From Micavibrio sp. (GTDB lineage: Bacteria; Pseudomonadota; Alphaproteobacteria; Micavibrionales; Micavibrionaceae), in the NCBI GenBank assembly GCA_019634145.1, contig JAHQVU010000033.1:1-53113 (forward strand): a stretch of DNA of 53,113 nt. Direction: 5' to 3'. The notes under the pieces are model-generated. The model was given only the letters and a program-made list of their open reading frames with translations, ran no database searches and was not told the origin of the DNA. Each line of letters begins with the position of its first letter. Position 1 is the stretch's first letter. Shown piece by piece: positions 1 to 53,113 of this stretch. Position numbers and translations under genes: made by a program.

Positions 1-522
1 CCTGGAGATATGGGTAATGCTACAACTAGGATTGGAAATTGTGGGAGTGTAACAGCATGTACTGACAGTGCTACATCTAATGGCAGGTTGAATGTAAATG
101 TCGGTGCAGCAGCATCCGGTGAGGGAATCAACTTTTTTGGACAGCTCGTTGCAGCAGATTTGATCGGTGGTATGGATGGTAGCTCGGTTGCTCCTCAGCT
201 AGGTGTTTCTAATCCTACAGCGCCTATTGGTGGAGGCTTTCTTGCTGGCGATAACAGAACAGGGGATTCCACAGGCGCATTGGCATCCGCTTTGCGTCCA
301 TCACCATACATCACACTTACCTCAGATCTAAATACTGTAGGTGGTGTTGGTACGGTTACAGATTTGCAGGCCGCCACCATCGATCGTCGCATTGACGACG
401 GTAATCCTAACGCGGGAATGCTAATTTCAAATAACACTGCTACTGAATGTGTTGCTGCTGCTAATGCTCAGACTTACTCTGCTGCTAACTCATTGTGTGT
501 GATTTCATACCGTATGCAATAA
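1..522 (+). CDS. Type IV pilin / pseudopilin-like protein, 3' part
   Basis: The frame is open from the first base, so the gene starts before the window; 173 residues are visible. The segment is rich in Gly, Ala, Ser, Thr and Asn, has few charges, and holds Cys pairs near the visible N-terminus and the C-terminus. It contains a TIDRRIDDGNPNAGML stretch about 50 residues before the end. Stretches of the form 'D-x-K/R-x-DDG-x-P-x-x-G' are common in the C-terminal halves of alphaproteobacterial prepilin-type (N-methylation) proteins, which is the basis of the call. The diagnostic class III signal and N-terminal helix lie outside the window, so pilin, pseudopilin and another secreted fibre protein cannot be separated. 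A strong terminator follows. Confidence 0.55.
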   Translation, partial: PGDMGNATTRIGNCGSVTACTDSATSNGRLNVNVGAAASGEGINFFGQLVAADLIGGMDGSSVAPQLGVSNPTAPIGGGFLAGDNRTGDSTGALASALRPSPYITLTSDLNTVGGVGTVTDLQAATIDRRIDDGNPNAGMLISNNTATECVAAANAQTYSAANSLCVISYRMQ

Positions 523-538
523 ATTTATCGAATACAAG

Positions 539-568
539 AAACCCCGCTTTTTCGGCGGGGTTTTTTTT
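539..568 (+). terminator. Rho-independent terminator after the pilin-like gene
   Basis: The arms 542-547 (ccccgc) and 555-560 (gcgggg) pair perfectly, extended by an A/T pairing on the outside, and are followed by eight T residues. It lies 17 bases after the stop codon. The rest of the gap up to 791 shows no gene; a C-run/A-run/G-run hairpin near 743-760 has no T tract. Confidence 0.9.
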
Positions 569-791
569 ATGCCGCGCATGTAGGCGCTGCAAAATGCCCA
601 TAAACAGCACCCAAAAACTTGAATAAATTCCTGTTTTGTGATAATTTTGATCGCTGCAAAGGCGATTTAAGAGGGGTGATAAAATATACAGCAATGAAAC
701 AAACTGAAAGAAAAGTATTAAATATCAATTGCCTGCACCCCACCCCCTAAAAAAAGGGGAACAAACTGAAGGGTTTTGATAAAGCTATAAA

Positions 792-1883
792 TTATGCGAG
801 ATTTTCCAGCGCCTTTACAACCGCATCGCCCATAGCGTCAGTGCCAACTTCGCGGCAATTATCGGCCATAATATCGGCTGTACGTGTGCCACTATTGAGC
901 ACGTCTTGCACTGCGGCTTCAACCATATCGGCGAGTGTCGCACGCTCCAGAGAATAGCGCAAAGCCATAGAAAGGCTCAAAATCGTTGCCAGTGGATTGG
1001 CCTTATTTTGCCCCGCAATGTCTGGCGCGCTGCCATGAACAGGCTCGTACAAACCCGTCTTACCGACTTCACCAAGGGACGCGGATGGCAGCATTCCAAG
1101 CGATCCGGTCAGCATCGCTGCCTCATCACTCAAAATATCGCCGAACAGATTATCCGTCACAATCACGTCAAATTGACGCGGATTGCGGCACAGCTGCATC
1201 GCGCAATTATCGGCATACATATGCTCTAATTGTACGTCTGAAAATTCAGTCGTGTGCAGCGCGGTGATGTCCTCACGCCAGAGCTTACCGCTTTCCATCA
1301 CATTGGCCTTCTCGCAAGATGTAACGCGGTTAGAGCGCTTGCGCGCCAGATCAAAAGCTACAGCGCCGATGCGCTTAATCTCCGATGTGGTGTAAACTTG
1401 CGTATTAACCCCGCGACGCTCACCATTGCCAAGGTCTTCAATCCCGCGCGGCTCGCCGAAATAAACGCCGCCTGTCAGCTCGCGTACTATCAAAATGTCC
1501 AAACCCTTTACGATCTCGGGCTTAAGGGATGAGGCATCAACCAACGCATCAAAAACAAGTGCGGGGCGCAAATTCGCGAATAAATTCAGCTCTTTACGAG
1601 CGCGCAATAATCCCGCTTCTGGACGAAGCGCATAATCAACGCCGTCCCATTTCGGACCGCCGACTGATCCCATCAAAATCGCCTTGGCGCTTTTGCATCT
1701 AGCCAGCGTTTCATCAGTAAATGGATGGCCGTACGCGTCGTACGCTTGTCCACCAATAAGATCGTGCTCAACCTCAATCTCAAGGCCAGCATTGCTTTTC
1801 AGCCAGTCTAAAACCTTCTCTGCTTCGGCGACAATTTCTGGCCCAATGCCATCACCTGGCAAAATTACAAGTGTATCAGTCAT
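792..1883 (-). CDS. leuB: 3-isopropylmalate dehydrogenase
   Basis: This enzyme catalyses the NAD-dependent oxidative decarboxylation of 3-isopropylmalate to 2-oxoisocaproate, the third step of leucine biosynthesis in the cytoplasm. At 363 residues it has normal family length. Visible motifs are the N-terminal [19 protein letters not shown], the substrate-binding Arg residues in [13 protein letters not shown] and [14 protein letters not shown], and the metal/NAD region [21 protein letters not shown] followed by [13 protein letters not shown] (about residue 280). The ATG is followed directly by the conserved core, so the start is secure. It lies three bases after leuD and is the last gene of the HD-GYP/leuD/leuB transcription unit. 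No obvious terminator follows it. Confidence 0.97.
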
Positions 1884-1886
1884 GGC

Positions 1887-2492
1887 TTAAACCCATCCTC
1901 TTTGGTCTGACAATTTTTCTTCATAGGCCTCAATCGCGCTTTTCTTCTCCAGCGTCAAGCCAATATCGTCCAATCCGTTCAACAGGCAATGCTTACGGAA
2001 CGGGTCAACCTCGAATTCAAAGCTGAATTGGTTGCCGCGCGTCACTGTCTGCTTGTCGAGATCAACTTCAATCAACGCATCCGGCTCATCCTGGGCGCTT
2101 TGCATCAGCTGGCTCACTTGCTCTTGCGGCAGAGCAATAGGCAGAATTCCATTTTTGAAGGAATTATTGTAAAAAATATCAGCAAACGAAGGCGCGATGA
2201 TACAGCGAAAACCCATATCCAGTAGCGCCCAAGGTGCATGCTCACGGCTTGAACCACAACCAAAATTATCACCCGTGATCAAAATCTGCGCGCCCTTATG
2301 TTGTGGCTGATTAAGCGGGAAATCTGCCAAAGGTTGTCCGTTATCATCATAGCGGATGTTGTAAAAACAGCTCACGCCCAGACCAGTGCGCTTAACGGTT
2401 TTGAGGAACTGCTTAGGGATGATGATGTCTGTATCTACATTCATCAGATCCAGGGGCGCTGCTTTGGCTTTTAAAACAGTAAATGCATCCAT
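1887..2492 (-). CDS. leuD: 3-isopropylmalate dehydratase small subunit
   Basis: This is the swivelling small subunit that joins LeuC to form isopropylmalate isomerase, which converts 2- to 3-isopropylmalate. It has 201 residues, the usual length. Visible motifs are [14 protein letters not shown] near residue 20, [17 protein letters not shown] near residue 73 and [21 protein letters not shown] near residue 95, all typical of LeuD. The gene is tightly packed: three bases separate it from leuB downstream and three from the HD-GYP-like gene upstream. Its partner leuC lies about 1.2 kb away on the same strand, separated by two unrelated genes, so the two subunits are probably not on one compact transcript. 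Confidence 0.97.
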
Positions 2493-2495
2493 TTC

Positions 2496-3254
2496 TTAAT
2501 CCTTGGGTTTTTGAAGTATACGGCCTTTTTTATAGTCATCTATCTTCATAATTGCAAAGGATTCAAACAGCGTCATGTCATAAATTTCGGCACCTTTTTC
2601 GCCGCGCATACGCTCTAATACGCCGGGAGGTGAGGTGTCGCGCCCTCCGAAATGCGGCCGCTTGATGCGGTATCCGTCATAAGCTTCGATAATCGCCGCT
2701 AGACGTATGGGCGCAGAAAGCTGCTCACCTCTAAGACCATGCGTGCCGCTGCCATCCATTTGTTCATGATGATAGCGCATGATGTCCATCATCAAATCCT
2801 TAAAGGGATGGTCGATATCGGCGAAATACTCTTCGACAATCTGCGCGCCGAGAAGAGTATGCGTACGGCGGTATTTTTTGATTTTATCAGTGGGCTTTTC
2901 CTCCTGATCCCAGATGTCGACGGGCAACAATCTCTTGCCAATGTCGTGTGGCATGACTGCCCAATACATATTCTGCGCCACTACATCGCCAAGCCCCATC
3001 GCCACACAGGTACGCCGTACGTTTGTGGCCACGCGTTGTGCATGTTCATGAAAGATATAATTTATATCGCCCTCATAGTGGTGCATACGCTGCTCGTCAT
3101 AGGCTTTGAGAAGCTCTAGCTCGGCTTGAATGAATGGCTTGAAGATGGTTTGACAGATATCATCGGTTTCAAAATCGAAATTCTCCGGCCATTGATAATT
3201 CACGACGTTTATCCTTATCTGCGATAGAATGCTTACGAGGTTGTTGTTGTGCAA
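2496..3254 (-). CDS. HD-GYP-like metal-dependent phosphohydrolase
   Basis: The 252-residue protein has the HD metal-site pattern: H71, the H103-D104 pair in MPHDIGKR, H132, and H162-H163-E164 followed by QMDGSGTHGL. It then continues through a conserved AYDGY (D193). HD-GYP proteins have HHE-x-x-DGxGYP-x-GL at this point. Here the Gly-Tyr-Pro is Gly-Thr-His, so the eponymous motif is degenerate and cyclic-di-GMP hydrolysis is uncertain. No receiver, GAF or other sensor domain precedes it; the N-terminal 60 residues are unassigned. The stop lies three bases before leuD, implying co-transcription with leuD and leuB. Upstream (3255-3454) is a very AT-rich intergenic stretch shared with the divergent small secreted gene. 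Confidence 0.8.
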   Translation of the reverse strand: MHNNNLVSILSQIRINVVNYQWPENFDFETDDICQTIFKPFIQAELELLKAYDEQRMHHYEGDINYIFHEHAQRVATNVRRTCVAMGLGDVVAQNMYWAVMPHDIGKRLLPVDIWDQEEKPTDKIKKYRRTHTLLGAQIVEEYFADIDHPFKDLMMDIMRYHHEQMDGSGTHGLRGEQLSAPIRLAAIIEAYDGYRIKRPHFGGRDTSPPGVLERMRGEKGAEIYDMTLFESFAIMKIDDYKKGRILQKPKD

Positions 3255-3454
3255 TATCTGTAAATAAAAATCCAGTTAAATTGCGGCAAAAAGGATTGTG
3301 ACGAATTATAAGTAAAATTTATGAAAATTTCACAAAAATATATTTAACATAACATTAATAATTAATAAAATTTTATATATTTGTTGATATTATCATAGAA
3401 GACTAAAAAATATCTTAATCAAAAAATTATAAAAAATATGCGTGGGAGAGTATT

Positions 3455-3736
3455 ATGAAACACCTCAATACACTACTTCTTTGCGTAATTTGTATGGCAC
3501 CAACTTACGCACAGGCTGAAGAACCTCAATTTAATTTTTATTCATCAGCAAACAACCTTTACTACAATGCTTCTGATAAGGCTCTGGCCTTGCCATTTGC
3601 CGATGACGGAGATAATACCCGTGTCGAAATGTACCTGAAAAATAATGAGGGTCACCCTTATGATGCAGAAGACCAATATCAAAAAAACAAATTTAATCCG
3701 ATGATCGGCGTCAAATTCCGCCTAAAGCTTAATTAA
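3455..3736 (+). CDS. Small secreted protein of unknown function
   Basis: The 93-residue product starts with a clear Sec signal peptide: Lys near the N-terminus, a Leu/Cys/Val/Ile core, and likely cleavage after AQA around residue 22. That leaves a mature protein of about 71 residues rich in Asn, Asp, Tyr and Phe with no Cys. The C-terminus ends in GVKFRLKLN, a beta-strand-like ending that resembles the last strand of small outer-membrane or periplasmic proteins; that resemblance is weak. A good ribosome site (gggagag) lies 6 bases before the ATG. Its TAA shares the tetranucleotide TTAA (3733-3736) with the stop of convergent leuC. I do not recognise the family. Confidence 0.7.
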
Positions 3737-5151
3737 AGCGATCTGACATCTGTCAACTTTCCGTTTATTGCCGCCGCCGCCGCCATGGCAGGGGAGAGCA
3801 GATGCGTTCGCCCGCCGCGCCCTTGACGCCCTTCGAAATTGCGGTTGGAGGTGGAGGCGCAACGCTCACCGGGTTTAAGCTGGTCAGGGTTCATGCCGAG
3901 GCACATTGAGCATCCTGGCTCGCGCCAGTCAAAGCCAGCCTCGATTAAAATATCGGCAATGCCTTCTTCCTCGGCCATGATTTTCACAAGCCCTGAGCCG
4001 GGTACAATCATAGCCTCAACGCCATCCGCAACTTGCTTGCCTTTGGCAATGGCGGCAACGGCGCGTAAATCCTCAATCCGTGCATTGGTGCAAGAGCCTA
4101 TAAAGACTTTGTCGACCTCGATGTCGCTCATCTTCGTGCCGGCGGTTAAACCCATATAATCAAGCATACGCTTAACGCTTGCACGCTTATGCTCATCAGC
4201 GAAATCAGCAGGCGAGGGCACGATACCATCAATGGAGACGGTGTCTTCAGGCGTTGTTCCCCATGTGACAGTTGGCGGGATATCTTCGGCGCGGATGACG
4301 ACCTCTTTATCGTATGTTGCGCCATCATCAGACGGCAATGACTTCCAGTAAGCAACAGCCCTATCCCATTCTTCGCCCGTGGGCGCCATCGGGCGACCTT
4401 TTATGTATTGGAAGGTCGTTTCATCAGGCGCGACTAAGCCAGCTCTCGCGCCGCCCTCAATCGACATATTGCACATTGTCATGCGACCTTCCATGGAAAG
4501 GTTGCGTACTGCTTCGCCGGCGAATTCCAGCACATAGCCCGTACCACCAGCTGTGCCGATATGCCCGATAATGTGCAAGATCATGTCCTTGGCCGTCACA
4601 CCAGTCGTCAGCTGCCCGTCTACGGTAATGCGCATGGTTTTGGCAGGGGATTGAATGAGGGTCTGCGTGGCAAGCACATGCTCAACCTCTGACGTGCCGA
4701 TCCCGAATGCCAGCGCACCAAACGCGCCATGGGTAGAGGTGTGGCTGTCGCCGCAAACAATCGTCATGCCTGGCAGGGTAAAGCCTTGCTCAGGCCCGAT
4801 GATATGCACAATGCCTTGGCGGTTATCGTGTAAATCAAACAACTGAACGCCAAATTCTTCGCAATTACGCGCCAAAGTTTCTACCTGTATACGGCTGTCT
4901 TCCTGCTCAATCGGGACGGAACGGTCTGTTGTCGGCACGTTATGATCCATAACCGCGAGCGTGCGCTCAGGAGCATGGACAGGGCGCCCAGCCATGCGCA
5001 AACCTTCGAAAGCTTGCGGGCTTGTCACCTCATGCACAAGGTGGCGGTCGATATAGATCAGGCATGTGCCATTATCCTGTTTATCGATTACATGGTCAGA
5101 CCATATCTTTTCATACAATGTGCGTGGGAGTGTGCGGGGCTTTGCGCTCAT
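3733..5151 (-). CDS. leuC: 3-isopropylmalate dehydratase large subunit
   Basis: This is the aconitase-family large subunit carrying the [4Fe-4S] cluster of isopropylmalate isomerase. It has 472 residues, the standard bacterial LeuC length. Visible features are the N-terminal [11 protein letters not shown], the [21 protein letters not shown] block near residue 135, and the three cluster cysteines in FIGSCTNAR and [11 protein letters not shown]. The C-terminal [16 protein letters not shown] is also characteristic. Upstream (5152-5478) there is no gene: about 270 AT-rich bases and then the rplS terminator. leuC is therefore not read through from the ribosomal operon and must have its own promoter. 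Its 3' end overlaps the convergent small secreted gene by four bases. Confidence 0.97.
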
Positions 5152-5419
5152 TTTTTAAGCTCTTATTTATCTATTAAACATATAATCATCTCAAGCGCGA
5201 ATATGAGCGCGGATGTCGCGGGGCATTAAAGACAAAATATAGCCTCTGTGTCAATAAAAGGTAATATAAATGATGTGTAGAATTGGGATCAGATATTTGT
5301 AGCGCCGATAAAATGCAATTCAGGCTAAAAGAAATTGATGCAGATATGATGGCAGCAGGTGAGAGCTACAGCATTGAAACGCCCAGATCAGATTGGCAGC
5401 CACAATAATAATTTAAATG

Positions 5420-5455
5420 AAAAAAACCGCCATCTTTGGGGAGAGGCGGTTTTTT
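5420..5455 (-). terminator. Terminator after rplS
   Basis: The sequence aaaaaaccgcc (5421-5431) pairs with ggcggtttttt (5445-5455) around a 13-base loop. It is T-flanked in both directions and can therefore stop transcription on either strand. It lies 24 bases past the rplS stop. It separates the ffh-rplS operon from leuC, which in many alphaproteobacteria follow one another. Confidence 0.9.
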
Positions 5456-5478
5456 GTATTCTGTAGGAAGATTGGTGC

Positions 5479-6027
5479 TTATTCAGCGGAACCTTCTGCT
5501 GCTGCTGCTGCTTCAGCTGCTGCGGCATCGGCTTTTGCCTTTGCTGCATCTTCATTGGCTTTGCGGATCTCGGCGCGCTTAGCATCTTTTTCTGCTTTTT
5601 TCTTCGCGCGGATCTGTGTTTTTGTAAGACCTTCGATGCTCTCGTCAACTGCAGTTTCCAAACCATAACCGGTTGTACGCTCGGCAATACGTGCTTTCTT
5701 ACCACGTAGGTCACGAAGATAGTAAAGCTTCGCACGACGGACGTTACCGCGGCGAACCAACTCTACACTGTCAATACGTGATGACCAAAGCGGGAATGTA
5801 CGCTCAACGCCTTCGCCGTATGAAATTTTACGAACACAGAAGTTTTCATTGATGCCTGAACCTGTGCGGGCGATACATACGCCTTCATACGCCTGAATAC
5901 GCTCGCGTGTCCCTTCGCGGACTTTCACGTTCACTCTAACGGTGTCACCAGGGCCAAATGCCGGTACTTCTTTAATGGCTTGATATTTTTCGAGCTGCTT
6001 AGCTTCAAATTTCTGTAATGTATTCAT
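5479..6027 (-). CDS. rplS: 50S ribosomal protein L19 with long C-terminal tail
   Basis: This ribosomal protein lies at the 30S-50S interface. I chose the ATG at 6027 ([11 protein letters not shown]), which matches the L19 start and is preceded by a gggaaa ribosome site; an in-frame upstream ATG at 6081 would add 18 unrelated residues. Core motifs are [45 protein letters not shown] and [23 protein letters not shown]19 is normally about 115-125 residues. Here the core ends near residue 120 and a tail of about 60 residues follows, rich in Ala, Lys and Glu and ending in an alanine run. The tail is predicted to be charged helix or disorder. It is the last gene of the ffh operon. Confidence 0.96.
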
Positions 6028-6219
6028 GGTCTTTTTCCCAATTGTTAGTGAAACCCGATATATCAGTTTCTGCACATGCAAAAGCCGGCGGTTTCATTGT
6101 TGTTCGTTACGGGGTTTAACTCGTATCGCCGCGTTTATACAGATGTGCACCTATTATTGCAAGCATTTTGTCGTCTTAACGCGCAATCAAATTATGTTGA
6201 GGTTTTTGATGAGGTAATA

Positions 6220-6408
6220 ATGCCAACAATGTCATCCATGGGTAATTATCTTGAATCAGGGCAGATTTTAAGCGATGAAAATAAATTGGAAGTTGAAAAA
6301 AATCATATAAATAAAGTAAAAATGGCCAGTAGAGAAAATAAGAAGAGGTCTATGAAATCGGCTGTATACAATATTTCTACAGCAAGTCAGGGCGCCGCAC
6401 CTTCGTAA
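6220..6408 (+). CDS. Possible small ORF in the rplS-trmD gap (weak)
   Basis: The stretch 6028-6376 between trmD and rplS has no recognised gene. The only candidate is a 62-residue frame starting at the ATG at 6220, with a gagg motif 5 bases upstream. The product is polar and Lys/Glu/Asn-rich with no recognisable domain, and its last 32 bases run over the 3' end of trmD on the other strand. The frame is open further upstream (from 6076), but that part reads like non-coding DNA. It could equally be a chance frame inside the rplS 5' leader. No similarity is claimed. Confidence 0.2.
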   Translation: MPTMSSMGNYLESGQILSDENKLEVEKNHINKVKMASRENKKRSMKSAVYNISTASQGAAPS

Positions 6409-7072
6409 TAATCTTTGACTGCTCGGCTCGCCATTCATCGATTTTGGCATGATTGCCGGATGTAAGAACCTCCGGTACTCCATGCTCTGAGCCATTGGCA
6501 TCCGTCCAAACAGCGGGACGGGTATAATGCGGGTATTCGAGGAGGCCATTTGCACCGCTGCCAAAGCTCTCATTATCGGCGGTATTAACATTGCCCATAA
6601 CCCCGTCTAGCAAGCGGATGCATGCATCCATTAATATTAATGCAGCCGGTTCACCGCCTGAAAGAACATAATCACCGATCGAGATTTCTTCGAACTCATG
6701 CGCCTGCAAAAATCGCTCATCCACGCCTTCATAACGTCCGCAAAGCAGTGTCAAGCTGGGGGACGCTGCAAGCTCTTTAACCAAGGGCTGCTTAAGCTGC
6801 TGCCCGCGGGGGGAAAGGTAGATACGTCTCGAACCGGAATCATTCGTGCTCAATAAAGCTTTCTCCAGCACATCCGCACGCATGACCATGCCAGCCCCGC
6901 CGCCATAGGGTGTATCATCCACGCACTTATGCACGCCTTCACCAAAATCACGAATATTGGTGCAGCTAAAGCTCCAATCTCCGCGCTCCAGCGCCTTGCC
7001 AGCCAGTGACGCGCCAAGACAGCCCGGAAACATGTTGGGAAACAAGGTCAGTATGTTGAAATGAAGTGGCAT
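6377..7072 (-). CDS. trmD: tRNA (guanine-37-N1)-methyltransferase
   Basis: This SAM-dependent SPOUT (trefoil-knot) enzyme makes m1G37 next to the anticodon and prevents frameshifting. The 231 residues match the family length. Hallmarks are FNILTLFPNMFP at the start, DDTPYGGGAGMVM near residue 52, LLCGRYEGVDERF near residue 109, and the knot sequence EISIGDYVLSGGEPAA near residue 129. The protein ends in the typical RRPDLL. It is three bases downstream of the HAD phosphatase gene and upstream of rplS in the classic rpsP-rimM-trmD-rplS order, with the HAD gene inserted. Confidence 0.97.
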   Translation of the reverse strand: MPLHFNILTLFPNMFPGCLGASLAGKALERGDWSFSCTNIRDFGEGVHKCVDDTPYGGGAGMVMRADVLEKALLSTNDSGSRRIYLSPRGQQLKQPLVKELAASPSLTLLCGRYEGVDERFLQAHEFEEISIGDYVLSGGEPAALILMDACIRLLDGVMGNVNTADNESFGSGANGLLEYPHYTRPAVWTDANGSEHGVPEVLTSGNHAKIDEWRAEQSKIITKVRRPDLL

Positions 7073-7075
7073 AGT

Positions 7076-7765
7076 TTAGCTATAAGGTTTTAGGGTGGAA
7101 AAGTCATCAATAATCAGGGCGGCGCCGGCTGCTTTCAGGGCTTTAATACGTTGCTCCTGCCCTTCGATACCCTCAATGATCATCGCGATAGGGTACATTC
7201 CCGCGGCTTCGGCTGCCTGCATATCCAGCACATTGTCGCCAATATATGCGCAATTTTCAGGCTGCGCATCCAGCTGTTTTGCCGCCTCCAAAAGCATGTC
7301 GGGCGCCGGTTTTTTGACCATGGGCGGGTCGCAAGCCACCAGGATGTCGAACAATCCCTCTAACTTCAAAACCTTCATGTCGGGCAGAAGATTTTCTTTT
7401 CGTTTATTCGTCGCAATCGCGCTAGGGTTATTCAGTGATGCCACAAAATCTTTAAGTCCTTTGGCAAGCGGAACGGGGGAGGTCGTGAAGAGTGTTTTTC
7501 TCTCTTTGCCACGCTCCTCAACAAATGCAGGAAGCGCAGTCTCAGCGTCAAATCCAAATTTTTCTGCCATCATAATAAGTTTAGTATTGGCATTATTTCC
7601 TGCCAATGTCTGTACAAATGTTGGCGTAAGCGAAGGAGAGATTCCCGCGCGCACAAAAGCATTATTCAACATTCTGCAATCAAAGTGCGAAAAGACACTT
7701 TCGGTATCAGCGATTGTGCCATCAAAATCGAAGATGAAATGCGTTATAGTGCTGGGAAGACTCAT
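7076..7765 (-). CDS. HAD-superfamily phosphatase, phosphoglycolate phosphatase-like
   Basis: The 229-residue protein has all four HAD motifs: DFDGTIADTE (nucleophile and acid-base Asp, near residue 13), the Thr of IATNKR (near 118), the Lys of KKPAPDML (near 151) and GDNVLDMQAAEAAG (near 171). A helical cap lies between motifs I and II, as in subfamily I phosphoglycolate phosphatases. The substrate cannot be read from sequence. It overlaps rimM by four bases (ATGA, 7762-7765) and lies three bases before trmD, so it is translationally coupled inside the ribosome-maturation operon. That is not its usual place; a housekeeping nucleotide or metabolite-repair role is possible. Confidence 0.85.
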   Translation of the reverse strand: MSLPSTITHFIFDFDGTIADTESVFSHFDCRMLNNAFVRAGISPSLTPTFVQTLAGNNANTKLIMMAEKFGFDAETALPAFVEERGKERKTLFTTSPVPLAKGLKDFVASLNNPSAIATNKRKENLLPDMKVLKLEGLFDILVACDPPMVKKPAPDMLLEAAKQLDAQPENCAYIGDNVLDMQAAEAAGMYPIAMIIEGIEGQEQRIKALKAAGAALIIDDFSTLKPYS

Positions 7766-8241
7766 AACCCCTCCAGCGGGAGGATGTGCACCACGCCGCT
7801 TTCGATATCAACGCTTGGCACATTCTCATCTGTAAAAGGTACAAGATATTCGCTGCCATTATTAGCGCGGATCTCAAGCAGATCACCCGCGCCGAAATTC
7901 AGAACGGCCTTGATGAGCCCTGCATCACTGCCGGTTTTTTGATTAACGGCTTTCAGACCAATCAAATCCTCATAATAAAATTCACCGTCATCGGCTGGGG
8001 GCAGGGCGGAGCGCTCAATGTGTAATTCTGTACCACGCAGCGCATCGGCAGCGGTCTTATCCGATATGCCTTCAACCTCGGCCAAAATATATTTGCCCAA
8101 AGCGTTTTTCAGCGAGATAGCGTGACTCTCCACTTCTTCGAGTAAATACACATCATCACAATAGGGTAGGATTTTCACCAGTCCCTTAACGCCATGGGCG
8201 CTTGCGATTTTACCGATCAGGATTTTCTTATCTGTGCTCAT
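7762..8241 (-). CDS. rimM: 16S rRNA-processing protein RimM
   Basis: RimM binds S19 and the 30S head during late small-subunit assembly. The 159-residue protein has the N-terminal beta-barrel start ILIGKIASAHGVKGLVKI, the middle LRGTELHIERSALPP with EFYYEDLIGL, and the C-terminal PRC-barrel stretch EYLVPFTDENVPSVDIESGVV. The length is slightly short but complete. It follows rpsP after 85 bases that include a 9-bp hairpin, and its end overlaps the HAD gene by four bases. Confidence 0.94.
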   Translation of the reverse strand: MSTDKKILIGKIASAHGVKGLVKILPYCDDVYLLEEVESHAISLKNALGKYILAEVEGISDKTAADALRGTELHIERSALPPADDGEFYYEDLIGLKAVNQKTGSDAGLIKAVLNFGAGDLLEIRANNGSEYLVPFTDENVPSVDIESGVVHILPLEGL

Positions 8242-8271
8242 TCAATGCTCGTCCAAGGGCTCATATATAAT

Positions 8272-8305
8272 AATGCCCGCCCATTGATGTAATGAAGCGG
8301 GCATT
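8272..8305 (-). terminator. Hairpin between rpsP and rimM (attenuator or weak terminator)
   Basis: The arms 8272-8280 (aatgcccgc) and 8297-8305 (gcgggcatt) pair perfectly over 9 bp around a 16-base loop. In the direction of transcription there is no real T tract, so partial termination or RNA processing that lowers rimM relative to rpsP is more likely than full termination. Confidence 0.5.
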
Positions 8306-8326
8306 TTAAATGGGATATCTACAGAA

Positions 8327-8776
8327 TTATTCTGCTGGCTTCTCTTCAGCAGCTGGCTCTTCTGCAGGTGCGGCAGCAGCTTCTGCAGCGGCAGCCTTGG
8401 CGGCTTCTTCTGCTTCTTTCGCGGCATCTTCAGCGGCTTTACGCTTTTCTTCTTTATCCGCAACTTTCATTTTAGTCTTTTCAGACGGTGCAGATTTGTT
8501 TGGACGGTTAGACTGCTCAGGCATATCGATCAGACCAGCTTTACCAAGGAAGATAGCAACACGCTCTGAAGGTTGTGCGCCTTGTGATAACCAATATTTG
8601 ATGCGATCTTCAACCAGATTTACGCGGTTGTCGTTATCGTTTTCGAGAAGAGGGTTATATGTACCCAATTTTTCGATGTAACGGCCATCGCGTGGTGAAC
8701 GCTTATCCGCAACAACGATACGATAGAATGGGCGGCCTTTACGTCCGCCGCGTGATAGTCTTAATGCTAGTGCCAT
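8327..8776 (-). CDS. rpsP: 30S ribosomal protein S16 with long C-terminal tail
   Basis: This small-subunit protein is needed for 30S assembly. The core is unmistakable: [43 protein letters not shown], and the [17 protein letters not shown] block near residue 60. S16 is usually 80-90 residues; here the core ends near residue 85 and a tail of about 60 residues follows, first Lys/Glu-rich and then Ala/Glu/Pro-rich. The same kind of tail is seen on L19 (rplS) in this operon. A clear agg-type ribosome site precedes the ATG. It lies downstream of ffh and the GNAT gene. Confidence 0.96.
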
Positions 8777-8807
8777 GTGTTTTTCTCCTTTGGGTTATGC
8801 AATAAGT

Positions 8808-9284
8808 TTAAAAGATTTTTGCCATTAAAATTTCATCTACATATTGGCCATTGCCGCGATGTAAAAACTGTGTCTGTCGACCTTCTTCAATAAATCCAAG
8901 CTGCTTATAAAAGCCAATAGCGCTGGGATTATCCGCCTCCACGCCCAATTGGATGCGATTGATTCCATTGTGTCTGAGGGTCTCGATTGCCGCATTAAGG
9001 GCGCTCTTACCAAGACCTCTGCCTTGACATTCTTTTTTGATGCCAAAAGACTGAATTTCCGCGATGTGCGCGCCGCGACCTGAAAAGTTGATCGCGCTGA
9101 TGATGCCGCAATCATCGTTATTATTATCCTGTATGATCCAGAAAAAATCACGCGCCAACATATCTTCAAATATGCTCTCAAACGCATTTTTTTCCATTGG
9201 GTCATGCCACATGTACGGATTAACGGTTTCATCCATATATACATCATAGGCAAGATCAAAATCTGTGGCGCTGGCAGGTCTCAT
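8808..9284 (-). CDS. GNAT-family N-acetyltransferase
   Basis: The 158-residue protein is a single GNAT domain. The acetyl-CoA pyrophosphate loop reads KKECQGRGLGKSAL (near residue 83) after the beta4 strand, followed by the conserved EADNPSAIGFYKQLGF and EEGRQ. The start is fixed by the 4-base ATGA overlap with the ffh stop (9281-9284), which implies coupled translation. The substrate is unknown. Its position between ffh and rpsP makes a ribosomal-protein or N-terminal acetylation role tempting, but nothing in the sequence proves it, and the closest-looking relatives are general small-molecule GNATs. Confidence 0.85.
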   Translation of the reverse strand: MRPASATDFDLAYDVYMDETVNPYMWHDPMEKNAFESIFEDMLARDFFWIIQDNNNDDCGIISAINFSGRGAHIAEIQSFGIKKECQGRGLGKSALNAAIETLRHNGINRIQLGVEADNPSAIGFYKQLGFIEEGRQTQFLHRGNGQYVDEILMAKIF

Positions 9285-10846
9285 TTCTTTTTCCCTTTTT
9301 TACCGCCACGTGTCAGCGCGCCAAGGCCGGGAGGTGTGCCGCCACCTACAAATGGGTTGGGGCCCAATCCATTACCAAGTCCGCCCGGGCCGCCAAATGG
9401 GTTTGCGCCGCCAGCAAAGGGGTTCGCACCTAATGCGCCTTTATCTTCTTCGCCGCCTTCGGCCATGTCTTGCGCCATGCCCATCATTTCCAGCTCGTCG
9501 AGCTTGCCGCCCATCATGCCTTTCATCTGCTTCATCATGCCGCCCATGCCCATCTTCTTCATCTTTTTCATGACACCGGACATTTGCTTATGCTGCTTGC
9601 AAAGCTTGTTGATGTCTTGAACAGATGTGCCGGAGCCGTTGGCAATGCGGATTTTGCGCTTGGCATTAAGGAGGTCAGGGTTTTCGCGCTCTGCCTTGGT
9701 CATAGAGAATATAATTGCTTCCTGACGTTTGATAAAGCTGTCATCCATACCGGCTGATTCAAGCTTGCCTGCCATATCTCCAAGCCCGGGCAGCATCTTC
9801 ATCATCGCGCCCATACCGCCCATTTTGCTCATTTGCTGCATCTGTTGCAGCATGTCATTAAAGTCGAACTGGCCTTTTTTGAACTTCTCGGCCATTTTGA
9901 TGGCCTGCTCTTGATCAACTGTGTCCATGGCTTTTTCAACCAAGGAGACAACGTCACCCATGCCAAGTATGCGTCCGGCAATACGGTCAGGGTGGAATAC
10001 GTCGATCTCGCTCCACTTCTCACCCATACCGACCAGCTTGACGGGCTTGCCTGTGACGGCCTTCATGCTCATCGCCGCGCCGCCGCGTGCATCACCATCA
10101 ACACGGGTCAGCATAATACCTGTAATGCTCACCGCTTCGTCAAAGGCCGTGGCAGTCTGCACCGCGTCTTGTCCGGTCATGGCATCGGCCACGAGGAGAG
10201 TTTCGATCGGGTTTGTGGCTTTCTTGATCGCGGTGACTTCTGCCATGAGCTCTTCATCAATGGACAGGCGGCCAGCAGTATCGAGCATGACAAGGTCAAA
10301 GCCCTCTTTGCGCGCAACATCCATTGCGCGATTAGCAATTTCGACAGGCTTTTGCCCTTCGATAATCTCTAATGTCGCAACACCTGTTTGCTCACCCAGA
10401 ACAGCGAGCTGTTTTTGCGCGGCGGGGCGATAAACGTCGAGCGAAGCCATCAGCACTTTCTTTCCACGCTTTTCGGTGATCATCTTCGCGATCTTCGCTG
10501 TCGATGTCGTTTTACCCGATCCTTGCAAGCCAACCATAAGGTAAGCGCAGGGCGGTGTGGTAAGGTTAAGCTCGGATGCTTCTGATCCCAGCATCTTCAC
10601 AAGCTCATCGTGGACGATCTTAATCACTTGTTGCGCAGGGTTTACGCCTTTGATGACTTTTTCACCAACGGCCTTTTCTTTGATCTCGGCGATGAACTCT
10701 TTAACAACCGGAAGTGCAACATCGGCTTCAAGTAAGGCCATACGAATCTCGCGGGAAACGAGCATAACGTCATTCTCACTCAAAGAGCTCTTACCTCTTA
10801 AGGTTTTAAATACGCTGCCAAGCTTTTCGCTCAAAGATTCAAACAT
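9281..10846 (-). CDS. ffh: Signal recognition particle GTPase Ffh
   Basis: Ffh binds signal sequences on ribosomes with 4.5S RNA and docks with FtsY (also in this window). The 521-residue protein is longer than the usual 450-460. The N domain (about 1-90) is followed by the G domain with GLQGSGKTTSTAKIA, DVYRPAAQKQL, DTAGRLSIDEELM, TRVDGDARGGAA and the closing GMGEKWSEIDVFHPDRIAGRILGMGD. The M domain from about 300 is Met-rich (QQMQQMSKMGGMGAMMKMLPG), with the RNA-binding helices near 385-410. The last 70 residues are a Gly/Asn/Pro/Phe tail with three NPFxGG-type repeats and a basic GGKKGKKK end. It is the first gene of the operon, preceded by a structured leader. Confidence 0.97.
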   Translation of the reverse strand: MFESLSEKLGSVFKTLRGKSSLSENDVMLVSREIRMALLEADVALPVVKEFIAEIKEKAVGEKVIKGVNPAQQVIKIVHDELVKMLGSEASELNLTTPPCAYLMVGLQGSGKTTSTAKIAKMITEKRGKKVLMASLDVYRPAAQKQLAVLGEQTGVATLEIIEGQKPVEIANRAMDVARKEGFDLVMLDTAGRLSIDEELMAEVTAIKKATNPIETLLVADAMTGQDAVQTATAFDEAVSITGIMLTRVDGDARGGAAMSMKAVTGKPVKLVGMGEKWSEIDVFHPDRIAGRILGMGDVVSLVEKAMDTVDQEQAIKMAEKFKKGQFDFNDMLQQMQQMSKMGGMGAMMKMLPGLGDMAGKLESAGMDDSFIKRQEAIIFSMTKAERENPDLLNAKRKIRIANGSGTSVQDINKLCKQHKQMSGVMKKMKKMGMGGMMKQMKGMMGGKLDELEMMGMAQDMAEGGEEDKGALGANPFAGGANPFGGPGGLGNGLGPNPFVGGGTPPGLGALTRGGKKGKKK

Positions 10847-10879
10847 TTACAATCCGTAGTTAATAATACAATTTAACCC

Positions 10880-10937
10880 CAGTGAGCGCTCTGCGCCGAC
10901 TAAGGTGTACCTGCTCCCCGAAAGAGCGCGGGCACTG
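10880..10937 (-). promoter_or_regulatory. Long imperfect inverted repeat in the ffh leader (candidate structured RNA)
   Basis: Outer arms CAGTG (10880-10884) and CACTG (10933-10937), and inner arms CGCTCT (10887-10892) and AGAGCG (10923-10928), are complementary. A 2-base bulge on one side and a 4-base bulge on the other separate them, and they enclose a 30-base apical region containing AGGTGTACCT. On the ffh strand the structure ends about 34 bases before the ffh start codon. No T tract follows, so it is not a simple terminator. It could be a cis-acting leader of ffh, an element of the divergent dapF unit, or a small RNA. It lacks the conserved SRP RNA apical sequence. Confidence 0.5.
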
Positions 10938-11024
10938 ACAAAACAAAGATGTCAGTAAAATTTGGTGGAAAATAACGCCGCGCGCAGCTATTGTCAAGGA
11001 ATTAAAGTATTGAGGGTTTTGATA

Positions 11025-11840
11025 ATGAATTTTAAGAAGATGCACGGTGCTGGAAATGATTTTGTCATTTTGGATTTTCGGGGAGAGCCGGAAACCCTTG
11101 CTCCTGCACGTATTATGCAGATATGTGATCGTAATTTTGGTGTTGGCTGTGACCAGCTTGTGGCGCTGGAGCCTTCCGAAGCGGCAGATGTAAAAGCCGT
11201 CTTTTATAACGCCGATGGCAGTGAGATCGGTGCATGTGGTAACGCCTCGCGCTGCGTGGCGCATATATATATGCAAGAGCAGGGCGTTGAGCGTTGCACA
11301 ATCGAAACGGGCGGCGGTGTGCTGGAATGCGAAGCGGCCGGCGAAAACCGCGTCATGGTTAATATGGGCGCGCCAAAGTTGGAGTGGAATCAAATTCCAC
11401 TATCTGAGGAGCGCGATACATTAATGCTTTTCATCGATGAAAACGCTAAGAACCCAGCGGTCGCGGTGAATATGGGCAACCCACATTGCGTTTTATTTGT
11501 GGATGATGCGGAAAAAGCACTGCTGGATCGCATAGGCCCGAAGATCGAAAATCACCCACTCTTTCCTGAGCGCACAAATGTTGAGGTTGTTGAGCTTCGT
11601 GAAGATGGAACAATTCGCCAACGCACATGGGAGCGCGGCGTGGGAGAGACGCTCGCTTGTGGATCAGGTGCATGCGCAGTCGCCGTTGCGGCGATCAGGC
11701 GTGAGCTTGTCGATGGACGCGAAGTTGAAATCCACCTCAATGGCGGGGTGCTCAATATCGAGTGGCGCGAAAGCGATAATTGTGTCTATATGACCGGCCC
11801 TGTGGCCTATATATTTGACGGAAATCTAAAACCGCTGTAA
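11025..11840 (+). CDS. dapF: Diaminopimelate epimerase
   Basis: This enzyme interconverts LL- and meso-diaminopimelate for lysine and peptidoglycan synthesis. I chose the ATG at 11025 (MNFKKMHGAGNDFV), the family's conserved beginning, with a gaggg site upstream; the longer frame from 10962 adds 21 unrelated residues. The resulting 271 residues match the family. The two catalytic cysteines are visible: C71 in GACGNASRC and C212 in ACGSGACA. NMGNPHCV and ERGVGET are also present. mtaB follows 9 bases after the stop, so the two are co-transcribed; ffh diverges upstream. Confidence 0.97.
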   Translation: MNFKKMHGAGNDFVILDFRGEPETLAPARIMQICDRNFGVGCDQLVALEPSEAADVKAVFYNADGSEIGACGNASRCVAHIYMQEQGVERCTIETGGGVLECEAAGENRVMVNMGAPKLEWNQIPLSEERDTLMLFIDENAKNPAVAVNMGNPHCVLFVDDAEKALLDRIGPKIENHPLFPERTNVEVVELREDGTIRQRTWERGVGETLACGSGACAVAVAAIRRELVDGREVEIHLNGGVLNIEWRESDNCVYMTGPVAYIFDGNLKPL

Positions 11841-11849
11841 AAGCTGCGC

Positions 11850-13118
11850 ATGAGCAAGTCTGACTCCCATAAAGATGTCGAGGTTGTGACCTTCGGTTGT
11901 CGTCTGAATATTTCAGAATCCGAGGTGATGCGCGATCATGCACGGGATGCGGGGATGGATGATGCTATCATTTTCAATACCTGCGCCGTCACTAAAGAGG
12001 CTGAGCGTCAAGCAAGGCAAGCCATCCGCAAAGCGCGCCGCGAAAACCCGGATAAGCAGATCATCGTCACGGGCTGTAGCGCTCAGGTAAATCCCGATAT
12101 GTATGAGAAAATGCCCGAGATCGACCAGATCATCGGCAATGACCTCAAGCTCAAACGCGAAACATGGGGCATACGCCATAATGACCGCGTGCTGGTCAAT
12201 GACATTATGGAGGTGCGCGAGACCGCAGGGCATCTGGTGGAGGGGTTTGAAGGCCACACCCGCGCCTTCGTGCAAGTGCAAAATGGCTGCGACCATCGCT
12301 GTACTTTCTGCATCATCCCCTATGGCCGTGGCAATTCGCGCTCTGTCCCAATTGGTGTGATCTCCGAGCAGATCGGCAAGCTGGTGACAGAGGGATATCA
12401 GGAAATTGTCTTCACGGGCGTGGATGTCACCTCTTACGGTCCCGATTTACCCGGTAAGCCAACACTAGGGCAGATGATTCGACGCGTTCTGGCGCTTAAT
12501 CCTGACCTTAAGCGTGTCCGCATGTCTTCGCTTGACCCTGTCGAGATTGACAATGATCTATGGGACCTAATCGCAAACGAGCCGCGTCTCATGCCGCACC
12601 TGCACCTCAGCCTGCAATCAGGTGATGATCTGATTTTAAAGCGCATGAAGCGCCGTCACCTGCGTCAGGATGCAATTGAAATGTGCAAGCGAGCGCGTGA
12701 TCTGCGTCCAGATCTGGCATTTGGCGCGGATATTATCGCGGGATTTCCGACCGAAACTGACAAGATGTTCAACAATACGATGGCAATCGTTGAAGAATGC
12801 GACCTCACATACCTTCACGTCTTCCCGTATTCAGAGCGTGAGGGTACGCCTGCAGCCAAAATTCCATCACAAGTGCCTGTGCCAATCCGTAAAGAACGCG
12901 CCGCCACTTTGCGCGCACTCGGCGACAAACAGATGCAAAAACTCCTTAACAATAACATGAATAAAGAGCTGAAAATTGTTGTTGAAAAAAAGGGAAGGGG
13001 ACGCGCCGAAAACTTCTGTCCTGTCAAAGTATACGGCGAGTACCCGCAAGGATCGCTCCTCACCGTTCGTACAATATCAATTGAGGATGATCATCTGATT
13101 GCGGATGTGATTTCTTGA
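11850..13118 (+). CDS. mtaB: tRNA t6A37 methylthiotransferase, MtaB family
   Basis: This radical-SAM enzyme converts t6A37 to ms2t6A37 in ANN-decoding tRNAs. The 422-residue protein has the UPF0004 N-terminal domain with three cluster cysteines (C17 in TFGCRLN, C45 in FNTCAVT, C76 in VTGCSAQ). It also has the radical SAM motif C146-x3-C150-x2-C153 in NGCDHRCTFCIIPYGRGNSRS. GADIIAGFPTETDKMF and HVFPYSEREGTPA are typical of the MtaB/MiaB group. The short N-terminus and FGCRLN motif favour MtaB over MiaB or RimO. A degenerate TRAM-like C-terminal segment follows. The order dapF-mtaB-ftsY is common in alphaproteobacteria. Confidence 0.93.
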   Translation: MSKSDSHKDVEVVTFGCRLNISESEVMRDHARDAGMDDAIIFNTCAVTKEAERQARQAIRKARRENPDKQIIVTGCSAQVNPDMYEKMPEIDQIIGNDLKLKRETWGIRHNDRVLVNDIMEVRETAGHLVEGFEGHTRAFVQVQNGCDHRCTFCIIPYGRGNSRSVPIGVISEQIGKLVTEGYQEIVFTGVDVTSYGPDLPGKPTLGQMIRRVLALNPDLKRVRMSSLDPVEIDNDLWDLIANEPRLMPHLHLSLQSGDDLILKRMKRRHLRQDAIEMCKRARDLRPDLAFGADIIAGFPTETDKMFNNTMAIVEECDLTYLHVFPYSEREGTPAAKIPSQVPVPIRKERAATLRALGDKQMQKLLNNNMNKELKIVVEKKGRGRAENFCPVKVYGEYPQGSLLTVRTISIEDDHLIADVIS

Positions 13119-13149
13119 AAAATTAACTTTTACCCGTCAAAATATATTG

Positions 13150-13863
13150 ATGCCTATTACTGATCTTCTCTTTGCACCGGTATTTTTTATGATGGTGGCC
13201 GATAATCCGGCTGCTAAAGCCTGCGCTGCGCGTAAAAAAAGCAATAGTGCAATCGAGATCGTTTTTGATAACAAGCCGACACGGTATGATTTCAGCAAAA
13301 ACGTTAAGCAGCTTACATCTATGGGTAAAACCCAATCTGTGAGTTGGAGCAAGAAAAACGACTTTAAAAGGCGCGGCGCGACCGTCCACACCAATGGCCT
13401 CACAAACGGTAAAATTTCCTACCGTATTCAAAGCGAGCTTTCCGCCCGCCCTGCATCTCCTTTAAGCAAAACGATGTGCCCGCATGTGAGAAAGGTTCAA
13501 GTCGTAATAACGCATGAATCAACGATTTATGTGGCCTCTAAGCATAAGAAGGGGGCGTGTGAATATAAGGAGATATGGGAGCATGAACATAAACACCAAC
13601 GTGTGAACGAGGCCGCCGCTAAAGGGCTGGCCGATACGTTGAAGCGCGATATGCCCGAAGTAATTAGCTATGCCGAGGGGCAGAGTATCAGCACGAGATC
13701 AGGTGATGTGGCGATGAAAAAGCTCGGAGATTTTATGGAGGATGCTATAAAATTTTATTCCGATAAAGCGATCAAAGAAATGAGCCACAATAATGACGCC
13801 ATAGACACACCAGCCGAATATCGCCGTAGCGCCGAGGCGTGTGGCCATCGCTCTGCTTTCTAG
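13150..13863 (+). CDS. Unknown protein with a lone HExxH motif
   Basis: This is a 237-residue protein I do not recognise by family. I chose the ATG at 13150; a TTG directly before it is also in frame. The most telling feature is HEHKH at residues 145-149, within YKEIWEHEHKHQRVNEAAA. It sits on a predicted helix in the middle of the protein, as in zincin metallopeptidases and DUF922-type proteins, where a HEx2H helix is followed by more helix. A third zinc ligand is not obvious. Basic residues dominate the first half; five Cys are scattered. A short hydrophobic N-terminus (LLFAPVFFMMVA) could be a poor signal or anchor. It lies between mtaB and ftsY in the same direction. Confidence 0.65.
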   Translation: MPITDLLFAPVFFMMVADNPAAKACAARKKSNSAIEIVFDNKPTRYDFSKNVKQLTSMGKTQSVSWSKKNDFKRRGATVHTNGLTNGKISYRIQSELSARPASPLSKTMCPHVRKVQVVITHESTIYVASKHKKGACEYKEIWEHEHKHQRVNEAAAKGLADTLKRDMPEVISYAEGQSISTRSGDVAMKKLGDFMEDAIKFYSDKAIKEMSHNNDAIDTPAEYRRSAEACGHRSAF

Positions 13864-13897
13864 CAAGCTATCCACTTTATCCTTAATTTTTTTTAAT

Positions 13898-13918
13898 AGC
13901 GGGTGATTTTGACCCGCT
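13898..13918 (+). terminator. Hairpin upstream of ftsY, after the HExxH gene
   Basis: agcgggt (13898-13904) and acccgct (13912-13918) form a perfect 7-bp stem with a 7-base loop, 35 bases after the preceding stop. The T-run lies on the wrong side for plus-strand termination (before the hairpin), so it may instead mark the 5' leader of ftsY or stop antisense transcripts. Confidence 0.4.
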
Positions 13919-13961
13919 TGGTGGCTATATTAGTAGGGAAAAAGAGATAAAGGATTTTCCA

Positions 13962-15140
13962 ATGGTGTTTTGGCGCAAAAAAAATAACCCTGCACAACAA
14001 GAGCAAGAGGCGCGCGATGATAAATTGCTCCATCCCAATGGTGAGCCAGAGCTGGAGCCTTCAACGGATTATGAAGCCGAGATTGATCCAAAAACAAAAG
14101 AAGAGCTTAAAGAGACCGAAAGCGAGATTATCGAGGAGCTAGACCAAACGCCCACGCCGGTGCATACGAAAACCGAGGATATACAAGAAGCTAAAGAGTT
14201 AGCGGATCACAGCGAAGAGGGGGGCTGGTTCTCACGTCTGGCGGGTGGCCTGTCCAAATCCACCAATAAATTTACGCAAGGGTTGAGTGATCTGGTTACT
14301 AAGAAAAAGCTTGATCAGGAAACACTGGATGAATTGGAAGAGTTGCTGATTTCCGCTGATCTAGGTCCTAAAACAGCTGCCAAAGTAATCGAGGGATTTT
14401 CACGGGATCGCTTCGGCAAAGACATTAGTGGTGATGAAATCCGTGAAGCGCTGGCCGACGGGATGGCAGAAATATTAAACCCAGTTGTCGCGACGTTAGA
14501 GCCTCAAAAGCAGGAAGACGGCCCACATGTAATTCTAGTTGTCGGAGTTAACGGGGCGGGTAAAACCACGACCATCGGTAAGTTAGCGCGCAAATTTAAG
14601 GACGAGCGGGGCTTGAAAACCATGATCGCCGCTGGAGATACTTTCCGCGCCGCTGCTGTCGAGCAATTGGAAGTTTGGGCTACGCGCTCTGGCGCATCTT
14701 TCCTCAAAAAAGACCTTGGTGCAGATGCTGCTTCCGTCGCTTACGAGGCTTATACCAAAGCGAAAGAAGAGGGCGCCGATGTGTTGATGATCGACACTGC
14801 CGGACGCTTGCAGAACAAAAAGAATTTGATGGAAGAGCTGGAAAAAATTGTCCGCGTTCTCAAAAAGCAGAACGAATCCCTGCCACATGAGGTGTTGCTC
14901 GTGCTTGATTCTACAACAGGCCAGAACGCTTTTTCACAAGTAGAGGTCTTCCGGGATATGGTCAATGTTACAGGTCTAGTCGTGACAAAGCTGGACGGTA
15001 GCGCCAAAGGCGGCGTGCTGGTCGGGCTTGTCGATCAATTCGGCGTTCCGGTCTATGCGATTGGTGTGGGCGAAGCAGTGGAAGATCTTCAAAGCTTCCA
15101 TGCAGGTTCATATGCACGTGCTTTAATGGGATTGAAGTAA
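13962..15140 (+). CDS. ftsY: SRP receptor GTPase FtsY
   Basis: FtsY is the membrane-associated receptor that docks the Ffh-ribosome complex to the translocon. The 392-residue protein has an acidic, disordered A region (about 1-85, Glu/Asp-rich with a basic FWRKKNNP start that may touch lipid). The N domain follows from GGWFSRLAGGLSKSTNKF. The G domain has GVNGAGKTTTIGKLA, AGDTFRAAAVEQL, DTAGRLQNKKNLMEEL, TKLDGSAKGG and the closing GVGEAVEDLQSF. An aaagga site lies just before the ATG. It is consistent with ffh diverging about 3 kb away. Confidence 0.97.
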   Translation: MVFWRKKNNPAQQEQEARDDKLLHPNGEPELEPSTDYEAEIDPKTKEELKETESEIIEELDQTPTPVHTKTEDIQEAKELADHSEEGGWFSRLAGGLSKSTNKFTQGLSDLVTKKKLDQETLDELEELLISADLGPKTAAKVIEGFSRDRFGKDISGDEIREALADGMAEILNPVVATLEPQKQEDGPHVILVVGVNGAGKTTTIGKLARKFKDERGLKTMIAAGDTFRAAAVEQLEVWATRSGASFLKKDLGADAASVAYEAYTKAKEEGADVLMIDTAGRLQNKKNLMEELEKIVRVLKKQNESLPHEVLLVLDSTTGQNAFSQVEVFRDMVNVTGLVVTKLDGSAKGGVLVGLVDQFGVPVYAIGVGEAVEDLQSFHAGSYARALMGLK

Positions 15141-15166
15141 AGTAAAGAATTGAAAAACCATAAAAA

Positions 15167-16603
15167 ATGCGTGATAATAAGGGGATGATCCTTACTCCTG
15201 ATATTCCCGAAGCCCAATTATTTTCTTCTGCCGATGATGCGTTTGCTCATGTGCAAAAACTCTATGATGAGCAAGTGGATTTCTTGCAAAAATCATTTAA
15301 GGACTTTGTTGCAGGCAATGCCCGTGAAAACCGTTCACGTGGTTTTTATCCATATGTGAGGATAAAGACAGTCTATGCGCGCCGTGCTGACTCGCGCTTC
15401 TCATATGGTTTTGCGCCGCGTCCGGGGGTATATTCCACCACTTTGACACGGCCCGACATCTTTTCGAGCTACTATGAAGAGCAGTTCCGCCTGTTAATCA
15501 AAAATCATGATATCCCGCTAGAAATAGGAATCAGCACAACGCCGATCCCAATCCATTTTGCTCTCGGTGACAGCTTTCATTTGGAGGGCGATTTGTCAGC
15601 GGAGCAACTTAAGGATCTTCCTGATCTGTTTGATGTGCCCGATTTGGATATTATGGATGATGAGATTGCAAATTCTTCGCATATCATCAATGAAGGTGAC
15701 CCAAATCCGCTCGCACTTTTCACCGCACCTCGTGTTGATTTGAGCATACAGCGCCTGCGCCATTATTGTGGAATGCCCGCCGATCACTTTCAGAATTACA
15801 TCATCTTTACCAATTACCAATTCTATATCGATGAGTTCGTTAAAATCGGTAAAGAGCGTGTCGGTAAAGACGGTTATGTTGAATTTGTGGGGCCTGATCC
15901 TGATAAGCGCTTGCCGCAAATGCCTGCCTACCACCTAAAAATGGAGGGTAATAAAGGCATTACAATGGTTAATATCGGTGTCGGGCCATCCAATGCCAAA
16001 ACCATTACCGATCATATCGCCGTCATGCGTCCGCACGCTTGGCTTATGCTGGGACACTGCGCAGGGCTTAGAAATTCGCAAGAGTTGGGCGATTATGTGC
16101 TCGCTCATGGCTATTTGCGAGAAGACCATGTGCTGGATGAGCAATTACCCGTAAGCATTCCCATCCCCGCTTTGGCCGAGGTGCAGTTGGCTTTGGAGCA
16201 GGCTGTAGCCGAAATAACCAATCACGGCGGCTACGATTTGAAGAAAATTATGCGCACAGGCACGGTGGCCACAACGGATGATCGAAACTGGGAATTGCGT
16301 TCAGCTATAAAACAGAATAAACGCCTCAGCCAGTCTCGCGCAATCGCGATGGATATGGAGAGCGGTACGATCGCCGCCAATGGCTTCCGCTTCCGCGTTC
16401 CCTACGGCACGTTGCTCTGTGTCTCTGATAAACCTTTGCATGGCCAGCTTAAACTTCCCGGCATGGCTGATACTTTCTATCGCCAGCGCGTCGATCAGCA
16501 TTTGTTGGTGGGCTTGCGCACGATGGAGCTTTTGCGTGATTACTCACCTGAAAAGCTTCATAGTCGTAAGCTGCGCAGTTTTGACGAAGTCGCCTTCCAG
16601 TAA
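15167..16603 (+). CDS. amn: AMP nucleosidase
   Basis: This enzyme hydrolyses AMP to adenine and ribose 5-phosphate, controlling adenylate levels. The 478 residues match bacterial Amn. The N-terminal domain has YPYVRI and FAPRPGVYSTTLTRPD. FTNYQFYIDEF lies near residue 213, and the C-terminal nucleoside-phosphorylase-like domain contains MVNIGVGPSNAKTITDH, AWLMLGHCAGLR, ATTDDRNWEL and the purine/ribose-binding AMDMESGTIAANGFRFRVPYG. The start is uncertain: ATG 15167 has no good ribosome site, and the in-frame ATG at 15185 has aagggg directly abutting it. It follows ftsY by 26 bases and ends in a good terminator. Confidence 0.93.
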   Translation: MRDNKGMILTPDIPEAQLFSSADDAFAHVQKLYDEQVDFLQKSFKDFVAGNARENRSRGFYPYVRIKTVYARRADSRFSYGFAPRPGVYSTTLTRPDIFSSYYEEQFRLLIKNHDIPLEIGISTTPIPIHFALGDSFHLEGDLSAEQLKDLPDLFDVPDLDIMDDEIANSSHIINEGDPNPLALFTAPRVDLSIQRLRHYCGMPADHFQNYIIFTNYQFYIDEFVKIGKERVGKDGYVEFVGPDPDKRLPQMPAYHLKMEGNKGITMVNIGVGPSNAKTITDHIAVMRPHAWLMLGHCAGLRNSQELGDYVLAHGYLREDHVLDEQLPVSIPIPALAEVQLALEQAVAEITNHGGYDLKKIMRTGTVATTDDRNWELRSAIKQNKRLSQSRAIAMDMESGTIAANGFRFRVPYGTLLCVSDKPLHGQLKLPGMADTFYRQRVDQHLLVGLRTMELLRDYSPEKLHSRKLRSFDEVAFQ

Positions 16604-16606
16604 AGT

Positions 16607-16639
16607 AAAAGCGCCGAACAAAGTGTCCGGCGCTTTTAA
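16607..16639 (+). terminator. Terminator after amn
   Basis: aaaagcgccg (16607-16616) pairs with cggcgctttt (16628-16637) around an 11-base loop. The A/T flanks make it usable in both directions, also serving the convergent Gln-rich gene. Confidence 0.85.
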
Positions 16640-16657
16640 TTGATACGTTTTTATTAT

Positions 16658-16924
16658 CTATACAACGATATCCAGCAAATTGCCGCGGCCATTGCCTTCT
16701 GAGGCGAGCTGCTGAAGCTTGTCACGTGAAAGGCTCTCAGCATTCACATTTGTATCAACCTGCTGCGTGTCGGCAGCCGGCGCTTGCTTTGGTTGTACTT
16801 TATTTTGTTGAGGTTGCTGACGCTCATCCTGAGGGCGCACCTGATTGGAGCTTTGTCCGGTTTGGGTCTGCGAATATTGCTGTACTTGCGTTTGCGCGCC
16901 CAATCCCGAAAGTGGTCCTGCCAT
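16658..16924 (-). CDS. Small Gln-rich protein of unknown function
   Basis: The 88-residue product is low-complexity, with about one Gln in five residues up to residue 58 plus Asn, Ser and Thr. A more ordered C-terminus follows (ESLSRDKLQQLASEG), ending in the motif GRGNLLDIVV. There is no signal peptide or membrane segment. A strong aggaaagg ribosome site lies 6 bases upstream of the ATG, which supports it being a gene. The C-terminal hydrophobic RGxxLDIxV ending looks like a docking peptide; I have the impression of seeing such endings in other alphaproteobacterial small proteins but cannot name a family. Confidence 0.6.
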   Translation of the reverse strand: MAGPLSGLGAQTQVQQYSQTQTGQSSNQVRPQDERQQPQQNKVQPKQAPAADTQQVDTNVNAESLSRDKLQQLASEGNGRGNLLDIVV

Positions 16925-17226
16925 AATCGTCCTTTCCTACTAAGGGAAATATCTAGTCCCGAATATTAATTATTATATTATAAAAGTATTAACGAAGTGT
17001 ATACCATTTTGCTTGATAGGACGCAATTATTAGAAAAAATATTGTTTTTACAAATTTATTAAATTTTCAGGCCAAATGTTAACTTCTCGGTAACGTTTAT
17101 AAGATATATATGATGTACAAGAAACGTGAAATAATATAAAAAAAATCGGCTAAATGGCTGTAAGCGTTCTTTTTTTGGGTTCAAAACATCAGTTTAATTG
17201 CAATGCAATGTTGAGTGGGTAGGGAT
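16925..17226. other. AT-rich intergenic region between divergent genes
   Basis: This 302-base gap separates the Gln-rich gene (minus) from the DUF2336 gene (plus). It must hold both promoters, but no near-consensus -35/-10 pair stands out; AT-rich blocks around 16965-17060 and 17095-17160 are candidate promoter DNA. No gene, RNA or repeat was recognised. Confidence 0.4.
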
Positions 17227-18348
17227 ATGAATTTAAGTTTTTTGGATAAAACCTCTAAGGTTACGCCTTTACTTGTGAGAATGTATGATTCTCAAAAGTT
17301 GAATGCGGCAGCGAAGGACAGGGCGCCTGAGGCTCTAGCAGAGTTGACGACGGCGATTTGTGAGCTTCTCGATATGTCTTTGACAGCTAGAGAGTCAGAG
17401 CTTGTTGCAGATGTAATGATTGGGCTAATTCGCCAGGCCGAGATTGATTTTCGACAGGCTGTTGCGGAAAAACTGTCTTCATTAGAGAACGTACCTTTAA
17501 GATTGGTTTTAGAGTTATCTAGCGACGAAATATCCGTTGCGAATCCTATTTTGCGACATAGTGAGGTCTTAAGTGACCTTGATCTGATCTATATCATTAA
17601 ATCTAAATCTAATGAGCATTGGCAGGCTATCGCCAATCGTCAAAAGATGAGCGACCAGGTTATGAATATGCTGGCTGACACGGGTGATGTATATACGGCA
17701 GTTCAATTGGTTCAGAATCAAAGCATCAAACTCAATGAATATGTAATCACCGCGCTTTCCGATATGGCTCAGGAAAATGAAGTTGTGGCTCGTCCGTTAC
17801 TGCGCCGTGAAGAGGTTCCTCCTACAATAGCCCAGAAACTATACCAGTTCGTGGGTGAAGAGCTGAAATTCTACATTAATGAACGCTACGGCATTACAAA
17901 GGGTGATGTTACCGAGGCCATCGATAATGCGCTGCTTGATCTGATGGACGCCAGCGAGAATGAAGATGAATTTATGCCGACTATGGCGATGGTTAAAGAT
18001 GCACAAAGGCAAAAAGAAAAGGGACTATTAACAATACCTCTCATGCTTGGCTCACTACGCCGTGGTCAAATCAAGCCGTTCGTTGCGCAGTTCGCACAAT
18101 ATACCGGGCTAAATGTCCCTAGTGTGCTCGAAATCTTAAATCAAGGCAGTGGGCAGGGACTGGCTGTTGCGTGTCGTGCAGTTGGTGTGGCAAAAGAAGA
18201 TTTTATGTCGATCTTCTTGCTAACTAACCGTATGCGTAATTTCGAGCGTATGGTAGAGATTGGCGATATGACGAAGGCTGCCAGCTATTTCATTAAGCTG
18301 GATCGTAAGATGGCGCAGAATATCTTGGAAAACTCCCAGAGAAAATAA
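17227..18348 (+). CDS. DUF2336 family protein
   Basis: This is a 373-residue, almost entirely helical protein without signal peptide or membrane segment. The repeated pattern of short helices (RLVLELSSDEISVANPILRHSEVLSDLDL, then ALSDMAQENEVVARPLLRREEVPP) is the HEAT-like signature of DUF2336, a family frequent in Rhodospirillales and Caulobacterales with no established biochemical role. The ATG at 17227 is preceded by a taggga site; a GTG 12 bases upstream is the only alternative. It is monocistronic, with a terminator following. HEAT-like repeats suggest a scaffold or protein-interaction role, which is inference. Confidence 0.8.
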   Translation: MNLSFLDKTSKVTPLLVRMYDSQKLNAAAKDRAPEALAELTTAICELLDMSLTARESELVADVMIGLIRQAEIDFRQAVAEKLSSLENVPLRLVLELSSDEISVANPILRHSEVLSDLDLIYIIKSKSNEHWQAIANRQKMSDQVMNMLADTGDVYTAVQLVQNQSIKLNEYVITALSDMAQENEVVARPLLRREEVPPTIAQKLYQFVGEELKFYINERYGITKGDVTEAIDNALLDLMDASENEDEFMPTMAMVKDAQRQKEKGLLTIPLMLGSLRRGQIKPFVAQFAQYTGLNVPSVLEILNQGSGQGLAVACRAVGVAKEDFMSIFLLTNRMRNFERMVEIGDMTKAASYFIKLDRKMAQNILENSQRK

Positions 18349-18371
18349 AATCGCACTTAACGTAAGTAAAG

Positions 18372-18397
18372 AGCGGCTGTATTAGGCCGCTTTTTTT
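18372..18397 (+). terminator. Terminator of the DUF2336 gene, overlapping the pgk 3' end
   Basis: agcggc (18372-18377) pairs with gccgct (18386-18391), followed by six more T residues. The loop contains the pgk stop codon (18382-18384) and the 3' arm encodes the last alanine codons of pgk on the other strand. The T-run therefore serves only the plus-strand gene. Confidence 0.8.
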
Positions 18398-19587
18398 GCT
18401 TTCACGAGAGCAGCAACGCCAGGCAAATCCTTGCCTTCCAGCCATTCCAAAAATGCACCACCGGCCGTAGAGATATAGGTGAAATCATCCGCGCAACCGG
18501 CATTCTCCATCGCCGCAACCGTATCACCACCACCTGCAATGCTGGTCAGCTTGCCTTCTTTTGTAAGGGCTGCAACAGCTTCTGCCAAAGTGTTTGTGCC
18601 TTTATCAAAAGGCTTGATCTCGAATACGCCTAAGGGCCCGTTCCACAACAATGTTTTACAGGCTTTAGCAGCCTCAATCACATTGGAAACACTTTCGGGG
18701 CCAGCATCGATTGCCATTTTGTCGGAGGGGATTTTATCTGAATTAACGACATCAAATTCTGCGTTTACTTTAAGCTCACTCACAACTACGCAATCGACCG
18801 GTAGAATGATTTTACATCCTGCTTTTTCGGCGTTATTCATGATTGAACGTGCTTCTTCGGCCATGTCATGCTCACAAAGAGAGCTTCCGACATCAATACC
18901 TTTGGCATTCATGAATGTGTTGGCCATGCCACCGCCAAGTACAAGATAGTCCGCCTTTTTAATCAGATTGTTCAACACGCTAAGCTTTGTCGAAATTTTC
19001 GATCCACCTGCAATTGCCATCACTGGCTTTTGTGGATTGCCGAGGGCGGCATCCAACGCTTTTAATTCCTGCTCCATTAAAGAACCAGCAGCAGCAGGTA
19101 GTATTTGTGCCAACCCTGCGGTGGATGCATGGGCGCGGTGAGCTGCTGAAAAAGCATCATTCACATAGATGTCGCCAAGAGATGCTAAGGCTTTTACAAA
19201 ATTTGGGTCATTGGACTTTTCACCCTTATGAAAGCGCAGATTTTCGAGCAATAGCACATTGCCGTCCTCCAGCTTTGAAACCGCATTTTCGGCCTTTACG
19301 CCTATACAATCAGGCGCAAAAGCGACACTTGTGCCCCAACATTCCTCCAGAGCAGAAACGAGAAAGGCCAAAGACATCTCCGGGTTTTGTTCACCTTCTG
19401 GACGCCCGAAATGCGACAGGATGATTGTCTTCGCACCTGCATCTCTTAAATAATCAATGGTGGGTTTAAGGCGATCAATTCGCGTTGTGTCAGTGACTTT
19501 ACCGCGTTGAGCAGGCACGTTTAAATCTGCCCGCAAAAGTACCCGTTTACCCTTAAGATCCATATCGTTTAATGAAGAAAAATTCAT
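18382..19587 (-). CDS. pgk: Phosphoglycerate kinase
   Basis: This glycolytic enzyme transfers the phosphate of 1,3-bisphosphoglycerate to ADP. The 401 residues are standard. Visible motifs are the N-terminal GKRVLLRADLNVP, the substrate-binding ILSHFGRP, VLLLENLRFHKGE and VNDAFSAAHRAHAST, the hinge GGSKISTK, the nucleotide region LLWNGPLGVFEI, and GGGDTVAA. The C-terminal KAKKAA ends inside a terminator hairpin. It lies 37 bases after the proline iminopeptidase gene on the same strand and may be read with it and the SNase-like gene. Confidence 0.98.
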   Translation of the reverse strand: MNFSSLNDMDLKGKRVLLRADLNVPAQRGKVTDTTRIDRLKPTIDYLRDAGAKTIILSHFGRPEGEQNPEMSLAFLVSALEECWGTSVAFAPDCIGVKAENAVSKLEDGNVLLLENLRFHKGEKSNDPNFVKALASLGDIYVNDAFSAAHRAHASTAGLAQILPAAAGSLMEQELKALDAALGNPQKPVMAIAGGSKISTKLSVLNNLIKKADYLVLGGGMANTFMNAKGIDVGSSLCEHDMAEEARSIMNNAEKAGCKIILPVDCVVVSELKVNAEFDVVNSDKIPSDKMAIDAGPESVSNVIEAAKACKTLLWNGPLGVFEIKPFDKGTNTLAEAVAALTKEGKLTSIAGGGDTVAAMENAGCADDFTYISTAGGAFLEWLEGKDLPGVAALVKAKKAA

Positions 19588-19624
19588 ATCAGTTTAGTTA
19601 CCCTTTATTACTTAAGATCTGAAA

Positions 19625-20614
19625 TTAAGGCTTTATAGCCTTAAAGAGTTCCGTTATTTCGATCAGTCGCGATCTTAGCGGCGGATCAAGTGCCGAATGC
19701 CCCGCATCCGGTACAACAATATAATCGGCCTCAGGCCATGCCTGATGAAGCTTGTATGCGCTTACAATCGGGCATATGACATCATATCGCCCCTGTATAA
19801 TAGCAGCTGGAATAGAACGCAAGGCTGATATACGGCTGAGCAAGGATCGCTCCGCAGGAATTACCTCATTAAGGAAGTAGTGCGCCTCCAGCCGTGCCAG
19901 CGCCAGCGCATAATCTTTTTGCTCGTTCGTAGTAATTGTCTCATAATTGGGCCGCAAGCAAGCGCACGCCCCCTCGTAAAGGCTCCATCTGACAGCGGCT
20001 TCAATCTGCACGTCGCGATTCTCATCGGTTAATCGCTTGTAATAGGAACCAAGCAAGTCTTTTTGCTCATGCTCATTTAATAGCCCGGAAAACTGCTCCC
20101 ACGCTTCGGGAAAAATGGTGCTCATACCATTTAAAAACCAGTCAACTTCACTCTGATCAAACAGAAAAATTCCGCGTAGGATAAGGCTTAATACCTTTTG
20201 GGGGTGCGCAATTGCATATTCCATCGCGAGCGTCGATCCCCATGAGCCGCCAAAAATATGCCAGCGCTCGATGTTCAATCTTTTGCGCAAAGCTTCAATA
20301 TCGCTCAGCAATAGTGCAGTTGTGTTGTTCTTCAATTCGCCCAGAGGCTGCGAGCGTCCGCATCCGCGTTGATCAAAAATGATAATCCGATAATGGTCAG
20401 GGTCGAAAAAGCGCCTGTGCGCCGGTGATGCGCCTGCGCCCGGGCCGCCATGTAAAAATACAATTGGCACGCCATCTGGGTTACCGCTTTGCTCCCAATA
20501 AATCTGGTGAATATCATCGGCAATTAAAAAGCCGCTGGAATAGGGCTCTATAGCTGAAAATAAATCCATCTGCGCGGGTTTGTGCCCAGTGCTATGTTTT
20601 TTTCTATGCGGCAT
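19625..20614 (-). CDS. pip: Proline iminopeptidase (S33 alpha/beta hydrolase)
   Basis: This enzyme removes N-terminal proline from peptides in the cytoplasm. The 329-residue frame has the oxyanion loop FLHGGPGAG, FDQRGCGRSQP, the nucleophile in GGSWGSTLAMEYA, the catalytic Asp in QGRYDVICP, and the His in DAGHSAL near the end. GRYD and the HGGPGxG loop distinguish it from general hydrolases. The ATG at 20614 gives a short basic N-terminal extension (MPHRKKHSTGHKPAQ); an internal ATG at 20569 (MDLFSAIEPY) matches usual family starts and may be the true start. It lies 42 bases after the SNase-like gene. Confidence 0.9.
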   Translation of the reverse strand: MPHRKKHSTGHKPAQMDLFSAIEPYSSGFLIADDIHQIYWEQSGNPDGVPIVFLHGGPGAGASPAHRRFFDPDHYRIIIFDQRGCGRSQPLGELKNNTTALLLSDIEALRKRLNIERWHIFGGSWGSTLAMEYAIAHPQKVLSLILRGIFLFDQSEVDWFLNGMSTIFPEAWEQFSGLLNEHEQKDLLGSYYKRLTDENRDVQIEAAVRWSLYEGACACLRPNYETITTNEQKDYALALARLEAHYFLNEVIPAERSLLSRISALRSIPAAIIQGRYDVICPIVSAYKLHQAWPEADYIVVPDAGHSALDPPLRSRLIEITELFKAIKP

Positions 20615-20656
20615 ATGTGTGATCTTAGTGAGTATGCGCCTTGAGTCAATGACCCG

Positions 20657-21454
20657 TTATTCGTGTATTTCCTCGACCGCTTGCGGGTGGTCGATTTCAA
20701 TATGTGGACCATTATATTCTTCAATCCAGCCTCTCACACGGATGTGCCGTCCACCCCATTGTAGAAAATCATAACCCGCAAGATTGAAGATCTTAAGGTT
20801 TTTCGGCGCTATCGACACTGTGAAATCATCACGCCAGTTCTGACCGAAATTCATATAGAGGCGGTTTTTATTCATCGCCACGCTTACAATCTTACCCTCG
20901 ACAATGCCAAAGTTGTTCGTGTGATCGGCTGCCTCCTGAGGGCTGAAGATATGCGCCGCCTCCGCCCAAATTCCTAACTTTTCTGTTCGCGCTTCTTTCT
21001 CCAGCGCATACATCTCGAACGCCATCTCTGTATTGCGTTGAGCGGTTTCCACCATCGCCAGCCCTAAAGACAGCACTACGCCTTGCACCCATAAATCCCC
21101 ATCGACTTTTTGTAAATGCGCCAATTCATGCTCCATGCGGTTAACTCGTCCCCAGCGACTGTCCATCGTTTGGAAGGTCCGCACCTTTTGACCCTCCAGC
21201 ATATCTTTCAAAATTTTCATGGCCAATAATGAACCTTCTCCGGCATCGCGCGCGTCATAATCGGGATAGTTCAAGCCGGTCAAATTTGTAATAGTGCCGT
21301 TATCCAATTGCACTGTGTAAGGTGTGATAACCTCGATAACGGTGGCTTCCCCAGTTTGCGTCAGCCCGTCAAAACTTTGCGCGTATGTACGGGGGGCGGT
21401 GGCCAAGAAAAAACTGGCGAGAATTATAAAATGAATTATGATCTGTTTCATCAT
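20657..21454 (-). CDS. Secreted SNase-fold protein, probably not catalytic
   Basis: The 265-residue protein has a signal peptide (Ile/Leu-rich core, cleavage near TYAQ at about residue 26), then a thermonuclease (SNase, OB-fold) domain. Family pattern matches include VIEVITPYTVQLDNG, LTGLNYPDYD, DSRWGRVNR, DGDLWVQGVVLSLGLAMV and EKLGIWA. In true nucleases the strand before 'GxDxPE' carries an Arg and the PE carries the catalytic Glu; here they read T-N-L and P-D, so two of three active-site residues appear lost while the R of WGR is kept. A C-terminal domain of about 80 residues, with a second OB-like ending, follows. Start codons ATGATG lie only 20 bases from the divergent M48 gene. Confidence 0.75.
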   Translation of the reverse strand: MMKQIIIHFIILASFFLATAPRTYAQSFDGLTQTGEATVIEVITPYTVQLDNGTITNLTGLNYPDYDARDAGEGSLLAMKILKDMLEGQKVRTFQTMDSRWGRVNRMEHELAHLQKVDGDLWVQGVVLSLGLAMVETAQRNTEMAFEMYALEKEARTEKLGIWAEAAHIFSPQEAADHTNNFGIVEGKIVSVAMNKNRLYMNFGQNWRDDFTVSIAPKNLKIFNLAGYDFLQWGGRHIRVRGWIEEYNGPHIEIDHPQAVEEIHE

Positions 21455-21474
21455 TACTAGAGTGGAATTATTTA

Positions 21475-22929
21475 ATGCCTAAATTCAAGTCTTATCTCCG
21501 TACATCAGTTCTTATCCCTGCAGTTCTATTGGCGGCCTGTTCAACAAACCCCGCCACGGGCGAACGCCAATTTACAGCGCTGATGTCCCCGTCGCAGGAG
21601 AATCAGGTCGGCGCATCCGAGCATCAAAAAGTCATCCAGCAATTCGGGCTTGTGAAAGATCCCGCTCTGACCTCCTATGTGCAAAGGGTTGGGAAACAAG
21701 TGACTGCCAATACCGAGCGCCCCGATGTGCAATATCAATTCTTCGTGATCGATAGCCCCATAGTCAATGCATTCGCGCTACCGGGTGGGTATATCTATGT
21801 ATCACGCGGGTTGCTAGCGCTAGCCAACAACGAGGCCGAACTGGCGAGTGTTTTAGGGCATGAAGCCGGGCACATTACAGGCCGCCACTCTGCAGAGCGC
21901 TATTCACAAAGCGTGGTCACATCGCTAGGCGCAGGTCTGATTTCTGCCGCTCTTGGCTCTGACGTTGCATCTCAAGCGCTGGGGGTTGGTGCAAACCTCT
22001 ACTTAAGCTCTTATTCCCGTTCACAAGAAAATGAGGCCGATTCATTAGGCTTGCGCTATATGGCAGGGGCTGGGTATGAGCCCAATGCCGTGCCATCCTT
22101 CCTTAGTTCGCTCAAGCAAAAATCCGATCTGGAAGCGCGCTTGGAAGGGCGCGGAGCAGGAGAGGGCGTCAGCTATTTTTCCACCCACCCGGCAACAGGT
22201 GAGCGTGTAAGTAAGACAGCGAATGAGGCGAACGCCTTCGCACACAGCAATGTATACAAACCCAATGAGCACTTGCGCGCAATCGAGGGGATGATTTATG
22301 GCGACAGTCCCGCGCATGGTTTCAGCCGCGGTAACAGCTTTTATCATCATAAAATCGGCTTTGCTTTCGACGTGCCTAATGGTTTTGATATTAACAACCA
22401 AACCGCTGCAGTCGTTGCTACACATCAAAACGGTTCAGCCATAATCTTTGACATGGGATCGAATCAACAAGGTTTAGCGCCTGCGCAATATATTACTCGT
22501 GCATGGTTGCCCGATGCGCCTTTGCAGGATATGGAAAGCATAAGTATCAATGGTATGCCTGCTGCGACTGCTTCAGTGCAGGGACAGGTTAATGGGCGAG
22601 CCGTACTGATCCGCGTTGTGGCTATCCAGTGGAAAGACGGCTTCGCACGCTTCCAGATGGCTATTCCGAAAAATGCTGGCGGCGCACTGGTCGAAGATTT
22701 GAAACGCACGACCTATAGTTTCCGCGCTATGAGTGCGAGTGAAAAGGCGAATGTCCGTCCCTATACTTTGCAGCTCTATAAGGCTGCGGCGGGCGATACT
22801 GTATCATCTATCGCCTCTCGCATGGCTGTTCCAAGTGCTAAGGAAGATGAATTCCTTGTGCTTAATGGCATGCAGCCGGGAGAAAGTATCATTGCTGGAC
22901 GCACCTACAAAATCGTAAGTGGCGGCTAA
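21475..22929 (+). CDS. M48 family metalloprotease lipoprotein, BepA-like
   Basis: The protein is predicted to be a zinc protease of the periplasm, attached to the outer membrane, with a role in outer-membrane protein quality control by analogy to BepA/LoiP. The 484 residues begin with a lipoprotein signal (VLLAAC, Cys 22) followed by STNPATGERQ, a conserved M48 lipoprotein start. The protease domain has ALPGGYIYVSRGLL, the zinc motif HEAGHITGRHSAER near residue 129 and the third ligand in ENEADSLGLRYM. STHPATGERV closes the domain. The rest (about 270-484) is a beta-rich region ending in a LysM-like stretch (AAAGDTVSSIASRM, LNGM, AGRTYKIV). The gene is followed by a strong terminator shared with rpoH. 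Confidence 0.93.
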   Translation: MPKFKSYLRTSVLIPAVLLAACSTNPATGERQFTALMSPSQENQVGASEHQKVIQQFGLVKDPALTSYVQRVGKQVTANTERPDVQYQFFVIDSPIVNAFALPGGYIYVSRGLLALANNEAELASVLGHEAGHITGRHSAERYSQSVVTSLGAGLISAALGSDVASQALGVGANLYLSSYSRSQENEADSLGLRYMAGAGYEPNAVPSFLSSLKQKSDLEARLEGRGAGEGVSYFSTHPATGERVSKTANEANAFAHSNVYKPNEHLRAIEGMIYGDSPAHGFSRGNSFYHHKIGFAFDVPNGFDINNQTAAVVATHQNGSAIIFDMGSNQQGLAPAQYITRAWLPDAPLQDMESISINGMPAATASVQGQVNGRAVLIRVVAIQWKDGFARFQMAIPKNAGGALVEDLKRTTYSFRAMSASEKANVRPYTLQLYKAAAGDTVSSIASRMAVPSAKEDEFLVLNGMQPGESIIAGRTYKIVSGG

Positions 22930-22943
22930 AGCCGAGACGATAA

Positions 22944-22977
22944 AAAGAAAGGCGCTTAAATGAGCGCCTTTCTTTGT
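22944..22977 (+). terminator. Bidirectional terminator between the M48 gene and rpoH
   Basis: aaagaaaggcgct (22944-22956) and agcgcctttcttt (22963-22975) form a 13-bp perfect stem with a 6-base loop. The A-rich 5' side and T-rich 3' side make it work for both convergent genes. Confidence 0.92.
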
Positions 22978-22994
22978 AATGGGTATAGATAGGC

Positions 22995-23876
22995 CTACAA
23001 TAAGCCCATAACGCCGCGATCGCTATGGTGGACGATGGAGTTCTTCATCTTCTCCATCGCACGCTTTTCAATCTGGCGGACACGCTCTTTGGAAATGCCA
23101 AGTTGATCGCCTAAGGCTTCCAAGGTTACGGCTTTTTCATCCAGGTGACGCTTGCGAATAATAACCTGTTCACGGTCATTCAAATCACCAAGCGCGCTTT
23201 TCAACCATTTGGAACGGGATTGCGCGTCTTTCATGGATGTTACAATTTCCTCGGGAGTAGGGGCATCATCAACCAGCATGCCCTGCCAATCTTGCTCGCC
23301 ATCATCGCTAATGGTTGCATTCAGGGATTGGTCAGAACCTGACATACGGCCTTCCATCGCCTCGACGTCCGTAATCTTTACCCCCAATTCTTTGGCAATC
23401 TCTGCGCGCCCTTTATCGCTCAGCCTCTCTGTCTCGTTGCGCTGCTCGATTTTATTGCGTAGACGGCGCATATTGAAGAACAATGACTTCTGAGCGGCTG
23501 TCGAGCCTGTACGCACGATAGACCAATTGCGTAGGATATAATCCTGCACATGTGCACGGATCCACCATGAAGCATAGGTAGAAAAGCGTAAATCACGCTC
23601 TGGGTCAAAGCGCTTAGCCGCCTCCATTAGGCCGATGTTGCCTTCTTGAATTAAATCTCCCATCGGCAGGCCGTAATGCTTGAATTTCATCGCAAGCGAT
23701 ATAGCTAATCTTGTATAGGCTTGGACAAGCTCATGAAGAGCTTTTTCATCCTCCTGGTCACGCCAGCGGCGCGCCAGATTAAGCTCGTAATCTTTTTCAA
23801 GATACGGCTCGTTCATCGCTGTGCGAATGTAGTCGGTATTCGCTTTTTGTGTTTGCGGGTCGTCGATATGAGCCAT
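22995..23876 (-). CDS. rpoH: RNA polymerase sigma-32 (heat-shock) factor
   Basis: The 293-residue sigma70-family factor has region 2 (LIQEGNIGLMEAAKRFDPERDLRFSTYASWWIRAHVQDYILRNWS) and the RpoH box variant QKSLFFNMRRLRNKI near residue 128, which distinguishes it from other sigma factors. Region 4 carries the -35-binding helix-turn-helix TLEALGDQLGISKERVRQIEKRAMEKM. It should direct chaperone and protease genes, probably including clpX in this window, though no sigma-32 promoter was identified there. A gaaagga site lies before the ATG. About 220 AT-rich bases separate it from carD upstream. Confidence 0.96.
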   Translation of the reverse strand: MAHIDDPQTQKANTDYIRTAMNEPYLEKDYELNLARRWRDQEDEKALHELVQAYTRLAISLAMKFKHYGLPMGDLIQEGNIGLMEAAKRFDPERDLRFSTYASWWIRAHVQDYILRNWSIVRTGSTAAQKSLFFNMRRLRNKIEQRNETERLSDKGRAEIAKELGVKITDVEAMEGRMSGSDQSLNATISDDGEQDWQGMLVDDAPTPEEIVTSMKDAQSRSKWLKSALGDLNDREQVIIRKRHLDEKAVTLEALGDQLGISKERVRQIEKRAMEKMKNSIVHHSDRGVMGLL

Positions 23877-24034
23877 AATGAGATCATCCTTTCTTTGATA
23901 TAAGAACCATTTTCAATTAACAATTCGCTGGAGGTTAACGAAAGGTTACAAAAAATTTCATTTAATCCAGCGGTCGAAATGCTAAATAATTCCGAAAAAT
24001 TCAGGCTTTTCCCAAATTCATTTTAATGAATGAA

Positions 24035-24073
24035 AATAAAAAAAAACGCCGAAAACTCAATGCTTCCGGCGCT
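24035..24073 (-). terminator. Terminator after carD
   Basis: On the minus strand gcgccgg pairs with cggcgt across a 15-base loop (arms near 24067-24073 and 24045-24051). It is followed by nine T residues and an AT-rich stretch. It lies about 25 bases after the carD stop. Confidence 0.8.
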
Positions 24074-24095
24074 TCTGATTTTTTAAGGCTATATT

Positions 24096-24647
24096 TTAAG
24101 CTGCTTCTTTTTCCTCATCAGCATCCATTTCGATGTCGATGTCGCGATTAACGCCCATGATTGTCTCTAATTGCTCAGTCGCGGCGCCTTCTGTGATTTG
24201 CTCAACGGCGGCAACTTCACGAGCCAAACGTTCAAGAGCAGATTGGTAGATCTGACGCTCTGAGTAAGATTGCTCACTATCATCGTTGCTGCGCTTAAGG
24301 TCGCGAAGAACTTCGGCAATCGCGATCGGGTCTCCTGAATTGATCTTTGTTTCATATTCTTGTGCGCGGCGGCTCCACATTGTGCGGCGAACGCGGGATT
24401 TACCTTTAAGAGTTTTAATCGCGTCGCTCATTTGATCTGCAGAGCTGAGACGGCGTAGGCCGGATTTAGCTGCTTTCATGACAGGAATTTTAAGGCGCAT
24501 ACGGTCTTTCACGAAAGACACAACATAAAGTTTAACCTCCATGTCAGCAATCGTTTGGATTTCCGTGCCTTCTACCTGACCTACACCATGAGCGGCATAA
24601 ACCACGTAATCGCCATTGGAAAATTCGAAGTTGTCATTCTCGGCCAT
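24096..24647 (-). CDS. CarD/CdnL-type RNA polymerase-binding transcription regulator
   Basis: CarD family members bind the RNA polymerase beta subunit and stabilise open promoter complexes, often at rRNA promoters. The 183-residue protein starts with the RNAP-interacting Tudor-like fold (FSNGDYVVYAAHGVGQVEG, YVVSFVKDRMRLKIPV). The all-helical DNA-binding domain follows (LRRLSSADQMSDAIKTLKGKSRVRRTMWSRRAQEYETKINSGD, with the conserved Trp). An acidic tail ends the protein. A clean aaaggtg site precedes the ATG. An inverted repeat lies 34-98 bases upstream. Growth-rate or stringent control is likely from family knowledge. Confidence 0.93.
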   Translation of the reverse strand: MAENDNFEFSNGDYVVYAAHGVGQVEGTEIQTIADMEVKLYVVSFVKDRMRLKIPVMKAAKSGLRRLSSADQMSDAIKTLKGKSRVRRTMWSRRAQEYETKINSGDPIAIAEVLRDLKRSNDDSEQSYSERQIYQSALERLAREVAAVEQITEGAATEQLETIMGVNRDIDIEMDADEEKEAA

Positions 24648-24680
24648 ATTTTATCACCTTTTCTTTTTTGATTAAAAATG

Positions 24681-24745
24681 CAGGGCGGAAATAATATTAG
24701 AAGAAGTGAAAGTAACACCCTTCGGGTCTTATTTCAGCCCGCCTG
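24681..24745 (-). promoter_or_regulatory. Imperfect inverted repeat upstream of carD
   Basis: The left arm (cagg, cgg, aaataa; 24681-24694) pairs with the right arm (ttattt, ccg, cctg; 24729-24745) over 13 bp, with bulges of one and four bases. Inside is a second small hairpin, accc-ttc-gggt (24717-24727). On the minus strand it is followed by CATTTTTAA, so it could be the terminator of the unknown gene upstream (ending at 24807) or a structured carD leader. Confidence 0.5.
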
Positions 24746-24806
24746 TTCCAAACCTATCAATTTCGTTTGTGAGAAGAACTATACATAAATTTTCACTAAA
24801 ATGCAA

Positions 24807-25583
24807 TTATTTTTCAATTTTTGTCTTCATGCAGGCGATCTCAAGCGGGGATGCACCCGTAATATCAGCGGTCGAAAGTTTTGATTTCTTTAGGAAATTT
24901 TCGGGTATGAAGTGCGGATCTATTACGGCACTTATGGCAGAAAATTTTGTCGCGATTTTTAAAAGTTCATGCGCGGTATTTTGAAATTTGTCTCCAAATT
25001 CCAATGTAATCAGGTCTCGAAGTGTTCTCTCCGATAAAGCGGCCAGAAGGCTAGCCATATCACAGCCACGCGCGCTAATCGTATTTTCATTGACTGTTTG
25101 CGCGCGTGCGACGAAAAAAACATTCATATTATCGCGTGAAGAGAACTTTTTAATCGCGATATTATGTAACACGCTACCCTGAGTAAACATTGATGAGAAT
25201 CGGTTATAATTAGAATCCTCCAGCATTTGTGCAAAATATGACGTGCTTGCGGTATTATTGATTAATGCACCAATGCGCCCATTATCAATGATATCAAGTA
25301 AATTATTGCTTCTATTATTGCTTAGATTTAAGGCCTTGATTTGGTTTGCCTTGTTAAGCTTTATGATATAGCTCTGAGGATCACGAGAAATGTAATCATC
25401 AAATTTAAGTTTTGCTAAAACTCTTTTAGTTTGTGGGGCTGAAATATGTAACGCTTTTTCAAAGCTTATGTATTTATAGTCGAATCCACTGCCCCACACA
25501 GTAAAAGAGCCGTTTTTATCGGCATCTTCAAACTTCATATGAACTGTTACCCTGTTTGGTATATATATTTTTTGATTGAGCAA
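24807..25583 (-). CDS. Unknown protein with a possible winged-helix segment
   Basis: The 258-residue product is not recognised. It is unusually rich in Asn, Ile, Ser and Lys and its codons are AT-rich compared with carD and the LD-carboxypeptidase gene beside it, which hints at recent arrival. Residues about 41-75 (FEKALHISAPQTKRVLAKLKFDDYISRDPQSYIIKL) fit a helix-turn-helix plus wing pattern: small helix, polar turn, recognition helix rich in Lys/Arg, then two strands. The C-terminal half is predicted helical (ALSERTLRDLITLEF, TAHELLKIATKFSAIS). There is no signal peptide or membrane segment. Function is unknown; DNA binding is inference. Confidence 0.6.
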   Translation of the reverse strand: MLNQKIYIPNRVTVHMKFEDADKNGSFTVWGSGFDYKYISFEKALHISAPQTKRVLAKLKFDDYISRDPQSYIIKLNKANQIKALNLSNNRSNNLLDIIDNGRIGALINNTASTSYFAQMLEDSNYNRFSSMFTQGSVLHNIAIKKFSSRDNMNVFFVARAQTVNENTISARGCDMASLLAALSERTLRDLITLEFGDKFQNTAHELLKIATKFSAISAVIDPHFIPENFLKKSKLSTADITGASPLEIACMKTKIEK

Positions 25584-25643
25584 ATGCTAACATATACTAT
25601 GGTGTGCTAGCAACAAAATTATTAAACAACTGATTTTAAATGA

Positions 25644-26558
25644 TTATTTTCTATTTTGTGGTCTCAGTTTCAGTTTGGTTGAATCCAAAGTATAGGTCGC
25701 GCCGACAATTAAGGGTGAATTTTTTTGCGCATGACCAAAGGACCCACCTGCAACAATCGGGATGTTTAATTCCTCAAAACTATCCTTAAAAATATCACCC
25801 AATGTAAAGCCATATGGGCGGGCGCTGTCTTTAAGGCCGGTAAATTCCCCTAGTACGATGCCTTTAACATCATTGAACACACCCAAACGCTTTAGGTGCA
25901 ATAGCATGCGGTCTATATGGCTGAGCTCTTCATTACAATCTTCGAGAAATAAGATGCCGCCATTCCAGAAATTATTCGGAAGTGTCTGCGGTAAGTACTG
26001 GAATAGGCTGAGATTTCCACCGATTAGCGGCCCAGTGGCAACGCCCTTATTCAAAAATTTAGCATCTTTCAGGTCGAGGCTGGCTGCACTTAAGTCACCT
26101 GTAAGAGCGGCGAGTGTTGTATCGAGATTTTGTGATGTATGAAGTTGTCGAAAAACCGGCGCGTGGTAACCGGCTAGGCCGCAATGTGCATAAAGCGCAT
26201 TCAGCACAACGGTTACATCACTGAAACCGATCAATGGTTTTTCTGCGCTTTCACAGCGCTTGAAATCAATATGATCGATAAAATGCAGCGCACGATTGCC
26301 GCCGCCAGCTGCCCATATTGCCTTAACATCAGAATTGTTCAATAGGCTGTAAAACGCCTCAAGTTTGTCTTGTACCAAACCTGCGGATTGATTGTAGCGC
26401 AAATATGTTTGCGGGTGTATGAGGGCCCTAAAGCCACGTTTTTCTAGTGCAGCAGCGGATGCTTCTATATCGCTTTTTTCAACGTAGCTTGATGGGGCGA
26501 ATACGCCAATACAGTCGCCCTTTTTCAAGGGGGCGGGGATTTGAGCGGCCTTAGCCAT
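25644..26558 (-). CDS. ldcA: LD-carboxypeptidase (S66 family)
   Basis: This enzyme removes the terminal D-alanine from tetrapeptide stems during peptidoglycan recycling. The 304 residues match family length. Motifs are GDCIGVFAPSSYVE at the start, AIWAAGGGNRAL, the Ser nucleophile in IGFSDVTVV (near residue 108), the Glu in LFLEDCNEELSHIDRML and the His in GGSFGHAQKNSPLIVG, giving a complete Ser-Glu-His triad. There is no signal peptide, consistent with a cytoplasmic recycling role. The start overlaps the DHH gene by 8 bases, so they are coupled. Confidence 0.9.
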   Translation of the reverse strand: MAKAAQIPAPLKKGDCIGVFAPSSYVEKSDIEASAAALEKRGFRALIHPQTYLRYNQSAGLVQDKLEAFYSLLNNSDVKAIWAAGGGNRALHFIDHIDFKRCESAEKPLIGFSDVTVVLNALYAHCGLAGYHAPVFRQLHTSQNLDTTLAALTGDLSAASLDLKDAKFLNKGVATGPLIGGNLSLFQYLPQTLPNNFWNGGILFLEDCNEELSHIDRMLLHLKRLGVFNDVKGIVLGEFTGLKDSARPYGFTLGDIFKDSFEELNIPIVAGGSFGHAQKNSPLIVGATYTLDSTKLKLRPQNRK

Positions 26559-27528
26559 CGGCGTTGATGGTCTTTATAATCTCGCGGAGTTTTTCTTCGG
26601 CCCTGAGGTTTTCAACCTGACAGGTTCCTGCCGCATTATGTCCGCCGCCGCCATATTTCAGGCATAAATCGCCAACGTTAGTGTTGCTTGTGCGGTTTAG
26701 AATAGATTTTCCAATAGCAAAGACGGTGTTTTGTTTATTCTTCCCCCACAGAACGTGAAGCGAGATGTTCGCTTGCGGGAAAAGGGCGTATACAATAAAG
26801 CGGTTTGCTGACCATATTGTTTCTTCTTTACGGTAATCCAGCACGACCAATTTTTCATATACGGTAGAGCAACGCTCTATTTGTTCGCGTGCTTTTAATT
26901 GGTGATCAAAATAAAGATCTACACGTTCAGCCACGTCAGGAAGTTTTAATATATCATCGATGTCATTATGGTTACGACAATAATCAATGAGCTTCATCAT
27001 GAGCTGATAGTTTGAAATATTAAATTCCTTGAAGCGTCCTAATCCTGTGCGCGAATCCATGATAAAGCTTAGAAGCTCCCAACCGTCGGGGGAGAGGATA
27101 TCTTCTTTGGTAAAGCGCGCTGCATCGGCTTTATCCACGCCTTCCATCATTGCATTTGATACATTTGGGAAAGTCTGTGCGCCGCCAAAATATTCGTAAA
27201 CGACGCGCGCCGCAGATGGTGCTTTCGGATCTATTATATGATTATCAATATTGCTATCTACGCGCTTAGTCTCACTGGCGTGGTGGTCAAAGGCCATATA
27301 TACGCCTTCGGCATAGGGAAGGTTAGTGGTGATGTCCGTATCGCGCACATCTATAAGACCATCTTGCATATCTTTGGGGTGCGCAAATGTAACCTCATCC
27401 ACGACCCCTAATTCTTTTAGGAGTACACCACACACAAGCCCATCCATATCACTGCGTGTAATAAGTCTGTATTTCTTATTCGGATCAGGCATAAATTTAT
27501 TTGATTTTTCTGATAAGGCTGTGGACAT
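26551..27528 (-). CDS. DHH-family phosphoesterase
   Basis: I chose the ATG at 27528 (MSTALSEKSN) because an AGGAG site lies upstream; an in-frame ATG at 27588 would extend by 20 residues without support. The 325-residue protein has the DHH domain with RSDMDGLVCG, the metal-binding FDHHASE (near residue 80) and a DHHA1-type end GGGGHNAAGTCQV. It has no TM or CBS domains. These family members act on phosphoesters such as polyphosphate, short oligonucleotides (nanoRNase) or cyclic dinucleotides. The substrate is open; a nanoRNA or PAP phosphatase role is possible. It overlaps ldcA by 8 bases. Confidence 0.85.
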   Translation of the reverse strand: MSTALSEKSNKFMPDPNKKYRLITRSDMDGLVCGVLLKELGVVDEVTFAHPKDMQDGLIDVRDTDITTNLPYAEGVYMAFDHHASETKRVDSNIDNHIIDPKAPSAARVVYEYFGGAQTFPNVSNAMMEGVDKADAARFTKEDILSPDGWELLSFIMDSRTGLGRFKEFNISNYQLMMKLIDYCRNHNDIDDILKLPDVAERVDLYFDHQLKAREQIERCSTVYEKLVVLDYRKEETIWSANRFIVYALFPQANISLHVLWGKNKQNTVFAIGKSILNRTSNTNVGDLCLKYGGGGHNAAGTCQVENLRAEEKLREIIKTINADG

Positions 27529-27643
27529 AGGAGAGCTCCTTTTGCGAGTGGGTGCGCGATTGTCTATACTTTTGAATATATAATACAATATTTTTAGGTG
27601 TCTTTGGATAAAGAATTCTTAAAATATTTAGAGATTTAAAAAG

Positions 27644-27680
27644 AAAAAGCGCCAACAACACGCGGCGCTTTAAAAAAAAC
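27644..27680 (-). terminator. Terminator after clpX
   Basis: aaagcgcc (27646-27653) and ggcgcttt (27664-27671) form an 8-bp stem around a 10-base loop. It is followed on the minus strand by a T-run (27641-27648 read in reverse). It isolates clpX from the DHH gene downstream. Confidence 0.85.
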
Positions 27681-27695
27681 TGTTTTAAGGCAGGC

Positions 27696-28991
27696 TTACT
27701 TAGATACCACTTCGGATTTAGCCTCTTTTTCTTCTTTTTTCTTGGCAGGTTTCTTACCTTTTACAATTTTAGGCTCTTTATGGTCTGTTACTGTCTCTTC
27801 CTCAATAATAATTTCTGAGGCATCCAGATCGGGAAGTTCGAACATCGTATCAAGGAGCATGTTCTCAAGAATTGAACGAAGTCCACGTGCACCGGTTTTA
27901 CGCTCGATCGCGCGCTTGGCAATGGCTTTCAATGCATCATCGGTAAAGGTCAAATCAACACCTTCAATATCGAATAGTTTTTGATATTGCTTAGTCAATG
28001 CGTTCTTCGGCTCTGTCAGGATAGAGATCAACGCATCTTCATCCAGGTCTTCCAATGTTGCGATAACCGGCAAGCGGCCAACGAATTCAGGAATAAGGCC
28101 GTAGCGAAGCAAATCTTCTGGCTCAAGCTCTTTGAAAAGCTCTCCTATACCGCGATCATCAAGATTCTTGACATCCGCGCCAAAGCCGATTGTTGTGCCG
28201 CGTCCACGCGCGGCAATAACTTTATCAAGACCTGCAAACGCACCGCCACAGATAAATAGGATGTTAGCTGTATCAACTTGCAAGAACTCTTGTTGAGGAT
28301 GTTTTCGACCGCCCTGTGGAGGAACAGAAGCAACTGTTCCTTCCATCAATTTCAAAAGAGCTTGCTGCACACCTTCACCCGATACATCGCGTGTGATGGA
28401 TGGGTTATCGGATTTACGTGAAACCTTGTCGATCTCATCGATATACACAATACCTTTTTGAGCGCGCTCAACGTTGTAATCTGAAGATTGCAGAAGTTTA
28501 AGCACAATGTTTTCCACATCTTCACCCACATAACCGGCTTCGGTCAGGGTAGTGGCATCGGCCATGGTGAAAGGCACATCAAGAATGCGCGCCAATGTTT
28601 GGGCAAGCAATGTCTTACCACACCCAGTTGGGCCGCAAAGAAGAATGTTAGATTTCGCAAGCTCGATTTCCGCGCCTGACCCGGTTGCACCGTGTTCAAG
28701 GCGTTTATAGTGGTTATGAACTGCAACTGAGAGGACGCGTTTGGCACGCGATTGGCCTATAACATAATCATCAAGAATTTGCTTTATTTCGGCAGGTGTA
28801 GGAACGCTCTCTCCATCACGTACAAGTTGTGTCTTATCTTCTTCACGGATAATATCCATGCAGAGTTCAACACACTCGTTACATACAAAAACATTCGGGC
28901 CTGCGATAAGCTTTCTGACCTCGTGCTGGCTTTTGCCGCAGAAGGAACAGTAGAGAGTGTTTTTGCTATCGCTTTTATCTGATTTACTCAT
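27696..28991 (-). CDS. clpX: ATP-dependent Clp protease ATP-binding subunit ClpX
   Basis: ClpX unfolds substrates for ClpP; in alphaproteobacteria it degrades cell-cycle regulators. The 431 residues contain the N-terminal zinc finger (CSFCGKSQ ... CNECVELC), Walker [13 protein letters not shown], the pore loop [12 protein letters not shown], Walker [10 protein letters not shown], the IGF loop GTTIGFGAD and sensor regions. The C-terminus carries a Lys/Glu-rich tail of about 25 residues. clpP and lon, its usual neighbours, are not here. A divergent region upstream (28992-29126) is shared with sufE. Confidence 0.97.
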
Positions 28992-29126
28992 GGAAGAGAT
29001 GATCCACTTTGGTGAGGGTTATTATTATTTCTGATTCCAATCTAACGAAGGCATTCACCCTTAGGCAAGCCCTATATTTAAATTTCCTGCTTTTTCTTTA
29101 GCTTATAATTCTATATAGAACGGTGT

Positions 29127-29528
29127 ATGATAAAAGAAACACTTCAAGATTTGATCGAAAATTTCGCGCTTTTCGAAGATTGGGAAGAGCGATATCGCTA
29201 TTTAATTGACCTTGGGCGTACGTTGCCGCCTATGGATGAAGCCCTGAAAACCGATGAAACATTGGTTCGTGGGTGTACCAGCCGCGTGTGGATTAAAGAG
29301 GAATTAAACGACGGCGTTTTAAAGTTTAAAGCCGACAGCGATGCCCACATCGTACGCGGGCTAATAGCAATTCTCGATCGTGCCTATCAAGGAATCGCGC
29401 TGGAAAAAATTTCGACGGTGGATATTGAAGGGGCATTCGCGCAGATCGGCCTTGATCAGAACCTGTCGCCCAACCGCCGCAGCGGCTTTTACGCAATGGT
29501 TGAGCGGATTAAAGGATGTGCTAAATAG
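29127..29528 (+). CDS. sufE: SufE-type cysteine desulfurase activator
   Basis: SufE accepts sulfur from SufS for iron-sulfur cluster assembly. The 133-residue protein starts DLIENFALFEDWEERYRYLIDLGR, a family signature, and has the sulfur-accepting C50 in LVRGCTSRVW with the typical region AILDRAYQG downstream. No suf operon is next to it, a common arrangement in alphaproteobacteria. A TATAAT lies 17 bases upstream of the ATG (29104-29109), suggesting a very short leader. It ends four bases before the convergent secreted gene. Confidence 0.94.
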   Translation: MIKETLQDLIENFALFEDWEERYRYLIDLGRTLPPMDEALKTDETLVRGCTSRVWIKEELNDGVLKFKADSDAHIVRGLIAILDRAYQGIALEKISTVDIEGAFAQIGLDQNLSPNRRSGFYAMVERIKGCAK

Positions 29529-29532
29529 GCGC

Positions 29533-30153
29533 CTATTCTTTGGCGCTGTTTTCCATCTCCGACTTTGCACCGACGGTGCGCAGGATGTTGCTGAACATCT
29601 CGTCCGCCTCGGGCAGGGCTTCACCGATCAATTCGGCTTCGATTGTCATCGCGGATTTTTGCCCGATCCACATCTGCGAGATATAGATCATATCACTTTT
29701 GCCAAGCTTGCCTTCACCGACCAGTCCAGCTTGCTTATAGCCATTACCCTGACGAAAGGCGACGTTATGTGTTGTCACAACCGAATCTTTAGTCATGGCA
29801 ACAAGAGTGGCTTTCATCACATCCTCGCCATATTGCTCATAAACGGCCTTATCAATTTTGTTGCAGGTCATGCGAACATTAACGCTGGCCGACATATCGA
29901 AAACCTTGGTGAAGCTAGCCTTGTCAAAACAACGTTTATTGGCTGTATCTTCGCATTCCTCTCCGACCATCGGCTCACTAGGGAAGGTCGCAGTAAACTC
30001 ACAATCTTCCGGCGCGTAAGTGTAGGGTTTTATCTCTGTGATTTCTATCTCTTCCTGTGCATTCGCAGTCATTGCGAGGAGGCAAAGAGCCGACGCGGCA
30101 ATCCATATGGGGTGCTTCGCATATGCTCGCAATGACGTTTTGAGCGTAATCAT
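29533..30153 (-). CDS. Secreted protein whose signal peptide lies in a palindromic repeat
   Basis: I chose the ATG at 30153, which overlaps the hisS stop (ATGA); an upstream ATG at 30168 is in frame. The 206-residue product has a signal peptide with an Arg/Lys n-region, an Ala/Leu core and a likely cut after ANA (residue 32). The mature part has four clustered Cys (DCEFTA, GEECED, KRCFD, MTCNKID) and an amphipathic beta-rich remainder. No family is recognised. Residues 6-29 lie inside an inverted repeat of dispersed type (30068-30136). Four of the cysteines lie within about 50 residues, suggesting two disulphides in the periplasm. Confidence 0.7.
   Translation of the reverse strand: MITLKTSLRAYAKHPIWIAASALCLLAMTANAQEEIEITEIKPYTYAPEDCEFTATFPSEPMVGEECEDTANKRCFDKASFTKVFDMSASVNVRMTCNKIDKAVYEQYGEDVMKATLVAMTKDSVVTTHNVAFRQGNGYKQAGLVGEGKLGKSDMIYISQMWIGQKSAMTIEAELIGEALPEADEMFSNILRTVGAKSEMENSAKE
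30068..30136. repeat. Palindromic dispersed-type repeat inside a coding region
   Basis: The terminal arms gtcattgcgag (30068-30078) and ctcgcaatgac (30126-30136) are perfect 11-base inverted repeats. The 69-base element carries the internal block ccgacgcggcaatccatatg. This arrangement is widely seen as short palindromic repeats in alphaproteobacterial genomes, including Rickettsiales. Here it encodes, in frame, part of the signal peptide of the secreted gene. There is only one copy in the window; the copy number elsewhere is unknown. Confidence 0.75.
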
Positions 30154-31502
30154 TTCGCTGGCTCCCATGTGTTCGGATCGGCTTCGCCCTGATCACCCGT
30201 GGCAAGGTCTTTCACCTTATGCCCGTCCGCACTAACATACCAGATATACGGGATTTTCTTGTTATCCGCATATTTAAAGTGCTTTTCCCATTTTTTGACC
30301 GTGTAATAAACCTCGACATTAATGCCGCGTGCGCGAAGTGTTTGCGCGGTTTTGGCCACGTCACCGCTTAGGGCTTTATCTTCGGTGTACATCAGGACAT
30401 GCGCCGGAGACTTTGCGCCTTCGGGTAATTTTCCATGTTGACGCATAACATCAAACAGGCGCGTAAAGCCGATGGATATACCAACGCCCGGAAGGTGCTT
30501 ATTAATATAACTCCCCGCCAAATCATCATACCGCCCACCACTGCAAACAGAACCTGTGAACTCCGGCACATCCAAAAGCTGCGTTTCATAGACTGTGCCC
30601 GTGTAGTAATCCAAACCACGTACGATGCTAAGGTCAGCCACCACTGCACCCTCTGGAAGGTGAGCGAGTTGCTGTAAAACCTTTCCTAACTCTTCAACTC
30701 CGTCTTGAAGGAGGCTGTTTGTTTCTAATCCAACGTACTCTGATATCTTAGAATAGAAATCTTTTGCGGAAAGTTTGCATTCTGCAAATCGAATAATTTG
30801 CTCCGCTTCAATGTCATTCATATCTATTTCATCAATTAGAATTTTGCGAACTTCGCCTTTGCCAATCTTCTCAAATTTATCAATGGCTCTTAAAACGTCT
30901 TGGTGCAGGTCATAATCTAAGTCACATTCATCCAAATACCCCAACAAGATCTTCCGATTACTCACCCGCAACTGCACGCGCCCGATATCAAGGCTTGCCA
31001 GCGCTTCATAGCAAATCGCCGCCACTTCCGCATCAAAGGCTAGCGGCAGGTTGTCGACATTGATCACATCGATATCGCATTGATAAAACTCGCGCATACG
31101 CCCAACTTGAGGTCTCTCGCCGCGCCAAACCTTTTGCATCTGGTATCGTTTAAACGGGAAGGTCAAATTATTGAAGTTCTGCGCCACATAGCGCGCAAAC
31201 GGCACTGTTTGGTCAAAGTGCAACGCGAGGCGTGCCTCTTTCTTATCGCCCCCGTTATTATCCATTTCGGCCTGCAAACGCTCCAGCACGTAAATTTCTT
31301 TATCCACGTCTTCGCCCTTGGCGGCAATAACCTCCAGCTCTTCCACCGAAGCCGTCTCAATATTGCAATAGCCATAGCTTTCGAACTTGGCTCTGATCTT
31401 ATCCAGCCAATTTTGCTCAACGGCGCGCACTTCGGGAAGCCATTCGGGAAACCCCGAAATAGGGCGGGGCTTATAAATCTGTTTTTTTGCTTTCTCACTC
31501 AT
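30150..31502 (-). CDS. hisS: Histidyl-tRNA synthetase, divergent type
   Basis: This class II synthetase charges tRNA-His. The 450 residues contain RGLDYYTGTVYE (HisRS motif), the motif 3 GGRYDDL, GISIGFTRLF and a C-terminal anticodon-binding domain. The N-terminus reads PISGFPEWLP instead of the usual bacterial RGTxDxLP. The motif-2 region has LALHFDQTVPFARYVAQ and KRYQMQKVWRGERPQ, resembling the archaeal/eukaryotic-type LRYDLTVPFARY pattern rather than bacterial LRPEGT. The segment 30720-30960, encoding residues about 180-260, is AT-rich compared with the rest of the gene. It overlaps the following secreted gene by four bases. Confidence 0.93.
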   Translation of the reverse strand: MSEKAKKQIYKPRPISGFPEWLPEVRAVEQNWLDKIRAKFESYGYCNIETASVEELEVIAAKGEDVDKEIYVLERLQAEMDNNGGDKKEARLALHFDQTVPFARYVAQNFNNLTFPFKRYQMQKVWRGERPQVGRMREFYQCDIDVINVDNLPLAFDAEVAAICYEALASLDIGRVQLRVSNRKILLGYLDECDLDYDLHQDVLRAIDKFEKIGKGEVRKILIDEIDMNDIEAEQIIRFAECKLSAKDFYSKISEYVGLETNSLLQDGVEELGKVLQQLAHLPEGAVVADLSIVRGLDYYTGTVYETQLLDVPEFTGSVCSGGRYDDLAGSYINKHLPGVGISIGFTRLFDVMRQHGKLPEGAKSPAHVLMYTEDKALSGDVAKTAQTLRARGINVEVYYTVKKWEKHFKYADNKKIPYIWYVSADGHKVKDLATGDQGEADPNTWEPAK

Positions 31503-31876
31503 GCCTTAAGTGATTAAGCCATACCTCCGATTTTGACAAGAGCGTAAAGCATATAATGCACTTTGACGCTTCCCTCAGTGCGTTATTATCTAAAAGAAAA
31601 ATAATATATAAACAGGGAAATATAAAATGGGGAAAAGCTCCGCCTAAAAGGATTTTTCATCCTTTTAATGATAATGGAATCACAGCGCACCGCATCGGAG
31701 GCATCCCGCTTGCCTGCTTTTTTGATTTAAAAGCTGGGAAAACATATTTATTAAGTGGCGGATTGCTTGGAAACGATTAAGGATAAGCACCCACCATATA
31801 CACGCCCGGGGTACCCGGGGTAGAAGTGTGAAAAACCTAAGAGGCCACCACAAATGCGCGGCTCCGATGGATAAGA
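31503..31876. other. Intergenic region between hisS and the CNNM gene
   Basis: This 374-base stretch has no recognised gene. A 74-residue frame (31556-31780) has no ribosome site or known similarity. A direct repeat cccgggg-ta-cccgggg occurs near 31805-31820; it can form a short GC hairpin but has no T tract. The hisS promoter should lie near 31503-31600. Confidence 0.4.
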
Positions 31877-33163
31877 TTATTGATCGATGCCTGTTTGCAT
31901 TTCTGCCGGAAGTGTTACGGCGATCTTCGTAATCTGATGGCGTTGACGATTTAGGATATCAAAACGGAAACCATGGAACGTAAAACTTTGCCCAGCTTGC
32001 GGAATCATTTGCGCTTCATAGAGTATCAAGCCCGCCAGTGTTGAATAATCTTCATCCGGCAAGCCCCACTCGAATTCACGGTTCAAGTCACGGATGGTAA
32101 CCGTTCCGTCAATCACATAGCGACCATTTTTCTGTACCAACACTCCCGGCACTGCGCGGTCATGCTCGTCATCGATCTCGCCGACGATTTCTTCCAGAAT
32201 ATCTTCCAGCGTTACAATACCCATGAACGATCCATACTCATCAACCACAATGGCAAAATGCTCCTGCTTCTCGCGAAACTCTTGCAGCTGGTCGAAGAGG
32301 TTGGTTGTCTCTGGCACAAAGCGAGGCTCGAGCATGATGTGGTGCATGTCCACCTTATCGACATCGCCTTTACATGCGCTAAGCTCGCGCAATAGCAACT
32401 TGGCATGGATGACCCCAATGATATTGTCCATATCATCCTGCCATACTGGGATACGAGTGTGAGGGCTTTCCAGCACTATGTCGATAATATCTTGCATCTT
32501 CGCATCGGCATCTGCCATCGTCACAATTCTGCGGTGGGTCATAATGTCTTCCACAGGAACATCGGCAAGCTCCAGAATAGAGCGCAGCATCGCGCGCTGT
32601 TCTTGCGTTTCTTGCTCTGGCCCTTGGTGCATCTCAATCACTCCGCGCAGCAATTCCAGGTGTGATCCTGCTGAAACTTTGGAAATATCGATGCCAAACA
32701 GCCTCAAAGTCATGCGCGCGATCCATGTGACCATCTCGGTAATTGGGGCAAAAATGAGGATTATCACCCTGATAATTGGCGCAATACGCATAGACAGGCT
32801 TTCTGCATGATGCAGGGCATATGTCTTTGGTAATACTTCCGCGAAGATAAGTACCAGCATTGTCATGACCAGAGTTGCGTATACTACGCCTGCTTCACCG
32901 ACCATCTTGATCAACACACTTGTGGCAAGGGCGGAGGCTAGAATGTTTACGAGGTTGTTACCTAAAAGCAGCGCGCCGATCATGCGGTCTTTCTGGTCGC
33001 GAATGCGATTGACCATCGCTGCCCGATTGTTGCCTTCCTTCTCGCGGTTAATCATTCGTACGCGGGATGCGCCCGTAAGTGCAGTTTCGGAGCTAGAAAA
33101 GAATGCTGAAAACAGCAGGAGGACAAATATAATTACGACAGGGATGAGAATTTCGATGACCAT
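31877..33163 (-). CDS. CNNM/CorC-type membrane protein with CBS domains
   Basis: This is an HlyC/CorC family inner-membrane protein linked to magnesium and cobalt efflux or sensing. The 428 residues hold an N-terminal CNNM (DUF21) domain with four hydrophobic segments. They include SSSETALTGASRVR after the first segment, GNNLVNILASALATSVL, and AEVLPKTYALHH. A CBS pair follows (MTHRRIVTMADADAKMQDI ... GVIHAKLLLRE and the second ending in DEYGSFMGIVTLEDILEEIVGEI). The transporter-associated C-terminal domain has DGTVTIRDLNREFEWGLP. It overlaps the aroB 3' end by 31 bases, so it is coupled to aroB. The order aroK-aroB-CNNM is common in alphaproteobacteria. Confidence 0.93.
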   Translation of the reverse strand: MVIEILIPVVIIFVLLLFSAFFSSSETALTGASRVRMINREKEGNNRAAMVNRIRDQKDRMIGALLLGNNLVNILASALATSVLIKMVGEAGVVYATLVMTMLVLIFAEVLPKTYALHHAESLSMRIAPIIRVIILIFAPITEMVTWIARMTLRLFGIDISKVSAGSHLELLRGVIEMHQGPEQETQEQRAMLRSILELADVPVEDIMTHRRIVTMADADAKMQDIIDIVLESPHTRIPVWQDDMDNIIGVIHAKLLLRELSACKGDVDKVDMHHIMLEPRFVPETTNLFDQLQEFREKQEHFAIVVDEYGSFMGIVTLEDILEEIVGEIDDEHDRAVPGVLVQKNGRYVIDGTVTIRDLNREFEWGLPDEDYSTLAGLILYEAQMIPQAGQSFTFHGFRFDILNRQRHQITKIAVTLPAEMQTGIDQ

Positions 33164-34296
33164 AATCCTCTGCCTCCCTTCCGTTCGCCGCCAAGTGAAT
33201 CTATGAGGACATCGCGTACGAGTGTTTCCGGTACATCGCCGCTTGTAAAGGCATCGCCGATACCGTTGACGAGTATAAATACCATATTCCCGCTTACAAC
33301 CTTTTTGTCGCGGCGCATAATGTCAATCAGCCTATCCACATTGGTTGAGAGCTTCTCGACCTCATAGGCATGTGTAGGTAAACCGATATGCATGAAGTGA
33401 CGCTCGACAAGCTCTAAATCTTTTCGTGGACATAGTCCCAAACGCACAGATAAATCAAAGGCCATTACAGTGCCAATGGCCACGGCCTCACCGTGCAGTA
33501 ATGTGCCGTTATATCCCGCTTCCGCTTCAAGTGCATGGCCAAATGTGTGGCCGAGATTGAGAAGAGCACGGCGTCCGCGCTCCTGTTCGTCTTTTTCCAC
33601 TATCTTGGCCTTGGCGCGGCAACTGGTCTCTATGGCATATGCCACGGCAGTTTCGTCCAACGCAATAACCTTATCCGCATTATCCTCGAGCCATTCGAAA
33701 AAGCCACGATTTTGAATGAGTCCGTATTTGAAAACCTCCGCATATCCTGCCAGCAACTCGCGCTGGGGAAGGGTTTTAAGTGTCTCAATGTCTGCTACAA
33801 CGGCGCCTGGTTGATAAAACGCGCCAATCAGGTTTTTGCCCTGTTTCGTATTAATGCCGGTCTTCCCGCCGACCGAGCTGTCAACCTGTGAGAGCAGGGT
33901 GGTTGGCACCTGAATGTATGGTACGCCGCGCATAGCGATCGAAGCGCAAAAGCCAGTTAAATCACCGATTACCCCTCCACCCACGGCTATAACCATTGAA
34001 TTGCGGTTCAGGCCGTTTTGCAGGAAAAAGTTGGAAACTTTTTGAACTTCTTCGAAAGATTTCGTTTTTTCACCGGCAGGGAGTGTTATAAGTTTTACGT
34101 TGCCTTCCGTATGCTTTGTGAGGTTGTCTACGACCAATTGTGCGTATGATTCTACATTTTTATCGGTAACAACGAAAATGTTGCGCTTGCCCAATTCATT
34201 AGGCACAAAATCATGTATGCGATTTAACAACCCTGCACCGACATAAATGTCATAGGAGCGCTTATCCAGATTAATTGTAAGAATTCTCGTTTCCAT
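33133..34296 (-). CDS. aroB: 3-dehydroquinate synthase
   Basis: This NAD- and zinc-dependent second step of the shikimate pathway makes 3-dehydroquinate from DAHP. The 387 residues are slightly longer than usual because of a C-terminal tail (GGERKGGRGLWSSKFSS). Motifs are AVGGGVIGDLTGFCASIAMRG, PTTLLSQVDSSVGGKTGIN, AGYAEVFKYGLI, NLGHTFGHALEAEAGY and LLHGEAVAIGTVMA with the zinc-binding His residues. The 3' tail lies in the overlap with the CNNM gene, so it may be shaped by that overlap. It follows aroK by 42 bases. Confidence 0.97.
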   Translation of the reverse strand: METRILTINLDKRSYDIYVGAGLLNRIHDFVPNELGKRNIFVVTDKNVESYAQLVVDNLTKHTEGNVKLITLPAGEKTKSFEEVQKVSNFFLQNGLNRNSMVIAVGGGVIGDLTGFCASIAMRGVPYIQVPTTLLSQVDSSVGGKTGINTKQGKNLIGAFYQPGAVVADIETLKTLPQRELLAGYAEVFKYGLIQNRGFFEWLEDNADKVIALDETAVAYAIETSCRAKAKIVEKDEQERGRRALLNLGHTFGHALEAEAGYNGTLLHGEAVAIGTVMAFDLSVRLGLCPRKDLELVERHFMHIGLPTHAYEVEKLSTNVDRLIDIMRRDKKVVSGNMVFILVNGIGDAFTSGDVPETLVRDVLIDSLGGERKGGRGLWSSKFSSLS

Positions 34297-34338
34297 TACC
34301 CATATCCATAGGGCTAAACCCCGTTAAAAACAAGGGGG

Positions 34339-34857
34339 TTATTGCGCGAAAGTATCAAGAATGAGCTGAATGTTTTGTGAGGTGTGCGTTCCGTCATTCG
34401 GGACCCGTAAATGAGCTTGCTCATAAAGCGGCTTGCGCTCTTCATATATTTTTTCAAGGGTGGCTCTGGGGTGGTCGGTATTCAGTAAGGGGCGGTTTTT
34501 GCAGGTCTTTACTCTCTCCCAGACTGTGTCCAGCGGTGCATCGATCCAAACGAGGTGACTTTGCTCTTTAAGGAGCCCGCGGGTGTCGGCATCTACTATC
34601 GCGCCCCCACCCAAAGAAATAATGCACGTATCATCCTTTAAAAGTGCAGCGATGACGGCGCGTTCAGATGCTCGAAACTTGCTTTCCCCATACTGCTCGA
34701 AGATTGCGGCAACGTTGCTATTAGCACGTTCTTCAATAACGCTATCGGTGTCAAAGAGCTTTAGGCCGCTCTTTTTTGCGAGTAAGCGCCCAATGTGGCT
34801 TTTGCCACAGCCCATGATTCCTGTGAGTGCTATGGATTTTCTGATTTTATATTTCAT
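34339..34857 (-). CDS. aroK: Shikimate kinase
   Basis: This enzyme phosphorylates shikimate at the 3-hydroxyl. The 172-residue protein has the P-loop GIMGCGKSHIGRLLA near residue 13, the DTDSVIEE shikimate site, FRASERAVI, SLGGGAIVDADTRG and the adenine-binding lid region NRPLLNTDHP with ERKPLYEQAH. The P-loop Ser is followed by His instead of the common Thr/Val. Its stop is involved in a weak hairpin (34317-34340, aacccc/ggggtt) before aroB. It is divergent from xerD across a 410-base region. Confidence 0.95.
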   Translation of the reverse strand: MKYKIRKSIALTGIMGCGKSHIGRLLAKKSGLKLFDTDSVIEERANSNVAAIFEQYGESKFRASERAVIAALLKDDTCIISLGGGAIVDADTRGLLKEQSHLVWIDAPLDTVWERVKTCKNRPLLNTDHPRATLEKIYEERKPLYEQAHLRVPNDGTHTSQNIQLILDTFAQ

Positions 34858-34929
34858 GTGAATAACACTAGATTCTCGGTGGTTTTTCGTAAAGGCTTAC
34901 TTTATTAAACTCATAAACTTACTAACCTG

Positions 34930-34978
34930 AAAGGTATTTATGGGGGCAAAATTTGTTCAAGTTGTTGTAAATACCTTT
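34930..34978. repeat. Perfect 11-bp inverted repeat upstream of xerD
   Basis: aaaggtattta (34930-34940) and taaataccttt (34968-34978) are exact reverse complements separated by 27 bases. The repeat lies 26 bases upstream of the strong xerD promoter and about 70 bases upstream of aroK in the other direction. Its length and symmetry suit an operator for a dimeric regulator acting on the divergent genes. No regulator gene is adjacent. Confidence 0.55.
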
Positions 34979-35003
34979 GTATACACTTACAGCGAATGCA
35001 ATG

Positions 35004-35031
35004 TTGACAGTGTGAAAGTCTTTGATATGAT
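35004..35031 (+). promoter_or_regulatory. Near-consensus sigma-70 promoter for xerD
   Basis: A perfect -35 TTGACA (35004-35009) is followed after 16 bases by TATGAT (35026-35031), five of six matches to the -10 box. A second perfect TTGACA at 35056-35061 has a weaker TATTTA 17 bases on. Transcription from the first would start near 35038, leaving a leader of about 230 bases before the xerD start at 35268. The 410-base gap 34858-35267 holds only this and the inverted repeat. Confidence 0.7.
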
Positions 35032-35267
35032 GTACTCGGTAGTTTATGAAAAAACTTGACAAAGATCTGATAAGGCGTTATTTAGTTTTCACATAACTAA
35101 GAGTAGTGGCCTCTATCTTTCTTGAGTATGTTACCAAAGTCTTTATTAGTAAGGACTAAAAAATAACAGACATGCTTGCAGGCTGAAATTCAACAGTGTG
35201 GAGCGTGGATTTAAAAACAAAACCGGGTAGAACTAATCCGGGTGAGCTAAATAAAGGAGAATATAGT

Positions 35268-36260
35268 ATGGCAAGACCAGGTCGTCCGGCAATGCCCAAA
35301 CCAGATCTGCACCCGATGGTGGATTCATTTTTGGACATGCTTACAACAGAACGCGGTGCGGCGCTTAATACACGTCAGGCCTATTGGCGTGACTTGGCAG
35401 ATGTCAGTCTATACCTTCGTAACCAGCGTAAAACAGACATTGATATGGCGAGCACTGATGATCTTCAGGCTTACTTGAAAGATTTGAGTGAGAAAACTCA
35501 CGTAAAGGGTCAGAACAAGGGCAAGATTGCTGTTCGCACAGTTGCGCGCCGCCTCTCTGCGCTCCGTCAGTTCTATCGCTTTGCAGTTTCAGAAAATGTT
35601 CGTCAAGATGATCCGACATCTACAATCGAAAGCCCTAAGCAGGGTCGTACTTTGCCAAAAACATTGAGCGAATCTGAGGTTGATCAGTTGATTAAGACAG
35701 CGGCAGTGGCCGGAACACCAGAAAGTGTTCGTTTGGTTTGTTTGCTTGAAATGCTTTATGCAACAGGTCTTCGCGTTTCTGAGTTGGTCGGTCTTCCAAT
35801 GTCCGCTTTGGGCGATGACAACCAGTTCATTATCGTGGCCGGTAAAGCAGGGCGCGAGCGTATGGTTCCTCTTTCAGAAGCTGCACAAACTGCAATTAAA
35901 GACTATCTAAATGTACGCAAACGCTTTGTCGGTATTGAAGAATCCGCTAATCAAGAGCAGTGGGTATTCCCGTCTCGTACATCTGACAGTGGTCACCTTA
36001 CACGCCAGCGTTTTGCGCAGCTCCTTAAGGATTTGGCACGTGATGCCGAGGTTGATGAAAGTCGCGTTAGCCCGCACATTCTTCGTCACGCATTTGCAAC
36101 GCACCTTCTTTCACGTGGTGCAGACCTTCGCAGTGTGCAGAAAATGTTGGGTCACGCAGATATTGCAACAACTCAGATTTACACACACATTATCGGTGAA
36201 AATCTTGATAAAACAGTTGAGGAAAAGCACCCGCTGGCCAAGAAAACTAGCTCTAAATAA
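35268..36260 (+). CDS. xerD: Site-specific tyrosine recombinase XerD
   Basis: XerD resolves chromosome dimers at dif with XerC. I chose the ATG at 35268, after a clear aaaggaga site; upstream frame bases add 24 unrelated residues. The 330-residue protein has the SAM-like N-terminal core-binding domain (FLDMLTTERGAALNTRQAYWRDLADVSLYL) and the catalytic domain. Active-site residues are the R of ATGLRVSEL, the K of VAGKAGRERM, HxxR in SPHILRHAFATHLL, the H of GHADIATTQIY and its Tyr nucleophile. Codon use leans to cgt, gca and gtt, like a highly expressed gene. accA follows 107 bases later. XerD rather than XerC is inferred from the accA/aroK context. Confidence 0.92.
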   Translation: MARPGRPAMPKPDLHPMVDSFLDMLTTERGAALNTRQAYWRDLADVSLYLRNQRKTDIDMASTDDLQAYLKDLSEKTHVKGQNKGKIAVRTVARRLSALRQFYRFAVSENVRQDDPTSTIESPKQGRTLPKTLSESEVDQLIKTAAVAGTPESVRLVCLLEMLYATGLRVSELVGLPMSALGDDNQFIIVAGKAGRERMVPLSEAAQTAIKDYLNVRKRFVGIEESANQEQWVFPSRTSDSGHLTRQRFAQLLKDLARDAEVDESRVSPHILRHAFATHLLSRGADLRSVQKMLGHADIATTQIYTHIIGENLDKTVEEKHPLAKKTSSK

Positions 36261-36281
36261 GATTTTATACTCAATTTTAAT

Positions 36282-36316
36282 GCAGGCGGGCTTCTATTCC
36301 GATTGAATAGACCTGC
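36282..36316 (+). terminator. Bulged hairpin between xerD and accA
   Basis: tctattc (36293-36299) and gaataga (36305-36311) form a perfect 7-bp stem. It is extended after a bulge by gcagg (36282-36286) and cctgc (36312-36316). No T tract follows, so it may be an RNA stability or processing element rather than a terminator. Confidence 0.45.
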
Positions 36317-36367
36317 CTCATTTGCTATACAGCCCTACCATCAATGAAAAAAATATAAGAAGCCGCT

Positions 36368-37309
36368 ATGCTGGATTTTGAAAAACCCATTATTGAATTG
36401 GAAAAAAAGATCGCTGAACTGCGTCACGTTAGCAGTGATAGTGAGGTTAATATAGTTGACGAGATCGCGAAAATGCAATCCAAAGCTGATAAGCTCAAGC
36501 AACAAATCTATGGCAAACTTACGCCCGTTCAAAAGGTTCAGGTTGCTCGCCATGCTGAGCGCCCAAGCTTTGACGACTACATTAAGGGGTTCATAACCGA
36601 TTTCACGCCATTAGCGGGTGATAGAAATTTTGCCGAGGATCACGCGCTTCCCGGTGGTCTAGGGCGATTTAATGGTCGTCCATGTGTAATCATAGGGCAC
36701 GAAAAAGGTCATGATACACAAAGTCGTATCAAACATAATTTTGGTATGGCGCGCCCTGAGGGGTATAGAAAAGCGCAGCGCCTCATGGATATGGCTGCTC
36801 AATTTCAGCTGCCTGTTATTACGCTTGTTGATACAAAAGGTGCTTACCCCGGTCGAGGCGCGGAGGAGCGCGGGCAATCCGAGGCAATCGCGAAATCTAT
36901 TGAAAAGTGCTTGCGTACAGATGTACCAATAATCTCTGTTATTGTGGGAGAAGGCGGTTCTGGCGGCGCAATTGCAATTGCTGTAGCTGATAAAATTTAC
37001 ATGCTCGAGCACTCTGTCTACTCTGTAATCTCGCCGGAAGGGTGCGCCTCTATATTGTGGCGCAGTGCATCCCATGCAGATGAAGCCGCAACGGCCTTAA
37101 AGCTTACGGCCCAGGATTTGCATGGCCTGAAGCTTATTGATGGCATCATCGAAGAGCCAATAGGTGGTGCGCATAGAAATATAGAAGAAACAATCGCGCG
37201 TGTCGGCGCCCAGATTAAAAAGGGCTTAAGCGAGATGACCCCATGGGATAGCGGGGACATCATCGCAAAACGTAGAGCGAAGTTTTTGGAGTTTGGTAGA
37301 AATATTTAA
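36368..37309 (+). CDS. accA: Acetyl-CoA carboxylase carboxyltransferase alpha subunit
   Basis: This subunit transfers the carboxyl group from biotin to acetyl-CoA for fatty-acid synthesis. The 313 residues match AccA. Motifs are [17 protein letters not shown] at the N-terminus, [54 protein letters not shown] and the oxyanion region [38 protein letters not shown]. accD lies elsewhere. The xerD-accA pairing is frequent in alphaproteobacteria. It shares the TTAA tetranucleotide at 37306-37309 with the stop of the convergent RHH gene. Confidence 0.98.
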
Positions 37310-37710
37310 GCGCTCATTGCCTTATGAGAGATTGGCTTTTCCAACGTTTCAGGGTTTCTGCGGCGGCTAATCGGATTATTTATGCGAGCGCGATTCCTCA
37401 TATGGTTTATGTTGCCATGTCCAGCCTTGGCGTGTCCGCTTTCTGTTGTTGCGGCGCGAAAATAAAGCATGATAAATACGCGAATTGCGGCAGTCAGTGA
37501 CGTGTTCTCTTTTTTTCTTAAATAGATAAGCGTGCAGATTTCATGGATGCTGCACAGCTCTCTGTCTGCAATTTCATTGAGTGCAGACCACATTTCGGGC
37601 TCTAGCCTTACTGATGTGCGCCTACTATTAACGGTAATATTTTTGCTAACTAGAGTGCTTTTGATTTCATTTTTTTCGTAGAAAGTATTTGTGGAATTAA
37701 AATCTTTCAT
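37306..37710 (-). CDS. RHH_4 (ribbon-helix-helix) protein
   Basis: The 134-residue protein has the pattern [23 protein letters not shown] (about residues 29-51), then [10 protein letters not shown] and [17 protein letters not shown]. This matches ribbon-helix-helix domain RHH_4, common in alphaproteobacteria as a small regulator next to central genes; the Thr-Ser-Val-Arg-Leu stretch is the DNA-contacting strand. The ribosome site aaaaggga lies just before the ATG. A basic tail of about 45 residues ([19 protein letters not shown] ... [11 protein letters not shown]) could add DNA affinity. The target is unknown; accA and bolA are its neighbours. Confidence 0.82.
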
Positions 37711-37811
37711 GGTATTTCCCTTTTACTGTGACGATTATCCCTGCAGACAGTTGTATAGTATCAACACAACCTGGGGATGTAAAGTGATAAAGGAAAGCTT
37801 TGTTTTTAATG

Positions 37812-38072
37812 TTATTCAGTGGTTGTTGTAATGCTCAGAGCGTGTATTTTACTATCCATTAACTCTTTTAGGCAGGAGTATATTAAGGTATGACACTCAA
37901 TTTTGCTTTTGCCATAAAACGTCTTTGATGCAATTATGAGTTTAAAGTGACTTTCGCCAGTTCCGTTGTCACCCGCATGTCCTTTATGTTTACTGCTTTC
38001 GTTAATTATTTCTAACCTTGACGGAGAGAATTCCTGAACTATTTTTCTTCTAATTTCTTGCTCTACTGACAT
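37812..38072 (-). CDS. bolA: BolA family protein
   Basis: BolA proteins bind [2Fe-2S] monothiol glutaredoxins and act in iron or stress regulation. The sequence RLEIINESSKHKGH, then GESHFKLIIASKTFYGKSKIECHTLIYSCLKELMDSKIHALSI, is the BolA fold, with the conserved H of ESHF and the C/H position near SKIECH. The start is uncertain between ATG 38072 (MSVEQEIRRKI, 86 residues) and ATG 38087 (91 residues); both lack a strong ribosome site. I chose the shorter, which matches other BolA starts. It is divergent from the J-domain gene with fewer than 45 bases between them. Confidence 0.9.
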   Translation of the reverse strand: MSVEQEIRRKIVQEFSPSRLEIINESSKHKGHAGDNGTGESHFKLIIASKTFYGKSKIECHTLIYSCLKELMDSKIHALSITTTTE

Positions 38073-38101
38073 TTTAACTTCATCCAATCGTATGATTTGC
38101 T

Positions 38102-38107
38102 TATAAT
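38102..38107 (+). promoter_or_regulatory. TATAAT close to the J-domain start codon
   Basis: A perfect -10 box TATAAT (38102-38107) lies 6 bases before the J-domain ATG at 38114. No Shine-Dalgarno sequence is present. A -35 at 38079-38084 (TTCATC) is only a 3 of 6 match. Transcription would begin at or next to the A of the ATG, implying a leaderless message. Confidence 0.4.
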
Positions 38108-38113
38108 ATATAT

Positions 38114-38731
38114 ATGGTCAAAATAAATTTGAAACCCAAATCGCCGCATTTTGCCGACGGTAGAGAAAAAGAGCAAGAGCCTCAGCTTTGCGAAATGCCG
38201 GGTTGTATGGGTGTGGGGGAGCATAAGGCGCCCAAACACCGCGGCCTGAATGAGTATTATATGTTTTGCGTGGACCACGTCCGTGAATACAATAAATCAT
38301 GGAACTACTTTGACGGTCTTTCCGATGATGAGGTGCAAGAGCATATGTACAAGAGCATGTATGGTGATCGGCCAACGTGGAAATATGGCGTAAATGGAAA
38401 TGCCGAGGATGAGCTCTATGACAAGATTTGGCGCTCTTATCATGGCGAGGATGCCCCGCCGCACCGCGGGGAAAGCGAAAAAGAGCGCCGCGATAAGTTT
38501 CATGCCACTCATAAAACGCCAGAACATGAAGCGCTGGCTGTTATGGGATTAGAGCCACCTGTGGATCTTAAGGCAATTAAAGTGCGCTATAAAGAACTCG
38601 CGAAAAAGCATCATCCTGACCTTAACAAGGGCTGTCAAAAATCCGAAGAGCAGCTTAAGAAAATAAATATGGCCTATACAGTATTAAGGCTTGCCTATGA
38701 AGCTTACGAAAAACTCCCTCAAAAAGGTTGA
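38114..38731 (+). CDS. J-domain (DnaJ-like) protein with Cys/His-rich N-terminus
   Basis: This is a predicted Hsp70 co-chaperone. The 205-residue protein has, at the N-terminus, CEMPGCMGVGEHKAPKHRGL and FCVDHVREYNKSWNYFDGL (a Cys/His pattern like a metal-binding knuckle). At the C-terminus is a J domain with KHHPDLNKG (the HPD loop, near residue 163), ending in LAYEAYEKL. This architecture is the alphaproteobacterial protein found next to bolA and cobS. It lacks the Gly/Phe and zinc-finger domains of DnaJ itself, so it is a specialised J protein. It overlaps no neighbour; cobS starts about 100 bases downstream. Confidence 0.9.
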   Translation: MVKINLKPKSPHFADGREKEQEPQLCEMPGCMGVGEHKAPKHRGLNEYYMFCVDHVREYNKSWNYFDGLSDDEVQEHMYKSMYGDRPTWKYGVNGNAEDELYDKIWRSYHGEDAPPHRGESEKERRDKFHATHKTPEHEALAVMGLEPPVDLKAIKVRYKELAKKHHPDLNKGCQKSEEQLKKINMAYTVLRLAYEAYEKLPQKG

Positions 38732-38833
38732 TTTTTGACGCGCCAAGGCACAAAGTCACATCAGAAAATAAAATTCAGGCAACAGATTATGCAGCAAAAA
38801 GATAACCAGGATACCGAACGCGAAGATCATAGT

Positions 38834-39847
38834 ATGTCTTTCGACATTACGACGATCAAAGCGAAGGAGGGAAAGTATTCGACTATCCCCGATACAAAGG
38901 TAAATGTCCGTGATGTTTTTGGACTTGATATTGATTGGGAGGTTCCGGCTTTCAGTGAAGGCGGCCAGAATGTGCCTAATCCTGATCCAACATACCAGTT
39001 CGATCATGACACAACGCTGGCAATCCTGGCAGGCTTCTCGCATAACCGCCGCGTGATGGTGCAGGGCTATCACGGTACAGGTAAATCCACGCATATCGAG
39101 CAAGTCGCCGCGCGCCTGAATTGGCCATGCGTTCGCATTAACCTTGATAGCCATGTTAGCCGAACTGACCTGATCGGTAAGGATACGATTGTTTTGCAAG
39201 AAGGTAAGCAGATTACCAAGTGGCAGGAAGGTTTGCTGCCGTGGTCGCTACAAAACCCCGTTACACTTGTGTTTGATGAGTATGACGCCGGTCGTCCCGA
39301 CGTAATGTTCGTTATTCAGCGCGTGCTAGAGGCTGAAGGGCGCTTGACGCTTCTCGATCAAAACAAAGTGATCCGTCCGCACCCCGCCTTCCGTCTGTTC
39401 GCAACCGCCAACACAATTGGTCTTGGCGATACGACAGGTCTTTATCACGGCACGCAGGCGATTAACCAAGGGCAAATGGACAGATGGAATATTGTGACCA
39501 CGCTGAATTATCTGCCGCATGATGATGAGGCCAACATTATGCTCGCTAAATTCCCTGAATTCGATGATGCAAATGGGCGTGATGAAATTGACAAAATGGT
39601 GCAAGTGGCGGATTTAACGCGTCAGGGCTTTATCAATGGTGATCTCTCAACGCTTATGTCCCCGCGAACTGTAATTGCATGGATCGAGAATTTTGATATT
39701 TTCAAGGATCGTGAATTGGCTTTCCGCCTTGCGTTCCTTAATAAATGTGACGAAGCTGAGCGCCCAATCATTGCTGAATACTATCAGCGTAGCTTTAATG
39801 TTGAGCTGCCGCAAAGCGCCATTCGCGCGCAAAGTGTGGTGGGATAA
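38834..39847 (+). CDS. cobS: Cobaltochelatase subunit CobS, MoxR-type AAA+ ATPase
   Basis: CobS with CobT and CobN inserts cobalt into hydrogenobyrinate diamide in aerobic B12 synthesis. I chose ATG 38834 ([15 protein letters not shown], 337 residues); frames from 38735 (TTG) and 38789 are longer with an unrelated start. Motifs are the Walker [19 protein letters not shown], Walker [16 protein letters not shown], sensor 1 [23 protein letters not shown] and the MoxR-like QMDRWNIV. Both CobS and CobT are present but no cobN, cbi or cob genes are nearby, so the pair may serve another metal- or client-remodelling role. The small J-domain gene precedes it. Confidence 0.9.
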
Positions 39848-39859
39848 GTTTTAAGGTGA

Positions 39860-40117
39860 TTACCCGATTTTCGAGCCTTTATTTTGTGCAAACTCTGCGA
39901 CATGACCAAGACTTTTTTGAACTGTTTTGAGCGTCTCTTGCAAGGATTCGCTAATCGCCTGCGCTCCGCTTTCCTTGTTAAATCCACCACTTAAGAATTG
40001 TTGGCCCATATTAAATGTAAAAATGGCGGCAATAGCCATGAAGGCATATTTAAGTGCCTTAGCACCTAATCCTGTGACTGGATTGCTTTTGCTGCTGAAT
40101 AAATTGGTTAATCCCAT
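39860..40117 (-). CDS. Small membrane protein between cobS and cobT
   Basis: The 85-residue protein has one hydrophobic segment (KYAFMAIAAIFTFNMG, about residues 23-38) and a polar, helical C-terminus (QAISESLQETLKTVQKSLGHVAEFAQNKG). It runs opposite to cobS and cobT; its stop is 12 bases after the cobS stop. A short aagg site lies before the ATG. A single-TM helical protein of this type could anchor or regulate a complex, but no family is recognised. It could also be a spurious frame, although the intact amphipathic pattern argues against that. Confidence 0.5.
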   Translation of the reverse strand: MGLTNLFSSKSNPVTGLGAKALKYAFMAIAAIFTFNMGQQFLSGGFNKESGAQAISESLQETLKTVQKSLGHVAEFAQNKGSKIG

Positions 40118-40223
40118 TACACGCCTTATTATTTATTTGATTGCACTAATTTTACCATAGTCCCTTCATAATTAGCAAACTTCTGCGCTTCCTCTCTCCG
40201 CGCACCTTTGCTACAGTCACTTC

Positions 40224-42071
40224 ATGAGCGAAAATATCATTGATACTGAAAGCCTAAAACAGATCACATCTGCTGCCATGCGGACGCTAGCTGCGGATGT
40301 TGAAATGGATGCGATTTACTCGTCTGCGGAGGCGCCGGTAGGGCGTCTTTCTCCAACGGGTAGGCCACGTATACCCGCACCCAATATGAAGATGGATGAA
40401 CGCGCTCTGCGACTATTTAGGGGCTGCGCAGATATTCAGGCGCTCTATGCCCGCCACCATGATGAAAAGATGCACCGCAGGCTCGCCCCTTCTGATTTTA
40501 GCGCGCGAGAGGTTTTTGATGCTCTTGAGCAAGCCCGCTGCGAGGCGATAGGCGCCCGTAAAATGCGCGGGGTTGCTGCGAATATGAATGCAGTGCTGGA
40601 AGAAAAATGTAAACGCGCGGGCTTTGAGAGTATGGCTGATGCAGGTCAAATCGGTATGCACGATGCTCTCCATGTCATGGCGCGTCTCGCGCTTACAGGT
40701 GAGCCAATTCCACCTTCGGCGCAAAATCTGGTGAAGCTGTACGAGCCAATTCTAAAGCAACATTTTGGCGAAATGGATTTGTCGTCCCTCGCCGATGTGT
40801 TGAATGATCAGCAGGCCTTTGCCGCCCGCTCGAAAACACTTCTTCAAGCGCTGGGCGTGATTGAAGCCGATCAAGCCGATAGCGATGACTTGGATAGCGA
40901 TAGCGGCGCTGAGGATGAAAATAACGAAACCCCGCCCGAGGAAGAGGGTGAAAACCCGTCCGAAGAACAAGAAGAAGCCGACCAATCTGGCATGGATGAA
41001 AGCATCACGGAAGCAGAAGATGATTTCGACGAAATGGACGGCTCTTATGATGAAGGGCAGGATGATGATCTGGGCGGTGAAGGGCAAGCTGATCAAGCCG
41101 CAGGCCCTTCCAAGCAGCACCATGACGCAGCCGACAGTGGTCCACATGGTATGTATGAAGTCTATACCACCGCCTTTGATGAGGAGGTCGGTGCACAAGA
41201 ATTGGCTGAAAGCTTCGAGCTTGAACGCCTGCGCAAAATGCTGGACGAACAGCTCTCTGCCCACGCAAATGTGATTACAAAACTCGCCAATCGCCTGCAG
41301 CGTAAACTCATGGCCCAGCAGCAACGCTCCTGGCGCTTTGATCTGGAGGAGGGTGTTATACACGCCCCGCGTCTGGCGCGTATCATCGCTAACCCGACTG
41401 TGCCCTTAACCTTCAAGCAAGAGCGGGAGCAGGAGTTTCGCGATACAGTGGTGACGCTCTTAATTGATAATTCAGGCTCTATGCGCGGACGTCCGATTGC
41501 TTTGGCAGCTATGAGCGCGGATATCATCGCCCGTACGCTTGAGCGTTGCGGTGTGAAGGTCGAGGTCCTCGGCTTCACCACCCGGGCATGGAAGGGCGGT
41601 AAATCCCGCGAGCTATGGCAGGAGCAAGGCAGGCCGCCAATGCCCGGTCGCCTCAACGACCTGCGCCATATCATCTATAAAGCCGCCGATGCGCCCATGC
41701 GCCGCACGCGAAAGAATATCGGCCTGATGCTTAAAGAAGGTATTTTAAAAGAAAATATCGACGGCGAAGCTTTGGTCTGGGCCTATAATCGCCTTGCCAA
41801 ACGCCCTGAGGCACGCAAAATTTTAATGGTTATATCGGACGGCGCACCGGTCGATGATTCAACCCTGTCGGTTAACCCCACAAACTTGCTGGAAGCTGAC
41901 CTGCGCAGTGTCATAAAATGGATTGAGGATAAGAGTAAGGTTGAATTAACCGCCATCGGGATTGGACATGATGTTACGCGTTATTACGAGCGCGCTTTAA
42001 CTATATCCGATGCAGATGCGCTAGCTGGCGCTCTGGTAGGACAGTTAGCTGATTTGTTTGAGGATGCTTAG
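40224..42071 (+). CDS. cobT: Cobaltochelatase subunit CobT, VWA-domain protein
   Basis: CobT is the MIDAS-containing partner of CobS. The 615 residues start [11 protein letters not shown]. The N-terminal domain (about 1-210) is followed by a highly acidic linker (about 215-295, Glu/Asp with [17 protein letters not shown]) and a helical segment. The C-terminal von Willebrand A domain has the MIDAS motif [14 protein letters not shown] near residue 415, the Thr-rich [16 protein letters not shown], the metal Asp of [13 protein letters not shown] and a final AIGIGHDV. The frame is complete and close to the 600-640 of the family. It follows cobS by about 375 bases, with the small minus-strand membrane gene between. 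Confidence 0.93.
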
Positions 42072-42305
42072 GTTTTCCTGCAATTCTTCCAACATAGTTA
42101 TACCATTGAATTGTTGTAATTTTGTGGAGGGCTGGTGCTTATATAGATATAGATCCATTGCTAGATCGGGCATCTTGCAATTTTGGGCAAGGGGATAGGC
42201 TTCGCAAAAGGCGGGGTCATAGTTCTGTGTAAGCTGGAGGTTTGCGCAAGTTCCTATGTTTTGTAATCCATGATCCAACCTGTCCTTTTTTCTTTTTAGG
42301 TTAAA

Positions 42306-43082
42306 TCATGGAGCGTTTAAAGGAAGCGCTTTTTTACAAGCCTCAACATTTGCTCTTAAATTTGTGGGGTTAATTGTGCCAACAATCGCGCAAGGCGCAG
42401 CAGGGTGGGACAGGGCGAACTTAAAAGCCTTATTTATGTCTGTATCATGACCGCTAGATAAAACTTTCTTCAGCAATACGCCCTTATTATGCTCCGCCGC
42501 GTAATCCAGCACAGGCTTCTCATCTGTATAATCTGCTGTATACATCGCCATGACAACATCCATGCGCTCCAGCGTCTTAATCCCGCCCTCGGCTGTTTTG
42601 GTCGACGCGCCAATCGCCCGCACCAGACCGCGCTTTTTAAAATCGAGAAGCTTTTCGATGATTTCGTCTGAGAGGTTTCTAACATCGTTACCGTCTGAGT
42701 GCAGGAGCAGCATATCGATATAATCGGTCTTGAGGCGCTTAAGACTTCGCTCTAAACTCATTTCGAAATGCTTAGGCGTAAAGTTGTATGAAGATTTACC
42801 GCCTTCGAACTCTTCCCCGGCTTTACCGACAATCACCCAATCATCCCGCTGACCTTTCAGCAAATGTCCCAGCCGCTCTTCACTTGTTCCATAGGCGGAT
42901 GCGGTGTCGAGCATATTAATGCCCAAATCCTTTGCAAGCGCGAGTAAGTCTGCTGCCTCTGAATCACTGGGAAGCTCAAACCCTTTCGGATATTTTACGC
43001 CCTGATTACGACCAAATTTGACCGTGCCAAGGCCTAAGCGTGAAACGTTAATTCCAGTTTTTCCTAGGTCTATTTTGTCCAT
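42306..43082 (-). CDS. Aldo/keto reductase family protein
   Basis: The 258-residue protein is a TIM-barrel AKR. It has LGLGTVKFGRNQG, the catalytic Asp and Tyr in LDTASAYGTSEERLG (near residue 57), Lys in VIVGKAGEEF (near 85) and His in MLLLHSDGND (near 127), so the tetrad Asp-Tyr-Lys-His is present. It is shorter than the 280-330 usual for AKR, the C-terminal loops being reduced. It overlaps the FAD-dependent oxidoreductase gene upstream by 13 bases, so the two are coupled; a shared oxidation-reduction pathway is likely but the substrate is unknown. Confidence 0.88.
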   Translation of the reverse strand: MDKIDLGKTGINVSRLGLGTVKFGRNQGVKYPKGFELPSDSEAADLLALAKDLGINMLDTASAYGTSEERLGHLLKGQRDDWVIVGKAGEEFEGGKSSYNFTPKHFEMSLERSLKRLKTDYIDMLLLHSDGNDVRNLSDEIIEKLLDFKKRGLVRAIGASTKTAEGGIKTLERMDVVMAMYTADYTDEKPVLDYAAEHNKGVLLKKVLSSGHDTDINKAFKFALSHPAAPCAIVGTINPTNLRANVEACKKALPLNAP

Positions 43083-44245
43083 TCTTTAACTCCATCCCAA
43101 GGTGAAAGTGCATAATCAATGTCCGGCAAGAACGACCAATCGCTTGCCGCGCCGGATGCCTCGCGCGAAGGTCCGATGCTCATTTTTTCCATCAATCGCT
43201 CAGTCAAAAGCGGCGCAAAGGTCAGCTTAGTCGGCCAGCAATAATGTGTTTTTCCTACGCTATGGATTGTCGGCGTATCGGGCATCCAGCCATCAATATC
43301 CGACTTTCCCTCCACGCGGTCAATTGGTAGCACTGCCCATTCTACTGCGCTCAAATCCAGTTTAGGCAGATATTTTGCAAAGCCCTTTTTCGCAGCAGCA
43401 TAAACCTCATTAGGATCAGAGTCTTTGTCGCGCTCGGCGACTCCCCCGCCCAAATACCACACCAACGACCCATCCGCCGCCTCATGCGTTGTGATCGTCG
43501 CCACAGGCTTATCCGAATTCCCCACCAAATGCGCATAAAGGGGGTAGGGGGCAGGCTTCATCATGCCCATAAGTAGCGGACGCTTTTGCGTTGCTAACCC
43601 GTCATCCTCACTGCGCGCGCTGGCCACTTCATGATTGCTCGCCGCCGCAGTAAATACAATTTCTTTCGCTTCAATTCCGTGACGTTCAAGAAAGCCAAAC
43701 GGATCATCCGGCGTATCAATCTTGCGGATGCACTCCTTATACGGCTCTGCCAAAGCGCGGATCACAGACGGCGCATCCAAAACAGGTTCATCCATAAACA
43801 CGACTGTGCCCTTAAAACCGCTATCCTTGATCTCCTCAGGCCAATCCGCTTGCTTTACTTCATGCACATTATTGCCCAAGGCCTGCTTGGTTACGAGCTT
43901 CACCAGCCCGCCCATAAGTCCGCCCAGAGAGCTTTTGGGGATCATCAGATATTGCGAATCCGCATTCACTCGCGCAGCCGATAAATCAACGTGGCCTTCG
44001 CCTTTAAGCGCGGAGCGCCAAAGATCAGGCATCGCGCTAATGCTCTCTGCCAGCTTATTAAGCTTCCCCGCAAACGCATATTTTAAGCCCGAATGAATAA
44101 TCCCCTGCGACGCCACGCTCTGACCGCCGCCAATTCCCTTGGATTCGAGCAACAGCGCATTATACCCTGCACGCTTCATACGGTTGAAAAGCCATAGTCC
44201 CGCAATGCCGCTTCCAAAAATTACAATGTCTGCTTTATGTGTCAT
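43070..44245 (-). CDS. FAD-dependent oxidoreductase (DAO-like)
   Basis: The 391-residue protein begins with ADIVIFGSGIAGLWLFNRMKRAGYNALLLE, a Rossmann dinucleotide-binding motif (GxGxxG and the terminal Glu), followed by GIGGGQSVASQGIIHSGLKYA, a DAO-type pattern. The C-terminal half has TIHSVGKTHYCWPTKLTFAPLL, a substrate-cap feature. There is no signal peptide or membrane segment. The start overlaps no upstream gene; 57 bases separate it from the GNAT gene. Its operon partner is the aldo/keto reductase. Family members oxidise amino acids, hydroxy acids or glycerol 3-phosphate; here the substrate is open. Confidence 0.82.
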   Translation of the reverse strand: MTHKADIVIFGSGIAGLWLFNRMKRAGYNALLLESKGIGGGQSVASQGIIHSGLKYAFAGKLNKLAESISAMPDLWRSALKGEGHVDLSAARVNADSQYLMIPKSSLGGLMGGLVKLVTKQALGNNVHEVKQADWPEEIKDSGFKGTVVFMDEPVLDAPSVIRALAEPYKECIRKIDTPDDPFGFLERHGIEAKEIVFTAAASNHEVASARSEDDGLATQKRPLLMGMMKPAPYPLYAHLVGNSDKPVATITTHEAADGSLVWYLGGGVAERDKDSDPNEVYAAAKKGFAKYLPKLDLSAVEWAVLPIDRVEGKSDIDGWMPDTPTIHSVGKTHYCWPTKLTFAPLLTERLMEKMSIGPSREASGAASDWSFLPDIDYALSPWDGVKEWTK

Positions 44246-44302
44246 AGCTTTAGTTTTTAAGGAAAGGGGTGCGCGAGAGCAAGGAGGTTTTTTCTAGAAA
44301 TG

Positions 44303-44764
44303 TCATAATGCACATTGCGCTTCCCACTGCATGTAATATCGAGCATCATCCTCGCTTTGTTTTTCGAAACCAATTCTCTCATAAAGCTTAAAAGCAGGAT
44401 TAACACGCAACACAACGAGCTTAATGGGAAGTTGCGCCTCCAAAGCAATGTTTTTAACGGCATCAAGGGCTTCTGATCCAATGCCTTGGCCATGATAGAT
44501 CGGTTCCAGATGGATTTGATCAAGAAAAATATGATCCTCTTGTTTTTCAAGGCGTATGAAACCGACTTTCACATGTCCTTTTCTGAAAATAAAAGAAGAT
44601 TCATGAGATAGAGTATTCCTCTTGTAAAAGGCCTCTAGTTCTTGATGGTCATGCCATGTTTGCTCGGCATAAGGCTTCATAAGTTTCCTGAATAGATCAT
44701 TAATATACGGGACTTCTTGAGGCTCGGCTGGTTTAGTCTGTACTTTTGCTAGGTTTAATTGCAT
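44303..44764 (-). CDS. GNAT-family N-acetyltransferase
   Basis: The 153-residue protein (ATG at 44764; the alternative ATG at 44773 would overlap the hydrolase more) has an acetyl-CoA loop YHGQGIGSEALDAVKN near residue 92 and a C-terminal NPAFKLYERIGFEKQSEDDARYYMQW. A GGGATGG ribosome site lies 5 bases upstream. The N-terminus lacks any other domain. Its end is 57 bases before the FAD gene and its start overlaps the alpha/beta hydrolase stop by 10 bases, so it belongs to the same transcript. The substrate is unknown. Confidence 0.82.
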   Translation of the reverse strand: MQLNLAKVQTKPAEPQEVPYINDLFRKLMKPYAEQTWHDHQELEAFYKRNTLSHESSFIFRKGHVKVGFIRLEKQEDHIFLDQIHLEPIYHGQGIGSEALDAVKNIALEAQLPIKLVVLRVNPAFKLYERIGFEKQSEDDARYYMQWEAQCAL

Positions 44765-45609
44765 GCAAGCCATCCCCGCACGGCCTCAATCTGCTCTGGT
44801 GCCATAAGAGACGGCACATGCCCGCAGCCCTTGAAAACCAGAAGATCATATTCCGGTCCGCGCTTTTTCATTTTCTTAAGGATTTTTTTGGTCAGCAGCA
44901 TCGACTTCTTCCCTTGAATAACCAGCGTAGGGCAATCAATAGCATCCCAGCATTCCCACATATCCAACGTGCCCAGCGGCGCGGTTTCAAAGATCCGTGC
45001 AATCTCCGGATCATACGCATAGGTGATGCGTCCATCGTCTGTCTCGCGCGCATTATGCTTCGCCATATGCGTCCACTGCTCATCCGTGACCGGCCCCCAT
45101 GTCAGGCCGCGCGTAGCCCGCATGCGTTTTTCCAGCTCATCAATACTCTCAAAATAATAGGGCTGCTTAATCACATTATAGATAAAATCAAGCGCCGCTT
45201 TCGGCACTTCCGGCCCTACATCATTCAGGATCAACCGTTTGATCGGCGTGTTCTCTTCCGCCGCAATGCACATCCCCAGCAAACCGCCCAGCGAGACACC
45301 GAGCCAGTCAACCTTTTTAAATCCAAAATGTGCGATCAAGCCTATAAGGTCGGCGATATATATATCGTAATTATAAAGCATAGGGTCGCTTAAGAAATCG
45401 CTGCGCCCCCGTCCGGGTAAATCCACCGCAATTACGCGATACCCCTGTTCCACCAAGGTTGGAGCAATATAGTCAAAATCATAACCGTTGCCTGTCAAAC
45501 CATGCACGCAAATGAGCGGAATGCCGCTCTCATCGCCCCATTCTCTATAATAAATTCGGTGAGTTTCACCGCCGTTTTCCGAAGTAATAAAGGCTTCATT
45601 AAAGTTCAT
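44755..45609 (-). CDS. Alpha/beta hydrolase with an unusual acid position
   Basis: The 284-residue protein has the oxyanion loop VHGLTGNG near residue 35, AVDLPGRGRSD, the nucleophile elbow GVSLGG (S106), LILNDVGPE, and a terminal GCGHVPSLM with His 264. In relatives the acid lies in a 'GxxSDLL' loop; here it reads IQGKKSMLL, Met 237 in place of Asp. D130 in LILNDVGPE is a possible replacement acid, as in some haloalkane-dehalogenase-type hydrolases. The substrate is unknown. It is the first gene of the minus-strand cluster with GNAT, FAD oxidoreductase and AKR. Confidence 0.85.
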   Translation of the reverse strand: MNFNEAFITSENGGETHRIYYREWGDESGIPLICVHGLTGNGYDFDYIAPTLVEQGYRVIAVDLPGRGRSDFLSDPMLYNYDIYIADLIGLIAHFGFKKVDWLGVSLGGLLGMCIAAEENTPIKRLILNDVGPEVPKAALDFIYNVIKQPYYFESIDELEKRMRATRGLTWGPVTDEQWTHMAKHNARETDDGRITYAYDPEIARIFETAPLGTLDMWECWDAIDCPTLVIQGKKSMLLTKKILKKMKKRGPEYDLLVFKGCGHVPSLMAPEQIEAVRGWLACN

Positions 45610-45716
45610 GATTAAATCTTAAATCCATTTAAAAGCCATGTCGAGCGCGTTTGACATTTGCAGATACATCTATTCATAGGCCCGCTACGTCACTTTTGGG
45701 AAACACGGGATTACTC

Positions 45717-48443
45717 TTAGCCCTGTTGAACCATAGCCCCGTGGCAGTGTTTGAACTTCTTGCCTGATCCGCAAGGGCACGCCGCATTGCGTTGCACCTT
45801 ACCCCAAGTCGAAGGATCGGCCTTATTAAATGGACGATCGGAGCGTGTGGGAAGAGGGCGGACATTATTTGCTTCCTTCTCCTGCCTCATTGCCGGATCA
45901 TTACGTGTTTCTTGAATTTCCTGCTCGCGTTCACGTTGCATTTCTTCCATACGGCGCGCGCCTTCATCCTCGCTGATATTGATTTCAACAAGACTTAATG
46001 TCTGCGTGATTGACTCCCGCATCGTATCGAGCATTAACTCAAAAGCAGCAAAGGCTTCGGCCTTGTATTCATTGAGAGGGTCTTTCTGGCCAAATGCACG
46101 CAGGTTAATGCCCTGACGCAAATGATCAAGGTTCAATAAATGCTCTTTCCAGTGCTGATCAAGTGTCTGAAGCACAACAGATTTCTCCACATTGCGCCAG
46201 ATTTGCGGTGAGGCACTTGCAACCTTCGCTGCGATTTTCTTGTCAGATTCATCTGTTATACGCTCGATCAATTCTTGATCGGCGATGCCTTCTTCTTTTG
46301 CCCATTCAGTTATAGGCAGATCAAGGCCAAGTAAGCGCTGGGTCTCGGTGTGTAGGCTTGCCGTATCCCACTGCTCGGCATAGCTTCCCGCCGGAATTGT
46401 TGATGCCACCGTGTCTTCAACAACCTGATGACGCATGTCGCGTGCAAGCTCTTCAACATCCGCTGCGCCCATAATCTCTTTACGTTGATCGTAGACGATT
46501 GTGCGCTGGTCATTCATAACGTTATCGAATTTCAGCAGGTTCTTACGAACATCGAAATGCATGCTTTCGACCTTCGCCTGCGCCCGCTCTAGCATTTTTG
46601 AAATCAGCGGATGCTCTAATGCTTCGCCTTCCTGTAAGCCAATCTTGGCATTGGTTAGTAATGCCTCTAAACGGTCACCCGCAAATATGCGCATCAGGTC
46701 ATCTTCAACCGAGAGGAAGAACATTGATGCACCCGGGTCACCCTGACGCCCTGATCGACCGCGCAGCTGGTTATCAATGCGGCGCGATTCGTGACGCTCT
46801 GTTCCGATAATGTAAAGCCCACCGGCGTCCATTACGGCCTTCTTATCTTGTGCATTCTTTTCTTTAAGCTTTGCAATGGCCTTCTCGTCCGGGCTTTCGC
46901 CTAATTCGTCGGCAATACTCATTTCGAGGTTACCACCAAGCTTAATGTCTGTACCGCGTCCTGCCATGTTCGTAGCAATAGTCACTGCGCCCGGACGACC
47001 CGCTTGTCCAACGATAAAGGCTTCACGCTCGTGATGACGGGCGTTCAAAACCTCATGCGGGATTTTTTCTTTCTTCAATCGCTTAGACAGTGTTTCAGAT
47101 TTTTCAATCGAGACAGTACCAACCAGTACAGGCTGTTTACGCGCATGACATTCGGCAATCAAATCAACGATCGCATCTTCTTTTTCCGCGAGCGACTTAT
47201 AAATTTTATCTTGATGATCAAGACGTGCAATTGGCACATGGGTTGGGATTGAAATAACACCGAGGCTATAAATCTCGGCAAATTCGGCAGCTTCAGTCAA
47301 ACCCGTCCCTGTCATACCCGCCAATTTCGGATACATACGGAAATAGTTCTGAAATGTAATTGAGGCCAGCGTCTGGTTCTCGTTTTGAATTTTAACGCCT
47401 TCTTTGGCTTCAATCGCTTGGTGAAGACCTTCAGACAGGCGGCGCCCATCCATCATGCGGCCGGTAAATTCATCAATTAGAATAACCTTGTCATCCTTGA
47501 CGATATAATCTTTTTCAGCTGTGAACAGCTTGTGTGCACGAAGAGCCTGATTAACATGGTGCACCAGCGCCACATTCTGTAGGTCATACATGTTGTCGCC
47601 GGCTTCCAGCAATCCATGCTCACCTAACAGCTGTTCTACATGCTCCATACCCTCATCACTTAAGGCGATGGATTTGTGTTTCTCATCCATCTCGAAATCT
47701 TCATTGATCAAGGAAGGGATGATTTTGTTTACGGTAATATACAGGTCAGCAGCCGATTCCGAGGGGCCTGAAATAATCAATGGCGTTCTCGCCTCATCGA
47801 TTAGAATCGAATCGACCTCATCGACGATGGCAAAGTTAAAGTCGCGCTGAACCATTTGCTCGAGGCTAAAGCGCATATTGTCGCGCAAATAATCAAAGCC
47901 GAACTCGTTATTCGTTCCATAGGTGATATCACAGGCATAGGCTGCACGGCGCTCGTCCGGCGGTACACTGTTGACGACACACCCTACTGTTAAGCCTAGC
48001 CAACGGTAAAGCTCGCCCATCCATTCCGCATCACGCTCGGCCAAGTAGTCGTTAACAGTTACCACATGCACACCTTTGCCGCTCAAAGCGTTTAGGTATA
48101 CTGGCATGGTCGAGGTCAGGGTTTTACCTTCACCTGTTTTCATTTCGGCAATCTTACCCTCATGAATAACCATGCCGCCGATCAGCTGTACGTCATAAGG
48201 ACGCGTACCCATTACGCGGTCAGCCGCTTCTCGGACGACAGCGAATGCTTCGTACTTAATGTCCTCTAGGCTTTCTCCACCTTCGAGTCGTTCTCTGAAA
48301 ATACGTGTTTGATCTTTGAGCTCGTCATCGCTCATTGCCTTATATTTGTCGGCAAGCGCATTAATAGGCGCAATTTGGCGCTCATAGCTCTTGAGTGCGC
48401 GATCGTTGGATGAACCAAAAATTTTTGTAATTAACCCCAGCAA
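45717..48443 (-). CDS. secA: Protein translocase ATPase SecA
   Basis: SecA is the motor that drives preproteins through SecYEG. The 908 residues match SecA. Motifs are [14 protein letters not shown] (Walker A, near residue 105), [25 protein letters not shown] (DEAD-type Walker B), [26 protein letters not shown] (near 490) and [10 protein letters not shown]. The C-terminal linker is Glu/Arg-rich and ends in a SEC-C zinc motif [14 protein letters not shown], which binds SecB in proteobacteria. Its promoter lies in the 175-base region shared with the divergent PPIase gene. Confidence 0.98.
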
Positions 48444-48618
48444 AGGACTTCTCCATATGTCATATTTGTCTCTGATATAAGCCTCTAAAAGCCTAGCGTC
48501 AATGATTGTTCATATTTGTGGGCAAGGTTGTTCTTGAAAACTGCGCTATTGAAAAGGAATTTAGCATTCGCTACTGTCGGGATATTCATTCGAATCATTA
48601 CAAAAGGACTTGTATAAT

Positions 48619-49689
48619 ATGTCTGATATTTTTACTAAAAATACTTCACAGCGTGGAAATGCGGCTATTGTAGCGCTTTTTGGCCTTGTGATCCTCGCTA
48701 TTGGTGCGGGTGTTTACATCAATAAAGATTCTATTTTCAAAGATGATGCTTCTGAGGCTTTGGCTGAGGAAACAGCAGACGTTGCAGAAACCTCACCAGC
48801 CAAACCAGTAGAGAAAATTGCAGAATCAGATCCAGTCGCACAAGCTGAGCCCGCTTCCGGCGAGGCTAATAGTGAGATAGAAAAATCAGAAGCTGCTGAG
48901 TTCAAAATCGAGGAAGGCAACCCGACTGTTGCTAAGGTCGGCAGTGAAGAGATTAAGCGTTCCGATGTGCTAGCTTTTATTCAAAACTTACCACCGAATA
49001 TGCAGAAACTTCCAGCAAACCAGCTTTTCCCGTTGGCGACTGTTCAGGTTGTAAATGCAAAAGTGATTGGTGAGAAGGCTGGAAAAGCCAAGCTTGATAA
49101 TGACCCTGTTGTTAAAGAGCAATTGAGCGCTGTTAAAGACCAGATCGTTCGTAACGTATTTTTGCAAAAACAAGTTGCATCAAAGCTTTCTGAAGAGCGT
49201 TTGAAATCGGCATATGAAGATTACAAGAAAAGCTTCCCTGAAATTCAGGAAGTGAAAGCCCGCCACATTCTGGTTAAGGAAGAGTCCGAAGCTAAGGATA
49301 TCCTGAAAAAGCTGAAAGATGGCGGCGACTTTGCCGCTCTTGCCAAGGAGCATTCTCTTGATGGGACAAAGGAAAATGGCGGTGAGCTTTCATATGTAGC
49401 GAAGCAGGAAGTTGTTCCTGAATTTGCTGATGCGGCTTTTGCCATGGAAAAAGGCGAAATGACCAAGAAGCCTGTGAAAACAGACTTTGGCTATCACATC
49501 ATCGAAGTTCAGGACAAGCGCCAACGCCCTGTACCGACTTATGAAGAATCTAAGCCTTTCTTGGAATCACAACTTCGCAATGTTGTTTTGGAAGAAATGT
49601 TAGGCGAGTGGCGTAAAGCGGCTAATGTTGAAGTCTATGACATCAATGGCAAGCCTTTCGCCGGCAATGAAGCTGTTAAAACCAACTAA
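48619..49689 (+). CDS. Membrane-anchored peptidylprolyl isomerase (parvulin, PpiD/SurA-like)
   Basis: The 356-residue protein (ATG 48619; ribosome site AAAAGGA at 48602-48608) has an N-terminal anchor (AAIVALFGLVILAIGAGVYI, about residues 15-34). An acidic/Ala-rich linker follows, then a SurA-N-like segment (VLAFIQNLPPNMQKLPANQLF). The parvulin domain reads VKARHILVKEESEAKDILKKL and DFGYHIIEVQDKRQ (about 215-305), with HSLDGTKENGGELSY between. It should assist folding of exported proteins near SecA's product stream. It diverges from secA and has a good terminator. Confidence 0.92.
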   Translation: MSDIFTKNTSQRGNAAIVALFGLVILAIGAGVYINKDSIFKDDASEALAEETADVAETSPAKPVEKIAESDPVAQAEPASGEANSEIEKSEAAEFKIEEGNPTVAKVGSEEIKRSDVLAFIQNLPPNMQKLPANQLFPLATVQVVNAKVIGEKAGKAKLDNDPVVKEQLSAVKDQIVRNVFLQKQVASKLSEERLKSAYEDYKKSFPEIQEVKARHILVKEESEAKDILKKLKDGGDFAALAKEHSLDGTKENGGELSYVAKQEVVPEFADAAFAMEKGEMTKKPVKTDFGYHIIEVQDKRQRPVPTYEESKPFLESQLRNVVLEEMLGEWRKAANVEVYDINGKPFAGNEAVKTN

Positions 49690-49707
49690 GTTGAATATAT
49701 GATTTCT

Positions 49708-49741
49708 AAAAGGCCGCTGGGATCATAGGCGGCCTTTTTTT
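49708..49741 (+). terminator. Terminator after the PPIase gene
   Basis: aaaaggccgc (49708-49717) pairs with gcggcctttt (49729-49738) around an 11-base loop, and a T-run follows. It separates the PPIase gene from mutT. Confidence 0.9.
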
Positions 49742-49756
49742 ATTGGAGTTTGATGA

Positions 49757-50206
49757 ATGAATAAATGTGAAAAAGCATTGGCCGCGCCACCACCATCCGA
49801 ACCTGATTTGCCGATTGTACTTGTGGCCGCCGCAGCTCTCGTGAATAAGAAGGGGGAGGTCTTTATCGCTCAGCGTCCCGAAGGTAAATCAATGGCTGGT
49901 CTTTGGGAGTTTCCGGGCGGAAAGGTGGAAGAGGGCGAAACCCCCGAATTTGCCCTGATGCGAGAGCTCCGCGAGGAGCTAGGCATCGAGACGCGCCCAT
50001 GTTGCTTTCATCCCATTGCCTTTGCCTCCCATGCTTACGAGAGTTTCCATCTCCTCATGCCGCTTTTCGTTTGCCGCGTTTGGCACGGTGAGCCGCATCT
50101 GGCCGAACATCAAAACAGCGCATGGGTGCGCCCGCAAGATATGATGGATTATCCCATGCCTGCAGCTGATATTCCTTTAGTGACAGCACTACGTGATTTG
50201 CTTTAA
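49757..50206 (+). CDS. mutT: MutT-type Nudix hydrolase (8-oxo-dGTP diphosphatase)
   Basis: This enzyme clears oxidised purine nucleotides. The 149-residue protein has the Nudix box G-x5-E-x7-REUxEE, read as [23 protein letters not shown] near residue 56, preceded by GLWEFPGG. Residues [20 protein letters not shown] match MutT rather than other Nudix enzymes. A GGAG site lies 8 bases upstream of the ATG. It is downstream of the PPIase gene with a terminator between, so it likely has its own promoter. The methyltransferase gene begins 94 bases after it. Confidence 0.93.
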
Positions 50207-50215
50207 GCGGATAGT

Positions 50216-50290
50216 GATTTTTGAAAATCAATTTCAAAAATTGTAACGAGCAAGTGCGAGGCGCGTAGCGAAACACACAAAATGTGTTAT
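50216..50290. repeat. AT-rich hairpins between mutT and the methyltransferase gene
   Basis: tttttgaaa (50218-50226) and tttcaaaaa (50232-50240) form a 9-bp stem. Further along, aacaca/tgtgtt (about 50273-50289) forms another hairpin. Between them lies a purine-rich stretch acgagcaagtgcgaggcgcg. This may be the mutT terminator or a copy of a repeat; only one copy is seen here. Confidence 0.45.
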
Positions 50291-50300
50291 ATATGAAGCC

Positions 50301-51053
50301 ATGCAAAGCGATATCTACGATCTAAAAGCTTTTTATACCTCGAAAGTCGGGCGCGTAGTCCGGCGTGTGATGCAGGAGCGCATCCGCCGCTTTTGGCCGG
50401 ATATGAAAGGATATCGCTTATTAGGTGGGGGCTATGCAGTGCCGTACTTGCGCAGCTATAAAGCCGAATCCGAACGTACGCTTGTCATGATGACGCCAGA
50501 TCAGGGGTGTACGCATTGGCCGCATGATGAAAAGAACTGCGTTTTTCTATCCAATAGCGCCCAACTGCCCATTGAGACAAACTCTGTCGACCGCGTAATT
50601 CTTATGCATGATCTGGAATATTCGTCCACACCGGCTAATGATCTGGATGAGATATGGCGCGTGCTTAAATCCAATGGACGCGCACTTATCATCGTGCCCA
50701 ATCGCACAGGCTTTTGGTCGCACGCAGATTGGACGCCCTTTGGTCATGGCACGCCGTTTTCAATGACCCAAATTTGCCGCGCTCTACAAAAGCATCGTTT
50801 TGTAGTTGAGCGCAGCGAGGAGGCGCTATTCTTGCCTCCCATTAAGTTTACACCAATCCTTAAATCTGCCGGTATTTTCGAACGTTTAGGGCCAAAAATT
50901 GCGCCCTTTACTGCAGGCGTACATATGGTCGAAGTCGCCAAGCAGCTTTATGCGAAAATAGAACCTGAGCGCGGTTCACCCGTTGCGGCTAAAGCACCGA
51001 AGTTCTTCGCACCAAAGCCTGCCGCCGCCCGTAATGCGCGGCTGAAAGATTAA
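50301..51053 (+). CDS. Class I SAM-dependent methyltransferase-like protein
   Basis: The 250-residue protein has YRLLGGGYAVPYLR in place of the usual GxGxG Rossmann loop, then LPIETNSVDRVILMHDLEYSSTPANDLDEIWRVLKSNGRALIIVPN. The last block is the motif IV-VI pattern of methyltransferase_11. The SAM-binding acid normally after strand beta2 is not obvious. A C-terminal tail (GSPVAAKAPKFFAPKPAAARNA) is basic and low-complexity. In alphaproteobacteria such genes often neighbour gloB, which is not seen here. Its stop shares TTAA with metA (51050-51053). Confidence 0.8.
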   Translation: MQSDIYDLKAFYTSKVGRVVRRVMQERIRRFWPDMKGYRLLGGGYAVPYLRSYKAESERTLVMMTPDQGCTHWPHDEKNCVFLSNSAQLPIETNSVDRVILMHDLEYSSTPANDLDEIWRVLKSNGRALIIVPNRTGFWSHADWTPFGHGTPFSMTQICRALQKHRFVVERSEEALFLPPIKFTPILKSAGIFERLGPKIAPFTAGVHMVEVAKQLYAKIEPERGSPVAAKAPKFFAPKPAAARNARLKD

Positions 51054-52105
51054 ATCCCCTCCAGCGGATTTTCAGGATCAACCCCATCCATAAATGGTTT
51101 TTTGCGATCTACGTGGGTAAGCTGATAAGTAAGGCCGATCCAGTTGCCGACAATCCCGCGCGCTGTATCGCGCCAGCTATTATCAACAATCTCACGCACA
51201 TCATTATCACTCAGGCTCCAGCCCTGACCATCGGCTAGCATTTTGGTCTGGGCCTGCAGACGCTCTTTTATCTCAGCAGTAAAATGATTTTCTGGAAAGG
51301 GCGGCGCCGCACCTTTTTGTCCGCCCTCGATCCATTCCATTAAATCGCGCTTATATTCCTTATACAGGCTGATCGTGTCATATTCCGGATGCCCCTGAAA
51401 ACACACCGTGCGAAACCCGTCAGGGCTAACCGCCAGGTGCACGCCTGCCGTCTCGCAGCACGCCAGTACCTGCATATCAGCGTCCTTGAATTGATCCATC
51501 GAAATTGTATTCCACCGTGAATGCGGCACATCAAATACATTATTCACATTGCGCACCAGCGGATGCTTACGATCCAGCACGCGGTGGCGATAGACACCCC
51601 ACAATTTCTTCTCAAGCTTCTCGCGCTTTTGCCCGAATTTAAATTCCATCATCGCATGGGTCGCCAAACACGAACACAGTGTAGAGGTTACATTCTCGTG
51701 CGCCCACTTCATCACTTCCTGAAGTGGTTCCCAGAAGCTCGCATTCGATAGCTCGGGATCTTGGATATTCGCTCCCGTAATGATCAGCCCATCTAAGCCG
51801 TGTTCTTTAATCTGCTCAAATGTCTCGTAATATCGATCAATATGCGCCTGTATGTCTTTTCCACGGCTAATTTCAGGCAAGGTAAAGGGGTGCACATAGA
51901 ACTGCGCGATGCGGTTACTCTCGCCCACTAAACGAAAAAACTGGCGCTCGGTTGCCTCAAGTGCGGCATCTGGCATCATATTGAGCAGGCCAATATGCAT
52001 CTCGCGGATTTCCTGAGACATCGCGCGCGCCGATGAAAGCACGATCCGCCCTTCATCACGAAGGCGTTGAAAACTGGGTAAGTCACTATGGGCGATTAAA
52101 GGCAT
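51050..52105 (-). CDS. metAS: Homoserine O-succinyltransferase (MetAS/MetA type)
   Basis: This enzyme activates homoserine for methionine synthesis. I chose the ATG at 52105 (MPLIAHSDLPSFQRLRDEG), a family-like start with a GCGGAA site; an upstream ATG at 52153 (no ribosome site) would add 16 residues. The 351-residue protein has the GLLNMMPDAALEATERQF signature, ITGANIQDPEL, the nucleophile region STLCSCLATHAMMEF (one of two Cys) and the catalytic His/Glu in CFQGHPEYDTISL. It is convergent with the methyltransferase gene and divergent from tyrC across 65 bases. No SAM-II riboswitch is seen in the short leader. Confidence 0.93.
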   Translation of the reverse strand: MPLIAHSDLPSFQRLRDEGRIVLSSARAMSQEIREMHIGLLNMMPDAALEATERQFFRLVGESNRIAQFYVHPFTLPEISRGKDIQAHIDRYYETFEQIKEHGLDGLIITGANIQDPELSNASFWEPLQEVMKWAHENVTSTLCSCLATHAMMEFKFGQKREKLEKKLWGVYRHRVLDRKHPLVRNVNNVFDVPHSRWNTISMDQFKDADMQVLACCETAGVHLAVSPDGFRTVCFQGHPEYDTISLYKEYKRDLMEWIEGGQKGAAPPFPENHFTAEIKERLQAQTKMLADGQGWSLSDNDVREIVDNSWRDTARGIVGNWIGLTYQLTHVDRKKPFMDGVDPENPLEGI

Positions 52106-52170
52106 TGATTCCGCTCGAATTTTGCTTAAAGTCTTTGCACGAGTGGGCAGCATAACAAGAAAAGAAGTAA

Positions 52171-53113
52171 ATGTTTAAAAAAATCGCAATTATCGGCTTC
52201 GGTCATATTGGCTCATCTTTGGCCATTGGCATTCGTGAGAAAAACCTCTGCGATACTCTGATCGCAGGTGACGCTAGCAAAAGAGTTTGTGACAAGGTTG
52301 TCGAACTCAGCCTCGTGGACGAGGTATATTGTGATCTAACCAAGGCCGTGACAGGTGCGGATTTTGTGATTCTCTGTGTGCCTGTGGGGGCCATGAGCAT
52401 AGTTGCAGAAAAAATCAGCCCCTTCCTTAAGCCCGGCTGCATCCTGAGCGATGTTGGCTCGGTGAAGAAATCAGTTGTCGATGCTGTACGTTCGTTCTTA
52501 CCCGAAAGCGTTGAATTTGTACCTGCACACCCGCTGGCCGGTGCAGAAAATTCCGGCCCCGAAAGCGGTATCGCTGGATTGTTTGAAGAACGCTGGAGCC
52601 TCATAACCCCGATTGCAGAAACAGGTGTACGTGCCGTTGAAAAAGTTACTAAATTTTGGGAAGCGCTGGGCGCACGCATCGAAATTATGTCCCCCGATCA
52701 TCATGATTTGGTGCTTGGCATCACATCACACTTGCCGCACCTTATCGCTTACACGATTGTAGACACCGCAAACTTGCTCGAAGATGATTTGAAGAGCGAG
52801 GTTATCAAATTCTCTGCCTCGGGTTTCCGTGGTTTTACGCGTATTGCTTCGTCCGACCCTACCATGTGGCGCGATATTTTTATAAATAATCGCGAAGCTG
52901 TACTTGAGGTCTTGCAGCGTTTTACCGAGGATTTGACCGCCATGCAAAAGGCAATCCGCCGTGGCGACGGAACCTACCTGTTTGATACCTTTACCAAGAC
53001 CCGGGATATTCGCCGCCAGATTATGGAGCAGGCGGGGCTGGATTTTGAGGTCAAAACCTCCCGCGTCGATGAAGCATCGATTAAAGCGTCGATGGCCGAG
53101 GCCGGCGCGCCGC
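52171..53113 (+). CDS. tyrC: Prephenate/arogenate dehydrogenase, 5' part
   Basis: This enzyme oxidises prephenate or arogenate for tyrosine synthesis. The frame runs open to the window end (314 codons), so the 3' end is missing. The Rossmann start IAIIGFGHIGSSLAIGIREK is followed by VILCVPVGAM, LSDVGSVKKSVV, VPAHPLAGAENSGPESG (substrate region, near residue 130) and the C-terminal helical block DHHDLVLGITSHLPHLIAYTIV with GFRGFTRIASSDPTMWRDI. The motif order fits the TyrA/TyrC family. It diverges from metAS. Between 52106 and 52170 there is no gene. Confidence 0.95.
   Translation, partial: MFKKIAIIGFGHIGSSLAIGIREKNLCDTLIAGDASKRVCDKVVELSLVDEVYCDLTKAVTGADFVILCVPVGAMSIVAEKISPFLKPGCILSDVGSVKKSVVDAVRSFLPESVEFVPAHPLAGAENSGPESGIAGLFEERWSLITPIAETGVRAVEKVTKFWEALGARIEIMSPDHHDLVLGITSHLPHLIAYTIVDTANLLEDDLKSEVIKFSASGFRGFTRIASSDPTMWRDIFINNREAVLEVLQRFTEDLTAMQKAIRRGDGTYLFDTFTKTRDIRRQIMEQAGLDFEVKTSRVDEASIKASMAEAGAP

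Follow-up and report, generated by a model that had tools for sequence, protein, structure and literature searches.

The window, a stretch of 53,113 nucleotides from Micavibrio sp., carries the genes cobS and cobT beside bolA and a J-protein gene, in a block that recurs across the Alphaproteobacteria in genomes with and without a match for CobN. It is very likely that CobS and CobT (CobST) have a function apart from CobN. The explanation that we favour, by a modest degree, is that CobST constitutes an AAA+/MIDAS remodelling motor acting with an Hsp70 co-chaperone and BolA, which would mature iron or other metal enzymes and be lent to CobN where B12 is produced.

Gene content and organization of the locus

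The genes of the locus are detailed in Table 1. The grouping of cobS and cobT with bolA and a J-protein gene, proposed in the sequence-only reading, was confirmed for all four genes by Pfam and NCBIfam, and none of the neighbouring genes scanned with these two collections was a cobalamin gene, as had also been stated. The start of cobS is probably the one listed; it is uncertain, with an alternative ATG at 38789. The gene accA is likewise placed upstream in three relatives of the same family. Promoter- and terminator-like sites at the locus showed no clear excess over shuffled sequence.

Table 1. Features of the bolA, J and cobST locus (positions in the window).
Feature	Position	Strand	Identification and remarks
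accA	36368..37309	+	Pfam ACCA, 2.9e-140; upstream neighbour
Ribbon-helix-helix (RHH_4) protein	37306..37710	-	Pfam PF13467, 3.8e-18
bolA (86 aa)	37812..38072	-	Pfam PF01722, 93.9 bits, 7.3e-27, cut-off 25.7; divergent from J gene
J-protein gene (205 aa)	38114..38731	+	Pfam DnaJ PF00226, 45.2 bits
J protein layout			Putative zinc domain N-terminal (C26, C31, C52, H55); J domain C-terminal, HPD 167-169
cobS, AAA+ ATPase	38834..39847	+	Pfam CobS_N and AAA_5; NCBIfam TIGR01650
85-aa ORF between cobS and cobT	39860..40117	-	No family match
cobT, VWA/MIDAS partner	40224..42071	+	Pfam PF06213, 217.7 bits; CobT_C, 315.3 bits

The 85-aa ORF had been counted as a member of the set, as a small membrane protein in between, and this part of the earlier description was not upheld. 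No family match was found in Pfam or NCBIfam, no convincing tblastn match among the loci compared (best E 0.10), and no phmmer match in 80 neighbourhoods from the class or in three relatives from the genus and family of this Micavibrio; its hydrophobicity was borderline (best 19-residue mean 1.45). Lacking a family and a conserved relative, the ORF was rejected as a conserved partner and it may be no gene at all.

Identity and relatives of CobS and CobT

The window CobS, with a Walker motif of 10 residues, scored 572 bits against TIGR01650, over the cut-off of 558.6. CobT, with the MIDAS motif DNSGSM, scored 714 bits against the NCBIfam model TIGR01651, under its equivalog cut-off of 759. Among PDB sequences, CobS matched CobS 9ujv (3e-159), midasin (2e-36), CbbQ (2e-12) and NorQ (3e-6), and CobT matched CobT 9uka (1e-176).

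The resemblance to MoxR-VWA chaperone pairs noted from the sequence was borne out, as CobS is an AAA+ relative of midasin, CbbQ and NorQ and a VWA/MIDAS partner, CobT, is encoded beside it. Pairs of the MoxR type are NorQ-NorD, CbbQ-CbbO and RavA-ViaA. The window pair differs from them in having no recognised client enzyme adjoining it and in the presence of a J protein and BolA, neither of which is known to accompany any of these three.

CobS and CobT are related over their full length to the subunits of the aerobic cobaltochelatase CobNST, from which the system in the window differs by the absence from its genome of CobN or any recognised late B12 gene and by the score of CobT under the equivalog cut-off. 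In the accessible text of PMC7689651 and PMC10206600, CobST forms, and purifies as, a complex apart from CobN, and in that of PMC12583661 CobS and CobT are accessory to CobN. Two-gene cobST clusters are also found in bacterial and archaeal tailed viruses, for which a hijack of the host CobN was suggested; they differ from the window in that CobN would come from the host and no J protein or BolA is mentioned in the part of the source available (PMC8651126).

The Mg-chelatase proteins ChlI/ChlD are likewise a two-subunit AAA+/VWA motor, of a related but different family. Frameshifting chlD (fs-chlD) genes were described in two bacteria that have neither of the two pathways nor the large subunit; both proteins are thought to derive from one gene by frameshifting, unlike cobS and cobT (PMC9227772, available text). 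A defence function of CobS, CobT or the J protein was rejected, PADLOC giving a weak AAA+ match for CobS only (IetA, 19.8 bits). The names cobS and cobT also denote other B12 enzymes, as in the accessible part of PMC12879404.

Cobalamin genes in the window's genome

A check of the whole genome for cobN and other cobalamin genes, called for in the sequence-only reading, was carried out, and no CobN, no CobB/CobQ-type protein and no cobalamin riboswitch was found. The genome is 92.5% complete, and CobN was sought with the profile PF02514 only, a broad family that catches both CobN and the Mg-chelatase subunit BchH. PF02514 gave no match in this genome, nor in three relatives of the same family, each 99% complete. 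Two GATase_3 matches were identified as PdxT (TIGR03800, 158.7 bits, cut-off 105.6) and as a PurQ-type protein (best model 207.8 bits, cut-off 298), thus not as CobB/CobQ, and the cobyric acid synthase model reached 26.8 bits against a cut-off of 273. The B12-binding domain PF02310 was not found above its cut-off in the window's genome, where a B12-binding match proved to be GMP reductase; two of the three family relatives had no PF02310 match and the third had one under the cut-off. Because CobN was not found and the J-protein gene and bolA adjoin, CobST probably has another job.

Distribution of CobST and CobN in Alphaproteobacteria

Matches to CobT and to PF02514 (CobN/BchH) were tallied in 385 alphaproteobacterial genomes. 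CobT was present in 292 of them, with a single match in 286, and PF02514 in 158. The two were strongly associated (odds ratio 19) and PF02514 without CobT was rare (5/158), in line with a link to B12; yet 139 of the 292 genomes with CobT had no PF02514 match, so that the co-occurrence put forward as a possible refutation does not refute a further role. Among the genomes at least 90% complete, the tallies give at least 117 of 252 CobT-bearing genomes without a PF02514 match. Together with the window's genome, these CobN-less genomes support well the proposed role beyond B12 synthesis. As CobT and CobN co-occur so strongly, CobST must take part in B12 synthesis as well in genomes that have CobN, and most likely powers CobN, the cobaltochelatase, in the B12-making lineages.

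CobS accompanied CobT in all of the 40 CobN-less genomes examined (of 139) and was found in 2 of 40 genomes examined among the 93 without CobT. The motifs were intact in the CobN-less loci: Walker A in 37/37, MIDAS in 40/40, HPD in 36/36 and C-C-C-H in 36/36. In a CobT tree of 84 rows, where the CobN-less rows were scattered, the CobN label required 21 changes, 9 of them forced by strong branches.

Conservation of the gene block

Eighty class neighbourhoods, 40 CobN-less and 40 CobN-bearing, were taken from the stronger CobT matches. The arrangement with bolA divergent from J-cobS-cobT was present in 69 of them, which excludes a chance grouping, since the order recurs across the class. It was kept in 36/40 CobN-less and 33/40 CobN-bearing neighbourhoods and therefore does not track B12 synthesis. 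In 80 named loci the linkage was looser, all four genes being present in 46 of the 71 having enough upstream sequence. Two Pelagibacteraceae records contained the whole block in genomes of about 1 Mb, neither of which had a PF02514 match. The set, described earlier as conserved in several alphaproteobacteria, is thus class-wide as regards the four genes, and the description does not extend to the small membrane protein.

The J protein was found in 280 of the 292 genomes with CobT (odds ratio 17), its N-terminal match being absent from the other 12, and in 54 of the 385 genomes it was present without CobT. Among 27 J loci from CobT-less genomes, 20 had neither bolA nor cobS beside J, so the J protein has a job needing neither. 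One genome possessed J and cobS but no cobT. At 14 loci where J lies outside the cobT neighbourhood, bolA was still beside it in 12 and cobS in 5. Recurring neighbours of J in the CobT-less genomes were aroK-, aroB-, xerD- and RHH-like families, each in 3 or 4 of the 27 loci and named by eye; proteins like the RHH_4 protein of the window adjoined J in 4/27, a likeness likewise judged by eye. No Fe-S assembly family was recognised among these recurring neighbours.

Characteristics of the J protein and BolA

The N-terminal C-C-C-H domain of the J protein was detected in 334/385 alphaproteobacterial genomes and in 0/189 other Pseudomonadota. Residues C26, C31, C52 and H55 and the HPD motif were conserved at 100% in 74 aligned J proteins and invariant in an alignment of 31 rows. 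This putative zinc domain probably binds zinc. The AlphaFold model of the protein had a mean pLDDT of 82.6 and the N-terminal domain was modelled as a hairpin-helix.

The top Foldseek matches were J domains (best E 3.1e-3). For the N-terminal domain Foldseek gave no match under E 0.001, and no Pfam family was common to its members. A single weak match was obtained among PDB sequences, 7sek (ZNG1/CBWD1-METAP1 zinc finger fusion, E 0.062), and the best Z scores with VIA-align were 4.6 for a fragment of Lsr2 and 3.2 for a zinc finger of A20; in sequence and structure the matches to small zinc fingers were weak. A link of this finger with the COG0523 metallochaperones, kin of CobW, is only an idea.

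The protein resembles HscB-type Fe-S co-chaperones in being small and having a J domain with HPD, and differs from them in that its J domain is C-terminal, behind the unnamed putative zinc domain. It scored 21.7 bits against the HscB model TIGR00714 (cut-off 46.8).

In the PDB, the window BolA had 14 sequence matches with an E of 0.001 or lower, several of which bear the name BolA; among its relatives there are BolA of E. coli, BolA-like protein 1 and a SufE-like protein from the chloroplast. Zinc finger protein 224, also among the matches, is evidently a chance hit. BolA proteins are known to act with monothiol glutaredoxins when [2Fe-2S] clusters are handled, and what the window protein shares with that system is its membership of the BolA family.

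Comparison with Caulobacter and the literature

Caulobacter, used as a control, had CobS and CobT matches and no PF02514 match, and it had a cobalamin riboswitch and B12-binding proteins. In the available text of PMC11870441, its cobT (CCNA_01367) is named as the exception among copper-stress genes, its disruption having a strong fitness effect under EDTA for which no number is given, and EDTA is said to lower intracellular iron. In Rhodobacter sphaeroides, according to the part of PMC5513736 available, 58 genes required on LB have no homologues in an essential-gene database, and among them the categories of cobalamin synthesis and transport are enriched; cobS is absent from its main text. The accessible portions of PMC10746277 and PMC8224329 contain nothing on cobS or cobT. 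In the literature searched, chiefly open-access papers, nothing was found that describes this cluster or an alphaproteobacterial CobST lacking CobN, nor was an interaction, client or biochemical result found for CobST of CobN-less species.

Proposed function and alternative explanations

In the proposed mechanism, CobS and CobT would make up a ring of the AAA+ type, driven by ATP and equipped with a MIDAS (VWA) platform, which would remodel client proteins other than CobN. Clients would be handed to Hsp70, to the ring or to both by the J protein, with its probable zinc-binding N-terminal domain, and BolA would be the connection to iron. Such a block would mature or repair enzymes with iron or other metal centres, chiefly under iron scarcity or copper toxicity. 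The computations show CobST without CobN, the pairing of CobS with CobT, linkage to J and BolA across the class irrespective of CobN, and intact motifs; a physical complex, a client and the iron role are what we infer. That the function of CobST concerns metal centres we regard as an even matter: the metal-centre assembly or remodelling suggested from the sequence is supported indirectly by the linkage with BolA and J, the AAA+ kinship and the Caulobacter cobT phenotype, and no client was found.

The block could also join two neighbours with two jobs, bolA and J being one unit and cobST another in a frozen ancestral gene order. J outlives CobT in 54/385 genomes, bolA-J is kept without adjoining cobS or cobT in 7 of the 14 displaced loci, and plain housekeeping genes are also near (corC-like in 41/80 and aroB-like in 35/80 loci, named by eye). 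This explanation is nevertheless rather unlikely, as the four-gene block is more frequent (69/80) than these flanks, which lie partly outside the stretches compared, J and CobT co-occur strongly, and cobS stays with J in 5 of the 14 cases in which cobT has moved. Likewise, CobST might be a relic of a B12 pathway since lost, surviving by chance or retained in case cobN is acquired again; the CobN-CobT co-occurrence fits this idea and makes CobN loss from B12-making ancestors likely in many lines. It is highly improbable, however, given the intact motifs, the constant presence of CobS in the CobN-less genomes examined, the retention of CobST in 139/385 genomes, the scatter of CobN-less rows over the CobT tree, and the block in Pelagibacteraceae genomes of such small size.

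Two further explanations keep CobST close to its annotated chemistry. It could act on imported corrinoids, in their salvage, remodelling or re-metallation, or repair B12 enzymes, as the B12-related features of Caulobacter would allow; this is improbable, since neither a cobalamin riboswitch nor a PF02310 match over the cut-off was found in the window's genome, and the family relatives agree as regards PF02310. Even less probable is a diverged large subunit that escapes detection and replaces CobN, so that CobST would still be a chelatase for cobalt or another tetrapyrrole. The use of PF02514 as sole profile and the score of the window CobT leave room for it, but this broad profile gave a match in 158 genomes of the 385 and no CobB/CobQ-type protein accompanies CobST in the window's genome.

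Over the class as a whole, we propose, tentatively and a little short of even confidence, that CobS and CobT are foremost the motor of a class-wide iron/Fe-S enzyme maturation machine (BolA, zinc-finger J protein, CobST), which B12 synthesis borrows by adding CobN. If so, a large bacterial class would possess an unstudied chaperone system combining BolA and a dedicated Hsp70 co-chaperone with an AAA+ ring, and a testable idea for the origin of the B12 chelatase motor would be at hand. As CobS and CobT carry the names of B12 enzymes in the family models, bacteria whose genomes show no CobN can be annotated as having a cobaltochelatase. The Pelagibacteraceae records are an example of a possible mis-credit of this kind.

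Gene content of the block and B12 synthesis

The four genes of the block were confirmed in the window by Pfam and NCBIfam scans, with 41 bases separating the start codons of bolA and the J-protein gene. CobS passed the NCBI equivalog cut-off, and CobT scored 714 bits, below its cut-off of 759.

Genes of the block and its upstream neighbours in the window
Feature	Position	Strand	Remarks
CorC/CNNM-type gene, aroB, aroK, XerD-type gene	31877-36260		upstream of the block
bolA	37812-38072	-	head to head with the J-protein gene
J-protein gene	38114-38731	+	
cobS	about 38834-39847	+	3' of the J-protein gene
cobT	40224-42071	+	after cobS

Of 80 loci, 41 have a corC-like and 35 an aroB-like gene upstream (names by eye), so the arrangement seems to be an old one in Alphaproteobacteria. 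With 77% identity, a Micavibrio record (L174) was one of the closest named matches to CobT, and the window therefore probably derives from a Micavibrio-like alphaproteobacterium. An 85-aa reverse ORF between cobS and cobT, taken in the sequence-only reading for a small membrane protein of the set, had no family and no convincing relative in profile and similarity searches and only borderline hydrophobicity, and was thus excluded.

The genome of the window (1.87 Mb, 87 contigs, 92.5% complete) showed no sign of B12 synthesis: no match to PF02514 (CobN/BchH) and no cobalamin riboswitch were found, the GATase_3 matches were only PdxT and a PurQ-type protein, and the sole B12-binding-domain match was below the cut-off and within GMP reductase. 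Profile searches gave no PF02514 match in three family relatives either, each 99% complete and with the same order accA, bolA, J, cobS, cobT. A missing contig could hide the gene in one genome, but is hardly the cause in four. The absence of cobN, first noted only for the surroundings of the block, thus extends to the whole genome as assembled and, with neither a CobB/CobQ-type protein nor a riboswitch, the cluster very probably acts here other than in making B12, as had been proposed.

Distribution of CobT and CobN in the class

Profile searches of a single sample of 385 alphaproteobacterial genomes gave CobT_C matches in 292 and PF02514 matches in 158, together in 153 and alone in 139 and five, respectively, with neither in 88. 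PF02514 includes the Mg-chelatase BchH, so the number for CobN itself is lower again. The difference is not due to incompleteness: of 315 genomes with completeness of 90% or more and contamination of 5% or less (CobT in 252, PF02514 in 135), at least 117 had CobT without PF02514. A CobS match (TIGR01650, E up to 1e-40) was present in 40/40 CobT-positive genomes without CobN examined versus 2/40 lacking CobT, namely G064 (68% complete) and G304. In G304 (2.6 Mb, rated 100% complete), the J-protein gene adjoins cobS without a CobT match (L162, 3724-5260, minus strand).

In a tree built from 84 CobT sequences, the presence of CobN, somewhat clustered, takes 21 changes, at least nine of them on strong branches, a count that does not separate loss from gain. 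The 22 named genomes comprised 14 with and eight without PF02514, the latter being Micavibrio sp. UBA5572, a Kordiimonas, a Sphingomonadaceae bacterium, Oceanibacterium hippocampi, Oleisolibacter albus and three Pelagibacteraceae of unstated completeness. Two Pelagibacteraceae loci (L247, L251) hold all four block genes in order, and the sequence of a third (L242) ends just before cobT.

CobT matches were single in 286 of the 292 genomes and double in the other six. In genomes with CobN, the J-linked CobST therefore most probably drives the chelatase as well, unless subunits of ChlI/ChlD type take that part. Five of the 158 PF02514-positive genomes (G007, G127, G247, G292, G339) lacked CobT_C; their motor may be of ChlI/ChlD type, or the genome incomplete.

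Gene order and linkage

Forty neighbourhoods with and 40 without CobN were taken from 143 usable CobT places of 150 listed. The complete divergent block was present in 36/40 without versus 33/40 with CobN (J protein 36 and 37, bolA 36 and 33, cobS 37 and 40), a wider conservation (69/80) than the "several alphaproteobacteria" of the sequence-only reading. Of 80 named loci, 71 of which extend at least 3.3 kb upstream of cobT, 66 showed cobS, 55 the J gene, 47 bolA and 46 the full set; in Rhodobacterales, many loci were looser. In 14 genomes picked for a J gene outside the cobT neighbourhood, bolA still adjoined J in 12 and cobS in five. The bolA-J link is thus the tightest, and no part of the linkage tracks cobN.

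A phytase/esterase-like gene, named by eye, lay on the same strand within four genes 3' of cobT in 25 of 80 loci (L031-L110), directly 3' in 16.

The J protein

Residues C26, C31, C52 and H55 of the N-terminal half were invariant in 74 aligned sequences, and an HPD-bearing J domain forms the C-terminal part. A profile of the N-terminal domain matched in 334/385 genomes and, in a phylum sample of 259, in 69/70 class members and 0/189 other Pseudomonadota; CobT reached at least 311 bits in 68/70 and only 20-172 bits in 7/189. Structure and profile comparisons gave no confident fold match for the N-terminal domain, whose AlphaFold model, a hairpin followed by a helix beginning beside C52 and H55, resembles small zinc fingers. 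This class-specific protein with its unnamed domain is the most novel part of the system.

Fifty-four genomes had J but no CobT, and 12 had CobT but no J. Among 27 J loci taken from the 54, bolA lay beside J in six, cobS in one and neither in 20, with aroK-, aroB-, xerD- or RHH-like neighbours persisting in a few; the role of J thus outlasts the loss of the others.

CBWD1/ZNG1 and CobW are COG0523 metallochaperones. The N-terminal domain (window 38165-38479) weakly matched 7sek, the METAP1 zinc finger fused to CBWD1 (E 0.062), and the J finger may be a docking site for a GTPase of this kind. In group f13 (e.g. G012, G145, G244, G325), each genome had two N-terminal matches, the second weaker and elsewhere, and one J gene (G043:C115:37864-38172) carries an in-frame TGA, a sequencing error or decay.

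Conserved motifs and possible function

Judged by its motifs, the machinery appears intact in CobN-less as in CobN-bearing loci: Walker A (37/37 and 39/40), Walker B pattern (34/37 and 34/40), MIDAS (40/40 in both), HPD and C-C-C-H (each 36/36 and 37/37). Among solved structures, the sequence of CobS was closest to CobS itself, followed by midasin, CbbQ and NorQ. The last three are AAA+ motors of protein remodelling, and the cluster is a variant within the AAA+/VWA motor theme, not a separate kind of system.

An ATP-driven CobS ring would remodel a metalloprotein client gripped by the MIDAS domain of CobT; Hsp70 would be recruited by the J protein, whose finger would bring in the client or the ring, and BolA with a glutaredoxin could link the system to Fe-S supply. 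CobN would count as a client in B12 makers only. Gene content, linkage, CobS-CobT pairing and motif conservation are observed; we infer every physical step, the nature of the client being the weakest.

Remodelling fits the copper and chelator effect of cobT (CCNA_01367) in Caulobacter, reported in one sentence without numbers in PMC11870441. That sentence singles out cobT among the copper-stress genes as the exception with a strong effect on fitness under EDTA, a treatment that according to the abstract lowers intracellular iron. The control genome of Caulobacter vibrioides had CobS and CobT and no PF02514 match in profile searches, so an effect of CobT is on record in a species without visible CobN. 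That species uses cobalamin (riboswitch and B12-binding matches), and a corrinoid role for CobT there is therefore possible.

Other bacteria are reported to have chlD-type motor pairs of unclear function that lack the large subunit (PMC9227772), viruses carry cobST pairs (PMC8651126), and the CobST complex was produced and purified separately from CobN (PMC7689651, PMC10206600).
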